Source: an uncultured bacterium
GTDB taxonomy: Bacteria > Cyanobacteriota > Vampirovibrionia > Gastranaerophilales > Gastranaerophilaceae
Assembly: GCA_949294335.1 (NCBI GenBank)
Contig: CASFGO010000030.1
Location: 62,001 to 126,000, forward strand
Length of the DNA stretch: 64,000 nt
Direction of reading: 5' to 3'
Shown: positions 1 through 64,000 of the stretch, one piece after another
Numbering within the stretch: position 1 is the stretch's first letter
Layout of the letters: each line of letters starts with the position of its first letter
Notes under the pieces: model-generated
Databases searched by the model: none
Seen by the model: only the letters and a program-made list of their open reading frames with translations
What the model was told of the DNA's origin: nothing
Position numbers and translations under genes: made by a program

Positions 1-936
1 TCCTGAATAACCAAATGCAGCAAGGTTTTCTGCTGTATAAGTTTTTCTAATTAATCCATCTCGCTTATTTACTTCTTTAAAATCTCCTATATCTTGTGCG
101 CCTATAGCAGCATCAGCTTGAGTCATAACAAGTTCTCGTTCTGATGAACCTGTTAAAAACTCATTTGCATTCCCTTCTATTACGGTTATTGTCCCATCTT
201 CATTTACGGACTCTAAAATACCAATATGACTAGAGTTTTTATTTTTAAATTCTCCATTAGGAAGTTCTGCAACATATGATGATTTCCAAACAATAAAATC
301 TCCTTCTTTCATTGTTTTAAATTGCTCTTTTATTTGGACTTCGCGTTGCTTACGCTCCCAAGTATAATTTGATGCTGTCGCTGTATTTGTTTCTATCGGA
401 TGATAATAACCTTTTTTTGTTGCCCAATTAATATATTGTTGAACTCCCATCTTATGACCATCTATATTCATTCCTGCTTCTTCAGATAAATGGCTCACAG
501 CATGGGCACACCATTGGTGGTTTGGATTTCCGTATTTACCTATAAAATGCATTTGCGTCTTATCTTTTTCAGATTTTGAAAGTTTTGAATATTCACTACT
601 ACTTACCTCTTGATAACCTAAATGGTTTTGAGCAATATCTAATAACTTTGTATTATGAGAAGTTTTATACATTAATGATTGTGTCTTAGATTCAAAGGGA
701 GTTTTCTCATTCCCAACTTTAGGAATATTTATTTTTTCTTTATTTTTAGTCGATAAATCTAAATTAATATTATTCCCCCATATAAAAGGAAAGAATCTAT
801 CATTTTTTTGAGATTTACCAAAATCAAATAATGGAACCTCAACTGCTTGTGGCTTTGACAAGCGATTCTTTGTTTTATCATCGTGTATATTCATATTTGA
901 ATTCGGAAAATAAACCGAATCATAATATTTACTCAT
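1..936 (-). CDS. CHAP-domain protein (predicted amidase/peptidase), C-terminus beyond window
   Basis: An open frame of 312 codons runs from ATG at 936 off the left edge, so the C-terminus is missing. Around residues 141-147 the motif NHQWCAHAV carries a cysteine (C143). It is followed by NSSHIGIL (H237) and TVIEGNANEF (E254). This Cys-His-Glu/Asn order with an 'EGDFIVWK' strand is typical of CHAP (NlpC/P60-like) domains that cut peptidoglycan peptides. Residues 1-90 are polar, without a signal peptide or membrane segment, so the export route is unclear. AGGGGATT lies just upstream of the ATG. The family is inferred from motif order; substrate unknown. Confidence 0.7.
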   Translation of the reverse strand, partial: MSKYYDSVYFPNSNMNIHDDKTKNRLSKPQAVEVPLFDFGKSQKNDRFFPFIWGNNINLDLSTKNKEKINIPKVGNEKTPFESKTQSLMYKTSHNTKLLDIAQNHLGYQEVSSSEYSKLSKSEKDKTQMHFIGKYGNPNHQWCAHAVSHLSEEAGMNIDGHKMGVQQYINWATKKGYYHPIETNTATASNYTWERKQREVQIKEQFKTMKEGDFIVWKSSYVAELPNGEFKNKNSSHIGILESVNEDGTITVIEGNANEFLTGSSERELVMTQADAAIGAQDIGDFKEVNKRDGLIRKTYTAENLAAFGYSG

Positions 937-1078
937 AATAATCCCCTGTAATGTTATTAAGTATTTTTTTTATTGAAAATTGATTAATTTTCTAAAAAAA
1001 GTTTAAAAAATTTAATAAAATCTTATTTTATGGAAAATATGTTAAAAAAATCTCACAAATTAGAATTATTATATTAAT

Positions 1079-1297
1079 ATGAATAAAGTTTATCATATTA
1101 CAGAAAGAGAATTTGAAGTACTTAAATTATTAATTCAAGGATATTCTAATCCTCAAATCGCAGAAAAACTTAATATTACAGTACATACTGTTAAAGCACA
1201 TATTTCATCTATATATGAAAAAACTGGAGTAAATTCTAGAGTTAATTTAACAGTTTTAGCATGTTCTTTTGGAGTTGATAAAAATTTAACTGTATAA
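1079..1297 (+). CDS. Solo LuxR/GerE-type helix-turn-helix protein
   Basis: This 72-residue protein is essentially one LuxR-type DNA-binding domain. It starts with the family signature TEREFEVLKLLIQGYSNPQIA and continues through the recognition helix region NITVHTVKAHISSIYEK. There is no receiver or ligand-binding domain, so it may act alone or be controlled by abundance. No Shine-Dalgarno sequence precedes the ATG. A TATATT-like -10 lies three bases before it, so a leaderless transcript is possible. It sits 42 bases upstream of rnpA; targets are unknown. Confidence 0.75.
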   Translation: MNKVYHITEREFEVLKLLIQGYSNPQIAEKLNITVHTVKAHISSIYEKTGVNSRVNLTVLACSFGVDKNLTV

Positions 1298-1327
1298 AAT
1301 CAATAGTTAGTTTTTATCTAATTAGAG

Positions 1328-1339
1328 TATAATATATTT
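1328..1339 (+). promoter_or_regulatory. -10 box of rnpA placed for a leaderless mRNA
   Basis: A perfect TATAAT (1328-1333) is followed by six bases and then the rnpA ATG at 1340. Transcription normally starts 6-8 bases after the -10 box, which puts the start at or beside the ATG, with no room for a ribosome binding site. The -35 element is weak. Confidence 0.55.
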
Positions 1340-1687
1340 ATGCTTCCTAAAAATTATAGATTGAAGAATAAGCATGCTTTTACAGCAACATACAAAATAC
1401 AAAATTCCTTTTATAAAAATGGAATAATAATGTTTGTTGGGAAAAAATCTGATAACATTAGCAATCCTAAAATAGGATTTGTTGTTAGCAAAAAAACACA
1501 TAAACGAGCTGTAAAACGAAACCGTTTGAAAAGATTAATGAGAGAATCTATTAGATTAATCATTAAAAATAATTTTGATTTCAAAAATACTCAATCAATT
1601 ATATTTGTTGGGAAATCTCAAGCATTAGGCAAATCTTTTGACGAAATTGATAACTCCATTAAATTATTATTAAAGGAGATTAACTAA
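1340..1687 (+). CDS. rnpA: Ribonuclease P protein component
   Basis: A 115-residue basic protein of normal family length. It begins PKNYRLKNKHAF and carries the RNase P protein signature KRAVKRNRLKRLMRE (about residues 55-69), which contacts the RNase P RNA. With the catalytic RNA it removes 5' leaders of tRNA precursors. The usual partner rpmH is absent upstream; a LuxR-type HTH gene sits there instead. The next gene starts in the overlapping TAATG. Confidence 0.93.
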   Translation: MLPKNYRLKNKHAFTATYKIQNSFYKNGIIMFVGKKSDNISNPKIGFVVSKKTHKRAVKRNRLKRLMRESIRLIIKNNFDFKNTQSIIFVGKSQALGKSFDEIDNSIKLLLKEIN

Positions 1688-2277
1688 TGCCAATGATTGA
1701 AAGGGCAACACCCCCTAATGTAAGAATTAATGATGAAACCAAACTTTATCCTAGATATCCATCAGGACTTTTAGAAAATCAAAGTACATTATATCGTTAT
1801 GGGTATTCTGATTGTAAACACCCAATTTTGAGAATTGTTGATTACATAACAGATTACAACGGGCACTATCTAAAGCCTGGCATGTATGAATTAGCTCTTA
1901 GTGATGATAAAGAATTTTTATTAATAATTCAATCAGGAGAACTAATGGCTGTTATTCCTGTGTTCAAACTTGCCGAAAACCAAGCAGAAGTTGAGAAATA
2001 CAAAAAAGAACGCGATATGAATACAGGTAAAATAAAATATAAACCTGAAAAAACAAGATTTCAAGAACGATTACAAAAAGTTTTACAACGAAAATACGCA
2101 GAAGATGCTATCACGCCTGAGCCTGAAGAATATGTTTACCAAAATGCAACAATAGAATACATTCCTGAAGGTGGATACTATCTTGTGACTTATGAAAATG
2201 GAATGTATCGAGCATGGGGAGCAATTAAAACTCGCTCAGGACTAGGGAAAAATCCTCCTAGTGATATTAGAAATTAA
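1687..2277 (+). CDS. Hypothetical protein in an rnpA operon
   Basis: 196 residues, unrecognised. The start overlaps the rnpA stop in TAATG, so translation is probably coupled. There is no signal peptide or membrane segment. The sequence is rich in Tyr, Pro and charged residues. Residues 100-150 look like a charged helix (EVEKYKKERDM and later ERLQKVLQRKYAED), between regions of probable beta structure such as YYLVTYENGMYRAWG near the C-terminus. The context (RNA processing) gives no firm function. Confidence 0.6.
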   Translation: MPMIERATPPNVRINDETKLYPRYPSGLLENQSTLYRYGYSDCKHPILRIVDYITDYNGHYLKPGMYELALSDDKEFLLIIQSGELMAVIPVFKLAENQAEVEKYKKERDMNTGKIKYKPEKTRFQERLQKVLQRKYAEDAITPEPEEYVYQNATIEYIPEGGYYLVTYENGMYRAWGAIKTRSGLGKNPPSDIRN

Positions 2278-2485
2278 CAACAATAAATGAACAGAAGTTT
2301 GGCGATAACAACTGTATATTGCAAACTTAACAATACTCCATAAGCCAAACAGGAATTTAAACATAACATGATTACGTGCGTAGCACAAAAAAAAGGCCCA
2401 AAATGGGCCTGAAAATTAAGTTAGTGGGAATTAAGTTGAGTTAAGTTAAGTTATATCTGTCCTTTAACCCAAACACAACTCCTGT
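2278..2485. other. Intergenic: inverted repeat and TTAAGTT direct repeats
   Basis: No gene seen apart from the minus-strand terminator at 2386-2410. GTTTGGC near 2297 and GCCAAAC near 2344 form a 7-base inverted repeat about 40 bases apart. Several TTAAGTT/TTGAGTT direct repeats lie at 2416-2452. Function unknown. Confidence 0.3.
2386..2410 (-). terminator. Rho-independent terminator for the 51-residue ORF
   Basis: GGCCCA-AAA-TGGGCC (2395-2409) is next to an A-run at 2386-2394, which becomes a U-run on the minus strand. It lies just downstream of the small minus-strand gene at 2486-2641. Confidence 0.75.
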
Positions 2486-2641
2486 CTACAGATTAAATTT
2501 TGTTCGATTGTTTAATGCCAATATTCTCATCTCTTCAAATAAAATACTGCTTTGATCTGCCTGCTCTGCATCAAGTTTTTTAAATTCTTCAGATATTTCA
2601 TTTGCTTTTGCATTAATATCATAGATGTTCAATACTGCCAT
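2486..2641 (-). CDS. Small protein of 51 residues, unknown function
   Basis: A short gene with all its signals. ATG at 2641 is preceded by AGGTGAGAGCA, a good Shine-Dalgarno sequence. The frame is open for 51 codons and ends TAG at 2486. A terminator follows, and a promoter with TTGAGA-17-TATATA lies upstream (2709-2737). The product (MAVLNIYDINAKANEISEEF at the N-terminus) is acidic and probably helical, with no Cys and no membrane segment. Promoter, ribosome site, frame and terminator together support a real monocistronic gene. No family recognised. Confidence 0.55.
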   Translation of the reverse strand: MAVLNIYDINAKANEISEEFKKLDAEQADQSSILFEEMRILALNNRTKFNL

Positions 2642-2708
2642 TGCTCTCACCTGCGATTCTTCTTAGTTTCTCTCTCTTAATATCTCTTGTGTTTATTTAA
2701 TGCTTACT

Positions 2709-2737
2709 TATATATAAAGTATATACTCAACTCTCAA
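2709..2737 (-). promoter_or_regulatory. Promoter of the 51-residue ORF
   Basis: Minus-strand TTGAGA (2732-2737), 17-base spacer, TATATA (2709-2714). The core AGTATATACTTTATATA is repeated almost exactly at 23556-23572 upstream of another short minus-strand transcript. GTATATAC is itself palindromic, so it may also be an operator. Confidence 0.5.
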
Positions 2738-2903
2738 TTTCACGAGTTGTATTTTTTGTAATAATTGTTTACAAAAAGCCAAAAGCTAATAATAGCAAAG
2801 AGTTCATATAAATAATTTCTCTGGATAGTTAATTTTCAAATATGAAAATTAAACCTACAACTAGCAACATGACAGATTGTACTTTGTATGTTAATATTTA
2901 ACT

Positions 2904-3323
2904 ATGAATAATAAACTGGATTTGAGCAATATTAAAAATGCTATAGCAACTCTTGAAGAAGCAATTAATTATTATAATACTGATGTTGAACAACCAATAA
3001 AAAACATGTATGCTGATTCTTGTATTCAAAGATTTGAGTATACTTATGAATTATCTTGGAAAATTATGAAAAAGTATCTAAAGTTATTTTTTAACAAAAC
3101 TGAACAAGAACTCACTATCAAAAATATTTTTAGATACATGGAAGGTTATGAACTAATTAAAGATTGGACAAAATGGGTTGAATATAATGATGCAAGAAAC
3201 AACACATCACATGAATATAATCTTAATAAAGCTCAATTTGTATTAACCGTTTTACAAACATTCTTAGATGATGTTAAAAATTTTATTATTTGTTTGGAGA
3301 AGTCTATTAATGAAAACAATTAA
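2904..3323 (+). CDS. HI0074-like nucleotidyltransferase-partner protein (HEPN-like fold)
   Basis: 139 residues, probably all helical. FEYTYELSWKIMKKYLK (about residues 46-62) and the later NDARNNTSHEYN (about 98-109) match the nucleotidyltransferase substrate-binding family typified by Haemophilus HI0074. Such proteins pair with a minimal nucleotidyltransferase, and here that gene follows with a 14-base overlap. Related HEPN/MNT pairs act as toxin-antitoxin modules in which the MNT protein AMPylates the HEPN partner. Whether this pair does so is not known. The classic HEPN RNase RxxxxH motif is not obvious. Confidence 0.75.
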   Translation: MNNKLDLSNIKNAIATLEEAINYYNTDVEQPIKNMYADSCIQRFEYTYELSWKIMKKYLKLFFNKTEQELTIKNIFRYMEGYELIKDWTKWVEYNDARNNTSHEYNLNKAQFVLTVLQTFLDDVKNFIICLEKSINENN

Positions 3324-3609
3324 AGGAATAACTCCTGAACAACAAAAAGAAGTAGAAAATATTATTGCTCCTTACACAAATAATTATTCGTTTTATTATT
3401 ATGGTTCTCGTGTTAAAGGAAATTTTTCCAACTTATCCGATTTAGATATTCTTATAGAAGGTGACATTACCCCTCAAATATTATCAGAACTTAGATATAA
3501 ATTTGAAGAATCTATAAAACTACCTTTTATAGTAAACATCTCATTAAAAAATTCAATGGATGAACATTTTTATAACCTTATTAAAGATGATTTGGTTAAA
3601 ATAAAATAA
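3310..3609 (+). CDS. Minimal nucleotidyltransferase (MNT, HI0073-like)
   Basis: The ATG at 3310 is chosen because GGAGAAG lies nine bases before it; an earlier in-frame ATG at 3268 has no such site and would greatly lengthen the overlap. The 99-residue product carries the Pol-beta superfamily signature YYGSRVKGNFSNLSDLDILI, with GS(x)G and the catalytic SDLD pair. Family members transfer nucleotides, and in HEPN/MNT modules they AMPylate the partner toxin. Overlap with the upstream gene implies co-translation. Confidence 0.82.
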   Translation: MKTIKGITPEQQKEVENIIAPYTNNYSFYYYGSRVKGNFSNLSDLDILIEGDITPQILSELRYKFEESIKLPFIVNISLKNSMDEHFYNLIKDDLVKIK

Positions 3610-3658
3610 TAAATAAAACTATGTGGTGAAAAAATTACGCCATGTTGTTCTAGTTCTA

Positions 3659-3692
3659 ACCCTCACCCCAACCCTCTCCCACAGAGAGGGAG
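3659..3692. repeat. REP-like palindromic repeat (CCCTCACCCCAACCCTCTCCC type)
   Basis: CCCTCACCCCAACCCTCTCC runs into a hairpin CCCTCTC-CCACA-GAGAGGG. The GC-rich word stands out in this AT-rich genome and resembles a palindromic repeat scattered through many unrelated bacterial genomes. It lies between the MNT gene and the converging rmlA-type gene and may act as a bidirectional transcription stop. Confidence 0.6.
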
Positions 3693-3768
3693 CTCATATA
3701 GAATAATCTTGTAACTTTCAACACTCACAAATAAATCATGTAGGAATTAATAGTCTTGTAAAAAAATC

Positions 3769-4653
3769 TTATTTTACACTTACTAAATCATGCATTATGA
3801 TATTTCTGATGTAACTATAATAAGGATTATTTCCGTATTTTTCAATTCTGTTTAATAAATCCGGCGCAGAAATAAAACCTTGATTATATGCGATTTCTTC
3901 TAAACAAGAAATTTTTGCTCCTGTATTTAATTCCATAGAATTTACGAAATTGCTTGCCTGCAACATTGAATCATGAGTTCCTGTATCTAACCAAGCAAAT
4001 CCACGACCTAGAATTTCTACATTTAACATTCCACGTTCTAAGTACATTTTGTTCAAATCTGTGATTTCTAATTCTCCCCTATCTGACGGCATTAGTTGTT
4101 TTGCAAAATCACATACATTAGAATCATAGAAATACAAACCTGTTACTGCATAACTTGATTTTGGATTTTTTGGTTTTTCTTCTAATGATATAGCTTTTTT
4201 GTTTTTATCAAATTCTATTACACCAAATCTTTCAGGGTCTTTCACTAAATACCCAAATACTGTTGCACCATGATTTGAGGTTATTGCTTCTTTCATCATT
4301 GTTGAGAAACCATGCCCGTGGAATATATTATCCCCTAGTATCAGTGCAACGTCTTCACCATTAATGAAATCTTCTGCAATAATGAAGGCATCTGCTATAC
4401 CATTTTGAATATATTGAATTTTATAAGATAGCTTGATACCAAATTGAGATCCATCTCCTAATACTTTTATAAAATTATCATAGTCTGTTTCATTTGTTAT
4501 TATTAAAATATCTCTTATCCCTGCTAACATTAATGTTGACAATGGATAATAAATCATTGGTTTATCGTATATTGGTAATAAAATTTTTGAAATCGGTTGT
4601 GATGCCGGATATAACCTTGTTCCTGCTCCTGCAGCTAATATAATACCTTTCAT
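3769..4653 (-). CDS. rmlA: Glucose-1-phosphate thymidylyltransferase
   Basis: 294 residues, full length for the family. The N-terminal nucleotide-binding motif is LAAGAGTRLYPASQPISK (about 6-23), followed by KPMIYYPLSTLMLAGI; LGDNIFHG and FAWLDTGTH are further signatures. It joins dTTP and glucose-1-phosphate to make dTDP-glucose, the first step to dTDP-rhamnose and related surface sugars. AAGGAG lies just before the ATG. The other rml genes are not adjacent. A divergently transcribed GtrA-like gene next door fits a role in envelope polysaccharide. Confidence 0.93.
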   Translation of the reverse strand: MKGIILAAGAGTRLYPASQPISKILLPIYDKPMIYYPLSTLMLAGIRDILIITNETDYDNFIKVLGDGSQFGIKLSYKIQYIQNGIADAFIIAEDFINGEDVALILGDNIFHGHGFSTMMKEAITSNHGATVFGYLVKDPERFGVIEFDKNKKAISLEEKPKNPKSSYAVTGLYFYDSNVCDFAKQLMPSDRGELEITDLNKMYLERGMLNVEILGRGFAWLDTGTHDSMLQASNFVNSMELNTGAKISCLEEIAYNQGFISAPDLLNRIEKYGNNPYYSYIRNIIMHDLVSVK

Positions 4654-4715
4654 TAATAACTCCTTAATATAAATTGATAGACAATATTATAACATCAATT
4701 TTGTTATCCTGTAAA

Positions 4716-4744
4716 TTGTTTAAGAAAAATATTCATTGTATAAT
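4716..4744 (+). promoter_or_regulatory. Promoter of the GtrA-like gene
   Basis: TTGTTT (4716-4721), 17-base spacer, TATAAT (4739-4744). The ATG used here (4754) follows nine bases later, so the transcript would have almost no leader. This also argues against the upstream TTG at 4736, which lies beside the -10 box. Confidence 0.6.
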
Positions 4745-4753
4745 TTTTCTTGT

Positions 4754-5314
4754 ATGAAAACTATCTATAAAAAAATTCATGATATTTGGTTTAAAATCCC
4801 TGAAAAAATTAGGTTTGTTTTTATTGGAGGATTTAATTCGCTTGTATCATTTGTGATGTTTGTTTTTCTTATTCATTTTTTTGCTCAATTTTTTGTAGAT
4901 GATACAACTAGATTATACAATTATATTAAAATACATCATATTCCTGTATTAGAGCATATTTCTTTTATACAATTTATTAGGCAATTTTCTCTTGCACTAG
5001 CTTGGGTTTTATCGTCTTTTGTGTCTTTTACAACTCAAAGATTATTAGTATTTAGAGCCAAAGGACAAGCATCTATCATTAAACAATATATAAAATGCCT
5101 TTATACTTGGTTTATTGGATATTTGATTAATGCTATTACGCTTGAAATTTTTGCACAATTATTTGAAAAAATTGACCTATTCCCACCTGTTATTGAAATT
5201 GATATTGCACAAGCTTTTGCTCTTGTTTCATCTGCAATTGTTACATATATTCTATTCAAATACTTTGCATTCAAAAAGAAAAAACAACATAATTCTAATA
5301 ATGAAATTATTTAA
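4754..5314 (+). CDS. GtrA-like membrane protein
   Basis: 186 residues from ATG 4754. After a short basic N-terminus come four predicted membrane segments, the first with FVFIGGFNSLVSFVMFVFLI and the last two near SYLVYIL-like stretches at about 130-180. The short size, opening 'RFVFIGGFNS' and a lysine-rich tail (FKKKKQ) fit the GtrA/DPMS family. These are thought to help flip lipid-linked sugars in surface glycan synthesis. It is divergent from the rmlA-type gene. Residues between helices 1 and 2 are longer than usual. Confidence 0.78.
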   Translation: MKTIYKKIHDIWFKIPEKIRFVFIGGFNSLVSFVMFVFLIHFFAQFFVDDTTRLYNYIKIHHIPVLEHISFIQFIRQFSLALAWVLSSFVSFTTQRLLVFRAKGQASIIKQYIKCLYTWFIGYLINAITLEIFAQLFEKIDLFPPVIEIDIAQAFALVSSAIVTYILFKYFAFKKKKQHNSNNEII

Positions 5315-5366
5315 ATTTTGTTTACAATTTGAATTACAATAAATGCTTTGTTAGAATTGAATTGTT

Positions 5367-6638
5367 ATGATGAAATTATCTAGCGAAGAAGTTTTGAGAG
5401 TTATACCGTCGTTTTTTGAAACAAATCTGAATTCTGATGTTTCTGCAACGACTGTTTTTGAACGACTTAATAAAATATTTGATTTTGAACAAGCATATAT
5501 TTATTATTTGAATCCTGCTGGTGCTCAATTGAAATTTTCTGCTAATAATGATAATGAATTTATTATTGATAAAATTTTTGAACTTACTCCGAAAGTTATT
5601 GAAAAAATGTACAATGATGAAGGGTACTTATTAGATAATAATTCTGAAATTATCAAATATTTAAAAATATTAGACTGTAAATCATTTATGCTACAAAAGT
5701 TAGGAATAGGTTCTACAGTTTTCGGATTTATTATTCTTGCAAAAAAAGAAAATAAATTCTATAACGAAATTGATTTGAATGTTCTTAAATCTTGTACATT
5801 AATTATGTCGTATCTTATCAAAGATTTAGAACTTTCTAATGTATTTAAAATTCAACTTAAAGCATTAAAAGACGGTATTGTTGAAAAAAATGAAGCTTTA
5901 AAAGTTATAAAAGAACAAAATGAAAAAATATTAGAAGCTGATAAAGCTAAAAATGAATTTTTAGCTAATGTATCTCATGAATTAAGAACTCCATTAAATG
6001 CAATTTTAGGTTTTTCTGAAATCTTATCAACTAATCTTTATGGAGTCTTAAATCCTAAACAAGCTGAATACATACAAGATATAAGGGTTTCAGGAATCCA
6101 TCTTTTAAGTATGATTAATGAAATTCTTGATATATCTAAAATTGAAGCCAAAGCAGTAAAGCTAGTTCGTTCTACATTCTATATTTCAAGAGCATTAGAT
6201 GAAGTTGTTAACATTTTAGAACCTTTAGCTATTAAAAAATCTATCAAACTTAACAAAATTCTAACTGAAGATTTTGAAGTTTATGCAGATTATCAGAAAA
6301 TTCAACAAATACTTTATAATCTAGTTAATAACGCTATTAAATTTAGTCCTGAAAATGGACAAGTTGATATTGAAGGAACTATTGAAGATAAAATTTTTTC
6401 AATAAAAGTTCACGATAATGGAATTGGAATCGATAAAAAATATCATGGGAAAATTTTTGCAAAATTTGTTCAACTTGATAGCGCATATACTAAAAAAGAA
6501 AGCTCTACAGGGCTTGGACTTACTATTACAAAAGAATTAGTAGAACTTCACGGTGGAAAAATTTCTTTAAAAAGTGAAGTTAATAATGGGTCTACATTTA
6601 TTATTGATATCCCACTTATTCAAGAACCTCAAGAATAA
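5367..6638 (+). CDS. Sensor histidine kinase, orphan, cytoplasmic
   Basis: 423 residues. The N-terminal 170 residues look like a GAF-type sensor domain. A helical linker with ENEALKVIKEQNEKILEADK leads to the HisKA domain, with phospho-acceptor H204 in NVSHELRTPLNA. The ATP-binding domain has the N box NLVNNAIKFSP, G1 DNGIGID, F box FAKFVQ and G2 STGLGLTI. There are no membrane segments, so it would sense a cytoplasmic signal. No response regulator lies nearby. ATGs at 5367 and 5370 are both possible; no clear ribosome site is visible. Confidence 0.9.
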   Translation: MMKLSSEEVLRVIPSFFETNLNSDVSATTVFERLNKIFDFEQAYIYYLNPAGAQLKFSANNDNEFIIDKIFELTPKVIEKMYNDEGYLLDNNSEIIKYLKILDCKSFMLQKLGIGSTVFGFIILAKKENKFYNEIDLNVLKSCTLIMSYLIKDLELSNVFKIQLKALKDGIVEKNEALKVIKEQNEKILEADKAKNEFLANVSHELRTPLNAILGFSEILSTNLYGVLNPKQAEYIQDIRVSGIHLLSMINEILDISKIEAKAVKLVRSTFYISRALDEVVNILEPLAIKKSIKLNKILTEDFEVYADYQKIQQILYNLVNNAIKFSPENGQVDIEGTIEDKIFSIKVHDNGIGIDKKYHGKIFAKFVQLDSAYTKKESSTGLGLTITKELVELHGGKISLKSEVNNGSTFIIDIPLIQEPQE

Positions 6639-6643
6639 GATTA

Positions 6644-7885
6644 TTAAATATCCAAAGTTGCACAAATATCTTTTCGGTAATTTTTACCTTCAAAATTGAT
6701 AAATTCTAATTCTTCATATAAACCAAGTTTCGCTCTTGATAAGGTTTTAGCTGATTTTGTAACTACCAAAACTCTATCACCTTGTGTTTCATATTCTAAA
6801 TACTCATTACGTTTTGTATTCAAATGCGCAACAATAGTATCATCTTGTAATTCATCCAATCCTTCTATTACTGAATTTTTATATTTACCACAAGATAAAA
6901 CTCCTGATACTGCAAATTCATCTTTTAATGGAATACAATCGTAATCATCTGAGAAAGATCCTATCGAACAAGCTTCCATTAATTTATAAATATCATGGTC
7001 TATTAATGATAATATACATTGAGCATCATGATTTCTTAAAAAAGTATTGCATTCAATTATAGATATTGTATCTTCTTTTGTAAGAATTCCATCAATACCG
7101 ATAATTCCTAAATATGGAGTTCCTTGCTGTTCCAAATAATCTACTAAAGGATAAGCAATTTCTGAAACTAAATAAGCAATATGGTCATCTGTTAATTTTA
7201 GACATGGTGAATACGCTCCCATACCAGAAGTTAGAACTCCACCATCACCTTCTAATGCAAATTTATAATCTACAATTGAGCCAATTGGAAGTACTTTATA
7301 ACCATCGGTCATTACATATAAAGTAAAATTAGTTCCATATACATATTCTTCTATTATAACTTTTTCTTCTCCTGAAAAGAAACAATCTTCGATAAATGCT
7401 TTTGCTATTGCTTCTGAAGGACAAACCATTACTGAATTTGATGGTTTATGTTTATCTGTTTTTACAACAATCGGCATTTGACAATTTTTTAGATAATCAA
7501 AAGCTAATTGTTTTTTCTCAAAAATACCAAATCTTGGAGTTGGGATTTTGAGTTTATACATTAATTTTTTTCCAATAGATTTGTTTGTTGCAAAACTTGC
7601 AGCAGATGCAGATGGTGCAAAAATTCTTAAATTATTAATTTCAAAAAGTCTTGCAATATCAGCTTCTATTGCTATTTCTGAAGAACAAATTGTAAATGAA
7701 ATATCATTTTCCAACGCAAAATCTACCAATTCTGCAACATTATTTTCTCTTATGTCTACAACTGTTGCAAACTCTGATATTGCATCATTACCTGGGGCAA
7801 CAAATACATTGAAACTTTCTGATAAAATTTTTGCTAATGAATATTCTTTTGCAGAATTTCCAATAATTAATATATTTTTTTCCAT
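6644..7885 (-). CDS. purD: Phosphoribosylamine-glycine ligase (GAR synthetase)
   Basis: 413 residues with the ATP-grasp layout of PurD: an N-terminal domain (ILIIGNSAKEYSLAKIL), central ATP-grasp region with KTDKHKPSNSV and VIIEEYV, the signature GGVLTSGMGAYSP (usual form GPNTGGMGAYSP), and an IIECN motif. It would ligate glycine to phosphoribosylamine in purine synthesis. Several signature residues differ from the commonest form, for example NSAKEY in place of SGGREH, so it is a divergent member. It stands alone here and ends six bases after the convergent kinase gene. Confidence 0.85.
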   Translation of the reverse strand: MEKNILIIGNSAKEYSLAKILSESFNVFVAPGNDAISEFATVVDIRENNVAELVDFALENDISFTICSSEIAIEADIARLFEINNLRIFAPSASAASFATNKSIGKKLMYKLKIPTPRFGIFEKKQLAFDYLKNCQMPIVVKTDKHKPSNSVMVCPSEAIAKAFIEDCFFSGEEKVIIEEYVYGTNFTLYVMTDGYKVLPIGSIVDYKFALEGDGGVLTSGMGAYSPCLKLTDDHIAYLVSEIAYPLVDYLEQQGTPYLGIIGIDGILTKEDTISIIECNTFLRNHDAQCILSLIDHDIYKLMEACSIGSFSDDYDCIPLKDEFAVSGVLSCGKYKNSVIEGLDELQDDTIVAHLNTKRNEYLEYETQGDRVLVVTKSAKTLSRAKLGLYEELEFINFEGKNYRKDICATLDI

Positions 7886-7923
7886 AACCCAATATTAGCA
7901 TAAAACTTACCCACCGTAAACAG

Positions 7924-7952
7924 GAGTTGTGTTTATTTTTTCATGTTATAAT
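7924..7952 (+). promoter_or_regulatory. Extended -10 promoter of the alcohol dehydrogenase gene
   Basis: TGTTATAAT (TATAAT at 7947-7952) is an extended -10 element. The -35 region (GAGTTG at 7924-7929) is weak. Downstream, AAAGGAG gives a strong ribosome site for the ATG at 7983. Confidence 0.5.
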
Positions 7953-7982
7953 CTCATTGACACTAAAAGAAAGGAGAACTTT

Positions 7983-9182
7983 ATGTGGGAAAAAGACGTA
8001 GATATTAATCAAGTTCGTGAAATTAGAACAAGAACTCTTGTTTACTTCGGATGTGGTGCAATAGAAAAAATAGAAGATATTGCAAAAGATTTAAAATCTA
8101 AAGGTGTTGACAAACTTGTTGTTATGTCTGGACGTAACGCATATAAATCTACTGGGGCTTGGGATTATGTTGAAAAAGCTCTTAAAAATAACGGTATTGG
8201 ATACATCAATTATGATAAAGTAACTCCAAACCCTACTACACAAGCAATTGATGAAGCTGCTCAAATGGCAAAAGAATTTGGTGCTAAAGCTGTTATTACA
8301 ATTGGTGGAGGTTCTCCAACTGATGCTGGTAAGTCTGTTGCTATTTTACTTAAATATCAAGACAAAACTGCAGCTGATATTTATGAATTCAAATTCAATC
8401 CTGAAGAAGCTGCTCCTATTGTTGCTATCAACCTTACACACGGTACAGGTTCTGAAACCAACAGATTTGCGGTTGCTACAATTCTAGAAAAAAATTACAA
8501 ACCTGCAATCGCTTATGATTGTATTTATCCAACATATGCTATTGATGACCCTAAATTAATGGCTAAATTGTCTCCTAAACAAACAAGATATGTTTCAATT
8601 GATGCTGTTAACCATGTTGTAGAAGCTGCTACATCTAAAGTTGCTTCTCCTTATTCTATTTCTTTAGCTAGAGAAGTTATTGAACTTGTGGGTAAATATT
8701 TGCCTAAAGCTATTGCAAATGCTGAAGATTTAGAAGCTAGATATTTCTTATGCTACGCAGCTATGATGGCAGGTGTTGCATTTGATAATGGGTTATTACA
8801 TTATACTCATGCTCTTGAACACCCATTAAGTGCTCTTAAACCTGATTTCTCTCATGGTTTAGGTTTAGCGATTTTATTACCTGCTGTTATTAGAAATATT
8901 TATGCTGCTAAAGCTGATACTTTAGCTTATATCTTAGAACCTATTGTTCCTGGGTTAAAAGCTGAAGCTGCTGATACTGAAAAAGCTGCAACAGGTGTTT
9001 ACGAATGGTTAAAATCTGTTGATGTTCCTAACAAACTTAAAGATGAAGGTTTCTCTGAAGCTGATGTTGAAACATTAACTAATTTAGCTTTCACTACACC
9101 CTCTCTTGATGGTTTACTATCTATTGCACCAACTAATGCTGATAAAAAAGCGGTTGAAACTATTTATCGGGAATCTTTATAA
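7983..9182 (+). CDS. Iron-containing alcohol dehydrogenase
   Basis: The start at 7983 has AAAGGAG eight bases upstream; an earlier in-frame start at 7929 lies upstream of the -10 box and is rejected. The 399-residue protein is a group III (iron-activated) dehydrogenase. The NAD(P)-binding motif TIGGGSPTDAGK is near residue 105. The metal ligands lie in SIDAVNHVVEA (Asp, His, about 200-210), HYTHALEHPL (about 270) and FSHGLG (about 289). It probably reduces an aldehyde to an alcohol in fermentation; substrate cannot be read from sequence. Its end overlaps the convergent TPR gene by 19 bases. Confidence 0.92.
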   Translation: MWEKDVDINQVREIRTRTLVYFGCGAIEKIEDIAKDLKSKGVDKLVVMSGRNAYKSTGAWDYVEKALKNNGIGYINYDKVTPNPTTQAIDEAAQMAKEFGAKAVITIGGGSPTDAGKSVAILLKYQDKTAADIYEFKFNPEEAAPIVAINLTHGTGSETNRFAVATILEKNYKPAIAYDCIYPTYAIDDPKLMAKLSPKQTRYVSIDAVNHVVEAATSKVASPYSISLAREVIELVGKYLPKAIANAEDLEARYFLCYAAMMAGVAFDNGLLHYTHALEHPLSALKPDFSHGLGLAILLPAVIRNIYAAKADTLAYILEPIVPGLKAEAADTEKAATGVYEWLKSVDVPNKLKDEGFSEADVETLTNLAFTTPSLDGLLSIAPTNADKKAVETIYRESL

Positions 9183-10567
9183 GAAGATATTGTTGAGCCA
9201 ATATTTAATATTTGGCTCGCAAAAAATTCAATATATGATTGACAGTCCAAACCTAGTTTGGACTGTCTTACTTCTGTTTTAGCATCAAATAATTTTGAAT
9301 TATATACACATAATTTCTTTGATGGAAGCTTATATAAATATACTTCTGCAGATATATTTGGAATGTCTGATTGCGTGTAACTTCTCAATGTTTTTGGAAT
9401 TATACGAATATCATTTATTGAATCATTTGGAAGTAAACGATTTGTTGAATCAATTAATATCTTAGTATATTTTTCAATAACAGTATCACCTAATTTATAG
9501 ATTACTTCTAATTTCATATCCTTTATTGACATGCCTGAAACATTTTGAATATTACATTTTAATAATATCTTATATTTATTACCAACCTTGTATAATACTT
9601 TGTCAGTCATTTTAAAAGATACATCTTTTACTGAAATTAAATTTATATAAACATAATCCAATAATGATTTTGCTCTAAAATCATATAATTTTGCTTTATT
9701 GTAATCTCCCTCTAACTCATATAATTCTACTAGTTTTAACAACAAATCATAATATGCGGTATAATCAACTTGGGTTGGATATTCTTTAAATAATTTACTA
9801 AAATATTTATAAGATAATTCAGGGTCAGTATTAGCAGTCATCAATGCAAGCTTATACCTAACAATAAAATCTTTTGGATTAACTTTTTCTGCAACTTGTA
9901 AGAAATGGACTGCTTCTTCTACTTGATTTGAATTTACTGCAATATCTGCAAGTAAAACTGCGGTTTCAGATAATCGCATATTTAATGACTTTATATATTT
10001 TAAGCCTGGTCTTGAAAGTTTTAACCAATAATAACGAGCCCTTTCATATTCTTTTAATGCATAATAATATCTTTGGTTATCATAATAAACATCACCTTTT
10101 TTCCGATATAAATAGGATTGATATTTTATTAATGCAGGATTTGCAACCTGTGGAAACTCATCTATTATTTCTTGAGCTTCATCAAACCTAGATTGTTCAA
10201 TATAAAAAGCCGCAAGCTCATACAATGGCCTATATATATTTATAGGTGCTTTAGCTACTGCTTTTTTATAATAATATTCAGCCTTATCAAATTCTTTAAT
10301 AACATTATATAAATACCCTAAGTGCATATCTATACGATAATCATCAGGATAATTCATTTCTAAATTTATATTTTGTTCTATTACAGTATTTTTTATATAT
10401 TCATTTAAAACCTTTTGATTATAATTGGATGATGAATTATTTATTACGTCATATTGTGCATAATAAATTATGCCACCAGAAAAAATACAAGCTGCTAACA
10501 ATGTCCATAACATTGTTGATACATATGGCCAAATATTTATTTTAATTTTTATTTCTATTTTACTCAT
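9164..10567 (-). CDS. Membrane-anchored TPR protein
   Basis: 467 residues. One membrane segment lies near the N-terminus (TMLWTLLAACIFSGGIIYYA, about 16-35). Tetratricopeptide repeats follow from about 75 to 300, for example DYRIDMHLGYLYNVIKEFDK and later KVNPKDFIVRYKLALM. The last 150 residues look beta-rich and unrelated. TPR proteins are scaffolds; partner unknown. The start overlaps the end of the upstream mgtC-like gene by eight bases, so the two are co-translated. The 3' end contains two inverted repeats (9195-9218 and 9241-9267) that may also stop transcription of the convergent dehydrogenase gene. Confidence 0.75.
   Translation of the reverse strand: MSKIEIKIKINIWPYVSTMLWTLLAACIFSGGIIYYAQYDVINNSSSNYNQKVLNEYIKNTVIEQNINLEMNYPDDYRIDMHLGYLYNVIKEFDKAEYYYKKAVAKAPINIYRPLYELAAFYIEQSRFDEAQEIIDEFPQVANPALIKYQSYLYRKKGDVYYDNQRYYYALKEYERARYYWLKLSRPGLKYIKSLNMRLSETAVLLADIAVNSNQVEEAVHFLQVAEKVNPKDFIVRYKLALMTANTDPELSYKYFSKLFKEYPTQVDYTAYYDLLLKLVELYELEGDYNKAKLYDFRAKSLLDYVYINLISVKDVSFKMTDKVLYKVGNKYKILLKCNIQNVSGMSIKDMKLEVIYKLGDTVIEKYTKILIDSTNRLLPNDSINDIRIIPKTLRSYTQSDIPNISAEVYLYKLPSKKLCVYNSKLFDAKTEVRQSKLGLDCQSYIEFFASQILNIGSTISSYKDSR
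9195..9218. terminator. Hairpin after the alcohol dehydrogenase gene
   Basis: GAGCCAA and TTGGCTC form a stem 13 bases after the dehydrogenase stop codon. No strong T-run follows on the plus strand (GCAAAAAATTC), so it may need help from the second, perfect hairpin at 9241-9267. It lies inside the coding end of the minus-strand TPR gene. Confidence 0.4.
9241..9267. repeat. Perfect 12-base inverted repeat inside a coding end
   Basis: GACAGTCCAAAC - CTA - GTTTGGACTGTC is a perfect 12-base stem with a 3-base loop. It encodes part of the C-terminus of the TPR protein (RQSKLGLDCQ on the minus strand). On the plus strand it is followed by TTACTTCTGTTTT, which would fit a terminator for the convergent alcohol dehydrogenase transcript. 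Confidence 0.7.
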
Positions 10568-11282
10568 TTACACCTTGTATTGATATAGAATCAACACCTG
10601 CAAGTTTTTCTATCTTTTTATATAATGATTGAACTGGTTTTCTTGATACAATTTCTACAGTCATACTAACTTTAATTTTATCAGGATTTTCAAATAGTTT
10701 TTGAATTTTTAAAGCATCAACTTTTTTAAAGTTCTCTGTCATAAAATCTTTTATATTATCTACTTCCTCTTGTTGACAGAATAAAGTAACTTTCATTCTA
10801 CGAATATTCTTAGATGAACTACTTAAAACTTTCCTTTCAAAAACTCTGATTAGAGTTAATACCAAAACAGATGCAAAAGTTGATAAAGTTGCGATACCAT
10901 ACATTCCGCTACCACAAGCCATACCAATGCTAGCAGCCATCCATAATGTTGCAGCAGTTGTTAGACCAAATACTGTTGGCCCATTTCTCAAAACTGTTCC
11001 TGCACCAATAAAACCGATACCTGTTACAATCTGTGCCGCAACACGAGCTGTATCTCTGATTCCATTAGGATGATAATCCGGAACATCGCCTGAAAACATT
11101 GGGAAACCATATATTGATATTAAAGTAAATACACAAGCTCCTAAACATACTAATATATGTGTTCTTAAGCCTGCATATTTATTTGTAATTTCTCGTTCAA
11201 ATCCTAATATAAATCCTAAAGCAATTGCTGATAGAATTCTTATACCTAATTCTATATCCATAGGTCCCATTATGTTTTCCAT
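10560..11282 (-). CDS. MgtC/SapB-family membrane protein
   Basis: 240 residues. The N-terminal two thirds carry about five membrane segments and the family signatures AIALGFILGFEREI, GLRTHILVCLGA and GIGFIGAGTVLRNG. The soluble C-terminal domain (about 155-240) resembles the ACT-like tail of longer MgtC proteins. Family members affect magnesium adaptation and ATP synthase activity in some bacteria; here the role is open. It is followed, with an eight-base overlap, by the TPR protein. Confidence 0.88.
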   Translation of the reverse strand: MENIMGPMDIELGIRILSAIALGFILGFEREITNKYAGLRTHILVCLGACVFTLISIYGFPMFSGDVPDYHPNGIRDTARVAAQIVTGIGFIGAGTVLRNGPTVFGLTTAATLWMAASIGMACGSGMYGIATLSTFASVLVLTLIRVFERKVLSSSSKNIRRMKVTLFCQQEEVDNIKDFMTENFKKVDALKIQKLFENPDKIKVSMTVEIVSRKPVQSLYKKIEKLAGVDSISIQGVNE

Positions 11283-11303
11283 GCTATTCTCCGAATCTGT
11301 CTT

Positions 11304-12362
11304 TTACTCTCTTATTTTTCCTTTTGGATCTAATATATCTCTTATTGTATCACCTATTAGGTTAAATGATAATACTGCAACAAAAATTAAAAATCCTGGT
11401 GTCAAAAGCCAAGGTCTATATAATATATTAATGTATTCTTGAGCTTCTTTCAACATGTTTCCCCAGCTTGCATCAGGTTGTTGTATTCCTAAACCTAAAA
11501 AACTCAACCCTGATTCTGCCAAAATATATGACGGAACTGACAGAGTCATTGCAATTATTACATAACTTGTTGTTTGAGGAAGAATATGCTTTAAGATTAT
11601 TCTTAAATTTGATGCTCCGATTGTTTTTGCAGCTGATACAAATTCTTCATTCTTTATAGATAAAACCATACCTCTAACAACTCTAGCAAATCCTGACCAA
11701 CCTATTAATGCAAGGATTACAACTATTAAAGTAAATCTCTGTGTACTTGTCATATTGGATGGTAATATGGCTGCAAGGATTATTAATAAATAGAAACTAG
11801 GAATTGCCATTACAGCTTCTGCAAAACGCATCATAATATTATCTACCCAACCGCCAAAATAACCTGATATACCGCCATATATTAAACCTATCGGGAATAA
11901 TATAAATAATGACAAAAATCCAATTGTCAAAGATATTCTGCCACCAAATAACAATCTTGAAAAAACATCACGACCATTTATATCTGTTCCTAACAAATAT
12001 AATCGTCCTGTTTTATCAACTCCAAATAAATGAATATTGGTTTTTACCAAACCTAAAAATTTATATTCTTCACCTCTGTTAAATGGTTTTATATAATACT
12101 TATGAGATTTATCTAACGTATAAACAGCTTGATATAATTCAGGTACAAATTCACGTTTATAATTATAAGTATATGGTCTTGAAAATTTCCCATTTTCATC
12201 TATTACGAATATTTTAGATGGTGGTGCATAAGATTGGTTTCTGTCTGAAAAATCTTTTGAATAAGGGGCAATAAAATCTGCAAACAATATCATAAGATAC
12301 ATTACAACCAAAATTATAAATGCGATACTAGCATATTTATCCTTCATAATTTCTTTAATCAT
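11304..12362 (-). CDS. Oligopeptide ABC transporter permease (OppC/DppC-like)
   Basis: 352 residues. An N-terminal membrane segment and a periplasmic insertion (about 35-125) precede the binding-protein-dependent transport domain. The coupling loop signature is EEFVSAAKTIGASNLRIILKH, followed by ILPQ and SFLGLGIQQPDASWGNML, typical of DppC/OppC. It forms the membrane channel with the upstream permease. Its ATG overlaps the stop of the OppB-like gene by four bases. No ATPase genes follow; the next gene downstream is mgtC-like. Confidence 0.9.
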   Translation of the reverse strand: MIKEIMKDKYASIAFIILVVMYLMILFADFIAPYSKDFSDRNQSYAPPSKIFVIDENGKFSRPYTYNYKREFVPELYQAVYTLDKSHKYYIKPFNRGEEYKFLGLVKTNIHLFGVDKTGRLYLLGTDINGRDVFSRLLFGGRISLTIGFLSLFILFPIGLIYGGISGYFGGWVDNIMMRFAEAVMAIPSFYLLIILAAILPSNMTSTQRFTLIVVILALIGWSGFARVVRGMVLSIKNEEFVSAAKTIGASNLRIILKHILPQTTSYVIIAMTLSVPSYILAESGLSFLGLGIQQPDASWGNMLKEAQEYINILYRPWLLTPGFLIFVAVLSFNLIGDTIRDILDPKGKIRE

Positions 12363-13333
12363 TTACCCACCCCCCTTATTCTAGGATCGGTAATAATTAA
12401 TAAAATATCAGCAAGTAAATTACCTAATACCAGCATTATTGAACCCATCATCAATGATGCCATTACCAAATTTATATCTGATTTCATAACAGCTTCCAAT
12501 ATCAAACGTCCCAACCCTGGATATTGGAATACATACTCAGTTAATGCAGCACCACTCAATAATCCTGCAAATTCAAAACCCAATAAAGTTATTAAAGGAT
12601 TTAAAGCATTTCTAAGCGCATGTTTAAATATAACCTGCCATTCTGATAAACCCTTTGCTCTTGCAAATTTAATATATTCTGAATCCATTACATCTAACAT
12701 ATTTGCCCGCATTTGACGCTGTAAACCTGATAACGATATTGTAAATAAAACAGTTACAGGTAATACTAAATGTTTTGCTAAATCTAATATTTTACCACCT
12801 AATGACATCTCATCAAAATCAAAACTCGTTAAGCCTCCAACAGGGAATAATGAAGTTTTGACTGCAAAAATCAATAATAATATTGCAAAGAAAAATGATG
12901 GAATTGCCATTCCAATACTTGATAAAACTGTTAATAATCTATCAAATTGACTTTTATGAAAAACTGCACCTAATATCCCTAAAGGTACACCAACCAACCA
13001 AGTCATAAATATGACAATACTTGTAAGAAGCAAAGTATTAGGGATTCTTTCTTTTAACTTGTCTGCAACTCTTTCACCTGAAGATGTAACTCCTAAATCT
13101 CCTCTTACAAAAGAAGATGCCCATTTTGCATATTGTACAGGAATTGGTTTATCCAAGCCCAATCTTTGAGTTTCTTTTTGTAATGTTTCTTGAGAGATTG
13201 ATGGATTTAACCTTAATTCTGCCAAAGGATCAATAGGGCTTAATCTTATTATGAAAAAGCTAATTATTGATACAATGAACAATAACGGTAATGTCTGAAT
13301 TATTCGTTTTAAGATATATTTTATAATATTCAC
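12359..13333 (-). CDS. Oligopeptide ABC transporter permease (OppB/DppB-like)
   Basis: 324 residues, six predicted membrane segments. It opens with the OppB/DppB pattern IIKYILKRIIQTLPLLFIVS, continues LGLDKPIPVQYAKW, and has the coupling loop EYIKFARAKGLSEWQVIFKH followed by ALRNALNPLITLLG. It overlaps the binding-protein gene and the second permease by four bases each, giving a tightly coupled three-gene unit. Confidence 0.92.
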   Translation of the reverse strand: MNIIKYILKRIIQTLPLLFIVSIISFFIIRLSPIDPLAELRLNPSISQETLQKETQRLGLDKPIPVQYAKWASSFVRGDLGVTSSGERVADKLKERIPNTLLLTSIVIFMTWLVGVPLGILGAVFHKSQFDRLLTVLSSIGMAIPSFFFAILLLIFAVKTSLFPVGGLTSFDFDEMSLGGKILDLAKHLVLPVTVLFTISLSGLQRQMRANMLDVMDSEYIKFARAKGLSEWQVIFKHALRNALNPLITLLGFEFAGLLSGAALTEYVFQYPGLGRLILEAVMKSDINLVMASLMMGSIMLVLGNLLADILLIITDPRIRGVGK

Positions 13334-15183
13334 TGTTTAGCCTTTTCTATATAAATTTCTTCTACATTATACAATACACCTGAAAGAGTTGAAGGATATG
13401 TATTTTTAAACTTACGCCTTATTGCAACAACTCGAGTTGGAGAATACAAATAAATTATTGGACGTTCATCATAAATTATTTGTTGATATTTATCATAATA
13501 AACTTTTCTTTCATCAAAACTAAGTTTTAATGCTGCTTGTTCAAATATATAATCTAATTCTTTTTCCCAACTTAACCTGTCATCAACCGAGTATCCAACA
13601 GGACGTTGATTGAATAAATGTAATGGACCATTTGATGCCCATACATTTTTCCCGTTATGTGGTTCTAATGGAGAACCTGTCAAACCCATTATAGACATAT
13701 CCCAATCATAAGTATTGGTTAATTTGTTAACTAAGGTATTGAATTCTACAGGTTTAAAATTAACGCTTATTCCTAAATCTGCCAAATCCTGTTTTATCAT
13801 AACACCGATTGATTCACGCTCAGTGTTTCCTGCATTTGTGTATAAATCAAACTCAACTTTGTTTCCGTTTTTATCATACAAAAACCCATTTTTTCCATAA
13901 TAAAAACCACTTCGTTTTAACAATTCTTTTGCGTATGATAAATCTCTATTGTGGCCTGTTATTGATTTATTCAAATAAATTCCGTTTAAACTTTCTGAAG
14001 TGAACAATGGTTCTGCTAAACCATAAGCAATATTTGTAACTAAACTTTTTCTATCTATTGCATAATCTATTGCTTCTCTAAAATTCTTATCAGCAAACCA
14101 TTTTTGTTTAATTGGATTTACATAATATTTACCCTTATTATCTTTTCTATTATTCAAATTAATCGCAAGAAACATTGTTCCAGTATCTGCACCTAAATTA
14201 TAAATATAGTAATCAGAATTTGCCTCTTTTGCTTTATATCTTGCAACTGTTGCTCCTCTAAGGGTTATGGTATCTATTTCTTTACCTTCAAATTTCAAGA
14301 TTTCATTGTTTAAATCTCCAACAATTAAATAAACAATTTGGTTTAAATAAGGCAATTTTTTATTATCTAAATTTATTTCATAATAATTTGGGTTTCTATC
14401 AAATACTACACGTTGCGCAGGAACATATTTTTTTAAATGATATGCACCAGAATATACAATATCTTTAGGATTAATTGTTGTTGCTAAAATTCTATCAAAT
14501 GATTTTTCCCAATTAGGAATAGATGTAAAATAATGCTTTGGTGCAATTGGATTTGATAATATTCTTAAAAATGGTGCAAACGGTTTTGGAACAGTAAATA
14601 CAACGGTATAATCATCTATTTTTTCTATTGTTGGTAATTGTCCATCAATTATTATGCTATCTCTTACTGAAGTATTACCTAATCCCGCAAAAACAATATC
14701 CTTCCAAGTAAATATTACATCATCTGCTGTTATTGGTTTCCCATCAGACCATTTTATACCACGTCTTAAATGAATAATATATTTATTTCCTTTAACTTCG
14801 ATAGATTTAGCTAGTTTAGGTGTAACATCACCAGTTACAGGGTTCATACTGACTAAACCGTCATACATCATATTAGCCATTTGAGATGATGTAGCATCTT
14901 TTGCAGTAAAAGGGTTGAATGTCTTTGGACCTTCACCTATAGTTGAAGTGATTAATCTTCCACCATAATCACCTACAGGTAATTGTGATTGTAAATAATC
15001 AACTCCATTTATTGTAACTGTCTTAGGATTTGGGAAAATCTTATTGAGTGGATATTTATCTAATTGAACTTCTTTTACTACAGGAATTTCTGATTGAGAA
15101 ATATAAGAATCCTTCTTCAAACATGCCGGCAAACATGCCGTTATAATCCCTATTAAAATAATTAAATAAATCACTCTCTTCAT
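13330..15183 (-). CDS. Oligopeptide-binding lipoprotein (SBP family 5, OppA/DppA-like)
   Basis: 617 residues. The signal sequence MKRVIYLIILIGIITAC ends in a lipobox with C17 (a second Cys at 21 is an alternative), so it is probably a lipoprotein. The family 5 binding domain is recognised by LAKSIEVKGNKYIIHLRRGI followed by KWSDGKPITADDVIFTW, and later NFREAIDYAIDRKSLV. It delivers peptides or a related solute to the two permeases encoded after it. Being slightly longer than many OppA proteins, it has extra N-terminal sequence before the core. Confidence 0.9.
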   Translation of the reverse strand: MKRVIYLIILIGIITACLPACLKKDSYISQSEIPVVKEVQLDKYPLNKIFPNPKTVTINGVDYLQSQLPVGDYGGRLITSTIGEGPKTFNPFTAKDATSSQMANMMYDGLVSMNPVTGDVTPKLAKSIEVKGNKYIIHLRRGIKWSDGKPITADDVIFTWKDIVFAGLGNTSVRDSIIIDGQLPTIEKIDDYTVVFTVPKPFAPFLRILSNPIAPKHYFTSIPNWEKSFDRILATTINPKDIVYSGAYHLKKYVPAQRVVFDRNPNYYEINLDNKKLPYLNQIVYLIVGDLNNEILKFEGKEIDTITLRGATVARYKAKEANSDYYIYNLGADTGTMFLAINLNNRKDNKGKYYVNPIKQKWFADKNFREAIDYAIDRKSLVTNIAYGLAEPLFTSESLNGIYLNKSITGHNRDLSYAKELLKRSGFYYGKNGFLYDKNGNKVEFDLYTNAGNTERESIGVMIKQDLADLGISVNFKPVEFNTLVNKLTNTYDWDMSIMGLTGSPLEPHNGKNVWASNGPLHLFNQRPVGYSVDDRLSWEKELDYIFEQAALKLSFDERKVYYDKYQQIIYDERPIIYLYSPTRVVAIRRKFKNTYPSTLSGVLYNVEEIYIEKAKQ

Positions 15184-15563
15184 AGTAAATAGGATATCAC
15201 ATTTTCAATTATTTAACATAGTACAACTAAACTAGGGGTAAGTATTAACTAGATTATGATGCATATTATTATTTATCCCGTTGCAGAATATTTTTTAAAG
15301 TTGTATAATATGTAGGTGATAAAGATATATTATTCTTGTCCGTTTAATATTATTTTTATCATTAATTGAACTTTATGAAGAAATGTAAAATAAAATTTTT
15401 CCCGTCAAATTCCCAATAAATAAAGGGTTTACAAAAATAAGTGTAAAATACACAATAAGAACTAGCAAAAATTTTTTTTTACATGGTTTTAAACTAATTG
15501 CGGAAGGATATGCTTATATAAACAGAGACACATCACTGGGCAATAACGCAACGAGAGGTCAAT
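15184..15563. other. Intergenic region between divergent genes
   Basis: 380 bases without an ORF. It must carry promoters in both directions. A GGGGTAAG word of the dispersed repeat type lies near 15234. TTTACA at about 15429 may be a -35 element for the plus-strand gene. A run of nine T residues near 15472 precedes a 90-base leader. No recognised riboswitch. Confidence 0.4.
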
Positions 15564-15986
15564 ATGGTAGACAACAGAGCCGCTGGCTTCTACGGTATAT
15601 CAGGCGCTTTAAATTTTAAAAGTGGTGATATCTCAGGAACAGCAGCAAAAACAAATGAAGAAAAAGCAGGCTCAGACGCTGAATACATGCAACAAGAAAA
15701 GCAAGATAGCGCCAAAAATGGTTCTGCAAAATTTAGCGACAAAAGTGCACAACTAAATGCTACTTTAAGTTCTCTTGCTATGCTTAATGTTTCTTCTATT
15801 ATTAGCTCTAAACTACCTAAACTTAAACAATCTACTCAAAGATTTAAAGAATTAATTGATGAAACCGAAGAATTAATCGTTACATTAAATGAAGAACACG
15901 AAAAGAACAAGAAAAACCCGTTCAAAAAAGAAAATCCATTCTCCAAACAAGATGATGACGATGAAGAAGATGATGAATATTACTAA
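15564..15986 (+). CDS. Hypothetical protein with acidic C-terminus
   Basis: 140 residues, no family recognised. The N-terminus is small-residue rich (DNRAAGFYGISGALNFKSG). The middle (about 60-115) is helical and amphipathic (FKELIDETEELIVTLNEEHE). The tail is repetitive and acidic (NPFKKENPFSKQDDDDEEDD). There is no signal peptide or membrane segment. GAGAGG precedes the ATG. A strong terminator follows directly, so it is probably monocistronic. Confidence 0.65.
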   Translation: MVDNRAAGFYGISGALNFKSGDISGTAAKTNEEKAGSDAEYMQQEKQDSAKNGSAKFSDKSAQLNATLSSLAMLNVSSIISSKLPKLKQSTQRFKELIDETEELIVTLNEEHEKNKKNPFKKENPFSKQDDDDEEDDEYY

Positions 15987-16018
15987 AAAGAACTTGAAAA
16001 ATTTCAAGTTCTTTTTTA
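15985..16018 (+). terminator. Rho-independent terminator
   Basis: AAAAAGAACTTGAAA pairs with TTTCAAGTTCTTTTTT, starting at the stop codon of the acidic hypothetical gene. Because both ends are A/T runs it could work in both directions. Confidence 0.85.
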
Positions 16019-16086
16019 TAAAACAATAACTATTATTACCTATTTTTGTTTTATGTATAATTATTTATACAAAGTGAGGTTAAAGT

Positions 16087-17088
16087 ATGAAACAAAAAAT
16101 TGTGTCAGGAATGCGTCCTACAGGGAAATTACATTTAGGTCATTACTTAGGTGTTATTGATAATTGGGTTAAGTTACAAAATGACTATGATTGTTATTTC
16201 TTCATCGCTGACTGGCATGCTCTCACGACTAAATATGACAAAACTGAGAACATGATTGATGATGTTAGAAATGTTGCTATGGATTGGCTTGCATCAGGGA
16301 TAGACCCTCAAAAATCAACAATCTATGTTCAATCTCTTGTCCCTGAAACTGCAGAATTACATATATATTTAAGTATGATTACTCCTCAAAACTGGGTTGA
16401 ACGTGATCCTACTTTAAAAGATATGGCTAAAATTCTTAAATCAAAAGAAGGAATTGGAACTCAGGTTAATTATGGCTTAATGGGGTATCCTGTTCTTATG
16501 ACTGCTGATATTCTTACATTTAATGCTGAATTTGTTCCTGTTGGTATTGATCAAGTAGCACACGTAGAATTAACACGTGATATAGCAAGAAGATTTAATC
16601 ATATTTATAAAACAGAATTCTTTAACGAACCACAACCTAAACTTAATAACTGCTCATTAATTTGTGGTCTTGACGGTAACAAAATGGGTAAATCATTTAA
16701 TAATGATATTAAAATTTCTGATACAGAAGAAGTTACAGCTAAAAAAGTTATGACTGCAATTACTGATAGAAGCAGATTAAGAAAAGATGATTTAGGGCAT
16801 CCTGATGAATGTGAAGTAGCATTTAAATATTGGAAAATATTTGGAACAGAAGATGAAATTGCAACTGTTAGAGAAGAATGCGAAAAAGGTCTCAGAGGAT
16901 GCGCTCAATGTAAACGTGAATTAGGTGCAAAAATTAATGCTCGTTTTGCAGAAATTAGAGAAAAACGTGCATATTATGAAGCTCATCCTGAAATTGTTGA
17001 TAAAATAATCAGAGATGGTTCTGAAAAAGCAAGAATTGAAGCGCAAAAAGTTCTTAAAGAAGTACGTTCTATTATCAAAATGTACTAA
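16087..17088 (+). CDS. trpS: Tryptophan-tRNA ligase
   Basis: 333 residues, normal bacterial TrpRS length. The class I HIGH motif appears as PTGKLHLGHYLG (about 11-22) and the KMSKS loop as NKMGKSFNND near residue 199. The tryptophan-specific PVGIDQVAHVELTRDIA motif is also present. It charges tRNA-Trp. GTGAGG lies upstream of the ATG. The next gene begins about 50 bases downstream on the same strand and may be co-transcribed. Confidence 0.96.
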   Translation: MKQKIVSGMRPTGKLHLGHYLGVIDNWVKLQNDYDCYFFIADWHALTTKYDKTENMIDDVRNVAMDWLASGIDPQKSTIYVQSLVPETAELHIYLSMITPQNWVERDPTLKDMAKILKSKEGIGTQVNYGLMGYPVLMTADILTFNAEFVPVGIDQVAHVELTRDIARRFNHIYKTEFFNEPQPKLNNCSLICGLDGNKMGKSFNNDIKISDTEEVTAKKVMTAITDRSRLRKDDLGHPDECEVAFKYWKIFGTEDEIATVREECEKGLRGCAQCKRELGAKINARFAEIREKRAYYEAHPEIVDKIIRDGSEKARIEAQKVLKEVRSIIKMY

Positions 17089-17138
17089 TTTGCTTGAAAC
17101 AATATAAAAAAAGCTGTAAAATACTAAAAGAGGTATTA

Positions 17139-17828
17139 ATGAAAAAGATTTTACTTATTTTTTTAGTATATGCATTTACTACTTGTTCAGTCTTAGCTGA
17201 AGATATGAAAGTTATGGCATTAAATGATTTTTCAACAGCTGTACCTAAAGAAATTCAAGTAAAAGTTATTGAATCAGTTTCTTTAGATAAAGATGTACTT
17301 ATACCTATGGGCTCAACTGTTACAGGATTGATGATTGATGTTATTCCTGCTAAAAGACTTAAACGAGATGCAACTTTTTCTTTTATGCCAACTTATTTTA
17401 CGACCCCACAGCACGAAAGATATAAATTTAATAAAAAATATGTAGGAAAATTTTCTCCAAATATAGAAATAGATAAAGGTGAATTAGCTAAAAACGCAGC
17501 ACTAACTGTTGGAGACTTTTTTGTACAAGGTTTAAGTACAGGATTTTATGCTGTACAAGGTGCTGTAAAAGATGAAAAAGGAAATAAATTATTCTCTGCT
17601 GTAAATAATGTATATAAAAACTCATTCTTTTCATACGTTGAAAAAGGTGGAGACGTTTATATAAAAGCAGAATCCTTGTTCTGTTTTAAATTCAAAAACC
17701 CTGAAGCAGATGAAAATAATAATAATTCAACTCCTGCTATTATAAAGATGGATGAACCAAAAATTGAGAATCAAGTCCCTGGATTGGATGATGATTCTTT
17801 ACCTGCAACTCCACAGCCTCAGTTTTAA
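17139..17828 (+). CDS. Secreted protein of unknown function
   Basis: The ATG at 17139 is chosen because AAAGAGG precedes it and it begins a clear signal peptide, MKKILLIFLVYAFTTCSVLA, with cleavage after ALA-like VLA. An upstream in-frame start at 17094 would hide the signal. The mature part (about 210 residues) has probable beta structure around KVIESVSLDKDVLIPMGSTV and GLMIDVIPAKRLKRDATF, resembling periplasmic proteins of trafficking or envelope systems. The tail is Asn/Pro-rich. Not recognised beyond this. Confidence 0.65.
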   Translation: MKKILLIFLVYAFTTCSVLAEDMKVMALNDFSTAVPKEIQVKVIESVSLDKDVLIPMGSTVTGLMIDVIPAKRLKRDATFSFMPTYFTTPQHERYKFNKKYVGKFSPNIEIDKGELAKNAALTVGDFFVQGLSTGFYAVQGAVKDEKGNKLFSAVNNVYKNSFFSYVEKGGDVYIKAESLFCFKFKNPEADENNNNSTPAIIKMDEPKIENQVPGLDDDSLPATPQPQF

Positions 17829-17997
17829 CATTAGGATATGATAAAACCAATTTGTCTGGAAGTATTACATAATTTTTAATTACCTTATGTTTATTTTTTG
17901 TCATACTCCATGCTAAAATATTGTCAGTCATATTTTATTCACATAATTTCTTTAAATATGGCAATATTGGAATAAATAGCATTTGAGATAAAATCTT

Positions 17998-19908
17998 ATG
18001 ACAAAAGAAAAAATATTTTTAATAATATTATTAGCTATAGCTTGTTTATTTTCTGCAATAACTATAAATAACAAATTATCTGAGAAATCAGATATGAGAA
18101 TTTATTCAAATGCGATTAAATTCTATCAAGATGAAAATTATCAAGATGCTTATTACAATTTTGCAAGAATATCAAACTTTTCTCTACTAAAACCTGCTGC
18201 TCTTTTTAGACAAGCAAGATGTGCTACAAATATCGGAGATACACAATCAGCAATTAGAAACTATTCAATCCTTTTAAAAAGATTTCCTAATTGGCAACTT
18301 TATCCTGTAAGCGAATATAATTTAGCCGTTCTATTATACGATAGACAAGATTATTTCATTGCAAAAAGACATTTCAAACACCTAATTAAAAAATATCCTG
18401 AAACTGAAGTTGCTATTGCTTCAAAATTTTATCTTGGACTTATTGAAAAAAATCCCAAATTACTTTTTGAATATTTAGAACTTTCACCTAATGGCTTACT
18501 ATCTCAAAATGCTATAGATACATTAATTAAATGGAATACCAAATTTTCTAACGCTGATAATTTAACTATTGCAAAATCATATCTCTCAAGAGATAAATTC
18601 AATGAAGCACTTGAATATTATCAGAAAACATCTCTCCCTGATAGTTGGGCAGGATATGCCAAAACTTTATACAAACTAGGGAAATATAATGAAGCAAAAA
18701 ATATAACAACTAAAGGAATATCTATATATTCTTCTCGAGTTGATAAAAATGAAATTTACGATAATATAGATTGTTTTGTATCGCTTTCTGATTCAAAACT
18801 TAATACTATAAAATACCTATATTCGCTTAATCCAAAATCACAAGGTGCAGATTATTTAATGTTCCTAATGGCAAAATATGCACCTGTATCTCAAACCCCT
18901 CAAATGTACGAAAAATTATATTATGCTTTTCCTGATGGACAATTTTCAGGTGAAGCATTATACAAAACTTTCTATTCCAAAATTAATCAAAGAAAATATG
19001 ATGAAGCCCTTAAACTGGGTAGAATTCATCTAGCAAAATACGGAAATACAAATTCAGCACCTGCTGTAATGTATTGGATGGCAAAAATTTATGAAAAACG
19101 TCATATGGATGATATGGCAAAAAGCTATTACAAAGGTGTATTATCAAAATATCCTGATAGCTATTATGCAATGAGAGCTAATTCTAAACTCCATAATGGC
19201 CAAAAAATGCTTGAAGATAGAAAACTTGAGCTTAAACCTATAGTATTTCCTATAAAAAATAAATCAGAAGCAAACCTTGCAATTAAACTTGCTAAATTAA
19301 AAGATTATGATTTCGTTCAAGAATTATACAAAGATGATAACTTTGTACAAAGCTGGATTGAATACCAAAAAGGGAATTATACACATTCTGCGTTCTTAGC
19401 TCGTGAAGCGATGGATAAATTAGAAGAAAAACCTCATTTTAAAGACTGTCGTTGGAGATTAATTTATCCAATACATTATTATAATTATGTACAAAAATAT
19501 GCCAATAAAGAAAATCCAATTATAATTCTGTCAATTATAAAAGAAGAAAGTCATTTCAACCCAAATGCAACAAGTTGTGTAGGAGCATTAGGATTAATGC
19601 AACTAATGCCTGCAACAGCTAATGAAATTGCAAAAGCATATGGATTATCAAACAATTTATATAATCCTGAAAATAATATACATCTAGGTAGCTTATATTA
19701 TGCTAAAATGCGTCGTTCTTTAAACGATAAAGATATGTCAGCAATAATGGCATACAATGGAGGCTGGGCTGCTGTTACAAGATGGAAAAACAGACTTAAT
19801 TATACAGATATGGACGACTTTGTAGAAAAAATCCCATACCCTGAAACTCAAACTTACCTCAAAAAAGTCCTAAGAAGCTATTGGAACTACTCAAACATTT
19901 ATCAATAA
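17998..19908 (+). CDS. slt: Lytic transglycosylase with N-terminal TPR-like superhelix (Slt70-like)
   Basis: 636 residues. An N-terminal signal or anchor segment (IFLIILLAIACLFSAIT, about 5-21) is followed by about 450 residues of helical repeats (for example SAIRNYSILLKRFPNW and DDMAKSYYKGVLSKYPDSYY). The C-terminal SLT domain has the catalytic Glu517 in KEESHFNP, then GALGLMQLMPATA and MAYNGG. It cleaves the glycan strand of peptidoglycan, making anhydro-muropeptides. The -10-like TAAAAT lies three bases before the ATG, so the mRNA may be leaderless. It is monocistronic as far as visible. Confidence 0.92.
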   Translation: MTKEKIFLIILLAIACLFSAITINNKLSEKSDMRIYSNAIKFYQDENYQDAYYNFARISNFSLLKPAALFRQARCATNIGDTQSAIRNYSILLKRFPNWQLYPVSEYNLAVLLYDRQDYFIAKRHFKHLIKKYPETEVAIASKFYLGLIEKNPKLLFEYLELSPNGLLSQNAIDTLIKWNTKFSNADNLTIAKSYLSRDKFNEALEYYQKTSLPDSWAGYAKTLYKLGKYNEAKNITTKGISIYSSRVDKNEIYDNIDCFVSLSDSKLNTIKYLYSLNPKSQGADYLMFLMAKYAPVSQTPQMYEKLYYAFPDGQFSGEALYKTFYSKINQRKYDEALKLGRIHLAKYGNTNSAPAVMYWMAKIYEKRHMDDMAKSYYKGVLSKYPDSYYAMRANSKLHNGQKMLEDRKLELKPIVFPIKNKSEANLAIKLAKLKDYDFVQELYKDDNFVQSWIEYQKGNYTHSAFLAREAMDKLEEKPHFKDCRWRLIYPIHYYNYVQKYANKENPIIILSIIKEESHFNPNATSCVGALGLMQLMPATANEIAKAYGLSNNLYNPENNIHLGSLYYAKMRRSLNDKDMSAIMAYNGGWAAVTRWKNRLNYTDMDDFVEKIPYPETQTYLKKVLRSYWNYSNIYQ

Positions 19909-19919
19909 ATATCTTTGGA

Positions 19920-19948
19920 TTGATAAATAAAAGAAATTATATTAAAAT
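19920..19948 (+). promoter_or_regulatory. Sense promoter of small-peptide module 1
   Basis: TTGATA (19920-19925), exactly 17 bases, TAAAAT (19943-19948). The same boxes and spacing recur in module 2. The expected transcript start is about 19955, in CAGGG. Confidence 0.75.
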
Positions 19949-19954
19949 ACATTC

Positions 19955-20025
19955 AGGGTAAGCTCCGTATGATCCCACCCACACAGACTAGTTAAGAGAA
20001 ATTGGCGGGAAAGGGGGTGATAATC
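19955..20025 (+). promoter_or_regulatory. Structured leader and extended Shine-Dalgarno of module 1
   Basis: The leader contains TCCCACC and GGCGGGA, which can pair with one mismatch; module 2 has TCCACC/GGTGGA, perfectly paired. The ribosome site AAAGGGGGTGAT (20011-20022) matches the full anti-Shine-Dalgarno complement AAAGGAGGTGAT at 11 of 12 positions. CACCC in the leader can also pair with GGGTG of that site, so translation may be masked. Confidence 0.6.
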
Positions 20026-20097
20026 TTGGATTTCAGTATAACTGAAAAAGCGTTATGGCTTATCTTATTGATAATCATAACGCTTAGACTAAGATAG
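20026..20097 (+). CDS. Small hydrophobic peptide 1, candidate type I toxin
   Basis: A TTG-started frame of 23 codons ends at TAG 20095-20097. The peptide has a polar start (DFSITEK) and then a membrane-spanning stretch ALWLILLIIITLRLR with a basic end. That is the usual profile of type I toxin peptides that insert in the membrane. The TTG lies five bases after the very strong site AAAGGGGGTGA. An in-frame GTG at 20017 is an alternative start. An antisense RNA is predicted across the whole frame. Toxicity is inferred from architecture only; no known toxin family was recognised. Confidence 0.6.
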   Translation: MDFSITEKALWLILLIIITLRLR

Positions 20098-20147
20098 GGA
20101 GTTAAGAAAGCTTATAAGAGATGCACCTCTTATGAGCTTTTCCCTAT
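20045..20147 (-). ncRNA. Predicted antisense RNA of module 1
   Basis: A convergent promoter (20154-20181) should start transcription near 20147. The transcript would run through the hairpin at 20093-20146 and stop at a hairpin inside the peptide gene: GCGTTATG...CATAACGC (20050-20083), reinforced by inner TTATC/GATAA, followed on this strand by TTTTT (20045-20049). About 103 bases, complementary to most of the peptide mRNA. Expression is not shown by sequence alone. Confidence 0.6.
20093..20146 (+). terminator. Hairpin at the 3' end of module 1
   Basis: AAAGCTTATAAGAG pairs with CTCTTATGAGCTTT across ATGCAC, and the flanks ATAGGGA and TCCCTAT pair outside it. The TAG stop codon lies in the outer stem (ATAGGG). 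The matching place in module 2 has a different stem sequence but the same outer ATAGGG/CCCTAT. It may end the sense mRNA and form the 5' end of the antisense RNA. Confidence 0.55.
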
Positions 20148-20153
20148 AAATAT

Positions 20154-20181
20154 ATTATAGTATATTTCTCGCTTTTTTCAA
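20154..20181 (-). promoter_or_regulatory. Antisense promoter of module 1
   Basis: On the minus strand TTGAAA (20176-20181), 16 bases, TATAAT (20154-20159). The whole block from CCCTATAAATATATTATAGT through the -35 box is almost unchanged in module 2 (20472-20510), far more conserved than the peptide genes. Confidence 0.75.
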
Positions 20182-20245
20182 GATTATATCTTATAAATTA
20201 TTTAATTGATAATTAATCATTTATAAAGTTTTCTCCTTATTAAAA

Positions 20246-20274
20246 TTGATAAATAACAGGAATTATATTAAAAT
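20246..20274 (+). promoter_or_regulatory. Sense promoter of small-peptide module 2
   Basis: TTGATA (20246-20251), 17 bases, TAAAAT (20269-20274), same as module 1. Transcript start expected near 20281 at AGGGTA. Confidence 0.75.
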
Positions 20275-20280
20275 ATATCT

Positions 20281-20350
20281 AGGGTAGTACCTTTTACCTC
20301 CACCCACACACGAATTTTACTAAGAAATCGGTGGAAAGGGGGTGATTAAA
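20281..20350 (+). promoter_or_regulatory. Structured leader and extended Shine-Dalgarno of module 2
   Basis: TCCACC and GGTGGA form a perfect six-base stem around the shared CCACACA word. The ribosome site AAAGGGGGTGATT repeats that of module 1 and stands just outside the stem. Confidence 0.6.
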
Positions 20351-20425
20351 TTGAGAAGAGAAATAATAAAAGCTGCCATAATTGCAGTTATAGCAGCTCT
20401 TAAAATTCTATTAAACTTCTTATAG
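20351..20425 (+). CDS. Small hydrophobic peptide 2, candidate type I toxin
   Basis: A TTG-started frame of 24 codons ending at TAG 20423-20425. The product begins with charged MRREIIK and continues with a hydrophobic helix AAIIAVIAALKILL. It shares almost no residues with peptide 1 but has the same length, the same start codon and ribosome site, and the same relation to an antisense transcript. An in-frame GTG at 20342 is also conserved in position. Read as a diverged paralogue of module 1; function inferred. Confidence 0.6.
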   Translation: MRREIIKAAIIAVIAALKILLNFL

Positions 20426-20476
20426 GGTACTAAGTGAAGTCCTTTAGTAGCATAATTACTAGGGACTTCCCCCTAT
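20362..20476 (-). ncRNA. Predicted antisense RNA of module 2
   Basis: Expected start about 20476 from the promoter at 20483-20510. The intrinsic terminator lies in the peptide gene: AGCTGCTATAA pairs with TTATGGCAGCT (20371-20398, one G-U pair, loop of six), followed on this strand by TTTTATTATTT. The hairpin sequence differs from that of module 1 but holds the same place and function. Confidence 0.6.
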
Positions 20477-20482
20477 AAATAT

Positions 20483-20510
20483 ATTATAGTATATTTCTTT
20501 CTTTTTTCAA
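20483..20510 (-). promoter_or_regulatory. Antisense promoter of module 2
   Basis: TTGAAA (20505-20510), 16 bases, TATAAT (20483-20488) on the minus strand, identical boxes to module 1. Confidence 0.75.
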
Positions 20511-20547
20511 TATTAAAATATCTTAGTCGTTTGTTAACTTAATCGAT

Positions 20548-20635
20548 AGATTGCTTCGCCCTGCTCTCAATAACATAATTATTTATATGAACCGTCATTA
20601 CGAGGAACAAGGATTTTACTGTTTCGAAGTAATCT
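20548..20635. repeat. Dispersed palindromic repeat (GTCATTACGAGGA type)
   Basis: AGATTGCTTCG...CTCTCAATAAC (20548-20574) and GTCATTACGAGGAAC...TTCGAAGTAATCT (20594-20635) are imperfect inverted copies. They resemble the widespread bacterial intergenic repeat built on GTCATTGCGAGGA and its complement. A related copy is at 29112-29210. Confidence 0.65.
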
Positions 20636-20788
20636 GATATACATCAGAAGTCTACCTTCTTTATTCTTGGTCACTTAATCACTTAGTCACCATTATAAAA
20701 GTAGACAAAAGTTTTGTTGTTACGAAGTAATCTAATACACATCAGAAGTTTACTTTCTTTATTCTTGGTCACTTAATCACTTAGTCAC
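20620..20788. repeat. Two direct copies of a 71-base repeat
   Basis: Unit 1 at 20620-20690 and unit 2 at 20718-20788 share TTACGAAGTAATCT-like ends, ACATCAGAAGT, TTCTTTATTCTTGGTCACTT and AATCACTTAGTCAC with only a few differences, at a period of 98 bases. Unit 2 runs into the 3' end of the nitroreductase gene and supplies its last codons. Confidence 0.8.
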
Positions 20789-21319
20789 TGTTATATACTT
20801 ATTCCAAATAATATTATCGCTATTCCATTTCTCAATAACAGGAGAATCTCCATCAGCATAACCCATTGGAATAACACACAATGGTATTATACCATCCGGC
20901 ATGTTTAAAACCTTACGAGCAGTTTCGGCTCTGTCCATTTTAGGATAACAAGCAGTCCAAACAGCACCAAGTCCCAAAGAATGAGCTGATAACAAAATAT
21001 TTTCAACTGCAGCTGAGCAATCTTGCACCCAAAATGTTTGTGCAGTTAAATCCTCTTTATCTCTTATATCACCACAAACAACAATACATAAAGGAGCATT
21101 AAACAACATCTTTGCATAAGGAAGCCCTTCTGCTAATTCATCTAATAATTTTCTATCATCAACAGCAAAAAATTTCCAAGGCTGACGGTTTCTTGCAGAT
21201 GGAGCAGCCATGCCGGCACGCAAAATCAATTCTATTTTATCTTTTTCAATTGATTTATTAATAAATTTACGAACGCTTTTTCTTCTTAAAATAGCCTCAA
21301 TAACTTTGTTAGTTTCCAT
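20777..21319 (-). CDS. Nitroreductase-family FMN protein
   Basis: 180 residues. FMN-binding signatures are RRKSVRKF (about 12-19), AAPSARNRQPWKF (about 38-50) and the C-terminal LCVIPMGYA. Family members reduce nitro groups, quinones or similar with NAD(P)H. It stands alone. The last residues (TVTK and stop) are encoded by the end of the 71-base repeat, so the original C-terminus may have been replaced. Confidence 0.88.
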   Translation of the reverse strand: METNKVIEAILRRKSVRKFINKSIEKDKIELILRAGMAAPSARNRQPWKFFAVDDRKLLDELAEGLPYAKMLFNAPLCIVVCGDIRDKEDLTAQTFWVQDCSAAVENILLSAHSLGLGAVWTACYPKMDRAETARKVLNMPDGIIPLCVIPMGYADGDSPVIEKWNSDNIIWNKYITVTK

Positions 21320-21397
21320 TTAAAAGCTATCTCCTCATCTTTGAATAATACATACATAATCACAACATGCCAACATTTTTACATTTCTTAACCATAT

Positions 21398-21486
21398 TTA
21401 AAATCATGAAAAACCATGCCACACGCATGATTGCATAATTTGAAGCATGGCAAATCATGTCATGATGTGCTATTACATGATTTTAA
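21398..21486. repeat. Nested inverted repeats rich in CATG
   Basis: TTAAAATCATG (21398-21408) and CATGATTTTAA (21476-21486) are a perfect 11-base inverted pair. Inside, CCATGC (21414-21419) pairs with GCATGG (21445-21450), and further ATCATG and TCATGA words occur. It lies in the 319-base gap between the divergent nitroreductase and Cys-rich genes. It could be an operator array or a structured RNA. Confidence 0.45.
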
Positions 21487-21557
21487 TTAGCTTAAACATA
21501 GTTATAATAAGTGTTTTAAGTACATTTATTTTTTCGTAATAAACATTTACAAACGGG

Positions 21558-21585
21558 TTGTAAAAGATTACTTAACCTATATAAT
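21558..21585 (+). promoter_or_regulatory. Promoter of the Cys-rich protein gene
   Basis: TTGTAA (21558-21563), 16 bases, TATAAT (21580-21585). The leader after it folds into two local hairpins: TGGGTT/AACCCA and AGGTTC-TTCG-GAACCT (about 21618-21634), the latter with a stable UUCG-type loop. Confidence 0.6.
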
Positions 21586-21674
21586 AAAAGAGTGGGTTGG
21601 GGAAAACCCAATGGGGATAGGTTCTTCGGAACCTTAATATGGTTGGATATCACAAATTTATTTTGGAGGATAAG

Positions 21675-21893
21675 TTGTTTAGAAGTAGAGATATGGGGAG
21701 AGCTATAGCTGTTAGAAGATGGACACCTACAGCTCTTGAATGTTATAAAAGAGGATGTAACTGTGAAGGATGTTTTTATAGTGATTTCTTCAAAGGAACC
21801 TCTCAAAAATGCCAAATGAAGGCTTCTGTTCTTGAATTAGTAAGAGTTATTGGAACTCCTGATGTGGAAATTCCACAAATTATTGCAGACTAA
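21675..21893 (+). CDS. Small Cys-rich protein of unknown function
   Basis: I prefer TTG at 21675 because GGAGG ends six bases before it; ATG at 21639 has no ribosome site and ATG at 21693 is a further alternative. The product, about 72 residues, has four cysteines close together and one more: CYKRGCNCEGCFYSDFF followed by SQKCQMK. This suggests metal binding. The remainder (SVLELVRVIGTP) looks helical. Basic N-terminal half. It precedes hpf on the same strand. Possibly regulatory; family not recognised. Confidence 0.6.
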   Translation: MFRSRDMGRAIAVRRWTPTALECYKRGCNCEGCFYSDFFKGTSQKCQMKASVLELVRVIGTPDVEIPQIIAD

Positions 21894-21955
21894 TGGGTTT
21901 AAAAATAAGTCGGTATGGTGTATAATAAAAAATGTACACATTATTGGAGGCATAC

Positions 21956-22342
21956 ATGCATATACACGTTAATGGTAAAAACATTGAAATCACAGATGCT
22001 ATCAAAGCTTATGTTAAAGAAAAATTAGGCAAAGTAGTTAATCACTACGATCAAATCCAAGGCATCAAAGTTATTTTAACAGTAATCAAAAACCCTTCAG
22101 CATCTGGCAAACACGTTGCAGAAGTTAAATGTACCTTAAGTAGCGGTACTGTTGTTCACGTAGAAGAATCTGCTGAATCTATGTATGCTAGTATTGATTT
22201 AATTGCTGACAAACTTGATAGACAAGTTAAAAAAGTTAAAAATAAATCTTTATATGCAGATAAAAACACTATTAGAAATACTGAAATCGAAGTTGTTGAA
22301 ATTGATGACGAAGAAGTTGAAGATATCAAAGCTATTGATTAA
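21956..22342 (+). CDS. hpf: Ribosome hibernation promoting factor, short form
   Basis: ATG at 21956 follows TTGGAGG at the right distance; the upstream TTG at 21932 is rejected. 128 residues with the HPF/YfiA fold: IHVNGKNIEITDAIKAYVKE at the start, then KVILTVIKNP and AEVKCTL strands, and ESMYASIDLIADKLDRQVKK helix. It binds the 30S decoding region and idles ribosomes in starvation. There is no second (dimerisation) domain as in long HPF, only an acidic tail (EIDDEEVEDIK). TATAAT at about 21921 and a terminator at 22364 make it a single unit. Confidence 0.9.
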   Translation: MHIHVNGKNIEITDAIKAYVKEKLGKVVNHYDQIQGIKVILTVIKNPSASGKHVAEVKCTLSSGTVVHVEESAESMYASIDLIADKLDRQVKKVKNKSLYADKNTIRNTEIEVVEIDDEEVEDIKAID

Positions 22343-22363
22343 TCAGTATTAACAAACAAGTTT

Positions 22364-22396
22364 AAAGACCGATTTTTAAATAAATCGGTCTTTTTT
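22364..22396 (+). terminator. Rho-independent terminator of hpf
   Basis: AAAGACCGATTT pairs with AAATCGGTCTTT, followed by TTTTTT. Confidence 0.9.
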
Positions 22397-22402
22397 AATG
22401 TA

Positions 22403-22431
22403 TTGAACTAATCGTAAAAAATATATATAAT
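22403..22431 (+). promoter_or_regulatory. Promoter placed for a leaderless mRNA
   Basis: TTGAAC (22403-22408), 17 bases, TATAAT (22426-22431), then six bases and the ATG at 22438. The start point would fall on the ATG. Confidence 0.65.
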
Positions 22432-22437
22432 CAATAT

Positions 22438-23445
22438 ATGGCAACAATTAAAAAATTAAATTACTTTAATCGTTCAAAAATTAGAAAAATGGTTCAGTTT
22501 TTGAACGTTACAAGAAACAATGATTTTATGAATATGCTTTCAATCAGCCCCTTTGGAGCATTACATAATCTGTTACCATTAAAATATAAATTCCTTGATG
22601 AAACTTTTATTATTTCAGAAGGAAACGATGAAGATTTTGGAATGATTACTGTTTCTCCAAGATTTGGGAATTACTATAAACTCATCATTTCTCAATTATT
22701 TTTTTCTGAAAAGTCATATGATTTAGCTCAACAACTTATAAATTTTGTTGTATCTCATTATGGAGCAAATGGTGTTAACGCATTTTTTGTTACTATAAAT
22801 CAAGTTTATAGTGATTTAATTAGATTATTCATTTCTCAATGTGGATTTAGACAATGTTCCTCTATACAAATTTGGGAAGTTAACAAAATCTCTTTTAAAA
22901 AATCTACAACTATCAAATATAGAAGATTAAGAGATTCTGATTTAAAAGAATTATCTGAAATTTATAATGATTCTTTAATGACACATTTTAAACCAACGTT
23001 AGAACGATCTGATAAAGAATTTTCTGAATCAATTTGTCACGGTTTAACATATTCATCAGAATACAGATATGTAATTGAAGATGCTTCATCTGATAGAGTT
23101 TTGGGTTATTTCTTAATCTCAACAGATGACAACGAAAACTTCTTAGTTGATTTTAATTACTCAGACGGTTACGCAATAGACCTTGATGGAATAATGTATT
23201 ATGCGACAAGAGAAATACTTAAACGCGTTAGAAGATTCAAATTATATGTGAAAATAAAAAATTACCTAAAAACAGGTGAAGCACAACAACGATATGCCCA
23301 AGAAAACCATTTTTCTTGTATCCAAACAAAACTAATGCTAGTAAAAGATTTCTATCGAGTAATAAAACAAGAATCCCCGCTAAAAGAGCTAAAAGAATTT
23401 ATTATGATAGGTGATCTCAACCACGACAAAAGACTAGAAGTTTAA
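22438..23445 (+). CDS. GNAT-like acetyltransferase-related protein
   Basis: 335 residues. Two halves, each with features of GNAT folds: residues 1-150 end in FFVTINQVYSDLIRLFISQCGF, like the last strand and helix of a GNAT domain, and residues 158-335 begin KYRRLRDSDLKELSEIYNDS, the classic first helix. The acetyl-CoA loop (QxxGxG/A) is not clear in either half. It may therefore be a degenerate double-GNAT protein. No ribosome site; the promoter geometry predicts a leaderless transcript. Function unknown. Confidence 0.6.
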   Translation: MATIKKLNYFNRSKIRKMVQFLNVTRNNDFMNMLSISPFGALHNLLPLKYKFLDETFIISEGNDEDFGMITVSPRFGNYYKLIISQLFFSEKSYDLAQQLINFVVSHYGANGVNAFFVTINQVYSDLIRLFISQCGFRQCSSIQIWEVNKISFKKSTTIKYRRLRDSDLKELSEIYNDSLMTHFKPTLERSDKEFSESICHGLTYSSEYRYVIEDASSDRVLGYFLISTDDNENFLVDFNYSDGYAIDLDGIMYYATREILKRVRRFKLYVKIKNYLKTGEAQQRYAQENHFSCIQTKLMLVKDFYRVIKQESPLKELKEFIMIGDLNHDKRLEV

Positions 23446-23450
23446 ACATA

Positions 23451-23550
23451 AAAAAAACTCCTCGTTAGAAACAATGAGGAGTAAAACTAGAATTAGGAAG
23501 GGAATTAGGGTATATAAAAAATCTTTTTTATTAATCTCTCTCTTTCGATT
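23451..23550 (-). ncRNA. Candidate short minus-strand transcript
   Basis: A promoter-like block shared with 2711-2727 (AGTATATACTTTATATA, here 23556-23572) is followed by about 100 bases without a credible ORF and a terminator hairpin CTCCTCATTG...CGAGGAG with a T-run (23451-23481). It may be a small RNA, or only the stop signal for antisense transcription. Confidence 0.35.
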
Positions 23551-23632
23551 ACATATATATAAAGTATATACTTGAACCTCGATTTCAATGGTTGAATTTT
23601 TCGTTACAAAAGTTAATAATTAACAGTCTGAT

Positions 23633-23648
23633 AGGTAGAAGCCTACCT
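23633..23648. promoter_or_regulatory. Predicted operator of the MarR-type regulator
   Basis: AGGTAG-AAGC-CTACCT is a perfect inverted repeat placed just upstream of the -10-like TATGAT (23651-23656) of the marR-type gene, so a bound dimer would block transcription. This is typical autoregulation in the family. Confidence 0.65.
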
Positions 23649-23667
23649 TTTATGATATGATTTTTAT

Positions 23668-24102
23668 ATGAAAGAAGAGAATAGTTGTAGTTACTTTATT
23701 AGGAATATTGCGCATACTATTAAATGTATGCAGGATAAGTGTTTGGTTCATTATGGACTCACTAATCAACAAGCTAGATTATTAGGTGAAATTACAAGAT
23801 TATCCGGCAAGAAAAAAGTTTTTGGGCGTCGTGATTTAGAAAAATTATTGAACTTAAAAGGACCTTCTGTTACAAGTCTTTTACACGGATTAGAGAAAAA
23901 AGGGCTTATTGAAACAGAATGCAGTAATAAAGATGCAAGAAGAAAGGTTTTGAAACCAACTGATGAAGGGAAAAAACTTATCAAGCATATGGATTTAGTA
24001 TTTGAGGCAACAGAAAATCAACTAACCGATAGATTAACACCAGATGAGATAGATAAATTTAAAGAGTACCTAGAAATAGCATTCGAAAATATGAATGAAT
24101 AA
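23668..24102 (+). CDS. MarR-family transcription regulator
   Basis: 144 residues, one winged-helix domain: LTNQQARLLGEITRL, then DLEKLLNLKGPSVTSLLHGLEK as the recognition helix-turn-helix, and the wing signature ECSNKDARRKVLKPTDEGKK. It probably binds the inverted repeat at 23633-23648. ATG stands 11 bases after TATGAT, so almost no leader. The acetyltransferase gene follows 42 bases downstream and may be under its control. Confidence 0.88.
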   Translation: MKEENSCSYFIRNIAHTIKCMQDKCLVHYGLTNQQARLLGEITRLSGKKKVFGRRDLEKLLNLKGPSVTSLLHGLEKKGLIETECSNKDARRKVLKPTDEGKKLIKHMDLVFEATENQLTDRLTPDEIDKFKEYLEIAFENMNE

Positions 24103-24144
24103 CTATATTTGTAAATATTACATAATTTTATGAGGAAGAATAAA

Positions 24145-24648
24145 ATGGAAATGAAAATAATAATAAAAAAAATGTTAATGAATCTTATAAATATAAGACG
24201 AAAACAGGATCACATTGTATTTACATTTATGGGGTTAAAGCTTAAATTTAAAGCTCCAAGTATTAATAGATTAGAAACTTGTTGTTGTATTGAAAATCTA
24301 GAAAGACATATTGAAAATAGAACATATTTCCCACATCCAGTAGGAATATGTATTTGCCCTGATGCAGTTATTGGTAAAAATTGTCAAATATTCCAAAATG
24401 TAACTATTGGTATGGGTAAATATAATCCGGAATTAAAAACTGCTGCGCCAATTATCGGAAATAAAGTTGTTATATGGGCAAATGCTGTTATTGCTGGAGG
24501 TATAAAAATAGGTGATAATGCAGTAATTGGGGCTAATTCATTAGTAATAAGAGATGTTCCTGCAAATACCGTTGTGGGAGGAAATCCTGCAAAAATAATT
24601 AGAAAAACAGAAGAACGAGATTATATTGAAAGAAGTGCAATATATTAA
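24145..24648 (+). CDS. Serine O-acetyltransferase-like hexapeptide-repeat acetyltransferase
   Basis: ATG at 24145 has GAGGAAG six bases upstream; ATG 24130 contains that site and is rejected. 167 residues. The N-terminal third is basic and contains CCC. From about residue 65 a left-handed beta helix follows: HPVGICICPDAVIGKNCQIF, NVTIGMG, IGNKVVIWANAVIAGGIKIG and the closing VVGGNPAKII. The His in HPVGI matches the catalytic position of CysE-type enzymes. Much shorter than CysE, closer to sugar or antibiotic acetyltransferases. The acceptor is unknown. Confidence 0.82.
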   Translation: MEMKIIIKKMLMNLINIRRKQDHIVFTFMGLKLKFKAPSINRLETCCCIENLERHIENRTYFPHPVGICICPDAVIGKNCQIFQNVTIGMGKYNPELKTAAPIIGNKVVIWANAVIAGGIKIGDNAVIGANSLVIRDVPANTVVGGNPAKIIRKTEERDYIERSAIY

Positions 24649-24713
24649 TTGAAATAGTATTGTTAATCAATTTACCTCAAAAATAATTTGGTATATGATA
24701 TATTGTATTAAAA

Positions 24714-27700
24714 ATGTTAAAAAAGTACTTTAAATATATAATTCTATTTTTAATATTTTATTTAATTTGGGCAATTGGATTACCACAATTGTTCAAGGTT
24801 AATATTGGAAATATTGAAAATTTAATCGAAAAACAATCAGGGTATAAAATTAATTTAATCGAACCTGCTTTAAATACTTGGTTTCCACCTCATTTGAAAA
24901 TTAAAGCTAAAAGTGTTGAAGTTTTAAATAAAAATACCTCAAAAGCTTTATTAATAGAAAATCCTTACTTAAATATTAAAGTTTTACCTCTTTTAATTGG
25001 TAGATGCCATATTAGAATGGTTGAGGCTTCTAATATTGAATCTAATTTTATTTTGGCAGGAAATCAATTATATTTGGGAGATTATTTAATAGATTTTGCA
25101 AAACAAAATAATATCAATGTAAAAGTTGATAGAATTAAGATTGAAAAATATAAAATTTCTTTGTTTGACAAAAATTCAAACATGCCAGCAAAATTAATTG
25201 GACAGAATCTTTATTACAAAGAAACAAGAAATTATATAATATCAAGTTCAGAAAATAATTTAATTTTAGGTAATGATACTTCAAACGCTAATTTTGATAT
25301 AAAAATCCCTAAACACAGATTTATTAAGGGAGCTAAGGTTAATCTTAATATTGATAATTTGAGAATAAAATCTTTTGAAAACTTGATAAAATTATTCTTA
25401 AAAGATGAAATTTTAGCAGTAGACGGGGTAATAAATATCAAATCCGACAATTCAAATTTAGATGCGATATTTGATAACCTTCATGTAATTACTAAAGATA
25501 AAGGAAAAACTATTATTTTCCCTAAAAAATTTGTAATAGATACAGATTTTTTACTTAAATCAAATAATATAATAATCCATTCTTTTAAAGCTGATGGTGG
25601 AAATATCCATAGCGAAGTATCAGGAGAAATAAGAAAATTTACAACATTAAAGCCTATATTTAATTTGCACATCAAAATGGATAAATCAGATGTTCGTGAA
25701 ATTGCTAATATGTTACCTCCTGTTGTTGTTCCAACATTCAATGTTTATAGATTAAAAATGTACCCGTTTTATGGATACGCTATAGCTGATATGAAAGTAA
25801 AAGGAGCATTTCCTGAACCAACTATGGACGGATACGTTGATGTATCAGAAGCATATTTAATAAAACCAATTCCTAACGCAAAAAAAGCAAATATTAACAT
25901 AAATTTCATTGAAAAACATATGGAATTAGATGTAGTAGTACCTGCAGGAAATAATCAAACAGTTTATGTTACAGGAAGAATAAACGATTATGGAGATTAT
26001 AGAGCTGATTTAAAAATCAGAAGTTCAAAATCTGTTGATTTAGCAACAGCAGAATTTGTCCTAAATCCGCTACACGAAATTTTAAGATTTCTTATGGGAC
26101 CTGTTCCTATTATGCAAGTAACAGGTAAAGGAAACATAAATATAAGAGTTATCGGTTCTAAAAAAAATCCTCATATTTGGGGTGATTTTAATTTCATGAA
26201 TGCTAATGCATCTTTTAATGATGTAAAACATTTAGTTTTAAAAAATGCGACAGGTAAATTAAGTTTCAACGATAGAACTGCTCATTTCGTAAACAATACA
26301 GGAACAGTAAATAATCAACCTTTTAAAGTCGATGGTGTTTGTTCATTATTTGGAGATATAGATTTTAATGTAACCGGAAACAACCAGCCATTAAATGTTT
26401 TACTTGCAACAATAAAAGACTCCCCAATGCTTGAACCAATCAAAGCAATCGTTCCTGATATTAAAAATGCTAAAGGAAAAATTGATTTAAAACTTAATCT
26501 TACAGGAAAACTTCCTGATATAAATTATATTAAACTTAACGAAAACCTTTTTGCTAAAGGTGAAATTAGATTAAAAGATAATTCAATGTTATTAAATGGT
26601 TTACCTATAAAAAGAATTAGAGGACTTATTAAATTTAATAATCTTGATTTAGAAGTTAATCTTAACAACATATTAGACGATTTTTCAAAAATCAATATTA
26701 CAGGAGAAATCAAGAAAGGCATTGCTAACGTTGTTGCAAGTTCTAATAGAATGAATCTAAGAGAATTTACAAAAGATATATTTAATGAACTTGATGACTG
26801 TTATGTACAATTCAATGCTGAATATCAAGGAAGAATAGACAAAATTGAACTTGATAAAATTAAATGCAAAGGACAAGTTCTAAGAAATAATAAACCTATT
26901 AAAAATATAAAAATTTTAACTGGAAATTTAGAATTAAATAATTCAAAACTAAAATTAAACAATGTATATGGATTTGTAAAACATAATCCTTTCAATGTTA
27001 ATCTAACTATTAATAATATTTCAGAAGATTTGAGAAAAATTAAAATTGATTCTGATTTGAATATAAAGAATTTTGATTTATCTAGTTTAAATTATTTTAC
27101 ATCATCAAGTCTTATACCAAAAGAAATTAAATCAGAATTAAGAAAATTCAGAATAATATCAGGAAATAGTGATGTTTCAGCAAAAATAAGAAATAATCGT
27201 GTTAACGCAAACCTTGATTTAAAAAATATCAATGCAATTTATATTTACAAAAGACCTATCCCAATAAGGCTTATTCACGGACAAATAGTTATCAAAAATA
27301 ATAGAATATTTATCAACAAAATGAATTATTTAGTTGATGAGATGCCTGTACTAATTTATGGCAATATTAGTCAGGTATTATCAAATCCTAGACTTAATAT
27401 TCATATTAATTCTAAACTTTCTCAAAGAACATTTGATAAATATTGGAATGAAGATAATATATACCCAATAAAAGTAAAAGGTGATATCTTACTAGGTTCT
27501 TTAATTACAGGAACATTAGATAAAATAAATACAAGACTTGATTTAAAATTAGAAGAAAATTCACACATTTATTATATGGGAGCAACTGTCGGAGATTTTG
27601 AAAACCCTATTACAGTTAATACTGATTTTGACATTATAAAAAATAATGTTATAAGATTAAACAAATTCCAATATAGCAAATTACTTTCATCACAAAATAA

Positions 27701-29087
27701 TAGACAATATTTATTCCCATTAGTAACAGTTAAAGGTGGAATAACTTATTATAATAACAATTTTTATAAATTTGATAATCTCACAATAAAAACACAAGCT
27801 CCTACAGATGCAAGAATTTTCAATGTTGTATTTAGAAAACCTACTATTAAACATGGGCAATTTACATCTGACTTAAGAATTAATGGAAAGTCTACATCTC
27901 CTAAAATTATCGGCGATTTAGTAATTAATGGTATGGATATGCCATTTTTAAACACAAATATAAAAGATTTATCACTACATTTTAATGACAATGACATTTA
28001 CATCCAATCAAAAGGAGAAGTAATGTCAAATAATGTTGTGATGAACGCTGTTGTTAAAAACAAATTCGCATCAGAATATATAATTAAAAAAGCAGATATT
28101 GCACTTAAACACCTTGATATGAATTCATTGATGTCAGAATTAAAACAATTGGAATTAAGAACTTTTAATGAAAATCAACCAAAAGTTAATACAGGATATA
28201 ATCCTAATGTAATGAATTCTCTTATAATAAACAATTTAACTGTTCGAGCAGACAGCATTGTTATTAAAAACATCAAAGCAAATAATCTTAAAGCAGAATG
28301 TTCATTAAATGAAAAAATGCAATTTGCAGTAAAAAAATTCAGCTTTGATATCGCTGATGGAGAAATAACAGGAGGAATAAATCTTAATTTATTAAATAAC
28401 ATATTAAAATTAAAGATTAATGCAGATAGTGTTAATGCTAATGATATATTAACTGCTGTTTTTGATGTTCCAAATCAAATCTTTGGAAAACTAACAGGAA
28501 CTATTGAAATAATGACTAATGTTACAAATGATATAACAAGTAAAGAAACATTATCAGGTAAAGCAACATTTACTGTAAGAGATGGTAGAATGCCGAAACT
28601 TGGTTCATTAGAATACTTATTAAAAGCAGGAAACACTTTAAAAAGTGGGATTACAGGAATTACAATGAATAGTATTATTGACCTTATTACACCACTTAAA
28701 ACAGGTGAATTCTCTAGCATAAACGGTAATATGATAATTAAGCAAGGTATAGTAGAAAACATCGAAATTAATTCAATTAGCAAAGATTTGAATTTGTTTA
28801 TTAAAGGTAAATACAATTTAGTAACAGAAATTGCTGATATGAAGGTATTAGGTCAATTATCAAGAAAAGTTTCAACAATTTTCGGAACAGTTGGAAATAT
28901 TTCTATTAATTCAATTTTCAATAAAATTCCGGGGGTAAATTTGGATGAGAATAGTCAATTGATAAATGAATTAAACAGAATACCAGGGATAGAATTATCA
29001 AACAAAGCATATAGAAAATTTGTTGTAGAAATCTATGGCGACCCTAACTCAGATAACAACGTTAAGAGCTTCAAATGGATTAACTAG
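24714..29087 (+). CDS. Giant AsmA/TamB-like envelope protein
   Basis: 1457 residues. One N-terminal membrane anchor (YIILFLIFYLIWAIGLPQLF, about 8-27) is followed by a very long repetitive beta-rich region with many Asn, Ile, Lys and Asp residues. The pattern of strands (VKGNILLGSLITG-like, VNGQPFKVDG-like) and the C-terminal AsmA-type signature (GKATFTVRDGRMP, IIKQGIVENIEI, then EIYGDPNSDNNVKSFKWIN) match AsmA-like proteins that form periplasmic bridges for lipid transport to an outer membrane. This fits an envelope with two membranes. The exact subfamily (YhdP-like or other) cannot be settled. Confidence 0.8.
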   Translation: MLKKYFKYIILFLIFYLIWAIGLPQLFKVNIGNIENLIEKQSGYKINLIEPALNTWFPPHLKIKAKSVEVLNKNTSKALLIENPYLNIKVLPLLIGRCHIRMVEASNIESNFILAGNQLYLGDYLIDFAKQNNINVKVDRIKIEKYKISLFDKNSNMPAKLIGQNLYYKETRNYIISSSENNLILGNDTSNANFDIKIPKHRFIKGAKVNLNIDNLRIKSFENLIKLFLKDEILAVDGVINIKSDNSNLDAIFDNLHVITKDKGKTIIFPKKFVIDTDFLLKSNNIIIHSFKADGGNIHSEVSGEIRKFTTLKPIFNLHIKMDKSDVREIANMLPPVVVPTFNVYRLKMYPFYGYAIADMKVKGAFPEPTMDGYVDVSEAYLIKPIPNAKKANININFIEKHMELDVVVPAGNNQTVYVTGRINDYGDYRADLKIRSSKSVDLATAEFVLNPLHEILRFLMGPVPIMQVTGKGNINIRVIGSKKNPHIWGDFNFMNANASFNDVKHLVLKNATGKLSFNDRTAHFVNNTGTVNNQPFKVDGVCSLFGDIDFNVTGNNQPLNVLLATIKDSPMLEPIKAIVPDIKNAKGKIDLKLNLTGKLPDINYIKLNENLFAKGEIRLKDNSMLLNGLPIKRIRGLIKFNNLDLEVNLNNILDDFSKINITGEIKKGIANVVASSNRMNLREFTKDIFNELDDCYVQFNAEYQGRIDKIELDKIKCKGQVLRNNKPIKNIKILTGNLELNNSKLKLNNVYGFVKHNPFNVNLTINNISEDLRKIKIDSDLNIKNFDLSSLNYFTSSSLIPKEIKSELRKFRIISGNSDVSAKIRNNRVNANLDLKNINAIYIYKRPIPIRLIHGQIVIKNNRIFINKMNYLVDEMPVLIYGNISQVLSNPRLNIHINSKLSQRTFDKYWNEDNIYPIKVKGDILLGSLITGTLDKINTRLDLKLEENSHIYYMGATVGDFENPITVNTDFDIIKNNVIRLNKFQYSKLLSSQNNRQYLFPLVTVKGGITYYNNNFYKFDNLTIKTQAPTDARIFNVVFRKPTIKHGQFTSDLRINGKSTSPKIIGDLVINGMDMPFLNTNIKDLSLHFNDNDIYIQSKGEVMSNNVVMNAVVKNKFASEYIIKKADIALKHLDMNSLMSELKQLELRTFNENQPKVNTGYNPNVMNSLIINNLTVRADSIVIKNIKANNLKAECSLNEKMQFAVKKFSFDIADGEITGGINLNLLNNILKLKINADSVNANDILTAVFDVPNQIFGKLTGTIEIMTNVTNDITSKETLSGKATFTVRDGRMPKLGSLEYLLKAGNTLKSGITGITMNSIIDLITPLKTGEFSSINGNMIIKQGIVENIEINSISKDLNLFIKGKYNLVTEIADMKVLGQLSRKVSTIFGTVGNISINSIFNKIPGVNLDENSQLINELNRIPGIELSNKAYRKFVVEIYGDPNSDNNVKSFKWIN

Positions 29088-29299
29088 GGGTAAAGGGGTA
29101 AATATAATTAAGTCATTACGAGGAATAAAAGTTTTTATTGTTCCGAAATAATCTGATATAATTAGGGTTTTATTTTTCGACTTCTTTGTCACTTTTTCAC
29201 TTAGTCACCTAGTCCTTAACATATAAAGATTTGGTTAAGGTATTTCATGTTTTTGATATAATTGAATAAGTTAACGAGAGAAGAAAAGAAAGCGAGAAG
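29088..29299. repeat. GGGGTAAA words and a third palindromic-repeat copy
   Basis: The stop codon of the AsmA-like gene lies inside CTAGGGGTAAAGGGGTAAAT. Then GTCATTACGAGGAATAAAAG...TTCCGAAATAATCTGATAT (from 29112) matches the repeat at 20594, and CTTTGTCACTTTTTCACTTAGTCACC matches the tail of the 71-base repeat. No ORF. Confidence 0.65.
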
Positions 29300-30808
29300 A
29301 TGAAAAAACTATTATTTATTTTATCAGTACTACTTTTAAACGTTCAACAAGTTTTTGCTATGAATGTTGACAAATTTATGGATGAAAAACTTGCACCTAT
29401 ATCAGATGCTATTGCGGATTTAATATTTTTCCCAATTCCTATATGTGGTTCTAAAGTTCCAGCAATTATTTTCTGGATACTTATTGCAGGGATATTTTTC
29501 ACCATATACTTCAAAGGTGTAGCTGTATGGGGGTTAAAGTCAGCTATCGATATTGTTATGAAACCTGCTGAAAAACATCATAGCAATTTTGGTGAAGTAT
29601 CTTCATTCCAAGCGTTAGCTACTGCTTTATCAGGAACAATTGGTATTGGTAGTATTGCAGGTGTTGCAATTTCCATTTCAATAGGGGGACCAGGAGCAGC
29701 ATTCTGGATCTTCTTTGGCGCAATCTTAGGTATGTCTATTAAATTTATTGAAGCGACATTAGCTGTTAAATATAGAAAATTCAACCTTGATGGTTCAGTA
29801 TCAGGTGGACCAATGCATTATATTGCACACGGTCTAACAAGAAAAAAATTACGTTGGTTAGGACAACCCCTATCAGTAATATTTGCAATCCTTTGTATCG
29901 GAGGTGGCATTACTGGTGGAAACATGATTCAAATTAACCAATCTGCTCACCAATTAGTATTTATTACAGGTGGTGCAAATAGTTTCTTACACGGATATAC
30001 TTGGGTATTTGGATTAATCGTTGCTATATTAATCGGGTTAGTTATTGTTGGCGGTATCAAGAGCATAGCTAAAATTACATCAGTCCTTGTTCCTACAATG
30101 TGTATTATGTATATTGTTTCAGGTTTTATTGTTATATTTGCTAATTTAACAAATATTCCTAGCGCAATATTACTAATCTTAAGAGAAGCATTCCATCCAA
30201 CAGCGGTTGCTGGCGGGGTATTCGGAACTATTATTATTGGTCTAAGAAGATCTGTTCAATCAAACGAAGCTGGAACTGGTGCTGCTGCGATTGTTTATGC
30301 AACTGCCCAAACTAAAGAACCTGTTTCTCAAGGTTTTGTTGCTTTATTAGAAACTTTATTAACTGGTTTCTTATGCTTGTTCACTTCTTTTGCAATTGTA
30401 TTCTCTGGAGCTTGCACTGCTGCTACAAAAGAAATTTCAGGAATTGAACTTGCATCTAACGCATTCCAATCAGTTATTCCTTTCTTCCCATACATATTAT
30501 CAATTATTGCTATTATGTTTGCGTTATCAACATTAATTTCTTGGGCATATTATGGACAAAAAGCGTGGACTTTCTTATTAGGTGAAGGTAAGAAAAGAGT
30601 TTTAACTTTCAACATTTTATACTGCGTATTTATCGTAATCGGTTCTGCTATGAACGTTCGCTCAGTTATTGAAATCACTGATGCTATGATGATGGCAATG
30701 TCTATTCCAAACATTATTACATTGTATCTTCTTGCTCCTGAAATCAAAAAAGATATGAAAGCATACTGCGAAGCTCATAATATTAGAATCGGAAAATGGA
30801 AAGTTTAA
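29300..30808 (+). CDS. Sodium:alanine symporter family protein (AGCS)
   Basis: 502 residues with about ten membrane segments. Family signatures are SSFQALATALSGTIGIGSIA (Na+ and amino acid site), GGPGAAFWIFFGA, GGPMHYI and RSVQSNEAGTGAAAI. It imports alanine or glycine with sodium. Unusually, the N-terminus is a typical cleavable signal peptide (KKLLFILSVLLLNVQQVFA) before the AGCS core, which is an extension for this family. GCGAGAAG precedes the ATG; a terminator follows. Confidence 0.92.
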   Translation: MKKLLFILSVLLLNVQQVFAMNVDKFMDEKLAPISDAIADLIFFPIPICGSKVPAIIFWILIAGIFFTIYFKGVAVWGLKSAIDIVMKPAEKHHSNFGEVSSFQALATALSGTIGIGSIAGVAISISIGGPGAAFWIFFGAILGMSIKFIEATLAVKYRKFNLDGSVSGGPMHYIAHGLTRKKLRWLGQPLSVIFAILCIGGGITGGNMIQINQSAHQLVFITGGANSFLHGYTWVFGLIVAILIGLVIVGGIKSIAKITSVLVPTMCIMYIVSGFIVIFANLTNIPSAILLILREAFHPTAVAGGVFGTIIIGLRRSVQSNEAGTGAAAIVYATAQTKEPVSQGFVALLETLLTGFLCLFTSFAIVFSGACTAATKEISGIELASNAFQSVIPFFPYILSIIAIMFALSTLISWAYYGQKAWTFLLGEGKKRVLTFNILYCVFIVIGSAMNVRSVIEITDAMMMAMSIPNIITLYLLAPEIKKDMKAYCEAHNIRIGKWKV

Positions 30809-30829
30809 ATTTAAAATGATTTTTTTGAA

Positions 30830-30862
30830 AACAACCACTTATAAATAGTGGTTGTTTTTTTT
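30830..30862 (+). terminator. Rho-independent terminator
   Basis: ACAACCACT - 7 bases - AGTGGTTGT, then a T-run, 22 bases after the symporter stop. Confidence 0.9.
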
Positions 30863-30972
30863 GATAAATTTAACCATAAATTTACCCCCAACCCACTTGA
30901 AAGTTTTAGGGTTTTTAGGTAACATAGTGTATGATATATCATTTTTATTTATGCATAATATAGGAGAATTAA

Positions 30973-33462
30973 ATGTTCGAACGTTTTACAGAGAAAGCCA
31001 TTAAAGTTATAATGCTTGCTCAAGAAGAGGCTAGAAGACTAGGCCACAATTTTGTTGGAACAGAACAAGTTCTTTTAGGACTTATTGGTGAAGGGACTGG
31101 CGTTGCTGCTAAAACCCTTAAATCAATGGGTGTTAACCTAAAAGATGCTCGTGTTGAAGTTGAAAAAATTATCGGCAGAGGTTCTGGATTCGTGGCTGTT
31201 GAAATTCCATTTACTCCTAGAGCTAAAAGAGTTCTAGAACTTTCTTGGGATGAAGCTAGACAACTTGGACACAACTATATAGGGACTGAACACTTATTGT
31301 TAGGTCTTATAAGAGAAGGTGAAGGCGTTGCTGCAAGAGTTCTTGAAAATCTTGGAGTTGACCTTAACAAAATTAGAACTAACGTTGTTAAAATGTTAGG
31401 AGAATCAAAATCTCAAACTGTTTCATCTGGTGGTGGAGGTTCTGCTCCAGTATCTAAAGTTAAAACTCCTAGTCTTGATGAATACGGGACTGATTTAACT
31501 TTAGCTGCAGCTGAAATGAGATTAGACCCTGTTGTTGGGCGTGAAAAAGAAATCGAAAGAGTTATACAAATTCTTGCTAGACGTACGAAAAACAACCCTG
31601 TCCTTTTAGGTGAACCTGGAGTTGGTAAAACCGCTGTTGCAGAAGGATTAGCTACAAGAATTGTTAACGGCGAAGTTCCTGATATTTTAGAAGGCAAAAA
31701 AGTTATCCAATTAGATATGGGACTTTTAATTGCTGGTACTAAATATAGAGGGGAATTTGAAGAACGTCTTAAAAAAATAATGGACGAAATCAGACAAGCA
31801 GGAAATGTTATTTTGGTTATCGATGAAATGCATACACTAATCGGAGCAGGTGCTGCTGAAGGTGCTATCGATGCTGCTAACATTTTAAAACCTGCTCTAT
31901 CAAGAGGGGAAATCCAAGTTATTGGTGCAACTACTCTTGATGAATATAGAAAATATATCGAAAAAGACTCTGCTCTTGAAAGAAGATTCCAATCAATTAT
32001 TATTGAAGAACCTTCTATTGATGAAACTATTGAAATCATTAGAGGACTTAAGTTCAAATACGAAGAACACCACGAACTTATTATCTCTGATGAAGCTGTT
32101 GTTGCTGCTACTAAATTATCAGCTAAGTATGTAACTGATAGATTCTTACCAGACAAAGCTATTGATGCTTTAGATGAAGCTAGCTCAAAGGTAAGATTAA
32201 AAGTTTCTTCTCTATGTCCTGAAGCTAGAGAACTAGATAAAGAACTTAGAGAAATCGTTAAAGAAAAAGAAGAAGCTATAAGAAATCAAGATTTTGAAAA
32301 AGCATCTTCTCTTCGTGACGATGAAGCTGATATGAAAGACAAAATCAGAGAAGTTACTGAACAATGGAAAAAAGATAACGAAGCAAACAAACCTGTTGTT
32401 ACAGAGGAAGATGTTGCTCAAGTTATCGCAACAATGACGGGTGTTCCTGTAACAAGATTGACCGAAGGCGAAAGTGAAAGATTATTAAAATTAGAAAATA
32501 TCTTACACGAACGTGTTATCGGTCAAAGCGATGCTGTTGTTGCTATATCTAAAGCAATTAGACGTGCTAGAGTTGGTTTAAAATCACCTAATAGACCTAT
32601 CGGTAGTTTCATATTCTCAGGGCCTACTGGGGTTGGTAAAACAGAACTTGCTAAAGCTCTTGCTGAAGCTATGTTTGGTTCTGAAGACAATATGATTCGT
32701 GTTGACATGTCTGAATTTATGGAAAAACACTCAACTGCTAAGTTGATTGGTTCTCCTCCAGGATATGTTGGATACGATGATGGCGGACAATTATCTGAAT
32801 TAGTTAGAAAGAAACCTTACTCTGTTATCCTTTTTGACGAAATCGAAAAAGCACACCCTGATATATTTAATATCATGTTGCAAATTCTTGATGACGGTAG
32901 ATTAACAGATGCTAAAGGTCGTCATATTAACTTCAAAAATACTGTTATCATTATGACTTCTAACGTGGGTGCTAGTATGATTACAACTCAAGGAAAACTT
33001 GGGTTCTCTACTGCTGAAAACGAAAAGAAAGATAAGTACGAAAAACTTAAAGATACAGTTAATGAAGAATTGAAAAAAGCATTTAGACCTGAATTCCTTA
33101 ACCGTATCGATGATATTATCGTATTTGCTCACCTTTCTAAAGAAGAAATCAGAGAAATCGTTGACTTGATGATGAAAGATTTATTCAAGAGATTATCAGA
33201 ACGCGGATTATCTATTGAAGTAACTGATGAAGTTAAAGATTATCTTGCTAAAGACGGATACTCTGAAGCATACGGTGCTAGACCTTTAAGAAGATTAATT
33301 CAACGCAAAATTGAAGATGAATTAGCTGAAGAAATTCTTACTAATGCATATCAAGATGGCGATACAATCGTTCTTAAACTTAAAGACGAAAAAATCGTTT
33401 TTGAGAAAAAATCTGGCGATAAAAAAAATGAAGAAAAAGTTGAAGAAAATGCTAACGCATAA
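30973..33462 (+). CDS. clpC: ATP-dependent Clp protease ATPase subunit ClpC
   Basis: 829 residues. Two Clp N-repeats (1-145; each with [18 protein letters not shown]-type sequence), first AAA domain with Walker A GEPGVGKT (about 214) and Walker B VILVIDE, a UVR/coiled-coil linker ([20 protein letters not shown], about 435), and a second AAA domain with GPTGVGKT (about 550). The linker length identifies ClpC rather than ClpB or ClpA. It unfolds proteins for ClpP. No ctsR/mcsAB operon surrounds it, as in cyanobacteria. AGGAGAATTAA before ATG. Confidence 0.96.
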
Positions 33463-33481
33463 TTCATAAACAAAAATAAGA

Positions 33482-33512
33482 AAGCCTGAGGAATTAAACC
33501 TCAGGCTTTTTT
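33482..33512 (+). terminator. Rho-independent terminator of clpC
   Basis: AAGCCTGAGG - 7 bases - CCTCAGGCTT followed by TTTT. It can also serve the convergent XRE gene in part. Confidence 0.9.
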
Positions 33513-33541
33513 ATTATTTGAATTCCATTATTTGAAAACTT

Positions 33542-33817
33542 TTATTCCTCGATTAAAGAAAATTGCTCAGGTAAACGCTTTTCTAACTCTAAAAATAATT
33601 TTGAAGGTTTTATCCCTAAAGCCTCACAAACAGTTAATAATGAAACCAATTTAGGTTCATTTTGAGCATTTTCTAACCGACTTATCATTGATTTTTGAAT
33701 ATCAAATTCATCTGCCAACTGTCTCATAGATTTATTTTGAGACTCCCTTTCCTCTTTTAAAATGTCAGCAAGTATTTCAAAAATAATTTTAGCTTTAATT
33801 GTATTAGAGTGTTGCAT
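33542..33817 (-). CDS. XRE-family HTH regulator
   Basis: 91 residues. An N-terminal helix is followed by the Cro/C1 helix-turn-helix: MRQLADEFDIQKSMISRLEN with the usual NEPKLVSLLTVCEALGIKPSKL. Short single-domain proteins of this kind often regulate neighbouring mobile or stress genes. It stands alone, convergent with clpC and divergent from the broken HAD-like gene. Targets unknown. Confidence 0.82.
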   Translation of the reverse strand: MQHSNTIKAKIIFEILADILKEERESQNKSMRQLADEFDIQKSMISRLENAQNEPKLVSLLTVCEALGIKPSKLFLELEKRLPEQFSLIEE

Positions 33818-33883
33818 ACATAGAATTTTATGAAATAATAAGACTAAAGATTATCTATGTATAGAACCAATTGGATATAAATT

Positions 33884-34236
33884 ATGAATAATACTAAATT
33901 TAAAAAACAATATTAATTGATTTAGATGGAGTTTTAAATGAATATAAAGGAAATTATATCCCTAACGTTATACCTGAAATTAAAAATGGTGCATTCAAAT
34001 TTATAAAAAAACTCGCTCAAAATTATAATATCAAAATTTTTACTACAAGAGATAAAACACTTGTTTCAAAATGGCTAATTAATAATAAACTTAATAACTA
34101 TATAACTGACATAACAAATAAAAAAGATTTAGCATTTGTTTATATAGACGATAGATGTATAAATTTTAATGGGAACTACAAAGATTTATTTGATTCAATT
34201 AATAATTTTAAGCCATGGTATAAAAATAAAACATAA
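33884..34236 (+). pseudogene. HAD-like hydrolase gene with a frameshift at a run of six A
   Basis: ATG at 33884 opens a frame that stops after ten codons. One base backward shift at the A-run (about 33903-33907) joins it to a 110-codon open frame with a coherent product: motif I ILIDLDGVLNEY, motif II IKIFTTRDK, motif III VYIDDR, as in small HAD phosphatases/nucleotidases. The downstream frame has no usable start of its own. It may be a recent pseudogene, a base error in a homopolymer, or expression by slippage. Confidence 0.6.
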
Positions 34237-34240
34237 GACA

Positions 34241-34300
34241 AAAAAAAGACCTTGTGTTATCAAGGTCTGTCCGTTTAAATAAGAAGAGAGAGCTTTATAT
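34241..34300 (-). ncRNA. Candidate short minus-strand transcript with terminator
   Basis: GACCTTG-6-CAAGGTC (34248-34267) with a T-run on the minus strand (34241-34247) is a strong terminator. Upstream on that strand a TATAAA-like -10 lies near 34298-34305. No ORF fits between, so the transcript would be about 50-60 bases, or the hairpin ends a longer antisense transcript. The surrounding 34301-34520 has no convincing gene. Confidence 0.3.
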
Positions 34301-34523
34301 TTTTATAAAGTATTTTAGATATAAAAAATTGCGCATTTTGATTTATTTTTTTAGTATTTTGTTACATTACTTAACATGCTGTATCCCATGCCACACATGC
34401 GTTTCAGGGGAATTAGATATTTTTATTAATCTTATTCGTTTAGAAAATTATCTCAGATATTAGACTAAATGGGGATTTATATAAAACATTATCTACTAAA
34501 ATTTTATTAGTGGGAGATTAGTT

Positions 34524-34835
34524 ATGAATAAAATACAAGAAAGATACTTAGAATTCAAAAATATCAGTAAAGACATTATTGATTGGTTTGAATATATCGC
34601 AGAAGAAAATAATTGCAAAATCGAGAAAAAAGAATGGAAAAGTAAATATAATAACTACGTTATATATGATTATGAACCATTCTGCTCAGAAGGATTTGAA
34701 ATTAATGTACTTCTGAGTTCTGTAGATATGTCTTATTTAAATTTCGTAAAATTCCTTTATAACGACAAAATTAATACAATTGAATACCTGAATAATTGTA
34801 TTAAAAATTCTCCAATTAGAAATTACATTACATAA
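34524..34835 (+). CDS. Hypothetical protein
   Basis: 103 residues, acidic, no family recognised. GGGAGATTA before the ATG is a good ribosome site and a terminator follows, so expression is likely. The sequence has no signal peptide or membrane segment; it contains several Tyr and Asn and a pair of Cys. Helix-strand alternation (KDIIDWFEYIAEENNCKIEK, NNYVIYDYEP) suggests a small globular domain. Confidence 0.6.
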   Translation: MNKIQERYLEFKNISKDIIDWFEYIAEENNCKIEKKEWKSKYNNYVIYDYEPFCSEGFEINVLLSSVDMSYLNFVKFLYNDKINTIEYLNNCIKNSPIRNYIT

Positions 34836-34845
34836 CTATAAGGAT

Positions 34846-34880
34846 AACCTGATTAACAAAAAATCAGGTTATTTCTTTAT
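34846..34880 (+). terminator. Rho-independent terminator
   Basis: AACCTGATT - 7 bases - AATCAGGTT followed by ATTTCTTTATT. Confidence 0.8.
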
Positions 34881-34987
34881 TACAGACAATTATGTTACAA
34901 ATTCTTAACATTTCTAAAGGAAAAAGTCAATTTAAATCTAATAACAAACTTTATAAATGTAAGGGGAATTAATAGAGGATTAAAATT

Positions 34988-36211
34988 ATGGGATACTCGT
35001 TTAGCATCAGTACAAATAATGCAGATACAATTGCATTTACTAATATGATGGACGCTGCTTGGTATAATCCTACTTATCAAGGAAATGTTGATCTTAAATT
35101 TGTTGATATTCCAGTAACTCTAGGTATGCTTCAATCAACATACGGAGAACACCGTGCGCCATTAAATGGATACGATATGAGTAACGCAGTTAATTTTACT
35201 CCTGGTCAATTCGGTTTAGCTATGAACGCTGCTTGGGGAGATCCTAGTATTTGGTCTGATGGTACTTTAAGCAATTACGATATCGGTTTATCAGCTTTTT
35301 TACAACACCAATTTGCTAGCGACTTCTTCAATGTTCATCCTTTTACAGAAAGTTTTGGAAATAGCTTTAACTGGTCATTTAATTTAGGTAATGCATTTAA
35401 TTTTGGAAGCATAGGTGGTGGTTCGTCTGTTATTTCTGCAAATGATCCATACAAAGAACAAAATACTGACAAAGCAAAATTTGAACGTAAAGTTAGACTA
35501 GTTTCTGAAATTGGTGATTACGACGAAGAAATTGAAAAAATCAGAAAAGCAATTGGCTCTGATTACCAAAAAGGTATCAAAGAAATTAATAAATTAATCA
35601 AAAATATTGATTCTAATGAATTACATGAAGCAGCAGAAAGTCTATATGAAGAAGACTTTGAAGCCACACAAGAAAAAGCAGAAAGCATTGCTAATAATTG
35701 GGTAACACAGATTGAGAATCAAGGTATGAATCCTAATTTCAAAGTTAATATGTCTGGAGTAACCAAAGACAATATTCTTGATGTATTAGGTAATTTCCTT
35801 ACAAATGAAACAGTTAAATCAAACTCTGTTACTTGGAATACATTAATTGAAAATAATTTTAAAGAAATATCAAATATTTTAATTGACAAAGCTAAAGAAA
35901 TGAAAAAAGGTGCTGATAATGCAACTAAAACAAATATTGATAATGCAATAAAAAAAGTTAAAGATGCAAAAAATTCCAATGACGTAAATACAAAAATTAC
36001 AAGTGTTTATACATTATTTAGCACATTAAGAGGAATGCAAACCAAAGCAAGCGACGAAGGAGCATTTAGTCGCTATGGTATTCCTCAAGATAAAATTAAT
36101 GCTAATAAAAAAACAGACATCGCTCAAAAAAGATTTGAACAAGAAGCTGATGCTTATGAAACTCAACAAAATTATATTAAAGAACATAAAAGCATTGATA
36201 CAGCAGCTTAA
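34988..36211 (+). CDS. Hypothetical protein, lineage-type structural or surface protein
   Basis: 407 residues. GAGGATTAAAATT precedes the ATG. Residues 1-150 are rich in Asn, Phe, Gly and Ser with aromatic patches (FGNSFNWSFNLGNAFNFGS). Residues 155-400 are charged and predicted helical, with long Lys/Glu/Asp-rich helices (EEIEKIRKAIGSDYQKGIKE). There is no signal peptide. No catalytic motif is visible. Its stop overlaps the convergent nadC stop in TTAA. Function unknown. Confidence 0.6.
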   Translation: MGYSFSISTNNADTIAFTNMMDAAWYNPTYQGNVDLKFVDIPVTLGMLQSTYGEHRAPLNGYDMSNAVNFTPGQFGLAMNAAWGDPSIWSDGTLSNYDIGLSAFLQHQFASDFFNVHPFTESFGNSFNWSFNLGNAFNFGSIGGGSSVISANDPYKEQNTDKAKFERKVRLVSEIGDYDEEIEKIRKAIGSDYQKGIKEINKLIKNIDSNELHEAAESLYEEDFEATQEKAESIANNWVTQIENQGMNPNFKVNMSGVTKDNILDVLGNFLTNETVKSNSVTWNTLIENNFKEISNILIDKAKEMKKGADNATKTNIDNAIKKVKDAKNSNDVNTKITSVYTLFSTLRGMQTKASDEGAFSRYGIPQDKINANKKTDIAQKRFEQEADAYETQQNYIKEHKSIDTAA

Positions 36212-37035
36212 TCCAAGCCCAAATCTAATGTTGGTGCTTTAGCAACAATTGCACTTGAAGAGATTATATCAACACCTGTTGATGCAATCTCTTTTAGAGT
36301 TGTTAGATTAACATTTCCGCTTGCTTCTACAATTGCTCTACCGTTAATTTTTTCAACTGCTGTTTTCATCTCATCTATTGTCATATTATCAAGCATTATT
36401 ATATCAACGCCACAAGCTAGAGCTTCTTCTACTTGTGATAATGTATCACATTCTACTTCGATTTTATGAGCGTGAGATATTGATTTTTTCAAAATATTGA
36501 TTGCATTAGTCAATGTTCCTGCAAATTTTACATGATTATCTTTTAACATTGCACAATCTGATAAATTAAATCTATGAACAGTTCCACAACCTACTTTTAC
36601 TGCATATTTTTCAAATACTCGAAAGCAAGGTGTTGTTTTTCTTGTATCAACGATTTTTGCTTTATATTCACCAATTGCATTTTGGTATTTTCTTGTCTCA
36701 GTTGCGATTCCTGACATTCTTTGAATATAGTTTAAAGCTGTTCTTTCTCCTGATAAAATTGCTCGTGCTGAACCTTTTATTTCTGCAATTTTATCACCTT
36801 TTTTTATCTCGTCACCATCTTTAAAATAAAACTTAATATCGATATCTTTATCTAACACTTCAAACACTGTTCTAAATACATCACGACCGCAAAATACACC
36901 ATCTACACGTGTATTTAATATACATTCTAACTTGTCTTCTTCTGATACCAAGTTATCTGTTGTGATATCTTCAAATCCTATATCTTCTTCTAATGCTTGT
37001 TTTACATATTTTTCAATTAAAAATTTATTTAACAA
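36208..37035 (-). CDS. nadC: Nicotinate-nucleotide pyrophosphorylase (quinolinate phosphoribosyltransferase)
   Basis: 275 residues, typical NadC length. It contains the signature RTALNYIQRMSGIAT, VDTRKTTPCFRVFEKYAVKVGG-like region with GTVHRFNL, and LKDNHVKF. The barrel residues EVECDTLSQVEEAL and IMLDNMT follow. It makes nicotinate mononucleotide from quinolinate and PRPP in NAD synthesis. The start overlaps nadB by 11 bases, so the two are translationally coupled. nadA is not in the window. Confidence 0.95.
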   Translation of the reverse strand: MLNKFLIEKYVKQALEEDIGFEDITTDNLVSEEDKLECILNTRVDGVFCGRDVFRTVFEVLDKDIDIKFYFKDGDEIKKGDKIAEIKGSARAILSGERTALNYIQRMSGIATETRKYQNAIGEYKAKIVDTRKTTPCFRVFEKYAVKVGCGTVHRFNLSDCAMLKDNHVKFAGTLTNAINILKKSISHAHKIEVECDTLSQVEEALACGVDIIMLDNMTIDEMKTAVEKINGRAIVEASGNVNLTTLKEIASTGVDIISSSAIVAKAPTLDLGLD

Positions 37036-38641
37036 AACTAGGTTCTCCTTGTCCTTTTATTATACAGTTATGAATAGCCTCAGGATATAATTCTTGACAG
37101 TCAATTCTATAATGAGCACCTCTTGATTCTCTACGTTTCAAAGCTGATTTTATTATCAACTGTGCTACTGTCATCATGTTTCTAAATTCATATTCTGATT
37201 TATTCAAACATTTTGTTTTTCTATCAAATTTTTGTTTTAATGCAAATATTAAATCTAAACCTTTTAATAAAGATTCTTCTGATCTTAATATTCCTGCATA
37301 TTCCCACATTATTTCTTCTAATTCCAATTTCAAACTTTCTACATCAAAATCCTCATCACTCATTGGAATTGAATAACTATCTATAGTATGTTTTATATTT
37401 TCATCTATTTTTCTTGGTGGAACTAAATTTACAAATGATAAATAATTAGCCAATTCATGTGCTGATACAACACATTCTAATAAGGAATTACTTGCTAATC
37501 GATTTGCACCATGTAATCCTGTAGATGCACATTCGCCGATTGCATACAATCCTCGTATTGATGTTCTTCCCTCTAGGGTTGTTTTAATACCACCCATCAT
37601 ATAATGAGCTGCAGGAGCTACTGGAATTGGGGTTGTTGAAATATCTATTTCATATTTTTTACAAACTTTTGATATTGTTGGGAATCTTTTTGCAAGTTTT
37701 TCTGCAGGAATTCCTGTTGCATCCAAGAAAACCTTGTCACTATCTGTTGCGTGCATTCTATCATATATTGCTCGAGTAACTACATCTCGTGGGGCTAATT
37801 CTTTTAATTCACTATACTCATCCATAAATGCAACACCATTTTTATCAACAAGCTTTGCACCTTCCCCACGAACTGATTCTGATATCAAAAATCTTTTTCT
37901 TGCACCTTCTATACATAATGCTGTTGGATGGAATTGTACAAACTCCATATCTTGCAATATTGCTCCTGCATTATATGCTAAAGCTAAACCATCCCCTGTT
38001 GCTACAGTTGGATTTGTTGTATATTTATATATTTGACCCAATCCACCTGTTGCTAATATTATTGCTGATGAATAAATTGTTTGATATTCATTTGTTAATG
38101 AATTATAAGTGATTAAACCTTTGCATTCACTATCATTATTGATTAAAAGTTCAGTTACTATTGAATCTTCTTGAATATCTATATTTGGATTTTCTTTTGT
38201 TCTTCTACATAATGTCTTTTCTATTACACTACCTGTTGCATCACCACCTGCGTGTAATATTCTTCTTACACTATGAGCTCCTTCTAATGTATAAGCAATA
38301 TTGCCGTTTTCATCTCTATCGAACTCTACTCCAAAATTTATTAAATCATTGATTACTTCATCTGAATTCTCTGAAATAAATCTTACTGTTTCTTCATCCG
38401 ATAATCCTGCTCCAGCTCTTAAAGTATCTTTGACATGTAAATCTACTGAATCATCTGTATTGTTATTCATTACACCAACAATACCACCTTGAGCATAACG
38501 GGAATTACTTTCGCCAAAATTAGACTTTGTTATTACTAACAATCCCTCTGGTAATTTTATTTGTTGTGCTATTTTTAATGCACAAAACAAACCTGAAATT
38601 CCACTACCTACTATTACGGCTGAATATTTTGAGTATTTCAT
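37025..38641 (-). CDS. nadB: L-aspartate oxidase
   Basis: 538 residues. FAD-binding GSGISGLFCALKI at the N-terminus, the SRYAQGGIVG motif, EFVQFHPTAL, and SVRGEGAKL with MMGGIKTTLEGRT. The C-terminal helical domain ends with HYRIDCQE. It oxidises aspartate to iminoaspartate for quinolinate synthesis. It follows the 55-residue ORF by 59 bases and overlaps nadC. The operon continues from amino-sugar genes upstream. Confidence 0.95.
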   Translation of the reverse strand: MKYSKYSAVIVGSGISGLFCALKIAQQIKLPEGLLVITKSNFGESNSRYAQGGIVGVMNNNTDDSVDLHVKDTLRAGAGLSDEETVRFISENSDEVINDLINFGVEFDRDENGNIAYTLEGAHSVRRILHAGGDATGSVIEKTLCRRTKENPNIDIQEDSIVTELLINNDSECKGLITYNSLTNEYQTIYSSAIILATGGLGQIYKYTTNPTVATGDGLALAYNAGAILQDMEFVQFHPTALCIEGARKRFLISESVRGEGAKLVDKNGVAFMDEYSELKELAPRDVVTRAIYDRMHATDSDKVFLDATGIPAEKLAKRFPTISKVCKKYEIDISTTPIPVAPAAHYMMGGIKTTLEGRTSIRGLYAIGECASTGLHGANRLASNSLLECVVSAHELANYLSFVNLVPPRKIDENIKHTIDSYSIPMSDEDFDVESLKLELEEIMWEYAGILRSEESLLKGLDLIFALKQKFDRKTKCLNKSEYEFRNMMTVAQLIIKSALKRRESRGAHYRIDCQELYPEAIHNCIIKGQGEPSFVK

Positions 38642-38700
38642 AATCCTCTAACCTTGCTTATTTATATTTATATTTTAAATCAAAATATTTTTTATTGCTA

Positions 38701-38868
38701 TCAATTTATTTGTTCATTTGAAATATTAAATACAAAAGGGGTTTTTATTCCTGTTGTATAATCTGATAATGTATATCTTACAACTGGCATGTCATATAAG
38801 TACCCCTTATGCATTGAGGTAGTAAACTCATATACACGACTCTTCCCTATTTCCCTTACTTGCTCCAT
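38701..38868 (-). CDS. Small protein of 55 residues between prenyltransferase and nadB
   Basis: ATG at 38868 lies nine bases after AAGGGA, just behind the stop of the prenyltransferase gene. The frame is open for 55 codons to TGA at 38701. The product begins MEQVREIGKSRVYEFTTSM and has a balanced composition with alternating strands (GYLYDMPVVRYTLSDYT), unlike random AT-rich sequence. It fills the only gap in this compact operon. No family recognised. Confidence 0.5.
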   Translation of the reverse strand: MEQVREIGKSRVYEFTTSMHKGYLYDMPVVRYTLSDYTTGIKTPFVFNISNEQIN

Positions 38869-38881
38869 TACTAAACATCCC

Positions 38882-39865
38882 TTATGAAGAATACAATAAT
38901 AATACTACACCAAATATTAAAGAAAAGCACACCATTAAGTTCCTTGCCTGATACATTCTTAACATAAATGCGCCTGAACCTTCTTCTACTATTTCATCCC
39001 AGTTTTCCATAAAATATTCAAAAAATTTTCTATCAGGAATTGCTTTTTTATCTATTATAAATATTTTTAAAGAATCTAATAAATTTATAGCTAATGGGAT
39101 AGTTACATAAGTAAGAATTATTTCCCAATCTACTATATCAAATATAGCTGATAATAATACTGAGATATATGTAACTGATAAAAGTTTTTTTTGAAAATCT
39201 AAACTATCCCATTTATCAGAAAAATAATTTGCTAAAGTTTTTTTATTTTGCTTTTTATCCAAATCATAATCTAATAAAGTATCTGTATACAACATATTTA
39301 CAGTCATTAATGCTGATGGAATTGAAACAATAATTGTTTGCCAATCATAATGACCTGTCATTACATAATTAACTCCACCAAATATATAAGGGCCATATAT
39401 TAAACCTATTGCAAGTTCGCATAGCCTGTATCTACCCAATAAAGGATATAATATAGCTAAAAATCCGCCTAAACACATGAAAATTATCGCACCAACACCA
39501 ACTTTTATTGTGAAATAAATTCCAATCAATGATGCTAAACCAAAAAATATTATTGATATTATCAATAATTGAGTTGTTGTCATTGATGAGTTTAATATAT
39601 AATTACATTTTCCCTCTTGGGCATTCTCTAATCGCAAATTATTATATTCATCATATCTTTTAGGCAAAATTTTAAAATCTACATAATCGTCAAACATATT
39701 TGCCCCTAAATGAGCCAAACTGATTCCTAATAAAGATATTATTCCATAAATTGTATTGCCATTTTGAGTTATTGAATAGCAAAACGCAACAAACCAAGAC
39801 AAAATAGACATTGGAAGTGCATAACTTCTTGTAACTGTAAGCCAAAATTGTATTTTTTTTATCAT
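38882..39865 (-). CDS. UbiA-family prenyltransferase (MenA-like)
   Basis: 327 residues, about eight to nine membrane segments. The first Asp-rich motif is GANMFDDYVDFK (about 54-65) and the second DTLLDYDLDKKQNKKT (about 195-210), both needed to bind the prenyl diphosphate via Mg. The MenA-like pattern suggests attachment of a polyprenyl chain to a quinone precursor, but the acceptor is not certain. Start overlaps the 71-residue gene by four bases. A charged insertion (RYDEYNNLRLENAQEGK) follows the first motif. Confidence 0.8.
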   Translation of the reverse strand: MIKKIQFWLTVTRSYALPMSILSWFVAFCYSITQNGNTIYGIISLLGISLAHLGANMFDDYVDFKILPKRYDEYNNLRLENAQEGKCNYILNSSMTTTQLLIISIIFFGLASLIGIYFTIKVGVGAIIFMCLGGFLAILYPLLGRYRLCELAIGLIYGPYIFGGVNYVMTGHYDWQTIIVSIPSALMTVNMLYTDTLLDYDLDKKQNKKTLANYFSDKWDSLDFQKKLLSVTYISVLLSAIFDIVDWEIILTYVTIPLAINLLDSLKIFIIDKKAIPDRKFFEYFMENWDEIVEEGSGAFMLRMYQARNLMVCFSLIFGVVLLLYSS

Positions 39866-40077
39866 TTAAGAATTCTCCCGAAAGACATTACGTCCTCGTA
39901 TGAAGCCCCTGCCTCTAACAATTCTTCCGCAGCAACTCCAAATAATGTAATCAACTCAATAGCTTCAGTTTTTTGTTCTATATTTGACACGATTTTATTA
40001 ATCGCATCTTCTCTAGTTAAATTAGATATCTGCCTATTAACTCCCAATGTTAAACTACGTCTTTTAGCTTTACCCAT
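39862..40077 (-). CDS. Small protein of 71 residues
   Basis: A basic start (GKAKRRSLTLG) is followed by a helical body (REDAINKIVSNIEQKTEAIE, then ITLFGVAAEELLEAGASYED). It overlaps the ROK kinase gene by eight bases and the prenyltransferase gene by four, which supports a real coupled gene. No family recognised; no Cys, no membrane segment. Confidence 0.6.
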   Translation of the reverse strand: MGKAKRRSLTLGVNRQISNLTREDAINKIVSNIEQKTEAIELITLFGVAAEELLEAGASYEDVMSFGRILK

Positions 40078-40960
40078 TATTGTCCTCTAATAAAGCCTTT
40101 ATAGCTAATAATCCAGCACCTATCATGCCTGAATAATTTCCAGCTGTAGCTAACTTTATCCTTGTAGGAGTTGTTACTATTTCACTATTTACTTCTTTTT
40201 CAACTAGTTCAGTATCTACAAACTGAGCCATTGATCCTGATAATACTACACAATCGGGATCAAATAAATTAGCCAGTCCGACTATTCCAATTTTAATATG
40301 ATTCTGCCATGTAGATAAAATTTCTTTCATTAATTCATTACCTTTATCTACACCTTCAACCACATCATAAGTTGTTATATCAGGGTTTCCACTCATTTCT
40401 TCTGCGGTTTTCTTTAACCCCGTTCCTGATGCGTATGCTTCAAAACAATCATAACTTCCGCATGTACATTTGCGACGTTTGTCAGGATACATCTTGAAAT
40501 GCATTTCTCCTGCTGCACCAGATTTGCCCTTTAATAATTTATTATCAATTATAATTCCACCGCCTACACCTGTTCCTAATGTAAGCATGACTGAATATGC
40601 ACAATCTTTTGATGCTCCCACTTCATGCTCTGCCCATGCCGCACAATTTGCATCATTTTCTACAAAAACAGGCAACTTACTTATTGAAGCAAAATCAAAA
40701 TCTCTATAATTTTTAGCTAAATTACCTGTTGAACTTATTACTCTTGTGTTCTCATTATTTACTGCACCTGCAGTTGAAATACCTATTGTATCAACTTCAT
40801 TCTCATATTTTTTTACTGCTGATAATACAATAGCCTGTATTTCTTCCAAAGTCTTTGGTGTTGAATGTTTTTCTACTTCACCTACAATTTGACCATTCTC
40901 ATCTACTATTGTGTGATATATTTTTGTTCCACCAATATCAAATGTTAATGCTTTTTTCAT
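40070..40960 (-). CDS. ROK-family sugar kinase (NanK-like or glucokinase)
   Basis: 296 residues. ATP site TFDIGGTKIYHTIVDENG at the N-terminus, sugar site FVENDANCAAWAEH, GTGVGGGIIID, and a zinc motif CTCGSYDCFEAYASG near residue 165, the ROK signature. Being next to nanE, it may phosphorylate N-acetylmannosamine (NanK role), but glucokinase cannot be excluded. It follows the 63-residue gene by 13 bases. Confidence 0.88.
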   Translation of the reverse strand: MKKALTFDIGGTKIYHTIVDENGQIVGEVEKHSTPKTLEEIQAIVLSAVKKYENEVDTIGISTAGAVNNENTRVISSTGNLAKNYRDFDFASISKLPVFVENDANCAAWAEHEVGASKDCAYSVMLTLGTGVGGGIIIDNKLLKGKSGAAGEMHFKMYPDKRRKCTCGSYDCFEAYASGTGLKKTAEEMSGNPDITTYDVVEGVDKGNELMKEILSTWQNHIKIGIVGLANLFDPDCVVLSGSMAQFVDTELVEKEVNSEIVTTPTRIKLATAGNYSGMIGAGLLAIKALLEDNNG

Positions 40961-40973
40961 TGATTAAATCCCT

Positions 40974-41165
40974 TTATTCAAAATGATGATATTTATATTT
41001 TGATGCAATCTCTCTATTTGCTGCAGAAATTACACGACTCACAAATGGATAAAAACGTGCATCACGAATTGGATTGCCATTTTCATCTGTTAAAGCAAAT
41101 TTTGGATATAATGTTTCTTCTTCCTCAACATATTCTTCTTCTGTTGATAATAATTCTTCGTCCAT
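40974..41165 (-). CDS. Small acidic protein of 63 residues
   Basis: The N-terminal third is acidic (DEELLSTEEEYVEEEE). Then YPKFALTDENGNPIRDARFY and a helix with VSRVISAANREIASKY. It starts one base after the nanE stop, so it is part of the operon. No family recognised. The size and position are compatible with a small accessory protein. Confidence 0.55.
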   Translation of the reverse strand: MDEELLSTEEEYVEEEETLYPKFALTDENGNPIRDARFYPFVSRVISAANREIASKYKYHHFE

Positions 41166-41166
41166 T

Positions 41167-41859
41167 TTATACCCTATATTTTTCTTCTACCCCATTGATA
41201 AAACGTTTTGTTATCAGCTGAGGTCGTGTAATTGCAGAACCTATCACAACAGCATGAGCTCCTAACTCAAATGCTTTATTAATCTGTTCAGGCTCCCATA
41301 TTCTACCCTCTAATATTACAGGCTTATCTGTTTCTTTTACTAATGCCTCTAATAATTTAAAATCAGGACCATCTCCTTCAATTGGAGATTGTGTTGTATA
41401 TCCTGATAATGTTGTAGATAATACATCTACTCCCAATTTTGCACAATTAATACCTTCTTCTAATGTAGAAATATCAGCCATTGATTTTCTACGATTAATT
41501 TTGATGTATTTAATAATTTCTTCTAAAGTACATTTAGGACGAGGTCTTGATGTTCCGTCAAATGCTATAATATCTGCACCTGCTTGGATTAAATCAACTA
41601 CATCCTTCAATGTTGGTGTTATATAAACAATTTCCTTCCAATTCTTTGGAATAACATCAGGCTTTGTTAAACCGATTACAGGAACATCTGATATAGCTTT
41701 GGCTATCTTTACATCCCTTACCCCTGCAACTCTTAGTCCTTGAGCGCCACCATTCAATACTGATTTCATCATTGCAGTCATACATTCTTCTTTGTATAAC
41801 GGCTCACTTGGCATTGCCTGACAAGAAACTATTACTTTATTTTTTAATCGTTTTATCAT
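41167..41859 (-). CDS. nanE: N-acetylmannosamine-6-phosphate 2-epimerase
   Basis: 230 residues, a TIM-barrel protein. Signatures: KVIVSCQAMPSEPL near the start, GVRDVKIAK, VIGLTKPD, FDGTSRPRP, EEGINCAKLGVDVLSTTLSG and the end GSAITRPQLITKRF. It converts ManNAc-6-phosphate to GlcNAc-6-phosphate, feeding sialic acid or amino-sugar breakdown. It is the first gene of the minus-strand operon that continues to nadC. Confidence 0.93.
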   Translation of the reverse strand: MIKRLKNKVIVSCQAMPSEPLYKEECMTAMMKSVLNGGAQGLRVAGVRDVKIAKAISDVPVIGLTKPDVIPKNWKEIVYITPTLKDVVDLIQAGADIIAFDGTSRPRPKCTLEEIIKYIKINRRKSMADISTLEEGINCAKLGVDVLSTTLSGYTTQSPIEGDGPDFKLLEALVKETDKPVILEGRIWEPEQINKAFELGAHAVVIGSAITRPQLITKRFINGVEEKYRV

Positions 41860-41989
41860 ATCCCTATTTTACTAAAAAAAACTCTTACATGTTTGATTAT
41901 TACAAAAGGTAAAGGGATGAGAGAGGGTATATAAACTTTTATTGTATCTTACATTTAAAATTTATTAATTTTACTCATAACACTCATTT

Positions 41990-42054
41990 ACCCCTACCCC
42001 TATGCATTTACCCCTGGACATTTACCCCTGGGCATTTACCCCTGGGCATTTGCA
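41990..42054. repeat. 14-base tandem repeat at the 3' end of atpG
   Basis: On the minus strand the unit AAATGCCCAGGGGT occurs in four tandem copies, with changes in the third and fourth, followed by AGGGGTAAATGAG. The first copy supplies the last codons of atpG, including its stop (CAG GGG TAA). The same GGGGTAAA word occurs at 15234, 29090, 53928 and 57524. Confidence 0.8.
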
Positions 42055-42950
42055 CCAGATACGATTTCAATAAGTTCTTGAGTAATTGCACCTTGACGAG
42101 CCTTGTTATAATTAACTGTTAAATTAGCTATCATTTCTTCTGCGTTATTTGAAGCTGCTGACATAGCTGTCATTCTTGATGCTAATTCACTTGCATTTGC
42201 TTCTAATAGTGCTTGATAAATTGAATTTGTAATGTACATTGGTACTAGTTTTTTAAGAATACTGTCTGTTGATGGAATAAATTCCATTAATGGATCAGGT
42301 TCGCCTGTTTTTTCTGTTTCTTCTTCTAATTTTACAGGTAAAACTGTCCAATCCTGAACAGAATATGACATCATATTATTAAATCTTGTTGTTACTATTT
42401 CAATTTTATCAATTTTCTTGTTAATAAAATCTTCTGCTAAATCTTCAGCAATCATATGAGCGCCTGATGGAGTTGGATCATTTGCTATTGCTAAATATGT
42501 TTTGGCAATTTCTATACCATCATTTTTATGCTTAAATGCTGAAATACCTTTTTGTCCAACAATATAAAGAACTACATTTTTACCTTCTTCTTTATATGAT
42601 TGTATTTTTTTCAAAATAGCTCTTACAACATTGGCATTATATGCCCCTGCCAAACCTTTATTTGAAGATATAAGAACAAGACCTACTGTATTTATATCTC
42701 TTTTTGTCAACAAACCAAAGTAATTATTAAGGCTATCTTCTACTTTTTCTCCTGATTGAGAAATTTCATTGACTGTAGAAAGCATTTTTCTGAAAAGTGA
42801 TAATAATTCAATTGCAAATGGTCTTGCTGCTTTTACTGATGATTCAGCTTTTTTAACCTTTGCTGCGGCAACCATTTTCATTGCTCTTGTAATTTTTTTA
42901 GTATTTTCAACACTACTTATTCTACTTTTAATATCTTTTAAATTTGCCAT
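42036..42950 (-). CDS. atpG: ATP synthase gamma subunit
   Basis: 304 residues. N-terminal LKDIKSRISSVENTKKITRAM followed by KMVAAAKVKKAE, and C-terminal AMSAASNNAEEMIANLTV with YNKARQGAITQELIEIVSGA. These are the two helices of the central rotor coiled coil. It is the last gene of the operon, 58 bases after atpA. The final codons come from a 14-base tandem repeat. Neither atpD nor atpC follows; they must be elsewhere, as in cyanobacteria. Confidence 0.96.
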   Translation of the reverse strand: MANLKDIKSRISSVENTKKITRAMKMVAAAKVKKAESSVKAARPFAIELLSLFRKMLSTVNEISQSGEKVEDSLNNYFGLLTKRDINTVGLVLISSNKGLAGAYNANVVRAILKKIQSYKEEGKNVVLYIVGQKGISAFKHKNDGIEIAKTYLAIANDPTPSGAHMIAEDLAEDFINKKIDKIEIVTTRFNNMMSYSVQDWTVLPVKLEEETEKTGEPDPLMEFIPSTDSILKKLVPMYITNSIYQALLEANASELASRMTAMSAASNNAEEMIANLTVNYNKARQGAITQELIEIVSGANAQG

Positions 42951-43008
42951 AACTTTTCCTTTGATTTATTAATATCAGGCGAGAATTTTATCTCGCCTGA
43001 ATATAAAA

Positions 43009-45090
<2,082 letters not shown>

Positions 45091-45091
<1 letters not shown>

Positions 45092-45606
45092 TATAAATCA
45101 ACTCCGATTCTATCAATAGCATCAATGCTTTCATATATATATTTATGATGTAGCTCCGGATCATTTTCAAGAGCTTTTTTTATTTTTTCTTCTGCAAGAG
45201 AAAGGGCTTGTTCTGCTGTTTCTTTCATTATTTCATTTTTTACAGATTTTATATTGGCATCAATAGCTTTTTTACTATTTTCTTTTATTACTCCTGTTTG
45301 AGAATGACCTTCTTTGATAAGTTTTTCACCAATAATTTTTGCATTATCTTCAGCTGATTTAAAAATTTTGAACATTTCTTCATCTATCTTTGTTACTGCT
45401 TCTTGTGCTTCATATAACTTTTGAAGTGAAGAATCTTTTTCTTGTTCAGAATCAGATATTGTTTGTTCTATTTTTTTTCTGCCTGCTTCTATTTTGCTGC
45501 CTAAATCAAATTTCTTAACCATCCATGCCAATAATAAAATCATGACAATAAAGTTAAATAAATTTGATTCACATATTTTTGACCATATTTCGATTAAATT
45601 TTCCAT
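45091..45606 (-). CDS. atpF: ATP synthase subunit b
   Basis: 171 residues. One N-terminal membrane segment (LFNFIVMILLLAWMVKKF) and a long charged coiled coil with EEKIKKALENDPE near the end. It forms half of the peripheral stalk with the related b' subunit encoded just upstream. Confidence 0.93.
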
Positions 45607-45641
45607 TAATGCCTCGTAAATTTATTCAGTGAAAATTCTTA

Positions 45642-46061
45642 TTACCAGCCAAGAACCTTTGAAGCAATAATATCCGCTAGGATATTAACTTCTTCTTTAA
45701 GTTCATGTTTTGCTTCTATTACTTCACTTTGAGTTTCTGCTTGAGCTATTGCAATCTCTTTTCTTGAAAGATTCTTTTCATTCTCGATTATTGCATCTTT
45801 TTTAGCTTTGTATTCATTAAGTATTTTTTGATAAGTTTCTCTTGATGATTTTTGAGCTTTTTCCATACTAGAAACTTGCCATTTCTTAAGAATATCTGTC
45901 TTTTCTTGTGCTATTTTAGCTTTTAAATTATTCTTATCTATTAAATCTCGTCTTTCTCTAACAATTCTATCTAGCGGTTTATACAAAATCGCATTCATAA
46001 TTATCATGAATATTACGAAACTTATCATTGCTATAAAAAAAGTTGCATTAAACTCTAACAT
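45642..46061 (-). CDS. atpF': ATP synthase subunit b' (second b-type subunit)
   Basis: 139 residues. The membrane segment FFIAMISFVIFMIIMNAILYKPLD near the start is that of b/b' proteins, followed by the coiled coil (DKNNLKAKIAQEKTDILKKW). Shorter than atpF. Two unequal b genes are characteristic of cyanobacteria, chloroplasts and some proteobacteria, so this is a useful taxonomic marker. Confidence 0.92.
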   Translation of the reverse strand: MLEFNATFFIAMISFVIFMIIMNAILYKPLDRIVRERRDLIDKNNLKAKIAQEKTDILKKWQVSSMEKAQKSSRETYQKILNEYKAKKDAIIENEKNLSRKEIAIAQAETQSEVIEAKHELKEEVNILADIIASKVLGW

Positions 46062-46116
46062 TTTCTCTTTCCTTTGTTTTAGTAAAAGGAGAGAATAAAT
46101 CTCTCCTTTTTCAAAA

Positions 46117-46368
46117 TTATTTTGCGAATACTAACAATAAAGCGATGAATAACGCATAAATTGAAGTAGCTTCAGCTAAACCAGCACCGATGATGAAGTT
46201 TTTGAAAGCTTCACCTTTGATTTCAGGTTGTCTAGCAACAGCATCTAAAACACCTTTAGTTGCGATACCGATACCGATACCACCACCGAAAACGCCTAAT
46301 GCAGCTAGCCCTGCACCTAATTGAGCTGCGTTAAAATCAAAAGATGTTGCTAATTGTTCTACTGCCAT
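46117..46368 (-). CDS. atpE: ATP synthase subunit c
   Basis: 83 residues, two helices. Gly-rich first helix AALGVFGGGIGIGIATKG, the polar loop ARQPE, and the ion-binding Glu in GAGLAEATSIYALFIALLL. The Gln and Ser ligands seen in sodium-binding c subunits are not present at the usual places (IGIGI and EAT instead), so proton coupling is more likely. Strong GGAGAAAAACTT precedes the ATG. Confidence 0.96.
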   Translation of the reverse strand: MAVEQLATSFDFNAAQLGAGLAALGVFGGGIGIGIATKGVLDAVARQPEIKGEAFKNFIIGAGLAEATSIYALFIALLLVFAK

Positions 46369-46434
46369 AAGTTTTTCTCCTTTATATTCTAGGGGGTTAC
46401 CCTCTATTAACTTTTCGTTTTATTTTTTATAACT

Positions 46435-47139
46435 TTATTCTTCTTCATTTACTGCCATTGTAATATATGTTGTTGATAACAATGCAAATACTAATGCTTG
46501 AATCAATGCAACAAATAATTCAAACAACATAAATGGAAGTGGTAAGAAGTATGCTAACATTCCTAAGAATGTTAATACCATAATTTCGCCTGCTAATATG
46601 TTAGCAAAAAGTCGGAGTGCAAGTGAGAATGGACGAACAAATAATTCTAACCCATCTATTAAAGTTGTCATAATTCCACCTATTGACCAACCGTGGAAGA
46701 AGAACTTCATTGCACCGTGTTTTTTTATACCGTAATAAATATAATATATTGATACAACTATTGCCATTGCAGCTGTCATATTAATATCGTTATTAGGAGA
46801 TGCTAATTCTCCTGATTTTAGATGAATTATTCTTAATGGTATTTGTCCAACTAAGTTGGCTGTTAAAATAAACATAAACAAAGTTAAAATTAAAGGATTA
46901 TGTTTCTTTGCTTCTTCTTCGCCCATGCCGCTACTTGTTATTTGAGAGAAGTAATTAATTATACTTTCGCCAATATATTGTAATCTTGTTGGTATAACAG
47001 ATGCATTTCTGATAATAAGAATCGCAAATACGATTAATATTCCCATAGCAAGCCACATTGTTAATAGGGTATCCATATTGAAAGAAATGTTGTGCCCTGC
47101 AATTACATTTGTTACTATCCAGTGATGACTTTCACTCAT
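46435..47139 (-). CDS. atpB: ATP synthase subunit a
   Basis: 234 residues, five to six membrane segments. The essential Arg region is GLELFVRPFSLALRLFANILAGE, followed by FVALIQALVFALLSTTYITMA. It carries the proton half-channels. First gene of the operon; no atpI precedes it, the next gene upstream being comM-like (75 bases). Confidence 0.95.
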   Translation of the reverse strand: MSESHHWIVTNVIAGHNISFNMDTLLTMWLAMGILIVFAILIIRNASVIPTRLQYIGESIINYFSQITSSGMGEEEAKKHNPLILTLFMFILTANLVGQIPLRIIHLKSGELASPNNDINMTAAMAIVVSIYYIYYGIKKHGAMKFFFHGWSIGGIMTTLIDGLELFVRPFSLALRLFANILAGEIMVLTFLGMLAYFLPLPFMLFELFVALIQALVFALLSTTYITMAVNEEE

Positions 47140-47214
47140 AAAAACACTCTTTCATCTTCTTATTGTAACATTTTCGTTACAAGTTTAGCATGAGAATTAT
47201 CATTTTGCAATAAA

Positions 47215-48726
47215 CTATTTATACTGTAATGCTTGTGAAATATGAGTGTCTAATATTTTATCAGATTGCTCTAAATCTGCTATTGTTCGGGCTAATTTTA
47301 ATATTCGATTATATTTCCTACCTGAAAGTTGATACATTTTTGTTGCTGTTTCCAGCATTTTTTGACATGTCTCTGATAGCTCACAATATTTTTTTATCAA
47401 TTTATTAGGTATTTCTGAATTTGTTAAAAAACCATCATTTTTATACCTTTCTGCTTGAATTTTTCGAGCCCTAGCAACTCTTTTTCTAATATCTGATGAC
47501 GATTCGCCTTCTTTTTTAAAATTTAATTCTTCTGTTGATAATCGTGGAACATTAATAATTAAATCAATTCTATCTAATAGTGGACCAGATAATCTTGCTT
47601 GATATCTTTGAATTTGAATATCTGAACATGTACATTGTTTTTCTTTATCACCTAAAAAGCCACAAGGGCATGGATTCATTGCACCTACAAGCATGAACTT
47701 TGCAGGATATTTAATAGATGTTTTAGCTCGTGATATTACTATTTCACCATCTTCTAATGGTTGTCTTAATGTTTCTAGCACATTTCTAGGAAATTCTACC
47801 ATTTCATCTAAAAATAATACTCCTCTATGAGCTAGAGTAATTTCACCAGGCTTAGGATTTGTCCCTCCACCTATAATTCCAGTTGCTGATGCTGTATGAT
47901 GAATAGGTCTGAATGGTCGTTTTGTAACTAATGGTTTATCACTAGGTAAAAGACCTGAAATACTATAAATTTTTGTTAGTTCAAGAGCTTCTGAAAGTTC
48001 AAGAGGCGGTAATATTGATGGAAAACATTTTGCCATCAATGTTTTACCTGAACCGGGAGATCCTGTCATCAAGATATTATGACCTCCTGCAGCTGCAATT
48101 TCTAGGGCTTTTTTAGCTTTTTCTTGTCCTTTTACATCTTTAAAATCATACAAATAATCTTCTTCATTCTCTGCAAAAAATTCTTCTATATTAATCTTTG
48201 TTGATTCTATTGGTTTTTCTGTAAAATGAGAAACAATATCAGTAAGATGATTTATGCCAATAATATTAACATTACATTGAACTAAAGCAGCTTCTTTTGC
48301 ATTATCTATCGGTACAAATACAGTTTTGATACCATAATTTTTCAATTCAGATACTAAAGGTAATATACCGTTTACTCCTCTTAATGAACCATCGAGAGAA
48401 AGTTCTCCAATAAAACCATATTCATTTAAGTCTTGTTTTTCAAATAAGCCTTCTTCTAATAAAATACCTACTGCCATTGGTAAATCAAAATAAGAACCTT
48501 CTTTTTTGATATCAGCAGGTGCAAGATTTATAACGACACGACCTTTAGGGAAAGAATATCCTGAATTTTTTATAGCTGAACGGATTCTCTCTCTTGCTTC
48601 TTGTACAGCATTGTCAGGAAGTCCAACTATATTAATATTGGGAAGAGAATTGATTACATCTATTTCTACTTCTACGATACAAGCATCTATTCCAAATGTT
48701 GTTGCTGTGAAACACTTACAAACCAT
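47215..48726 (-). CDS. comM: YifB/ComM-family magnesium-chelatase-like AAA protein
   Basis: 503 residues. N-terminal ChlI-like domain with IVEVEIDVINSLPNINIVGL and the Lon-like fold, P-loop MTGSPGSGKTLMAKCFPSIL (about 220), FRPIHHTASATGIIGGG, LDEMVEFPRNVLETLRQPLE and CPCGFLGD with further Cys. ComM is a helicase that widens heteroduplex tracts in natural transformation. The gene is upstream of atpB on the same strand but probably not functionally tied to it. Confidence 0.93.
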   Translation of the reverse strand: MVCKCFTATTFGIDACIVEVEIDVINSLPNINIVGLPDNAVQEARERIRSAIKNSGYSFPKGRVVINLAPADIKKEGSYFDLPMAVGILLEEGLFEKQDLNEYGFIGELSLDGSLRGVNGILPLVSELKNYGIKTVFVPIDNAKEAALVQCNVNIIGINHLTDIVSHFTEKPIESTKINIEEFFAENEEDYLYDFKDVKGQEKAKKALEIAAAGGHNILMTGSPGSGKTLMAKCFPSILPPLELSEALELTKIYSISGLLPSDKPLVTKRPFRPIHHTASATGIIGGGTNPKPGEITLAHRGVLFLDEMVEFPRNVLETLRQPLEDGEIVISRAKTSIKYPAKFMLVGAMNPCPCGFLGDKEKQCTCSDIQIQRYQARLSGPLLDRIDLIINVPRLSTEELNFKKEGESSSDIRKRVARARKIQAERYKNDGFLTNSEIPNKLIKKYCELSETCQKMLETATKMYQLSGRKYNRILKLARTIADLEQSDKILDTHISQALQYK

Positions 48727-48769
48727 AGATTAATAATATAATAAAACTAACCACTTGACTAGTATAAAT

Positions 48770-48800
48770 AAAAAAGAACCGGCAACATGCCGGCTCTTTT
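48770..48800 (-). terminator. Rho-independent terminator for the 760-residue hypothetical gene
   Basis: GAGCCGGCATGTTGCCGGTTC on the minus strand followed by TTTTTTATTT, 28 bases after the stop at 48829. Confidence 0.85.
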
Positions 48801-48828
48801 CCATACTTCTCTTAATTTTATTATTAAG

Positions 48829-51111
48829 CTATTTTTGTTTAACAGTTTGTTTTTTAGCTTTTTCAAGTTGTCCATATATTGCAACATTTGTGTCAAAAAT
48901 ATTGTTATAATAATTTCTTTCACTTTGAGCATTATACTTTTTAGGAGCTATTTTTTTATTTTGAATAACTTGTTTTTCTGCATCGTCTAATGTTGTAATA
49001 ATATCTTTGATATTAAATTTTCTTGTTCCATCAGCATTACGTTTTTTAAGCATATAATTTACTAATTTTTTGTTCTTACCATTGATTTTTTCATATAATG
49101 CTAATGCATCTTTATTAGAACAAGTTGCTTTTTTACCTGCAGCTCTATCAGCAGCTCTTGTTTCTTTGATTGAAGCAAAGATTTCAGGTAACATATTCAA
49201 TCTCATTTTTGTTGCTTTTTTAGCATAATCAGATTTTTGTTCATCAAGTGTTTTTGCTCCAAGTTTCTTTTCAATTACACCATTTACATCGTTTATCACT
49301 ACAAGTTTTTTAGCGTTAGGTTGTTTTGGAGCTGTTTTTGCTAGTTTAACAGATTTATCTATATTATTTGTTGATTCAACTTGTTCTTTTACAAAACCTT
49401 TATTTATTGCTTCATTTTTTACATCTTTAATAAAGTCTTTTGACTCAGATTCTATAATTGGTTTTACTTCATTTGATTTTGGTAATTCTATTGGTTTAAT
49501 TACATTAACTATTTCTTCTGGTTTTACTTTATCAACTGCTTTAAAATCAACATCAATAACTGGTTTTACTTCTTCCGCTTTAGGAAGTTCTAATGGTTCG
49601 ATTATATTAATTACAGGTTTTGATTCAACTTTTTCTACTTCTTTTATTTCGTTTTTAACCAATGGTTTTACATTATCTGATGTCATTTTATCTCTTGCTA
49701 TATTAAATTCATTTGCAAGATATTTTCTTGCTTTAGAAAATATACTTGGTTTTTTCTTGAATCCATATTCTATTTGATCTTGTTCAAATTCCATCATACG
49801 TTCTGTTTTAAAGAATGGATTCTTTAATTCATGTTTTAGAGTATAAATTCTTTCTTCTCCTGATGTTTGTTTTATTATATTTTGCGCATTATTAAAGAAT
49901 ATATTTAATTTCTTAGCTGGAACATTGTCTACAATTGCATTGAATTCTTTTGCAGAACTTACATTTAAATCATTATCTATAACTCTATTTATAAATTTTT
50001 TAACTTGTTTATCATTATCTATTTTATCAAACAATGATGACATTTCTGTAATTTCTTTATCATTCTCATGGATATTTTGTCGCATAAATTTATGATATTC
50101 AAATTTTTCTAAAATTTTATTTCGAATACCAAAGTTTTCTTTGGTTGTTGTTTTATACATATGCAAAATATCTCTATCATTTCCTGAATTTAGACTTTCT
50201 TTTGATGTCCCAACTTGTTTTGCAAAATTATCTAAAAATTCTATACCCTCTTTTGAGTAATTTGCTTCTATTGTTTGCTTATTTAAAATCGGTGTTTCTT
50301 CTATTGCCTTTGATTCAAAAAGATTTTTTACTGATAATTTTATATCATATTTTTTAGAATTAAATGTTCCTGCCTCTACCATTGAATCTAAATTTTTAAC
50401 TGCATTTTCATCTTTTGAATGTAACGCTAAATATGATTTATAATCAGCAAAATTATCCATATATTTGTTTATATTTTTTGATTCTAATAATTCTGCTGCT
50501 AACTCTGGTCTTGCATCTGTTTTATAACCAGATGCTTTTACTATTTCTTTATTTAATTTTTTTACAAAATCTAAACGTTTTGTATCATTTCCAGCTAATG
50601 TTATAATTCGATGTAAATTTTCTGTTGTCCCTGGATATGATGAAACTAAATAATAATGACCTTTTTTAGGATATGGTACACTCTCAAATAATTTTATTGC
50701 TGCTTCTGGATTTTCTGCCCCTGTTTTATAATTTTTTGCATTATGTCGTTGAGCTATCAAATCAAGTAATTTTAACCTTCTCATTGATGCTCCTTTGGTC
50801 ATTTCTGTTATTTTTTTAGGTGATTGATTTAAATAGCTGGCAACATCATAATTATGATCATTTACACGTTCATTAAATGCTTTTTTACCGAAAACTCGCT
50901 GTTCAAGAGTTTTTGATGGACTATCAAAAAAATCAATTAATCTACTTATAAATTTATTTGGTTTTTTAGCTTTAATTTGATTTTCTGCTAATTTTATTAC
51001 TTCTTCACCTGTTTTTTTGTTAATACCTTTAAAAGCTATTTTATTTTCATTATTTCTTACTCGATGATTATTAACATAATTAAAATTTGGCATTTGTGTA
51101 TTTATGTTCAT
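48829..51111 (-). CDS. Large hypothetical protein with N-terminal FKG motif
   Basis: Start at 51111 is set by AAGGAG six bases upstream; ATG 51114 is an alternative and the upstream TTG at 51138 is not supported. About 760 residues, Lys/Asn/Glu-rich. Near the N-terminus is IAFKGINKKTGEE; short FKG tags of this kind recur in proteins of this lineage. Residues 30-480 look helical. At about 510-590 two imperfect repeats occur (IIEPLELPKAEEVKPVID and VIKPIELPKSNEVKPIIE), Pro/Glu/Lys-rich. The end has more basic helices. No signal peptide, membrane segment or enzyme motif. Function unknown. Confidence 0.65.
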   Translation of the reverse strand: MNINTQMPNFNYVNNHRVRNNENKIAFKGINKKTGEEVIKLAENQIKAKKPNKFISRLIDFFDSPSKTLEQRVFGKKAFNERVNDHNYDVASYLNQSPKKITEMTKGASMRRLKLLDLIAQRHNAKNYKTGAENPEAAIKLFESVPYPKKGHYYLVSSYPGTTENLHRIITLAGNDTKRLDFVKKLNKEIVKASGYKTDARPELAAELLESKNINKYMDNFADYKSYLALHSKDENAVKNLDSMVEAGTFNSKKYDIKLSVKNLFESKAIEETPILNKQTIEANYSKEGIEFLDNFAKQVGTSKESLNSGNDRDILHMYKTTTKENFGIRNKILEKFEYHKFMRQNIHENDKEITEMSSLFDKIDNDKQVKKFINRVIDNDLNVSSAKEFNAIVDNVPAKKLNIFFNNAQNIIKQTSGEERIYTLKHELKNPFFKTERMMEFEQDQIEYGFKKKPSIFSKARKYLANEFNIARDKMTSDNVKPLVKNEIKEVEKVESKPVINIIEPLELPKAEEVKPVIDVDFKAVDKVKPEEIVNVIKPIELPKSNEVKPIIESESKDFIKDVKNEAINKGFVKEQVESTNNIDKSVKLAKTAPKQPNAKKLVVINDVNGVIEKKLGAKTLDEQKSDYAKKATKMRLNMLPEIFASIKETRAADRAAGKKATCSNKDALALYEKINGKNKKLVNYMLKKRNADGTRKFNIKDIITTLDDAEKQVIQNKKIAPKKYNAQSERNYYNNIFDTNVAIYGQLEKAKKQTVKQK

Positions 51112-51305
51112 CATAAACTCCTTATTGTTGGTTAACATAATTCATTGCATGGAAAGATGGTGAATATTTTTTTTTGCTATTAATATCGATATTATTAAGA
51201 AATATGAACGGTTAAAATATAAATAATCATATTGGGTAGGTATGGATTGATTTTTCTATGATATGATTAAAAGAGTAAATAAGGTGAAATATAAGGGTAT
51301 ATATT

Positions 51306-53930
51306 ATGTTAAAGCTTCTAGCAAAATTATTGGGTGGATCAAACGAAAAGAAAATTAAAGATGTTATGCCAATAATTGATCATATTAATGCTTTAGAACC
51401 TGAGTTTGAAAAAATGTCAGACGAAGAATTGAGAGCAAAAACTGATGAATTTAAGGAAATATTAAAAAATCGTCCAACTTCTGACAATATTAAAGCTGAT
51501 AGAATTCTAGAAAAAGAAACCCTTGATAAAATTTTACCTGAAGCTTTTGCTACAGTTCGAGAAGCTGCTAAAAGAACTCTTAATATGCGTCATTTTGATG
51601 TCCAATTGTTAGGTGGTTATTTCTTGCACAATGGACACATTGCTGAAATGAGAACAGGGGAAGGTAAAACATTAGTTGCGACCCTTCCTGCTTATTTAAA
51701 TGCTCTAACAGGAAAAGGTGTTCACGTTATCACTGTTAACGATTATTTGGCAAAACGTGACAGTGAATGGATGGGAAGAATTTATAGATTCTTAGGATTA
51801 ACTGTCGGAGTAATATTATCAGGTGGCAGAAATGAAATGGAATTTGAAGATAAAAAAGCTGCTTATGAATGCGATATTACTTATGGAACAAATAACGAAT
51901 TTGGTTTTGACTATTTAAGAGATAATATGGCTGGTTCCTTGGATATGTTAGTTCAAAGGCCTTATAACTATGCAATTATTGATGAAGTTGACAGTATTTT
52001 AATCGATGAAGCTAGAACTCCATTAATTATCAGCGGGAAATTAGAAAAATCTGCTGACACATACAAGTTAATGGCAAAAATTGCTCCTCTTTTAGAAAAA
52101 AATAAAGACTATGAAGTTGATGAAAAAAATAAAAACGTAATTCTTTCAGAAGAAGGTATTGATAGAGCGCAAGAATTAATCGGATGTAAAGATTTATTTG
52201 ATATATCAACTCAATATGCTCATCACTTATTACAAGCATTAAAAGCAAAAGAATTATTTATAAAAGATACTGATTATGTAATCAAGGATGGCGAAGTTGT
52301 AATCGTTGATGAATTTACAGGTCGTTTAATGGAAGGCAGACGTTGGTCTGATGGGTTACACCAAGCTGTTGAAGCTAAAGAAGGGGTTAAAATTCAAGAT
52401 GAAACTCAAACTTTAGCAAGTATTACATTCCAAAACTTGTTCAGGTTATATCCAAAATTATCTGGTATGACAGGTACTGCGATGACTGAAGAAGCTGAAT
52501 TTGGTAAAATCTATAACTTAGAAGTTACAGTAATCCCTACAAATAAAAAAGACATTAGAATAAATTATCCTGATGTAATTTATAAAACAGAAAGAGCTAA
52601 ATTTAATGCAGTAGTAGAAGACATTATTGCACAACATAAAATTGGTCGCCCTGTTTTAGTAGGTACAATTAGTATTGATAAATCAGAATATTTATCATCT
52701 TTATTAAAAAAACGCGGAATTAAGCATAATGTTTTAAACGCAAAATATCACGAAAAAGAAGCGTATATTATTGCTCAGGCAGGTCGTTATGGTGCTGTAA
52801 CGATTGCAACAAACATGGCAGGTCGTGGTACTGATATTCTATTAGGTGGTAATGCTGAATATTTAGCAAAAGAAATGTTAGATAACAGAAAATATACTCC
52901 TGATAAAACACCAAATTATGAAGAAAAGAAAAATGAAGCATTAGCAGAAGCTAAAAAAATCACAACAGAAGAACATGATAAAGTTGTTGAAGTTGGAGGC
53001 TTACATGTAATTGGTACTGAGCGCCATGAATCAAGACGTATTGATAACCAATTAAGAGGTCGTGCTGCAAGACAAGGCGACCCTGGTTCTACTAGATTTT
53101 TCTTATCTTTAGAAGATAATTTGATGAGAATATTTGGTGGCGACAAATTAGTTACCTTAATGAATATGATGAACGTAGAAGAAGATATGGCTATTGAATC
53201 TGGCTTAATTACTAAACAAATTCAATCTGCTCAAAGAAAAGTTGAAACATATCACTTCGATATTCGTAAAAACGTACTTGAATATGATGACGTTATGAAT
53301 ATTCAAAGAGAAAAATTCTATGCTCAACGTAGAAAAGTTTTAGCAGGAGGAAATTTAACAGAAGATATAACATACATGATGGAACAAGAATTAGATAGAA
53401 TCTTGAAAAGTTATATTTCTCCTGAAATGCCTGTTGATGAATATATATATGATGACTTGGTTACAATGGTAAAAGAGATTCATTCAACCGTTCCACAATT
53501 AGATTATTTGAAAGTTGATGATATAAAAAATATGCGTTATGAAGAGATGTATGACAGATTAAAAGAAGGAATGTTAAACGCATATAGAGATCATGAAAAA
53601 GAAGTAATAACTTTCTACAACGATGTTATGAAAGAATACAATCCTGATAGAGAACCTGAAGAAATGTACGCAGATGATAATGTAATGCGCCATATTGAAA
53701 AAGATATTTTATTAAGAGTTGTTGATAACAAATGGATTGACCACTTACACAATATTGATATGCTAAAAGATGGTATTGGTTTGCGTGCTTATGGACAAAA
53801 AGATCCATTGATTGAATATAAACGAGAAGCTTATGACTTGTTCAATAATATGATGCATGAGATTCAAGGTGATACCGTAAGATATTTATTCAGAACCAAA
53901 TTCGGAGTTCAATTCGTAACCGAGGGGTAA
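51306..53930 (+). CDS. secA: Preprotein translocase ATPase SecA
   Basis: 874 residues. DEAD motor with [20 protein letters not shown] (about 115-134), [33 protein letters not shown], and the second motor domain with [15 protein letters not shown] and [20 protein letters not shown]. It drives proteins through SecYEG. It ends at [13 protein letters not shown] without the usual C-terminal zinc-binding tail. The stop codon (GGG TAA) lies in an AGGGGTAAAT repeat word, which may have replaced the original tail. Confidence 0.97.
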
Positions 53931-53949
53931 ATGTAAGGGGTAAAGGGAA

Positions 53950-54071
53950 GAACTCTGCAAGGACGATTAAGTATCGTCCGAAGTAGAGGCATCCTCCGAA
54001 GGAGGAGTATAAAAATATAAGAGCTAAAGGAACTCTATAAGAATGATTAAGTCTCATTCAGATTAGAGGCA
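53950..54071 (+). ncRNA. Tandem structured RNA element with compensatory changes
   Basis: Two 42-base copies (53950-53991 and 54030-54071) lie exactly 80 bases apart. Each has an outer CTCT/AGAG and an inner hairpin: GGACGA/TCGTCC in copy 1 and GAATGA/TCATTC in copy 2. Two of the six inner pairs have changed on both sides (G-C to A-T, C-G to T-A), keeping the stem. Between them is TCCTCC-GAA-GGAGGA. Strand is uncertain; plus is assumed from the position after secA. No known RNA class recognised. Confidence 0.55.
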
Positions 54072-54151
54072 GATGAGTCAAAACTTATTCTGCGAACCGT
54101 ATGGAAATATTAGGGATAAATATACCTAAGTAAAAAATTTTTTATTTATAT

Positions 54152-54184
54152 TAAAAAACGGGGCTTTTTTCAAAGTCCCGTTTC
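54152..54184. terminator. Bidirectional terminator between secA region and phosphorylase gene
   Basis: ACGGGGC and GTCCCGT pair across a loop containing TTTTTT, with an A-run on the left and T-run on the right. It serves at least the minus-strand phosphorylase-like gene. Confidence 0.75.
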
Positions 54185-54205
54185 TTATATGATTTTATCT
54201 TTTAA

Positions 54206-55897
54206 CTATTTGATATTTGAGAAAGTCCAAGCATCAAATGTTGGTGTTTCAGAAATATTTAATTCTTTCTTTTCTTCACCAGTACAAGAATCATCGTGTG
54301 CGATTGGTTTATACAATCTGTTGTAGTATTCGATAACCATTCTATCAGAGTTGAAGTATCCTTCAGCTGTTCTGATAGCTTGACGCATCATTCTAGCCCA
54401 TTCAGGTTTGTTATTGTAGTAAGTAGGAATGATTTGGTCTTCGATAATACTCATAACACATTCATGATCTTTCCAATGACGTTCTTCCCAAGGCATATCA
54501 TCATCTAATCCTTCGTATTCAACTGTGTAACCGTTGATTCCGTTGAATGTACCTTCTACTGTCCATCCATCAAAGATTGATAAGTGTAATGCACCGTTTG
54601 CATTAGCTGACATACCTGATGTTCCTGATGCTTCAAATGGTCTTAATGGTGTGTTTAACCAAATATCTGAACCACGTTTCAACATGCCTGATAATTTTAA
54701 TTCATAACCAGGTAATACAACAACATTTTTCAACGTGTGTGAACGGTTCAATAATTTGTTGAACATTTCTTTACCCATTACATCATCTGGGTGGAACTTA
54801 CCTGCAAAAATAATTTGAATTTTATTTTCATTTAATAATTTTTCGATTCTTTCCTTGTTCATTAAGATTAACCAAGCACGTTTGTAATCAGCAAATCTTC
54901 TTGCCCAAGTGATTGTTAATACATTAGGATCGAATCTCTTACCTGCTACGTTTGCAATGTATTTGAATAGTTTTTTCTTCATTTCTAACTTAGCAGATAA
55001 TAATTCTTCATCAGTAGAATCTCCTGACATTCTCTTATCTTGCCAGTAATGTAGGTTTACTGCATTGGTGATAGCTCTGATTGGACATCTGCCATCTACC
55101 CATTCCCACATCTTATTAGCTACTAAACCGTGTAATTGAGATACAGCGTTAGCAATTCTAGACATTCTTAAAGCAGCAACTGTTAATGAGAAGTTTTCGC
55201 CACCTAATTGTACAGCTCTTTCTCTTGAACATCCTGAGAAGAATCCACCTTCTAATAATGTATCTACCCAGTGTACTTCGTTTCCTGCTGCAACTGGTGT
55301 GTGTGTTGTAAATACTGTTTTCTTTTTAACTTCGTTTAAGTCACCATTGTATTGTCTTAACAATTCAAATGCTGCTGGTAATGCGTGACCTTCGTTCATG
55401 TGTACTACATCAAAGTTGTAACCAACTTTTTGTAATACTCTGATACCTGCAATACCTAAAATTGTTTCTTGAGCTATTCTGATTCTTTCATCTCCATCAT
55501 ATAATCTGTGAGAGATTCTCTTAGCCCATTCGCTGTTTCCTTCAATATCTGTTGTTAGTAAATATACAGGGCAAGCTCCGAATAATTCTGGTTCTACTCT
55601 GTATGCTTTTACTTTAACTTTTTCACCAAAAGTTTCTACTTCTACTGTAACATTAATATCAGTTAAGAAATCATAATATTTTCTGATATATGCTACTTCT
55701 ACTTGTCCTGAATGATCTATTCGTTGATCATAATAACCGTAAGACCATAACATTGTTACACCAACCATTGGCATTTGAAGATATCCAGCTGATAACATAT
55801 GTGATCCTGCTAAAAATCCTAAACCACCTGAATAAGTTGATAATGATTGGTCTAGTGCAATTTCCATAGAAAAATACGCTACATTTGGTAATGACAT
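54206..55897 (-). CDS. Alpha-glucan (glycogen) phosphorylase-like protein, GT35 short type
   Basis: 563 residues, similar in length to the short archaeal/Thermotoga type (MalP, AgpA). N-terminal VAYFSMEIALDQSLSTYSGG followed by LGFLAGSHM, then HMNEGHALPAAFELL, TTHTPVAAGNE, WARRFADYKRAWLIL (phosphate/phosphosugar site), FAGKFHPDD and EASGTSGMSANANGALHLSI. In active phosphorylases the last motif reads GTSGMK, and its Lys holds pyridoxal phosphate. Here that position is Ser. The protein may be inactive, may use another mechanism, or may be regulatory. The AAGGG upstream of the ATG is weak. Confidence 0.8.
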   Translation of the reverse strand: MSLPNVAYFSMEIALDQSLSTYSGGLGFLAGSHMLSAGYLQMPMVGVTMLWSYGYYDQRIDHSGQVEVAYIRKYYDFLTDINVTVEVETFGEKVKVKAYRVEPELFGACPVYLLTTDIEGNSEWAKRISHRLYDGDERIRIAQETILGIAGIRVLQKVGYNFDVVHMNEGHALPAAFELLRQYNGDLNEVKKKTVFTTHTPVAAGNEVHWVDTLLEGGFFSGCSRERAVQLGGENFSLTVAALRMSRIANAVSQLHGLVANKMWEWVDGRCPIRAITNAVNLHYWQDKRMSGDSTDEELLSAKLEMKKKLFKYIANVAGKRFDPNVLTITWARRFADYKRAWLILMNKERIEKLLNENKIQIIFAGKFHPDDVMGKEMFNKLLNRSHTLKNVVVLPGYELKLSGMLKRGSDIWLNTPLRPFEASGTSGMSANANGALHLSIFDGWTVEGTFNGINGYTVEYEGLDDDMPWEERHWKDHECVMSIIEDQIIPTYYNNKPEWARMMRQAIRTAEGYFNSDRMVIEYYNRLYKPIAHDDSCTGEEKKELNISETPTFDAWTFSNIK

Positions 55898-56089
55898 AAT
55901 TTATACCCTTTTTCTTGTGTGTAAACATAAAACATGGAATTATTTTTTTCCACGTTCCATTAATATAACAACAAAATACTATGAAATCAATCTTTTTTCA
56001 AAAACTCATAAATATCGCAAATATAGAAAACATCTGCAATGCAACCATATCATACTTTTTAGGGGATTATTTGTTTGTTAAAAAAATTA

Positions 56090-57090
56090 ATACTTTTGGA
56101 TTAATTCTTCAATATTATTTGACTTATATCATGATAATCAAATTTTAAACAAGGCAATTCCATACATGAAATTGTCCTTCTCTCCCACAAACATGGTCTA
56201 TCTGGACATTTACAATTATTTTTTAATGCAATGACATTTTCATTTTGAGGTATTAATTTTTTATCATCGGTTGGACCAAAAAATACATAAGTTTTTACTC
56301 CTAAACCTACTGCGATATGTAAAGGTGCTGAATCTGAACATACAAATTTCTCTGCAGATGATATTACTTCTGCTAATTCTGTTAAATTTTTTGTTGTTCC
56401 GTATAAATTTTCATAATCTTTATGTTTTGTATATTCTTCAATTTCTTTTATACAATCTTTATCATCAGGTCCACCAATCAAAATAACTTTTTTACCTGCT
56501 TCTTGTAATAAATCAACTAATTGAGCCCATTCATATCCTTGTATTGTTTTAATAATACCTTTTATTCGGCTCATTCTACTTACACCAGGATGAATTACAA
56601 CAGAATTTGGTATTTTTTGTTTTATATTAATATCTAATATTGGTAACTCTGTAACTTGATTTGTTAATGGGGTTACTAAATCGTGATACATTTTTGCTGC
56701 GTATTGATTTTTATTCAAAGTTACTGTATCTGTTAAAAGAGTCTTACTTAAACTACCTGTATCAAAACCTATTCTTCTTGGAATAAATGTACTTGCAGAT
56801 ATTACACTCATCATTGGATTTGCGCCTGATGTAATTATAGTATCATATCCGCCTGTCATTCCGTGAAAAATTAAACGAAGTAATTCTGTATATTTATTTT
56901 TTGTCTTGATATCTATGGTTAAAACTTCATCTATAATATCAGATAAATCTTTTATTCCCCTTGCTCGAGATTCTAAGGCTAACGTAATATGTGAATCAGG
57001 ATATTCTTTTTTTAATGACCATAAAGCTGGCAAAAATAATATCTCATCACCTATTCCACCAAAATTTACTGCTAATACTTTTTTAACCAT
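56090..57090 (-). CDS. Glycosyltransferase family 9 (heptosyltransferase-like)
   Basis: The ATG at 57090 has GCGAGG before it and begins the Rossmann core VKKVLAVNFGGIGDEILFLP; five upstream codons from 57105 are optional. The stop is at 56101. About 329 residues. The second domain has VVIHPGVSRMSRIKGI and the GT9 signature SSAEKFVCSDSAPLHIAVGLG followed by KTYVFFGPTD. Cys-rich C-terminal region (NNCKCPDRPCLWE). Such enzymes add heptose or related sugars to lipopolysaccharide core or other envelope glycans, in line with a two-membrane envelope. Confidence 0.88.
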
Positions 57091-57148
57091 ATTATTACCT
57101 CGCAAATATTATTTTAATATAAAAATTCATTATTGTTAATAAAATATA

Positions 57149-57215
57149 TTCCGTGCTATTTGTATGTTTTTTAAAAATATGATATTATATTAAAAATAGA
57201 ACTTATAGCACGGAA
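57149..57215. promoter_or_regulatory. Paired inverted operator half-sites of the XRE regulator
   Basis: TTCCGTGCTAT (57149-57159) and ATAGCACGGAA (57205-57215) are perfect 11-base inverted copies, 45 bases apart, on each side of the promoter region of the XRE-type gene. The right half ends seven bases before the ATG. This suggests autoregulation by binding at two sites. Confidence 0.6.
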
Positions 57216-57221
57216 ATTGAA

Positions 57222-57440
57222 ATGAATCAAAGTGAATTTATTATTAAAAGATTTAAAGAATTAAGAGAAGAATTTAAGCTTTCTCCTGATGAATTGGGGA
57301 AAAAGATGAACAAAAATGAAAGTTATATAAATGCAATCGAACGCGGTCTTAAAAATGTTGGAATATTACACGTTCTTAAGTTATGCGAAGTTTTGGACAT
57401 TGAACCAAATAAATTTTATGAAGGTTATATAGAAGAATAA
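57222..57440 (+). CDS. XRE-family HTH regulator
   Basis: 72 residues, one Cro/C1 domain: FIIKRFKELREEFKLSPDEL and KKMNKNESYINAIERGLKN, then VLKLCEVLDIEPNKFY. No second domain. The flanking 11-base inverted repeat suggests it controls itself. It is followed, after 91 bases, by murF; whether it also affects the cell-wall cluster is not known. Confidence 0.8.
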   Translation: MNQSEFIIKRFKELREEFKLSPDELGKKMNKNESYINAIERGLKNVGILHVLKLCEVLDIEPNKFYEGYIEE

Positions 57441-57531
57441 AATATTATCCTTTTTTGATTTACTTTTACTCTTACTTTGTAGTAAAATTATTCTATATTT
57501 AAAGAATAAGCAAAAGGGGGTAGGGGTAAAT

Positions 57532-58806
57532 ATGGATAAGGATATTTACTCTGTTACATTAGAAGAGATTGGTAATCATAGGATTTCAACAGATACAAGA
57601 ACTATTGAATCTGGTGATTTTTACTTACCATTAAAAGGTGCTAATTTTGATGGTGAAAAATTTATTTCTCAAGCTGTTGAAAAAGGTGCTATTGGTTTTT
57701 TAACAACAGGTGATGAAAAAATTGATGGAACTATATCTATAAAAGTTCCTGATACTAAAACTGCTTATTTAGAATTGGCTTATCAAAGAAGATTAAAAAT
57801 TAACCCTAAAGTTATTCTTATTACAGGAAGTTCTGGAAAAACGACTACTAAAGAACTTGTTTATTCTGTTATTTCTCAAAAATACAAAACTTTTAAAACT
57901 CCACTTAATCACAATAACGAAATCGGATTTTGCCAAACGATTTTTGAAATGCCTGATGACACTGAAGTTCTTGTTTTAGAAGCAGGCATGAGAGGATTAG
58001 GAGAAATTGAATTAATCTCAAAATATGCAATTCCTGATATTACAATCATTTCTAATGTCGGAACAGCTCATATAGGAAGATTAGGTTCTCGTGACAATAT
58101 TGCAATAGCTAAATGCGAAGTTGTAAAATATCAAAAAAATGATGGATTGTTTATTGGTCACGATGATGAATTAATCCACAAACATCTTAATTTTGATGGT
58201 GAAAAGATTTTTTACTCAATAAATAATACAGAAATTGTTGAAAGAAAAATTGGTTATTCTAAATTTAATTATAAAAATTCTGAATACCTTTTAAACATTG
58301 AAGGTGATTATAATATAGAAAATTCTATTGCTGCAATTGAAGCAGGTTTAGCTTTACATATTTCACCTGATGAAATACGAAAAGGTTTAGAAGAATACAA
58401 ACCAATAGAAAAACGTTGGGAGATTGAGCATGTTGGAGAGTTTGATATCATTAATGACAGCTATAATGCTAATCCTGAATCCATGAAAGCAACATTAAAA
58501 ACAATTTTTGATCTTTATCCTGATGCGTTAATTGTTTTAGGTGATATGGGTGAATTAGGTGAAAATGAAAAAATTTACCATAAAGAAGTTGGTGATTTTA
58601 TTCAAAAAAATGCTCATTCTACAAATAAATTTATTACGGTTGGAGATTTAGCAAAAGAAATTTATAGCAAAAATAATTTTTCTAACAATGAATCTGCTGC
58701 TCGTTATATAATAGAAACATACAAACAAGGTGCAACTATATTTTTCAAAGCATCCAGATCAATGAAATTTGAAGAAATTATAAATTACATAAAGGAGAAC
58801 ATCTAA
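57532..58806 (+). CDS. murF: UDP-MurNAc-tripeptide-D-Ala-D-Ala ligase
   Basis: 424 residues. Mur ligase layout: N-terminal domain with STDTRTIESGDFYLPLKG, ATP site ITGSSGKTTTKELV, then EAGMRGLGEIELIS and NDSYNANPESMKATL. It adds D-Ala-D-Ala, completing the cytoplasmic peptidoglycan precursor. The AGGGGTAAAT word in front of the ATG doubles as ribosome site. It starts the run murF-mraY-murD-ftsW-murG-rsgA. Confidence 0.95.
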   Translation: MDKDIYSVTLEEIGNHRISTDTRTIESGDFYLPLKGANFDGEKFISQAVEKGAIGFLTTGDEKIDGTISIKVPDTKTAYLELAYQRRLKINPKVILITGSSGKTTTKELVYSVISQKYKTFKTPLNHNNEIGFCQTIFEMPDDTEVLVLEAGMRGLGEIELISKYAIPDITIISNVGTAHIGRLGSRDNIAIAKCEVVKYQKNDGLFIGHDDELIHKHLNFDGEKIFYSINNTEIVERKIGYSKFNYKNSEYLLNIEGDYNIENSIAAIEAGLALHISPDEIRKGLEEYKPIEKRWEIEHVGEFDIINDSYNANPESMKATLKTIFDLYPDALIVLGDMGELGENEKIYHKEVGDFIQKNAHSTNKFITVGDLAKEIYSKNNFSNNESAARYIIETYKQGATIFFKASRSMKFEEIINYIKENI

Positions 58807-59789
58807 TGATAATGACTTCCGTATCCTTTTTATTAGGATTAATTTTATGCTTGTTATTTGGAATTCCATATATTGATTTTTTAAAGAAAAGGACTATTGG
58901 TCAATATATTAGAGAAGAAGCTCCTGAAGCTCACGCTCAAAAAGCAGGAACACCTACAACTGGTGGGGTATTTATAATTTTAGCTGCTTTATTAGCGTCT
59001 GTTACAACTTTATTTATGGCAGAAAAATTTATTACTGCCGCTTGGATTGTATTAATAACATTTTTATTCTACGCTCTTGCTGGTTTTCAAGATGATTTCT
59101 TAAAAATTAAAGGACACGAAAATAAAGGTTTGAGTGCAAGGGGTAAATTATTAAGACAAATAATAATTGCGTTACTTCCAATATTTTATGCAATTCAAAC
59201 TTACGGAACTTTCGGAACTCAAATTTCATTTGGACATGTAGTTATTGATTTAGGTTGGTGGTATCCAATACTTGCTATTTTAGCTGTTACTGGTGCTTCT
59301 AATGCTTACAATTTAACAGATGGATTAGACGGATTAGCTGCATCAACAGGTGTTCCTGTATTTATGGCTTGCTCTGCTATTGCTTTATTATCAAATTATG
59401 ATTATATTGCAATAATATCTGCTGCTATGGCAGGAGCTTTATTAGGGTTCTTAAAATATAATAAACCTAAAGCTCAAGTTTTTATGGGTGATACAGGTTC
59501 TTTAGCTATTGGTGGTTTGTTAGGAACTTTAGCTATTATGGGGAAATTTGAAATTTATTTAATTCTTTTAGCAGGTGTTTTTGTTATTGAATGTTTATCT
59601 GTTATGATTCAAGTTACTAGTTTCAAGTTAACTGGTAAAAGAGTTTTCAAAATGTCACCGATTCACCATCATTTTGAACTTTGCGGATTTACAGAAAGAC
59701 AAATTGTAAAAGGTTTTGCTATTGTTTCTTGTATTTTTTCAGGCTTAGCTGTTTTAATTTTTGAATTATTTCACACAGGGGTTCTATAA
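58806..59789 (+). CDS. mraY: Phospho-N-acetylmuramoyl-pentapeptide transferase
   Basis: 327 residues, about ten membrane segments. AHAQKAGTPTTGGVFII, the Asp-rich GFQDDFLKI, GASNAYNLTDGLDGLA, FMGDTGSLAIGG and the MraY-specific KMSPIHHHFEL are all present. It makes lipid I. Start overlaps the murF stop (TAATG) with GGAG upstream. Confidence 0.97.
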   Translation: MIMTSVSFLLGLILCLLFGIPYIDFLKKRTIGQYIREEAPEAHAQKAGTPTTGGVFIILAALLASVTTLFMAEKFITAAWIVLITFLFYALAGFQDDFLKIKGHENKGLSARGKLLRQIIIALLPIFYAIQTYGTFGTQISFGHVVIDLGWWYPILAILAVTGASNAYNLTDGLDGLAASTGVPVFMACSAIALLSNYDYIAIISAAMAGALLGFLKYNKPKAQVFMGDTGSLAIGGLLGTLAIMGKFEIYLILLAGVFVIECLSVMIQVTSFKLTGKRVFKMSPIHHHFELCGFTERQIVKGFAIVSCIFSGLAVLIFELFHTGVL

Positions 59790-61138
59790 TGATTACTAAC
59801 TGGCATGATAAAAAAGTTTTAATAATGGGATTTTCATTAAGTGGGAAATCTGCAGCAAAATATCTTGCAGGTAAAGGGGCTGAAGTTTATATAACTGAAG
59901 GCAGAGAAGAAAAAGAAGATGATAAACAAGATATTAAAGAATTAAAAAAATTAGGAATAAAAATAGAATTTGGAAAACATTCAGATAAATTTATTGAAAA
60001 TTCTTATGTTGCAATAATAAGTCCTAGTGTTCCATTGGATTCTGAATTATATAAAAAAGTTAAAGAAAAAAATGTTCAAATAATATCAGAAGTAGAACTT
60101 GCATATAAAGAAACAGGAAAGCCATTTGTTGCTATTACAGGAACTAATGGAAAAACAACTACTACTGCATTAGTTTCACATATTTTGTCTTCTGAATATA
60201 ATGCACCTGTTTGCGGAAATATTGGAGTTCCGCCAACATCTTTATTAAATTCTGATGTTGATTATTTTGTTTGTGAATTAAGTTCTTTCCAAATGGAGCA
60301 TACAAACGCTTTCAGAGCACAAATTGCTTGTTGGACTAATTTTACTCCTGATCATATTACTTGGCACGGTACATTAGAAAATTATTTTAATGCAAAAGCA
60401 AAACTGTTTAAAAACCCAACTGCAGCTGCATTTGCAATATTAAACGGTGCAGATGAAAAATTATTAGAATTTTCTAAAACTTGTGCTGGTGAAATTTTCT
60501 TATTTGATAAAGAAACTGATGATAATTGTTGCTATATCAAAGAAGATAGTATTTATTTTAAGCGTAAAGGCAAAGAAGAATTTATTATTAAATTATCAGA
60601 TTGTCCATTAATTGGTCATCATAATTATCAAAATATTATGTGCGGTGTTATCATTGCCAAATTAATCGGAATAACAAATGAACATATTAAAGAAAGAATT
60701 ATGAATTTTGTTGTTCCTGAACATAGATTAGAAAAAGTTAGAGAATATAATGGAATAACTTTTTATAACGATTCAAAAGCAACAAACCCTGAAGCTTCTA
60801 TTGTTGCTATAAATTCATTTAATAACTGCGATGTTGCATTAATTGCAGGAGGTAGAGATAAATTAACTACTTTAGATGAATTTTGTGAATCTGTAAAGAA
60901 TCATATCAAAACAGTTATTTTAATAGGAGAAGCAACTGAAAGATTTGAAGAATGCTTAAAATCTTCAGGCTTTAATAACATAATAAAAGTGGATTCTCTT
61001 GAATCAGCAGTTGATAAAGCTATTGAATTAAAACCTGATAACATTTTATTATCACCGGCATGTGCTAGTTTTGATATGTTCAAAGGTTACGAAGAAAGAG
61101 GAACGGTTTTTAAAGAATATGTATTATCAAAGAAATAA
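59789..61138 (+). CDS. murD: UDP-MurNAc-L-Ala-D-Glu ligase
   Basis: 449 residues. NAD-like N-terminal domain (KVLIMGFSLSGKSAAKYLAG), ATP site AITGTNGKTTTTALVSHIL, LSSFQMEH, NDSKATNPEASIVAINSF, and the end LLSPACASFDMFKGYEERG. It adds D-glutamate to the precursor. Start overlaps the mraY stop. Confidence 0.96.
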   Translation: MITNWHDKKVLIMGFSLSGKSAAKYLAGKGAEVYITEGREEKEDDKQDIKELKKLGIKIEFGKHSDKFIENSYVAIISPSVPLDSELYKKVKEKNVQIISEVELAYKETGKPFVAITGTNGKTTTTALVSHILSSEYNAPVCGNIGVPPTSLLNSDVDYFVCELSSFQMEHTNAFRAQIACWTNFTPDHITWHGTLENYFNAKAKLFKNPTAAAFAILNGADEKLLEFSKTCAGEIFLFDKETDDNCCYIKEDSIYFKRKGKEEFIIKLSDCPLIGHHNYQNIMCGVIIAKLIGITNEHIKERIMNFVVPEHRLEKVREYNGITFYNDSKATNPEASIVAINSFNNCDVALIAGGRDKLTTLDEFCESVKNHIKTVILIGEATERFEECLKSSGFNNIIKVDSLESAVDKAIELKPDNILLSPACASFDMFKGYEERGTVFKEYVLSKK

Positions 61139-62294
61139 TCAAAATAAAGGGCGTGTTCCTAGAAACACTACCCAGCAAAATATAATTATTACACCACCTG
61201 ATAAAACTTTGATGGTGGTAGTATTATTTTTAGTTGTAATAGGTATTATGGTTATTTTCTCAGCAAGTGCTCCTAAATGTGTAAATATGGGAGTAAATCC
61301 TGCTAAATTTGCTATTCAACAGATTTTGGGTGTAATTGTAGGTTATTTAGGTTTAAGATTTTTAAGCAATTATGATTATCGAAAATTGGTTAATGTAACA
61401 AGTATTTATGCTTACATCGTCATAGGTTTATTATTACTTGTTCATTTTACTGGTGATATCGTAAATGGTGCGCAACGTTGGTTGAATATAGGTCCATTAA
61501 GTTTACAGCCATCAGAGTTTGCAAAACCTGCTATTGTAATGTTATTAGCAAATGTGTTCCATAAAGATGCTAATATTTTAGATCCTAACAAATGGGCATC
61601 TGCTTTTATTCCAATTTTAATAATGGTTGGCTTAATCTTTGTTCAACCAAATTTAAGTATGGTAATTTTACTTGGAATGACATCTGTTGTTTTATATTTA
61701 TGTGGAAATGGGTCTGTAAAACTTATTGGTATGATGGCAGCAACTGTTATACCTGTATTATTAATGCATGGTTTAAAAGGTTATCAATCATCAAGAATTA
61801 CAACTTGGCTACATCCTGAAAGTGACCCGTTAGGTGCTGGATACAACATTATTCAATCACTTGTTGCTTTCGCATCAGGCGGGCTTTATGGTGTTGGGTT
61901 TGGAGCTTCTAAGCAAAAATTAGCTTGGCTTCCTGAAGCTCATACTGACTTTATTTTCGCTGTTGTTGGTGAAGAATTAGGTTTTGTTGGTTGTGTTTTA
62001 GTTTTAGTTTTATTCTGGACTTTATTACAAAGGGGGTTTGTTATTGCTTCTAGATGTCCTGATATGTATGGAAAATTACTAGCTGTGGGGTTAACATTCT
62101 CAATATGTTTCCAAGCATTTTTAAATATGTCTGTTGCAAGTTCTTTCTTACCTGCAACAGGAGTTCCAATGCCATTTATTAGTTATGGCGGTTCATCCGT
62201 TATGGTTTCTTTATGGATGATTGGTATTTTATTAAATATTTCTAAGAAGAGAGTACAAAAAATAAGGGTACAACAAAATGTCGAATATATGTAG
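61119..62294 (+). CDS. ftsW: Lipid II polymerase FtsW (SEDS family)
   Basis: The ATG at 61119, overlapping murD by 20 bases, is preferred; earlier in-frame starts would lie deep inside murD. About 391 residues, ten membrane segments. Family signatures include MVIFSASAPKC, NGAQRWLNIGPLSLQPSEFAK, HTDFIFAVVGEELGFVG and the end PFISYGGSSVMVSLWMIG. It works with a class B penicillin-binding protein at the septum. Its end overlaps murG by 17 bases. Confidence 0.93.
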   Translation: MYYQRNNQNKGRVPRNTTQQNIIITPPDKTLMVVVLFLVVIGIMVIFSASAPKCVNMGVNPAKFAIQQILGVIVGYLGLRFLSNYDYRKLVNVTSIYAYIVIGLLLLVHFTGDIVNGAQRWLNIGPLSLQPSEFAKPAIVMLLANVFHKDANILDPNKWASAFIPILIMVGLIFVQPNLSMVILLGMTSVVLYLCGNGSVKLIGMMAATVIPVLLMHGLKGYQSSRITTWLHPESDPLGAGYNIIQSLVAFASGGLYGVGFGASKQKLAWLPEAHTDFIFAVVGEELGFVGCVLVLVLFWTLLQRGFVIASRCPDMYGKLLAVGLTFSICFQAFLNMSVASSFLPATGVPMPFISYGGSSVMVSLWMIGILLNISKKRVQKIRVQQNVEYM

Positions 62295-63405
62295 CAAAAA
62301 ATATTTTATTACAGGAGGAGGTACAGGCGGTCATATATATCCTGCTATGGCTGTTGCTGATACTCTTGCTGAAAAGGGAGAAGATGTTGAAATTTTTTAT
62401 GTAGGCAATCCTAATAATTTAGAATATTCTATTGTTCAACAAAAAGGTTATAAATTCTTACCTATTTATATTAAAGGTATGCCTAGAAAATTTGGATTCA
62501 AATTTTTATGGTGGGGATTCAAACTATCTATAGCTGTTTTACAATCATTATATTATTTAAATAAATATAAACCTGATGGGATTTTTGGAACAGGTGGTTA
62601 TGTTTCTGCACCTATTATGATTGCATCTATTATACAGAAAAAAACTCCTTTTATGATGCATGATTGTGATGCTCAACCGGGTTTAGTTACAAGGAAATTA
62701 GCACCTTATGCAGCATCTGTATCTTTAGCTTTTGATAAAGCAAAAGATTATATAACTAATAAAAACTGCCAAGTTAATGGTAATCCTTTAAGACCTAGAT
62801 TTAAAACATTAACTAAAGGATTGGCAAGAGCAGGTTTAACATTGGATTACAACAGACCTGTTTTATTAGTTATGGGAGGCTCACAAGGAGCTAAATCAAT
62901 TGATGATGCTTTTGTAGAAATTGTTAAAGAATTATCTACCGTTAATAATATCCAAATCATTTTCCAAACAGGCAAAAAGAATTTTATGGATATAACTGAA
63001 AGATTAGAAAAACTTTATCCTCATTACAATAAAGATAAAAATATTATTGTAAGACCTTATTTTGATGATATGGTTACGGTTTTAAAATCTGCAGATATAG
63101 TTATTTCAAGAGCTGGTTCATTAAGTTTATCAGAAATTTTTGCATCTGATGTTGCACCTGTTCTTATTCCGTATCCACATGCAGCTTCTGATCATCAAAG
63201 AAGAAATGCTAAATTTGTGGAAGAACAAGGAGCTTGTATTTATTTAGAAGATAAAGATGCTAATCCTAATTCTTTAAAAGAAATTATTAATAAATTAATT
63301 AATGATAATGAATTACAAACAAAATTGCGTTCAAATTGTGCAAAATTAGCTCAATTTGATGCTCTTGATAATATAGTTAAACAATTTCTTGAAGTTGTGG
63401 AGTAA
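62278..63405 (+). CDS. murG: Undecaprenyl-PP-MurNAc-pentapeptide GlcNAc transferase
   Basis: 375 residues. GGGTGGHIYPAMAVAD at the N-terminus, FGTGGYVSAPIMIAS, MMHDCDAQPGLVTRKLA (often EQN in other MurG), VMGGSQGAKSID and SRAGSLSLSEIFA. It makes lipid II from lipid I. murC and murB, often next in the cluster, are missing; rsgA follows instead. Confidence 0.95.
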   Translation: MSNICSKKYFITGGGTGGHIYPAMAVADTLAEKGEDVEIFYVGNPNNLEYSIVQQKGYKFLPIYIKGMPRKFGFKFLWWGFKLSIAVLQSLYYLNKYKPDGIFGTGGYVSAPIMIASIIQKKTPFMMHDCDAQPGLVTRKLAPYAASVSLAFDKAKDYITNKNCQVNGNPLRPRFKTLTKGLARAGLTLDYNRPVLLVMGGSQGAKSIDDAFVEIVKELSTVNNIQIIFQTGKKNFMDITERLEKLYPHYNKDKNIIVRPYFDDMVTVLKSADIVISRAGSLSLSEIFASDVAPVLIPYPHAASDHQRRNAKFVEEQGACIYLEDKDANPNSLKEIINKLINDNELQTKLRSNCAKLAQFDALDNIVKQFLEVVE

Positions 63406-63408
63406 TGA

Positions 63409-64000
63409 ATGAAACAAGGTCAAATTATCAAAATTCATTCAGATTTTTATTATGTACTTTCAGACAATCAAATGTTTGAGTGCAAACTTAGAGAAGTTCT
63501 GAAAAAACAACAGAAAAAAATCTGTGTTGGTGATTTTGTTGAATTTGATAATGGTCATATTGTTAATACACTTCCTAGAAAAAACTATATTCTAAGACCT
63601 GCTGTTGCTAATATTGACCAAATTGTTATTGTTTCAGCCGTTGAAGAACCTCATTTAGATTTTCAACAATTAGACAGATATATTGCTTTTGGTGAGTATT
63701 TTAATATTGATATCAAACTTTGTTTTAATAAAAACGATTTATCAACAAATGATGAAACAATAGAAAAAGTTTATTCAATATATGAACCAATGGGATATGA
63801 TATTATTTTCACTTCTGCATTAGAAAAATTAGGGATTGAGGATTTCCAAGAAATGATGGAAGGCAAAACTTCTGTTCTTTGCGGTTCATCAGGTGTTGGC
63901 AAATCAAGTTTATTAAACGCTTTAAACCCTGATTTTCATTTAAGAACAAAAAGTATTAGTGAAAAAACAGGTCGAGGAACTCATACTACAAGGCATTCTG
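63409..64000 (+). CDS. rsgA: Ribosome small-subunit-dependent GTPase RsgA, C-terminus beyond window
   Basis: 197 codons are visible from ATG 63409; the right edge cuts the gene. The N-terminal OB domain (GQIIKIHSDFYYVL, VGDFVEF) precedes a circularly permuted GTPase: LCFNKNDL (G4) comes before CGSSGVGKSSLLNAL (G1), and GRGTHTTRH (G2/switch region) follows. RsgA helps the late maturation of the 30S subunit. ATG at 63405 (TAATG with murG) is out of this frame. Confidence 0.92.
   Translation, partial: MKQGQIIKIHSDFYYVLSDNQMFECKLREVLKKQQKKICVGDFVEFDNGHIVNTLPRKNYILRPAVANIDQIVIVSAVEEPHLDFQQLDRYIAFGEYFNIDIKLCFNKNDLSTNDETIEKVYSIYEPMGYDIIFTSALEKLGIEDFQEMMEGKTSVLCGSSGVGKSSLLNALNPDFHLRTKSISEKTGRGTHTTRHS

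What the first reader, a model, noticed from the sequence alone, without database searches (positions are those of the whole stretch)
20045..20398. Antisense terminators are built into the peptide genes
In module 1, GCGTTATG/CATAACGC plus inner TTATC/GATAA ends in TTTTT on the minus strand. In module 2, AGCTGCTATAA/TTATGGCAGCT ends in TTTTATTATTT. The two hairpins have different sequences and encode different residues, yet both lie in the same place within the peptide frame. Keeping a stem and U-run while encoding a hydrophobic peptide is a strong double constraint.
Basis: seen in the sequence. Interest (0 to 1): 0.7.

Follow-up and report, generated by a model that had tools for sequence, protein, structure and literature searches.

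The report
Toxin genes with built-in antisense terminators
Two tiny hydrophobic-peptide genes in a gut bacterium each appear to be silenced by an antisense RNA whose stop signal is a hairpin hidden inside the peptide's own coding sequence, so that across dozens of related copies amino acids have changed in matched pairs that keep the RNA hairpin folded.

Summary
Confirmed and extended. The window (Candidatus Gastranaerophilales MAG) carries two tandem modules that look like type I toxin-antitoxin units: weak forward promoter, leader hairpin burying the Shine-Dalgarno, 23-24 aa hydrophobic ORF with TTG start, mRNA terminator, strong convergent antisense promoter. The minus-strand hairpin plus U-run inside each ORF is real. 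Further copies occur in the same genome (five in all), in 129 of 241 genomes sampled from the order, and on one phage. In 96 distinct intact ORFs of several peptide kinds, nearly all keep such a hairpin. It is stronger than synonymous recodings of the same peptide give, its wobble pairs and U-run fit the antisense strand, and its position follows the antisense promoter rather than the start codon. Stem columns covary, with matched residue pairs (S-L, T-V, A-A, N-F; D-L, Y-I, N-F). A short module-specific repeat in the leader loop recurs after the stop codon and is exposed in the antisense RNA, as in Fst/par. No Rfam, Pfam or NCBIfam family matches. Best reading: a new type I TA family combining par-like direct repeats with an antitoxin that runs into the ORF. 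Transcripts, 3' ends and toxicity are inferred, not measured.

The parts
19920..19948 (+). module 1 toxin-mRNA promoter (TTGATA-17-TAAAAT)
   Evidence: conserved position in alignment of modules
19961..19966 (+). module 1 5' tag AGCTCC, able to pair with GGAGTT at 20098-20103
   Evidence: sequence; tag/3' repeat complementarity above swapped modules
19991..19997 (+). module 1 leader-loop direct repeat GTTAAGA
   Evidence: loop exposure across 80 modules
20013..20021 (+). module 1 Shine-Dalgarno GGGGGTGAT, sequestered in leader hairpin
   Evidence: predicted unpaired probability 0.05 on average over 80 modules
20026..20097 (+). module 1 peptide ORF, TTG start, MDFSITEKALWLILLIIITLRLR
20045..20085 (-). 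module 1 antisense terminator (hairpin + U5) inside the ORF
20101..20107 (+). module 1 3' direct repeat GTTAAGA just after the stop codon
20107..20142 (.). module 1 3' hairpin: mRNA terminator region; its complement is stem-loop 1 of the antisense RNA
   Evidence: fold of the minus strand
20154..20181 (-). module 1 antisense promoter (TTGAAA-16-TATAAT)
   Evidence: antisense promoter-like site found in 59 of 59 modules
20045..20147 (-). module 1 predicted antisense RNA (about 100 nt), inferred start to inferred end
   Evidence: inference
20246..20274 (+). module 2 toxin-mRNA promoter (TTGATA-17-TAAAAT)
20285..20291 (+). module 2 5' tag TAGTACC, complementary to GGTACTA 20426-20432
20318..20324 (+). 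module 2 leader-loop direct repeat TACTAAG
20338..20346 (+). module 2 Shine-Dalgarno GGGGGTGAT, paired with ACCTCC 20295-20300 region
20351..20425 (+). module 2 peptide ORF, TTG start, MRREIIKAAIIAVIAALKILLNFL
20361..20398 (-). module 2 antisense terminator (hairpin + TTTTATTATTT) inside the ORF
20428..20434 (+). module 2 3' direct repeat TACTAAG just after the stop codon
20437..20475 (.). module 2 3' hairpin: mRNA terminator region / stem-loop 1 of antisense RNA
20483..20510 (-). module 2 antisense promoter (TTGAAA-16-TATAAT)
20361..20476 (-). module 2 predicted antisense RNA (about 115 nt)
   Evidence: inference

Best explanation
Each module is a type I toxin-antitoxin unit. The plus strand makes a ~230-nt mRNA for a 21-32 aa hydrophobic peptide (presumed membrane toxin); its leader folds so that the Shine-Dalgarno is buried and a short module-specific repeat sits in the apical loop. 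From a stronger convergent promoter just downstream comes a ~100-115 nt antisense RNA that first makes the complement of the mRNA's 3' hairpin, exposes the complement of the repeat in an internal loop, then crosses the stop codon and stops at an intrinsic terminator lying inside the ORF. The antitoxin RNA can bind its mRNA in two places, the perfectly complementary 3' end and (through the repeat) the leader loop, and so block translation and mark the duplex for decay. The terminator must lie in the ORF because the antisense RNA is kept at a fixed length, so codons on the two sides of the hairpin evolve together. Shown computationally: the hairpin, its strand preference, covariation, promoter positions, repeat matching, SD burial, spread. 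Inferred: that both RNAs are made, that the peptide is toxic, that the repeat is the contact site.
For: Minus-strand hairpin plus U-run in 63/63 first-set ORFs and in held-out copies; synonymous-recoding control; G.U 106 v 35 and U-run 57 v 0 in favour of antisense; distance to antisense -10 box 109 +/- 6 nt against 138 +/- 15 for the start codon; stem covariation and residue covariation in two independent peptide frames; antisense promoter-like site in 59/59, median score 11.0, commonest TTGACA/AATAAT, toxin promoter weaker, median 9.4; leader repeat matches 3' repeat, 6.70 against 4.79 +/- 0.18 with modules exchanged, and 5' tag complements 3' repeat, 5.89 against 4.97 +/- 0.13; SD unpaired probability 0.05, leader repeat 0.79, antisense anti-repeat 0.76; pN/pS 0.34 so the peptide itself is selected; patchy presence, tandem copies and decayed copies; one copy on a phage.
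Against: No transcript, 3'-end or toxicity data. The peptides match no Pfam or NCBIfam toxin family. Full-ORF folding energy does not favour the minus strand (33 v 25); only the terminator-like hairpin does. Exchange controls do not remove phylogenetic relatedness, although modules with different repeats coexist in one genome. My parser selected modules partly by features (SD, ORF length, 3' CCC), so '63 of 63' is conditional on being a recognisable module.
Confidence: 0.82

Rival explanations
1. The in-ORF hairpin is kept as structure of the toxin mRNA (stability, translation control or RNase site), and its appearance as an antisense terminator is a by-product of symmetry.
For: A perfect hairpin folds on both strands; the whole-ORF folding energy is alike on both strands; module 1's own hairpin is slightly stronger on the plus strand (L021 copy).
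Against: G.U pairs that only the antisense RNA can form outnumber those only the mRNA can form 106 to 35, and the U-run lies on the antisense side (57 v 0); position tracks the antisense promoter.
Confidence: 0.07
2. The hairpin is a recognition element (kissing loop between antisense RNA and mRNA, as terminator loop 4 of SR4 with bsrG) first and a terminator second; termination is incidental.
For: In bsrG/SR4 the terminator loop of SR4 makes first contact with the toxin mRNA (PMC6562991). Complementary loops exist here by construction.
Against: Loop sequences and sizes vary freely (3-7+ nt) while stem and U-run are kept; the repeats are the conserved-by-match element. Not exclusive of the main explanation.
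Confidence: 0.08
3. The peptides are not toxins but regulated secreted or signalling/antimicrobial peptides controlled by an antisense RNA.
For: Amphipathic cationic helices such as MRREIIKAAIIAVIAALKILLNFL; no export or immunity gene was looked for systematically.
Against: Stand-alone, multi-copy, tandem, decaying, phage-borne units with convergent antisense RNA and buried SD are the hallmarks of type I TA units (PMC7472228, PMC4147584).
Confidence: 0.1
4. Chance hairpins in A+T-rich low-complexity coding sequence.
For: Hydrophobic codons are A+T-rich and give weak hairpins in synonymous recodings (mean score 16-25 against 33-34).
Against: Synonymous controls, shuffles and covariation.
Confidence: 0.01

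Closest known systems
par of pAD1 and the Fst/Ldr family (RNA I / RNA II)
   Same: Convergent toxin mRNA and antisense RNA overlapping at the 3' end; direct repeats that let the antisense RNA bind the translation initiation region; leader stem-loop hiding the SD; helix involving the 5' end; poorly conserved repeats that make each unit specific; small hydrophobic peptide (PMC7472228).
   Different: [quoted passage not shown] PMC7472228); here the antisense RNA crosses the stop codon and has its own terminator inside the ORF. The two repeats flank the ORF (leader loop and just after the stop). No PXXXG(C) motif in the peptides.
bsrG/SR4, txpA/RatA, bsrE/SR5 of Bacillus subtilis
   Same: Convergent units, 3'-overlapping antitoxin of 100+ nt, long perfect duplex, SD sequestered (PMC6562991).
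   Different: In bsrG (SPBc2, L208) the best minus-strand terminator begins at the stop codon, with only its U-run in the last Lys codons, not inside the ORF; no leader/3' direct repeats described. A RatA covariance-model match in module 2 is at noise level (19.5 bits, gathering 49, E 9.7).
Microcystis aeruginosa msoT1/msoA1
   Same: Type I-like unit in the phylum Cyanobacteriota; the paper states that type I systems were otherwise known only in Proteobacteria, Firmicutes and Tenericutes (PMC12390103).
   Different: Different class (Cyanobacteriia), not compared by sequence here; this family was found only in the order Gastranaerophilales.
hok/Sok and AapA/IsoA (from general knowledge)
   Same: 5'-3' long-distance pairing of the toxin mRNA.
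   Different: A metastable pairing of the 5' tag with the leader repeat was tested and is not supported (4.76 against 4.56 +/- 0.10).

Membership tests
type I toxin-antitoxin systems (as a kind) | small hydrophobic peptide gene opposite an antisense RNA gene with its own promoter | tested here: met
   ORFs of 21-32 aa, antisense promoter-like site in 59/59, antisense terminator in nearly all
type I toxin-antitoxin systems (as a kind) | antisense RNA is transcribed and represses the peptide | not testable with these tools
   no RNA data or experiment
type I toxin-antitoxin systems (as a kind) | peptide is toxic when over-expressed | not testable with these tools
   needs expression in a laboratory strain
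Fst/par family | direct repeats giving a second antisense contact at the translation initiation region | tested here: met
   leader loop repeat equals 3' repeat, 6.70 v 4.79 +/- 0.18 swapped; both exposed
Fst/par family | SD sequestered by a 5' stem-loop | tested here: met
   SD unpaired probability <0.3 in 79 of 80 leaders
Fst/par family | shared bidirectional terminator, overlap not entering the coding region | tested here: not met
   separate antisense terminator inside the ORF
Fst/par family | Fst_toxin peptide family / PXXXG(C) motif | tested here: not met
   no Pfam or NCBIfam match at E <= 10; motif absent
txpA/RatA and bsrG/SR4 group | long 3' duplex between antitoxin and toxin mRNA, overlapping the ORF end | tested here: met
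   predicted ~100-115 nt antisense RNA entirely complementary, entering the ORF
txpA/RatA and bsrG/SR4 group | sequence/structure match to RatA model (RF01776) | tested here: not met
   19.5 bits against gathering 49, E 9.7

The most novel reading that the evidence does not exclude
An order-wide family of type I TA units in which the antitoxin's terminator is the main architect of the toxin: the RNA hairpin dictates which residue pairs the peptide may carry, producing near-palindromic toxins (e.g. KAAIIAVIAALK) and protein covariation with no structural contact behind it, while short exchangeable repeats serve as address codes that keep up to about ten units per genome apart.
Probability: 0.45. 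Interest if true: 0.8.

Novelty: new variant of a known kind. Interest (0 to 1): 0.66.

Why it matters
It would place a large, multi-copy type I TA family in Gastranaerophilales (gut Vampirovibrionia/Melainabacteria), where my literature search found none. It is also an unusually clean case of one DNA stretch serving two readings: a peptide on one strand and an intrinsic terminator on the other. Because dozens of independent copies exist, the trade-off can be read directly as codon-level compensations, and amino-acid covariation is shown to arise from RNA pairing rather than protein contacts, a caution for coevolution-based structure inference. The repeats offer natural sets of antisense address codes.

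Tried and rejected
Two weak DNA hits in the own genome (C6:64893, C5:4659) are A+T-rich promoter-like chance matches. RNAalifold on the leader alignment gave almost no consensus structure because gaps and register shift; individual folding was used instead. Metastable 5' tag/leader pairing (hok/AapA style) was not supported. Whole-ORF folding energy does not tell the strands apart. Rfam at gathering threshold finds nothing in the window and only noise in the modules. Exact leader patterns have no match in IMG/VR and plasmids have none. Outside the order the leader model gives only marginal matches (best E 3.6e-4 in a 292-genome search, typical of chance). An early scan that excluded odd hairpin lengths gave false 'none' calls, corrected; an ungapped stem finder misses module 1's bulged stem (exceptions). 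Literature search for type I TA with Melainabacteria found no paper; the two papers with Gastranaerophilales and toxin-antitoxin mention each once to three times and, by title and abstract, concern a Fusobacterium phage and a coral microbiome; they were not read in full.

Full report
WHAT IS THERE. The window comes from a Candidatus Gastranaerophilales MAG: the lytic transglycosylase just upstream of the feature has relatives at 92-97% identity in MAGs of that name. Downstream of that gene lie two tandem units of about 275 bp, 326 bp apart, with 88-90% identical promoter and 3' regions but different middles. On the plus strand each has a promoter-like site, an 'AGGGTA' start region, a leader that can bury the Shine-Dalgarno, an AAAGGGGGTGAT ribosome site, a TTG-start ORF (MDFSITEKALWLILLIIITLRLR; MRREIIKAAIIAVIAALKILLNFL) and a 3' hairpin. 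On the minus strand each has a near-consensus promoter, TTGAAA-16-TATAAT.

CHECK OF THE OBSERVATION. Both reported hairpins and U-runs are present at the reported places and fold far better than shuffled sequence.

MORE COPIES. A third unit lies at G000:C30:56155 (L007), peptide MKLSFIPLVNFLIDKYKTKAPVVEILELLIKT, again with a minus-strand hairpin and U-run in the ORF. DNA search of the family: 112 of 288 genomes, 24 of 41 genera. A leader model (R1, built from 39 copies) found matches in 129 of 241 genomes of the order, up to 11 per genome, five in the own genome; outside the order only marginal scores. A 71%-identical copy (E 3e-13) is in a 35.8-kb circular phage record, Dulem virus 31, between tail and lysis-type genes; it has leader, 3' repeat, and an in-ORF hairpin of its own (KIAITVIIAILQ; ATC paired with GCG ATT).

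IS THE HAIRPIN KEPT? First set: 63 of 63 filtered modules carry a minus-strand hairpin followed by a U-run inside the ORF, -7 to -23.5 kcal/mol. Held-out set (60 loci found by the leader model, fetched afterwards, plus L145): 47 parsed directly, and the rest, read by eye, are further modules with in-ORF hairpins, except a truncated copy (L169) and a copy with an insertion in the ORF (L192); L156 and L175 have lost start codon/SD. Peptide kinds are varied (IIKxxI..., KAPELELLEL, ITEKALWL, DKIIMLLLAL, KxALxxxGHxL, KALxxLELL).

IS IT MORE THAN THE PEPTIDE GIVES? Recoding each ORF with synonymous codons (window codon usage): at most 5 of 100 recodings reach the observed antisense-terminator score in 56 of 59 first-set and 34 of 37 held-out ORFs; the antisense score exceeds the sense score in 58 of 59 and 37 of 37. 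Most exceptions are ITEKALWL-kind stems with a bulge, which the ungapped scorer cannot see.

WHICH STRAND? With a stem definition that treats both strands alike, 106 pairs are G.U in the antisense RNA and 35 would be G.U in the mRNA; U residues after the basal G-C pair average 7.6 on the antisense side and 5.2 on the mRNA side, higher in 57 and lower in none. The terminator lies 109 +/- 6 nt from the antisense -10 box, while the start codon lies 138 +/- 15 nt away. These three facts point to the antisense transcript.

COVARIATION. In the gapless K-X-X-I frame (34 distinct segments) 92.6% of stem cells pair; exchanging 3' halves between modules gives 79.5% (maximum of 1000: 83.8%); 9 of 14 pairs have changes on both sides. 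At residue level X and Y pair as S(AGT)-L(CTT), T(ACC/ACT)-V(GTT), A(GCT/GCC)-A(GCT), N(AAT)-F(TTT); in the separate K-X-A-L...G-H-Y-L frame as D-L, Y-I, N-F, exactly what base pairing of the codons requires. The peptide is nevertheless under purifying selection, pN/pS 0.34 over 101 close pairs. Thus the 'double constraint' is real.

THE REST OF THE MACHINE. A 6-9 nt repeat in the leader loop (TACTAAG, TACGAAG, TACAAAG, GTTAAG, CTGTAAA ...) recurs just after the stop codon of the same module: longest common word 6.70 against 4.79 +/- 0.18 when modules are exchanged; the mRNA's 5' tag complements the 3' repeat, 5.89 against 4.97 +/- 0.13; tag against leader loop is not significant. Predicted unpaired probability: SD 0.05 (79 of 80 leaders below 0.3), leader repeat 0.79, antisense complement of the repeat 0.76. 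The antisense RNA can therefore meet the leader loop-to-loop as well as the 3' end. Promoter-like sites: antisense median score 11.0, toxin 9.4, fitting antitoxin excess.

COMPARISON. par/Fst has the repeats, buried SD and convergent layout but its overlap stays out of the coding region and the terminator is shared. In bsrG/SR4 the best antisense terminator starts at the stop codon, with only the U-run in the last codons. The present family combines both plans and places the whole terminator within the ORF. Peptides and RNA match no curated family. Type I systems were described as confined to Proteobacteria, Firmicutes and Tenericutes until a 2025 report from Microcystis.

LIMITS. No transcript or phenotype was measured. 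Exchange controls do not fully correct for shared ancestry, although distinct repeats coexist within genomes. Module recognition used SD/ORF/3' features, so fractions refer to recognisable modules.

Noticed in passing
window 20607-20802: Two 98-bp direct copies (84% identical) of a dispersed-repeat-like sequence (GAAGTAATCTRATAYACATCAGAAG...TTGGTCACTTAATCACTTAGTCAC) lie between module 2 and a nitroreductase-like ORF (label from reading the sequence, not searched).
   Followed up: no
L207 (PP511318.1 17879-18091): Dulem virus 31, a 35.8-kb circular record with tail, baseplate and PGRP-type genes yet labelled Microviridae in its taxonomy line, carries a complete module; the record's taxonomy looks wrong and its host is probably a Gastranaerophilales bacterium.
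   Followed up: partly
L192: A copy of the ITEKALWL-kind module has an insertion of roughly 100 nt with inverted-repeat-like sequence inside the ORF that breaks the frame.
   Followed up: no
L020, L024 downstream of the transglycosylase: In closely related MAGs the modules are not next to the transglycosylase; another gene stands there, and in L024 a module 1 copy lies about 1 kb further on: gain, loss or insertion at this site.
   Followed up: partly
window modules 1, 2; L007; L147; L148: The five units of this genome use only three repeat 'addresses': modules 2 and 3 share TACTAAG, module 1 and L148 share GTTAAG, L147 has TGAAGAAA, so cross-silencing within pairs is possible.
   Followed up: partly
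leaders of all modules (alignment A3): A nearly invariant single-stranded CACACACG segment lies on the 5' side of the leader hairpin, opposite no partner; its role is unknown.
   Followed up: no

Follow-up and report, generated by a model that had tools for sequence, protein, structure and literature searches.

What are the two similar hairpins that stand behind secA in a genome of the Gastranaerophilales, and do they belong to secA at all? A reading of the sequence alone had taken them for an RNA element of that locus. The window in which they lie is the whole stretch of DNA analysed here, 64,000 nucleotides (64 kb) in length. Read directly from the sequence, copy 1 is GAACTCTGCAAGGACGATTAAGTATCGTCCGAAGTAGAGGCA (53950-53991, + strand) and copy 2 is GAACTCTATAAGAATGATTAAGTCTCATTCAGATTAGAGGCA (54030-54071, + strand), with a distance of 80 bases from start to start, exactly as had been described. 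The inner stems are GGACGA/TCGTCC in copy 1 and GAATGA/TCATTC in copy 2 and do differ at two pairs, each of them changed on both sides. The position given for the pair was also right: the intergenic gap measures 275 bases (53931-54205) and extends from the stop codon of a gene identified by Pfam as SecA to the end of an opposed carbohydrate phosphorylase ORF on the other strand, although the phosphorylase terminator is a probable one, recognised by eye. In the window the pattern GAACTCT-N15-35-AGAGGCA has two occurrences, against an expectation of 0.01, and the folding of 53931-54130 has a z-score of -5.4 relative to shuffled sequences. None of 4227 Rfam families matched the window at gathering score, in agreement with the earlier remark that the element resembled no known RNA class, and the 64 kb contain no tRNA gene.

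The 42-base hairpin is only part of the repeat. Both copies carry a second hairpin, of differing kind, which is TCCTCC-GAA-GGAGGA in copy 1 and a decayed form of the GGTGAGTC..GCGAACC type in copy 2, and in both of them a GTAT..AAATAT tail follows. Since second hairpin and tail continue each copy, the repeat unit is about 70-85 nt long and not 42 (Table 1). The surroundings are themselves repetitive: an intergenic repeat of the GGGGTAAATG type has 15 matches in the window against 2.0 expected, among them 41985-42042, 53924-53946 and 29087-29104, and the elements insert into or beside it. A weak match to the search profile R1 (see below) at 20198-20237 on the - strand contains a GATTAATTATC core without the outer stem; it may be a decayed copy or a chance match and was excluded from the counts.

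Table 1. Positions in the window of the inserted elements behind secA, their parts and the sequences next to them
Feature	Position	Strand	Remarks
Free type II element, copy 1	53948..54019	+	AAGAACTCT...AGAGGCA hairpin, TCCTCCGAAGGAGGA hairpin and GTATAAAAATATA tail; R1 match 64.8 bits
Hairpin 1, copy 1	53950..53991	+	Outer stem CTCTGC/GTAGAG (one G.U), 2x3 internal loop, inner stem GGACGAT/ATCGTCC, loop TAAGT
Hairpin 2, copy 1	53992..54006	+	'A' kind, TCCTCC-GAA-GGAGGA with GNA triloop
Free type II element, copy 2	54027..54111	+	More decayed; hairpin 1, 'B' hairpin and GTATGGAAATATT tail; R1 match 57.1 bits
Hairpin 1, copy 2	54030..54071	+	Inner stem GAATGA/TCATTC; the next pair is a T-C mismatch
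Hairpin 2, copy 2	54072..54098	+	'B' kind; a decayed form of the genus consensus GGTGAGTCAGAACTTGTTCTGCGAACC
Host repeats of the inserted elements	53923..53947	+	GGGGTAAAT-type intergenic repeats; the empty site of relatives reads through here
Inverted repeat ACGGGG..CCCGT	54158..54184		Probable phosphorylase terminator by eye; uncalled in the consensus scan; also present at empty sites

Comparison with other genomes revealed that the pair belongs to a dispersed repeat family. A 211-base query matched 9 of 58 related genomes at E<=0.001, including seven of the eight genomes of the genus, with several copies in each, often in tandem. Hairpin 1 is common to the copies, and the second hairpin is of one of two kinds, TCCTCCGAAGGAGGA (the kind of copy 1) or GGTGAGTC..GCGAACC (that of copy 2). 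Some copies are nearly identical (96% identity between separate loci of genome G000). A profile built from 20 copies (R1) matched 11 of the 58 genomes strongly (E<1e-4), other genera included, while its weak matches formed tandem arrays with a spacing of 97-145 nt in front of tRNA genes. A second profile (R2) represents a sister core, type I, which reads ACTCTGCCGA..GATTAAGTATC..GAGAGG. Both profiles serve for searching only, and all statements on structure rest on gap-free alignments. R2 found type I in 254 of 286 genomes and 35 of 50 genera of the order Gastranaerophilales. Of 292 genomes drawn from across the phylum 125 matched, all within this order except for one weak match (G437, E=0.003) which we take as chance. 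At least 80 loci came from a scan with the type I pattern, assigned to Candidatus Gastranaerophilales, to Melainabacteria and in some cases to rumen MAGs under other labels. Searched with R2, the 64-kb window yielded the two copies behind secA as its sole matches at E<=1, so that type I and type II share a core. We found no description of these repeats in the open-licence literature, absence from which is not proof of absence from print.

The sequence-only reading had suggested that relatives be searched for the element and its neighbouring genes noted. Relatives do carry the family, but the neighbours of the free copies are mixed and do not represent one gene class. Around the dispersed type II clusters the left-hand frame was co-directional at 10 of 20 sites and the right-hand frame opposed at 14 of 22 (open frames, not annotated genes). 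Free type II copies thus have no fixed position or orientation beside one kind of gene, and type I has a fixed place in front of tRNA genes, though its presence varies. In one type II copy (L005:1532-1620, on G007:C2) the second hairpin is apparently inverted and leads into the element's own left flank, copied in inverse orientation.

That pairing matters, as the two copies in the window had suggested, is borne out by strong covariation among relatives. In a gap-free alignment of 40 distinct type I sequences 99.0% of the cells were paired and 64 cells showed double changes, compared with 21.3 after shuffling; structures slid along the alignment reached at most 73%. The corresponding values were 99.5% and 19 against 4.8 for 13 type II sequences, and 97.8% and 6 against 2.5 for the 7 distinct sequences of the window class. 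The stems are thus kept in further copies of both types. Read on the + strand, 24 cells were G.T and 2 were A.C, and because G.T pairs outnumber A.C it seems to be the + strand, as a single strand, that is constrained. One column pair alone contributes at least 13 of the 24 G.T cells, so this bias is suggestive and not proof.

The two stem versions in the window do not, on the other hand, record an event at this locus. The double changes had been called compensatory, but both versions occur at other loci as well (GGACGAT at L002 and L010; GAATGAT at L005, L012, L018 and L019) and must predate the insertion here, so they did not arise in place as repair. The two versions are old sub-lineages, both of which are found outside the window. 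When two copies of a repeat differ by compensatory changes, folding is proven, but not a local RNA function.

The same junction in relatives indicates that the pair arrived recently. The 3' end of secA, used as anchor across the genus, was found in all eight genomes, and the junction anchor was not found in G001. The secA/phosphorylase junction is without the element in three genomes, which are 95% (G007), 92% (G004) and 91% (G003) identical over the query; G002, G005 and G006 have a different sequence after secA. At a second site, G004:C12, a copy is present in G004 and lacking in both G002 and G003. The type II element L078 of G012 is interrupted by a type I hairpin, its sister copies L076 and L079 being unbroken, and AGAG is present at both ends of this nested insertion; the transposons compared were those of the Y1, reverse transcriptase and integron integrase kinds only. 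As far as the sequences tell, the copies behind secA are a recent and lineage-specific insertion, made as a pair, into intergenic repeats. The difference could instead be the result of loss in the three relatives, though the closest match, at 95%, is empty. Recent spread of the family is indicated by the empty sites within the genus together with the near-identical copies in G000. In being non-autonomous, dispersed and gained between relatives the family is MITE-like.

Several candidates for the mobilising enzyme or the origin of the family were considered and rejected. Seven Y1 transposase genes were found in five of the eight genomes of the genus, but Y1 is missing from G003, G004 and G007, which are rich in copies. 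The Y1 (RAYT-like) genes L031-L037 are flanked by hairpin repeats of their own, of the GTAGG..CCTAC type, and the family motif was at none of the Y1 flanks among the matches listed. Mobilisation by Y1/RAYT was rejected on these grounds, namely absence from copy-rich genomes and flanks that carry another repeat. Reverse transcriptase (PF00078) occurs in 13 of 33 genomes and is absent from G000 and from the relatives G001, G002, G004 and G007, all four of which bear copies, and a resident enzyme of this kind is thus not consistently present. An integron origin was dismissed because none of the 33 relatives has an integron integrase over the TIGR02249 cut-off, and a phage origin because viral_contigs held no exact match to two patterns.

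The type I relatives are associated with tRNA genes. A tRNA follows within 700 nt downstream at 64 of the 80 type I loci listed. Thirteen of the 16 loci without one end near a contig end; the others are L226, an initiator-tRNA leader beside Ns, L213, which has no tRNA, and L208. At the last of these (L208:2590-2700) the core lies within the D-arm of a tRNA-Met that is otherwise complete; this might be a real interrupted tRNA or an assembly collapse. A type I unit begins with a copy of the first 6-18 nt of the tRNA together with its leader, followed by the core and often by sense and antisense pieces of the D-arm of the same tRNA; an A+T-rich spacer with a AACTGAATA-like motif then leads to the intact tRNA. 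Two of the 86 linked units were left out because their flank is shorter than 10 nt. Among the other 84, the 10 nt before the core are identical to the 5' end of the unit's own tRNA in 54 cases and to that of a tRNA of another kind in one. Antisense complementarity to the own tRNA exceeded that in all 10000 permutations for 57 units, drawn from the 64 tRNA-linked loci as the nearest unit within 140 nt that has a clear 3' end. For the 29 tRNAs of G000, where leaders with an insert of neither type I nor type II were included, direct copy and antisense each exceeded all 20000 permutations. A 5' copy of at least 10 nt was found at 10 of 29 tRNAs in G000, 2 of 21 in G063, 0 of 22 in G045 and 0 of 20 in G358, a genome from outside the order. 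Of 46 second hairpins in type I units, 21 are capped by a GNA triloop. Four loci compared with Rfam gave nothing but a tRNA above its cut-off, and we could not match the pattern, hairpins in duplicated stretches in front of tRNA genes, to anything known. A third insert kind, CTAGGCGA..GAAG..GTTCAAAAT-like and unmatched by R1 and R2, has the same layout of 5' copy and antisense in the G000 leaders L092, L093, L098, L100 and L102 (Lys-TTT, Phe, Asn, Asp and Met). In the leader of tRNA-His from this genome (L113) the copied part extends over 29 nt of tRNA sequence, and the antisense piece is directed at the anticodon arm instead of the D-arm.

Comparable traces surround type II copies that are not linked to a tRNA. 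At 10 of 22 such clusters a direct repeat of the left flank, at least 12 nt and up to 57 nt in length, stands behind the element, compared with 9 of 4400 shuffles (two of the 24 clusters were skipped for their short flanks). Eight of these ten repeats end exactly 3 nt before AACTCT, and at seven of the ten an inverted copy of the junction (at least 9 nt, 9-16 nt in these cases) precedes the second repeat. Repeat A is absent at 12 of the 22 sites, that in the window included. The order A - E - rc(junction) - A - B, where E is the element, is thus one signature across different targets, which include tRNA genes and some reverse terminators. Its occurrence at different targets points to an insertion mechanism more than to a leader function.

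A leader function nevertheless has to be weighed, and the presence of type I in so large a part of the order could also mean that it is useful. According to this explanation the tRNA-linked form would be a functional leader RNA controlling the maturation of the tRNA through strand exchange: the antisense piece would capture the D-arm, the upstream 5' copy would take the acceptor stem, the core would be a sensor or protein site, and the copies in the window would be escaped pieces. Units do occur across the order with strongly conserved core residues. In predicted folds of leader plus tRNA from G000 the 3' strand of the tRNA pairs with the upstream copy for 12 of the 13 tRNAs that bear a unit, and the mean folding gain is -7.8 kcal/mol with the own tRNA and -1.2 with others (0 of 10000 permutations). 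However, this swapped acceptor-stem fold follows from any such duplication, and the upstream copies drift. Of 49 changes in nt 1-7, some of them misalignments, 41 break the pairing with the tRNA 3' strand (28 units with an unalignable upstream copy, fewer than 7 of 11, were left out), and selection for this pairing is accordingly not supported. Moreover, the units are patchily present at a given tRNA between genomes, and the insert at one and the same tRNA (Pro, Leu-TAA) is of type I in some genomes and of type II in others. Because changed copies mostly break the pairing, presence is patchy and insert kinds swap, a mobile element is our preferred explanation and the switch its main, if unlikely, rival.

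The local setting also lends itself to an explanation in which the window copies are a cis-acting RNA of the secA 3' UTR with a role in stability or termination, for they lie on the coding strand 20 nt past the stop codon of secA and in front of a probable terminator, and their fold is a strong one. Against this stand the empty junctions in G003, G004 and G007 and the other copies, which adjoin unrelated frames in either direction. The empty sites led us to reject a secA cis-element, which is now most improbable, and with it goes the original idea of an RNA element belonging to the secA locus: what is seen there is a lineage-specific insertion of a dispersed repeat. It is very unlikely, too, that the copies are dead remnants of an older MITE-like transposon which is inactive now, with covariation inherited from its active period. 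Copy 2 is visibly decayed and no resident Y1, reverse transcriptase or integron integrase accounts for the copies, but the empty sites and near-identical copies mentioned above point to recent spread.

A mobile hairpin family of this kind has partial parallels. REP and REPIN elements, which are moved by RAYT (Y1) transposases, are likewise short multicopy intergenic hairpins that occur in tandem and for which single-strand folding is important. The family described here differs in that several copy-rich genomes have no Y1 and that the Y1 genes present are flanked by another repeat; REP elements, moreover, are not known to carry copies of the target sequence that are specific to each locus. In integron attC sites the folded single strand also counts for more than the sequence, and tandem arrays are formed, but the present family has no cassette genes and no integrase over the cut-off among the 33 relatives. 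Integrative elements in tRNA genes bring a partial tRNA copy with them so that the gene stays intact. This is the case here as well, with the differences that the insert is only about 60-130 nt long, has no integrase and duplicates the 5' part of the tRNA. MITEs and the Rickettsia palindromic elements, the latter about 150 bp long and in many cases in frame inside ORFs, are small non-autonomous repeats of several families that are gained and lost between relatives (PMC10969869). In our family we saw no terminal inverted repeats belonging to a known transposon, and none of the 24 dispersed clusters falls inside an open frame of at least 90 aa. The repetitive and double hairpin elements of fungal and sponge mitochondria, as described in another study (PMC2800124), are mobile, vary in number between lineages and move by an unsettled mechanism with a DNA or RNA intermediate. 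They share mobility, lineage-specific numbers and an unsettled mechanism with the family described here, which is bacterial and inserts with a copy of the 5' part of its target and an inverted junction.

We conclude, with a probability of roughly 0.7, that the window copies belong to a family of mobile hairpin elements of the Gastranaerophilales, non-autonomous and small (two hairpins in about 70-85 nt), and were inserted as a pair behind secA. For such an element to propagate, the + strand would have to fold as a single strand, either ssDNA or RNA, and this requirement may explain why there is covariation in the stems but an invariant loop (TTAAGT) and foot (AAGAACTCT/AGAGGCA). Insertion would involve a fold-back or template-switch step, with the type I core entering the D-arm sequence of tRNAs. 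The product, as seen at tRNA genes and some reverse terminators, consists of a partial upstream copy of the target (A), the element (E), the inverted target junction and then the intact target A-B. Because intact A-B remains downstream, the host gene is left uninterrupted, and the direct repeats A would then permit tandem units. The element would presumably depend on host or transient enzymes, for example on replication template switching at single-stranded hairpins or on an enzyme from outside.

The interesting part is therefore not the local site but the repeat family, and above all its tRNA-linked relatives. Tentatively, and with the odds rather against it, these may constitute a distinct new class, in which a single-stranded element recognised by its structure copies the flank of its target, leaves an inverted junction, enters the tRNA D-arm harmlessly and builds tandem tRNA-mimic leaders across an order, some of which, in some lineages, might have become strand-exchange controls of tRNA maturation. 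If this is true, a mobile element would be invading essential RNA genes without harm, and it would leave a readable scar, a direct copy and an inverted junction, from which the chemistry of insertion can be derived. Should the leaders in front of tRNAs prove to be switches, they would represent a new mode of control over individual tRNAs.
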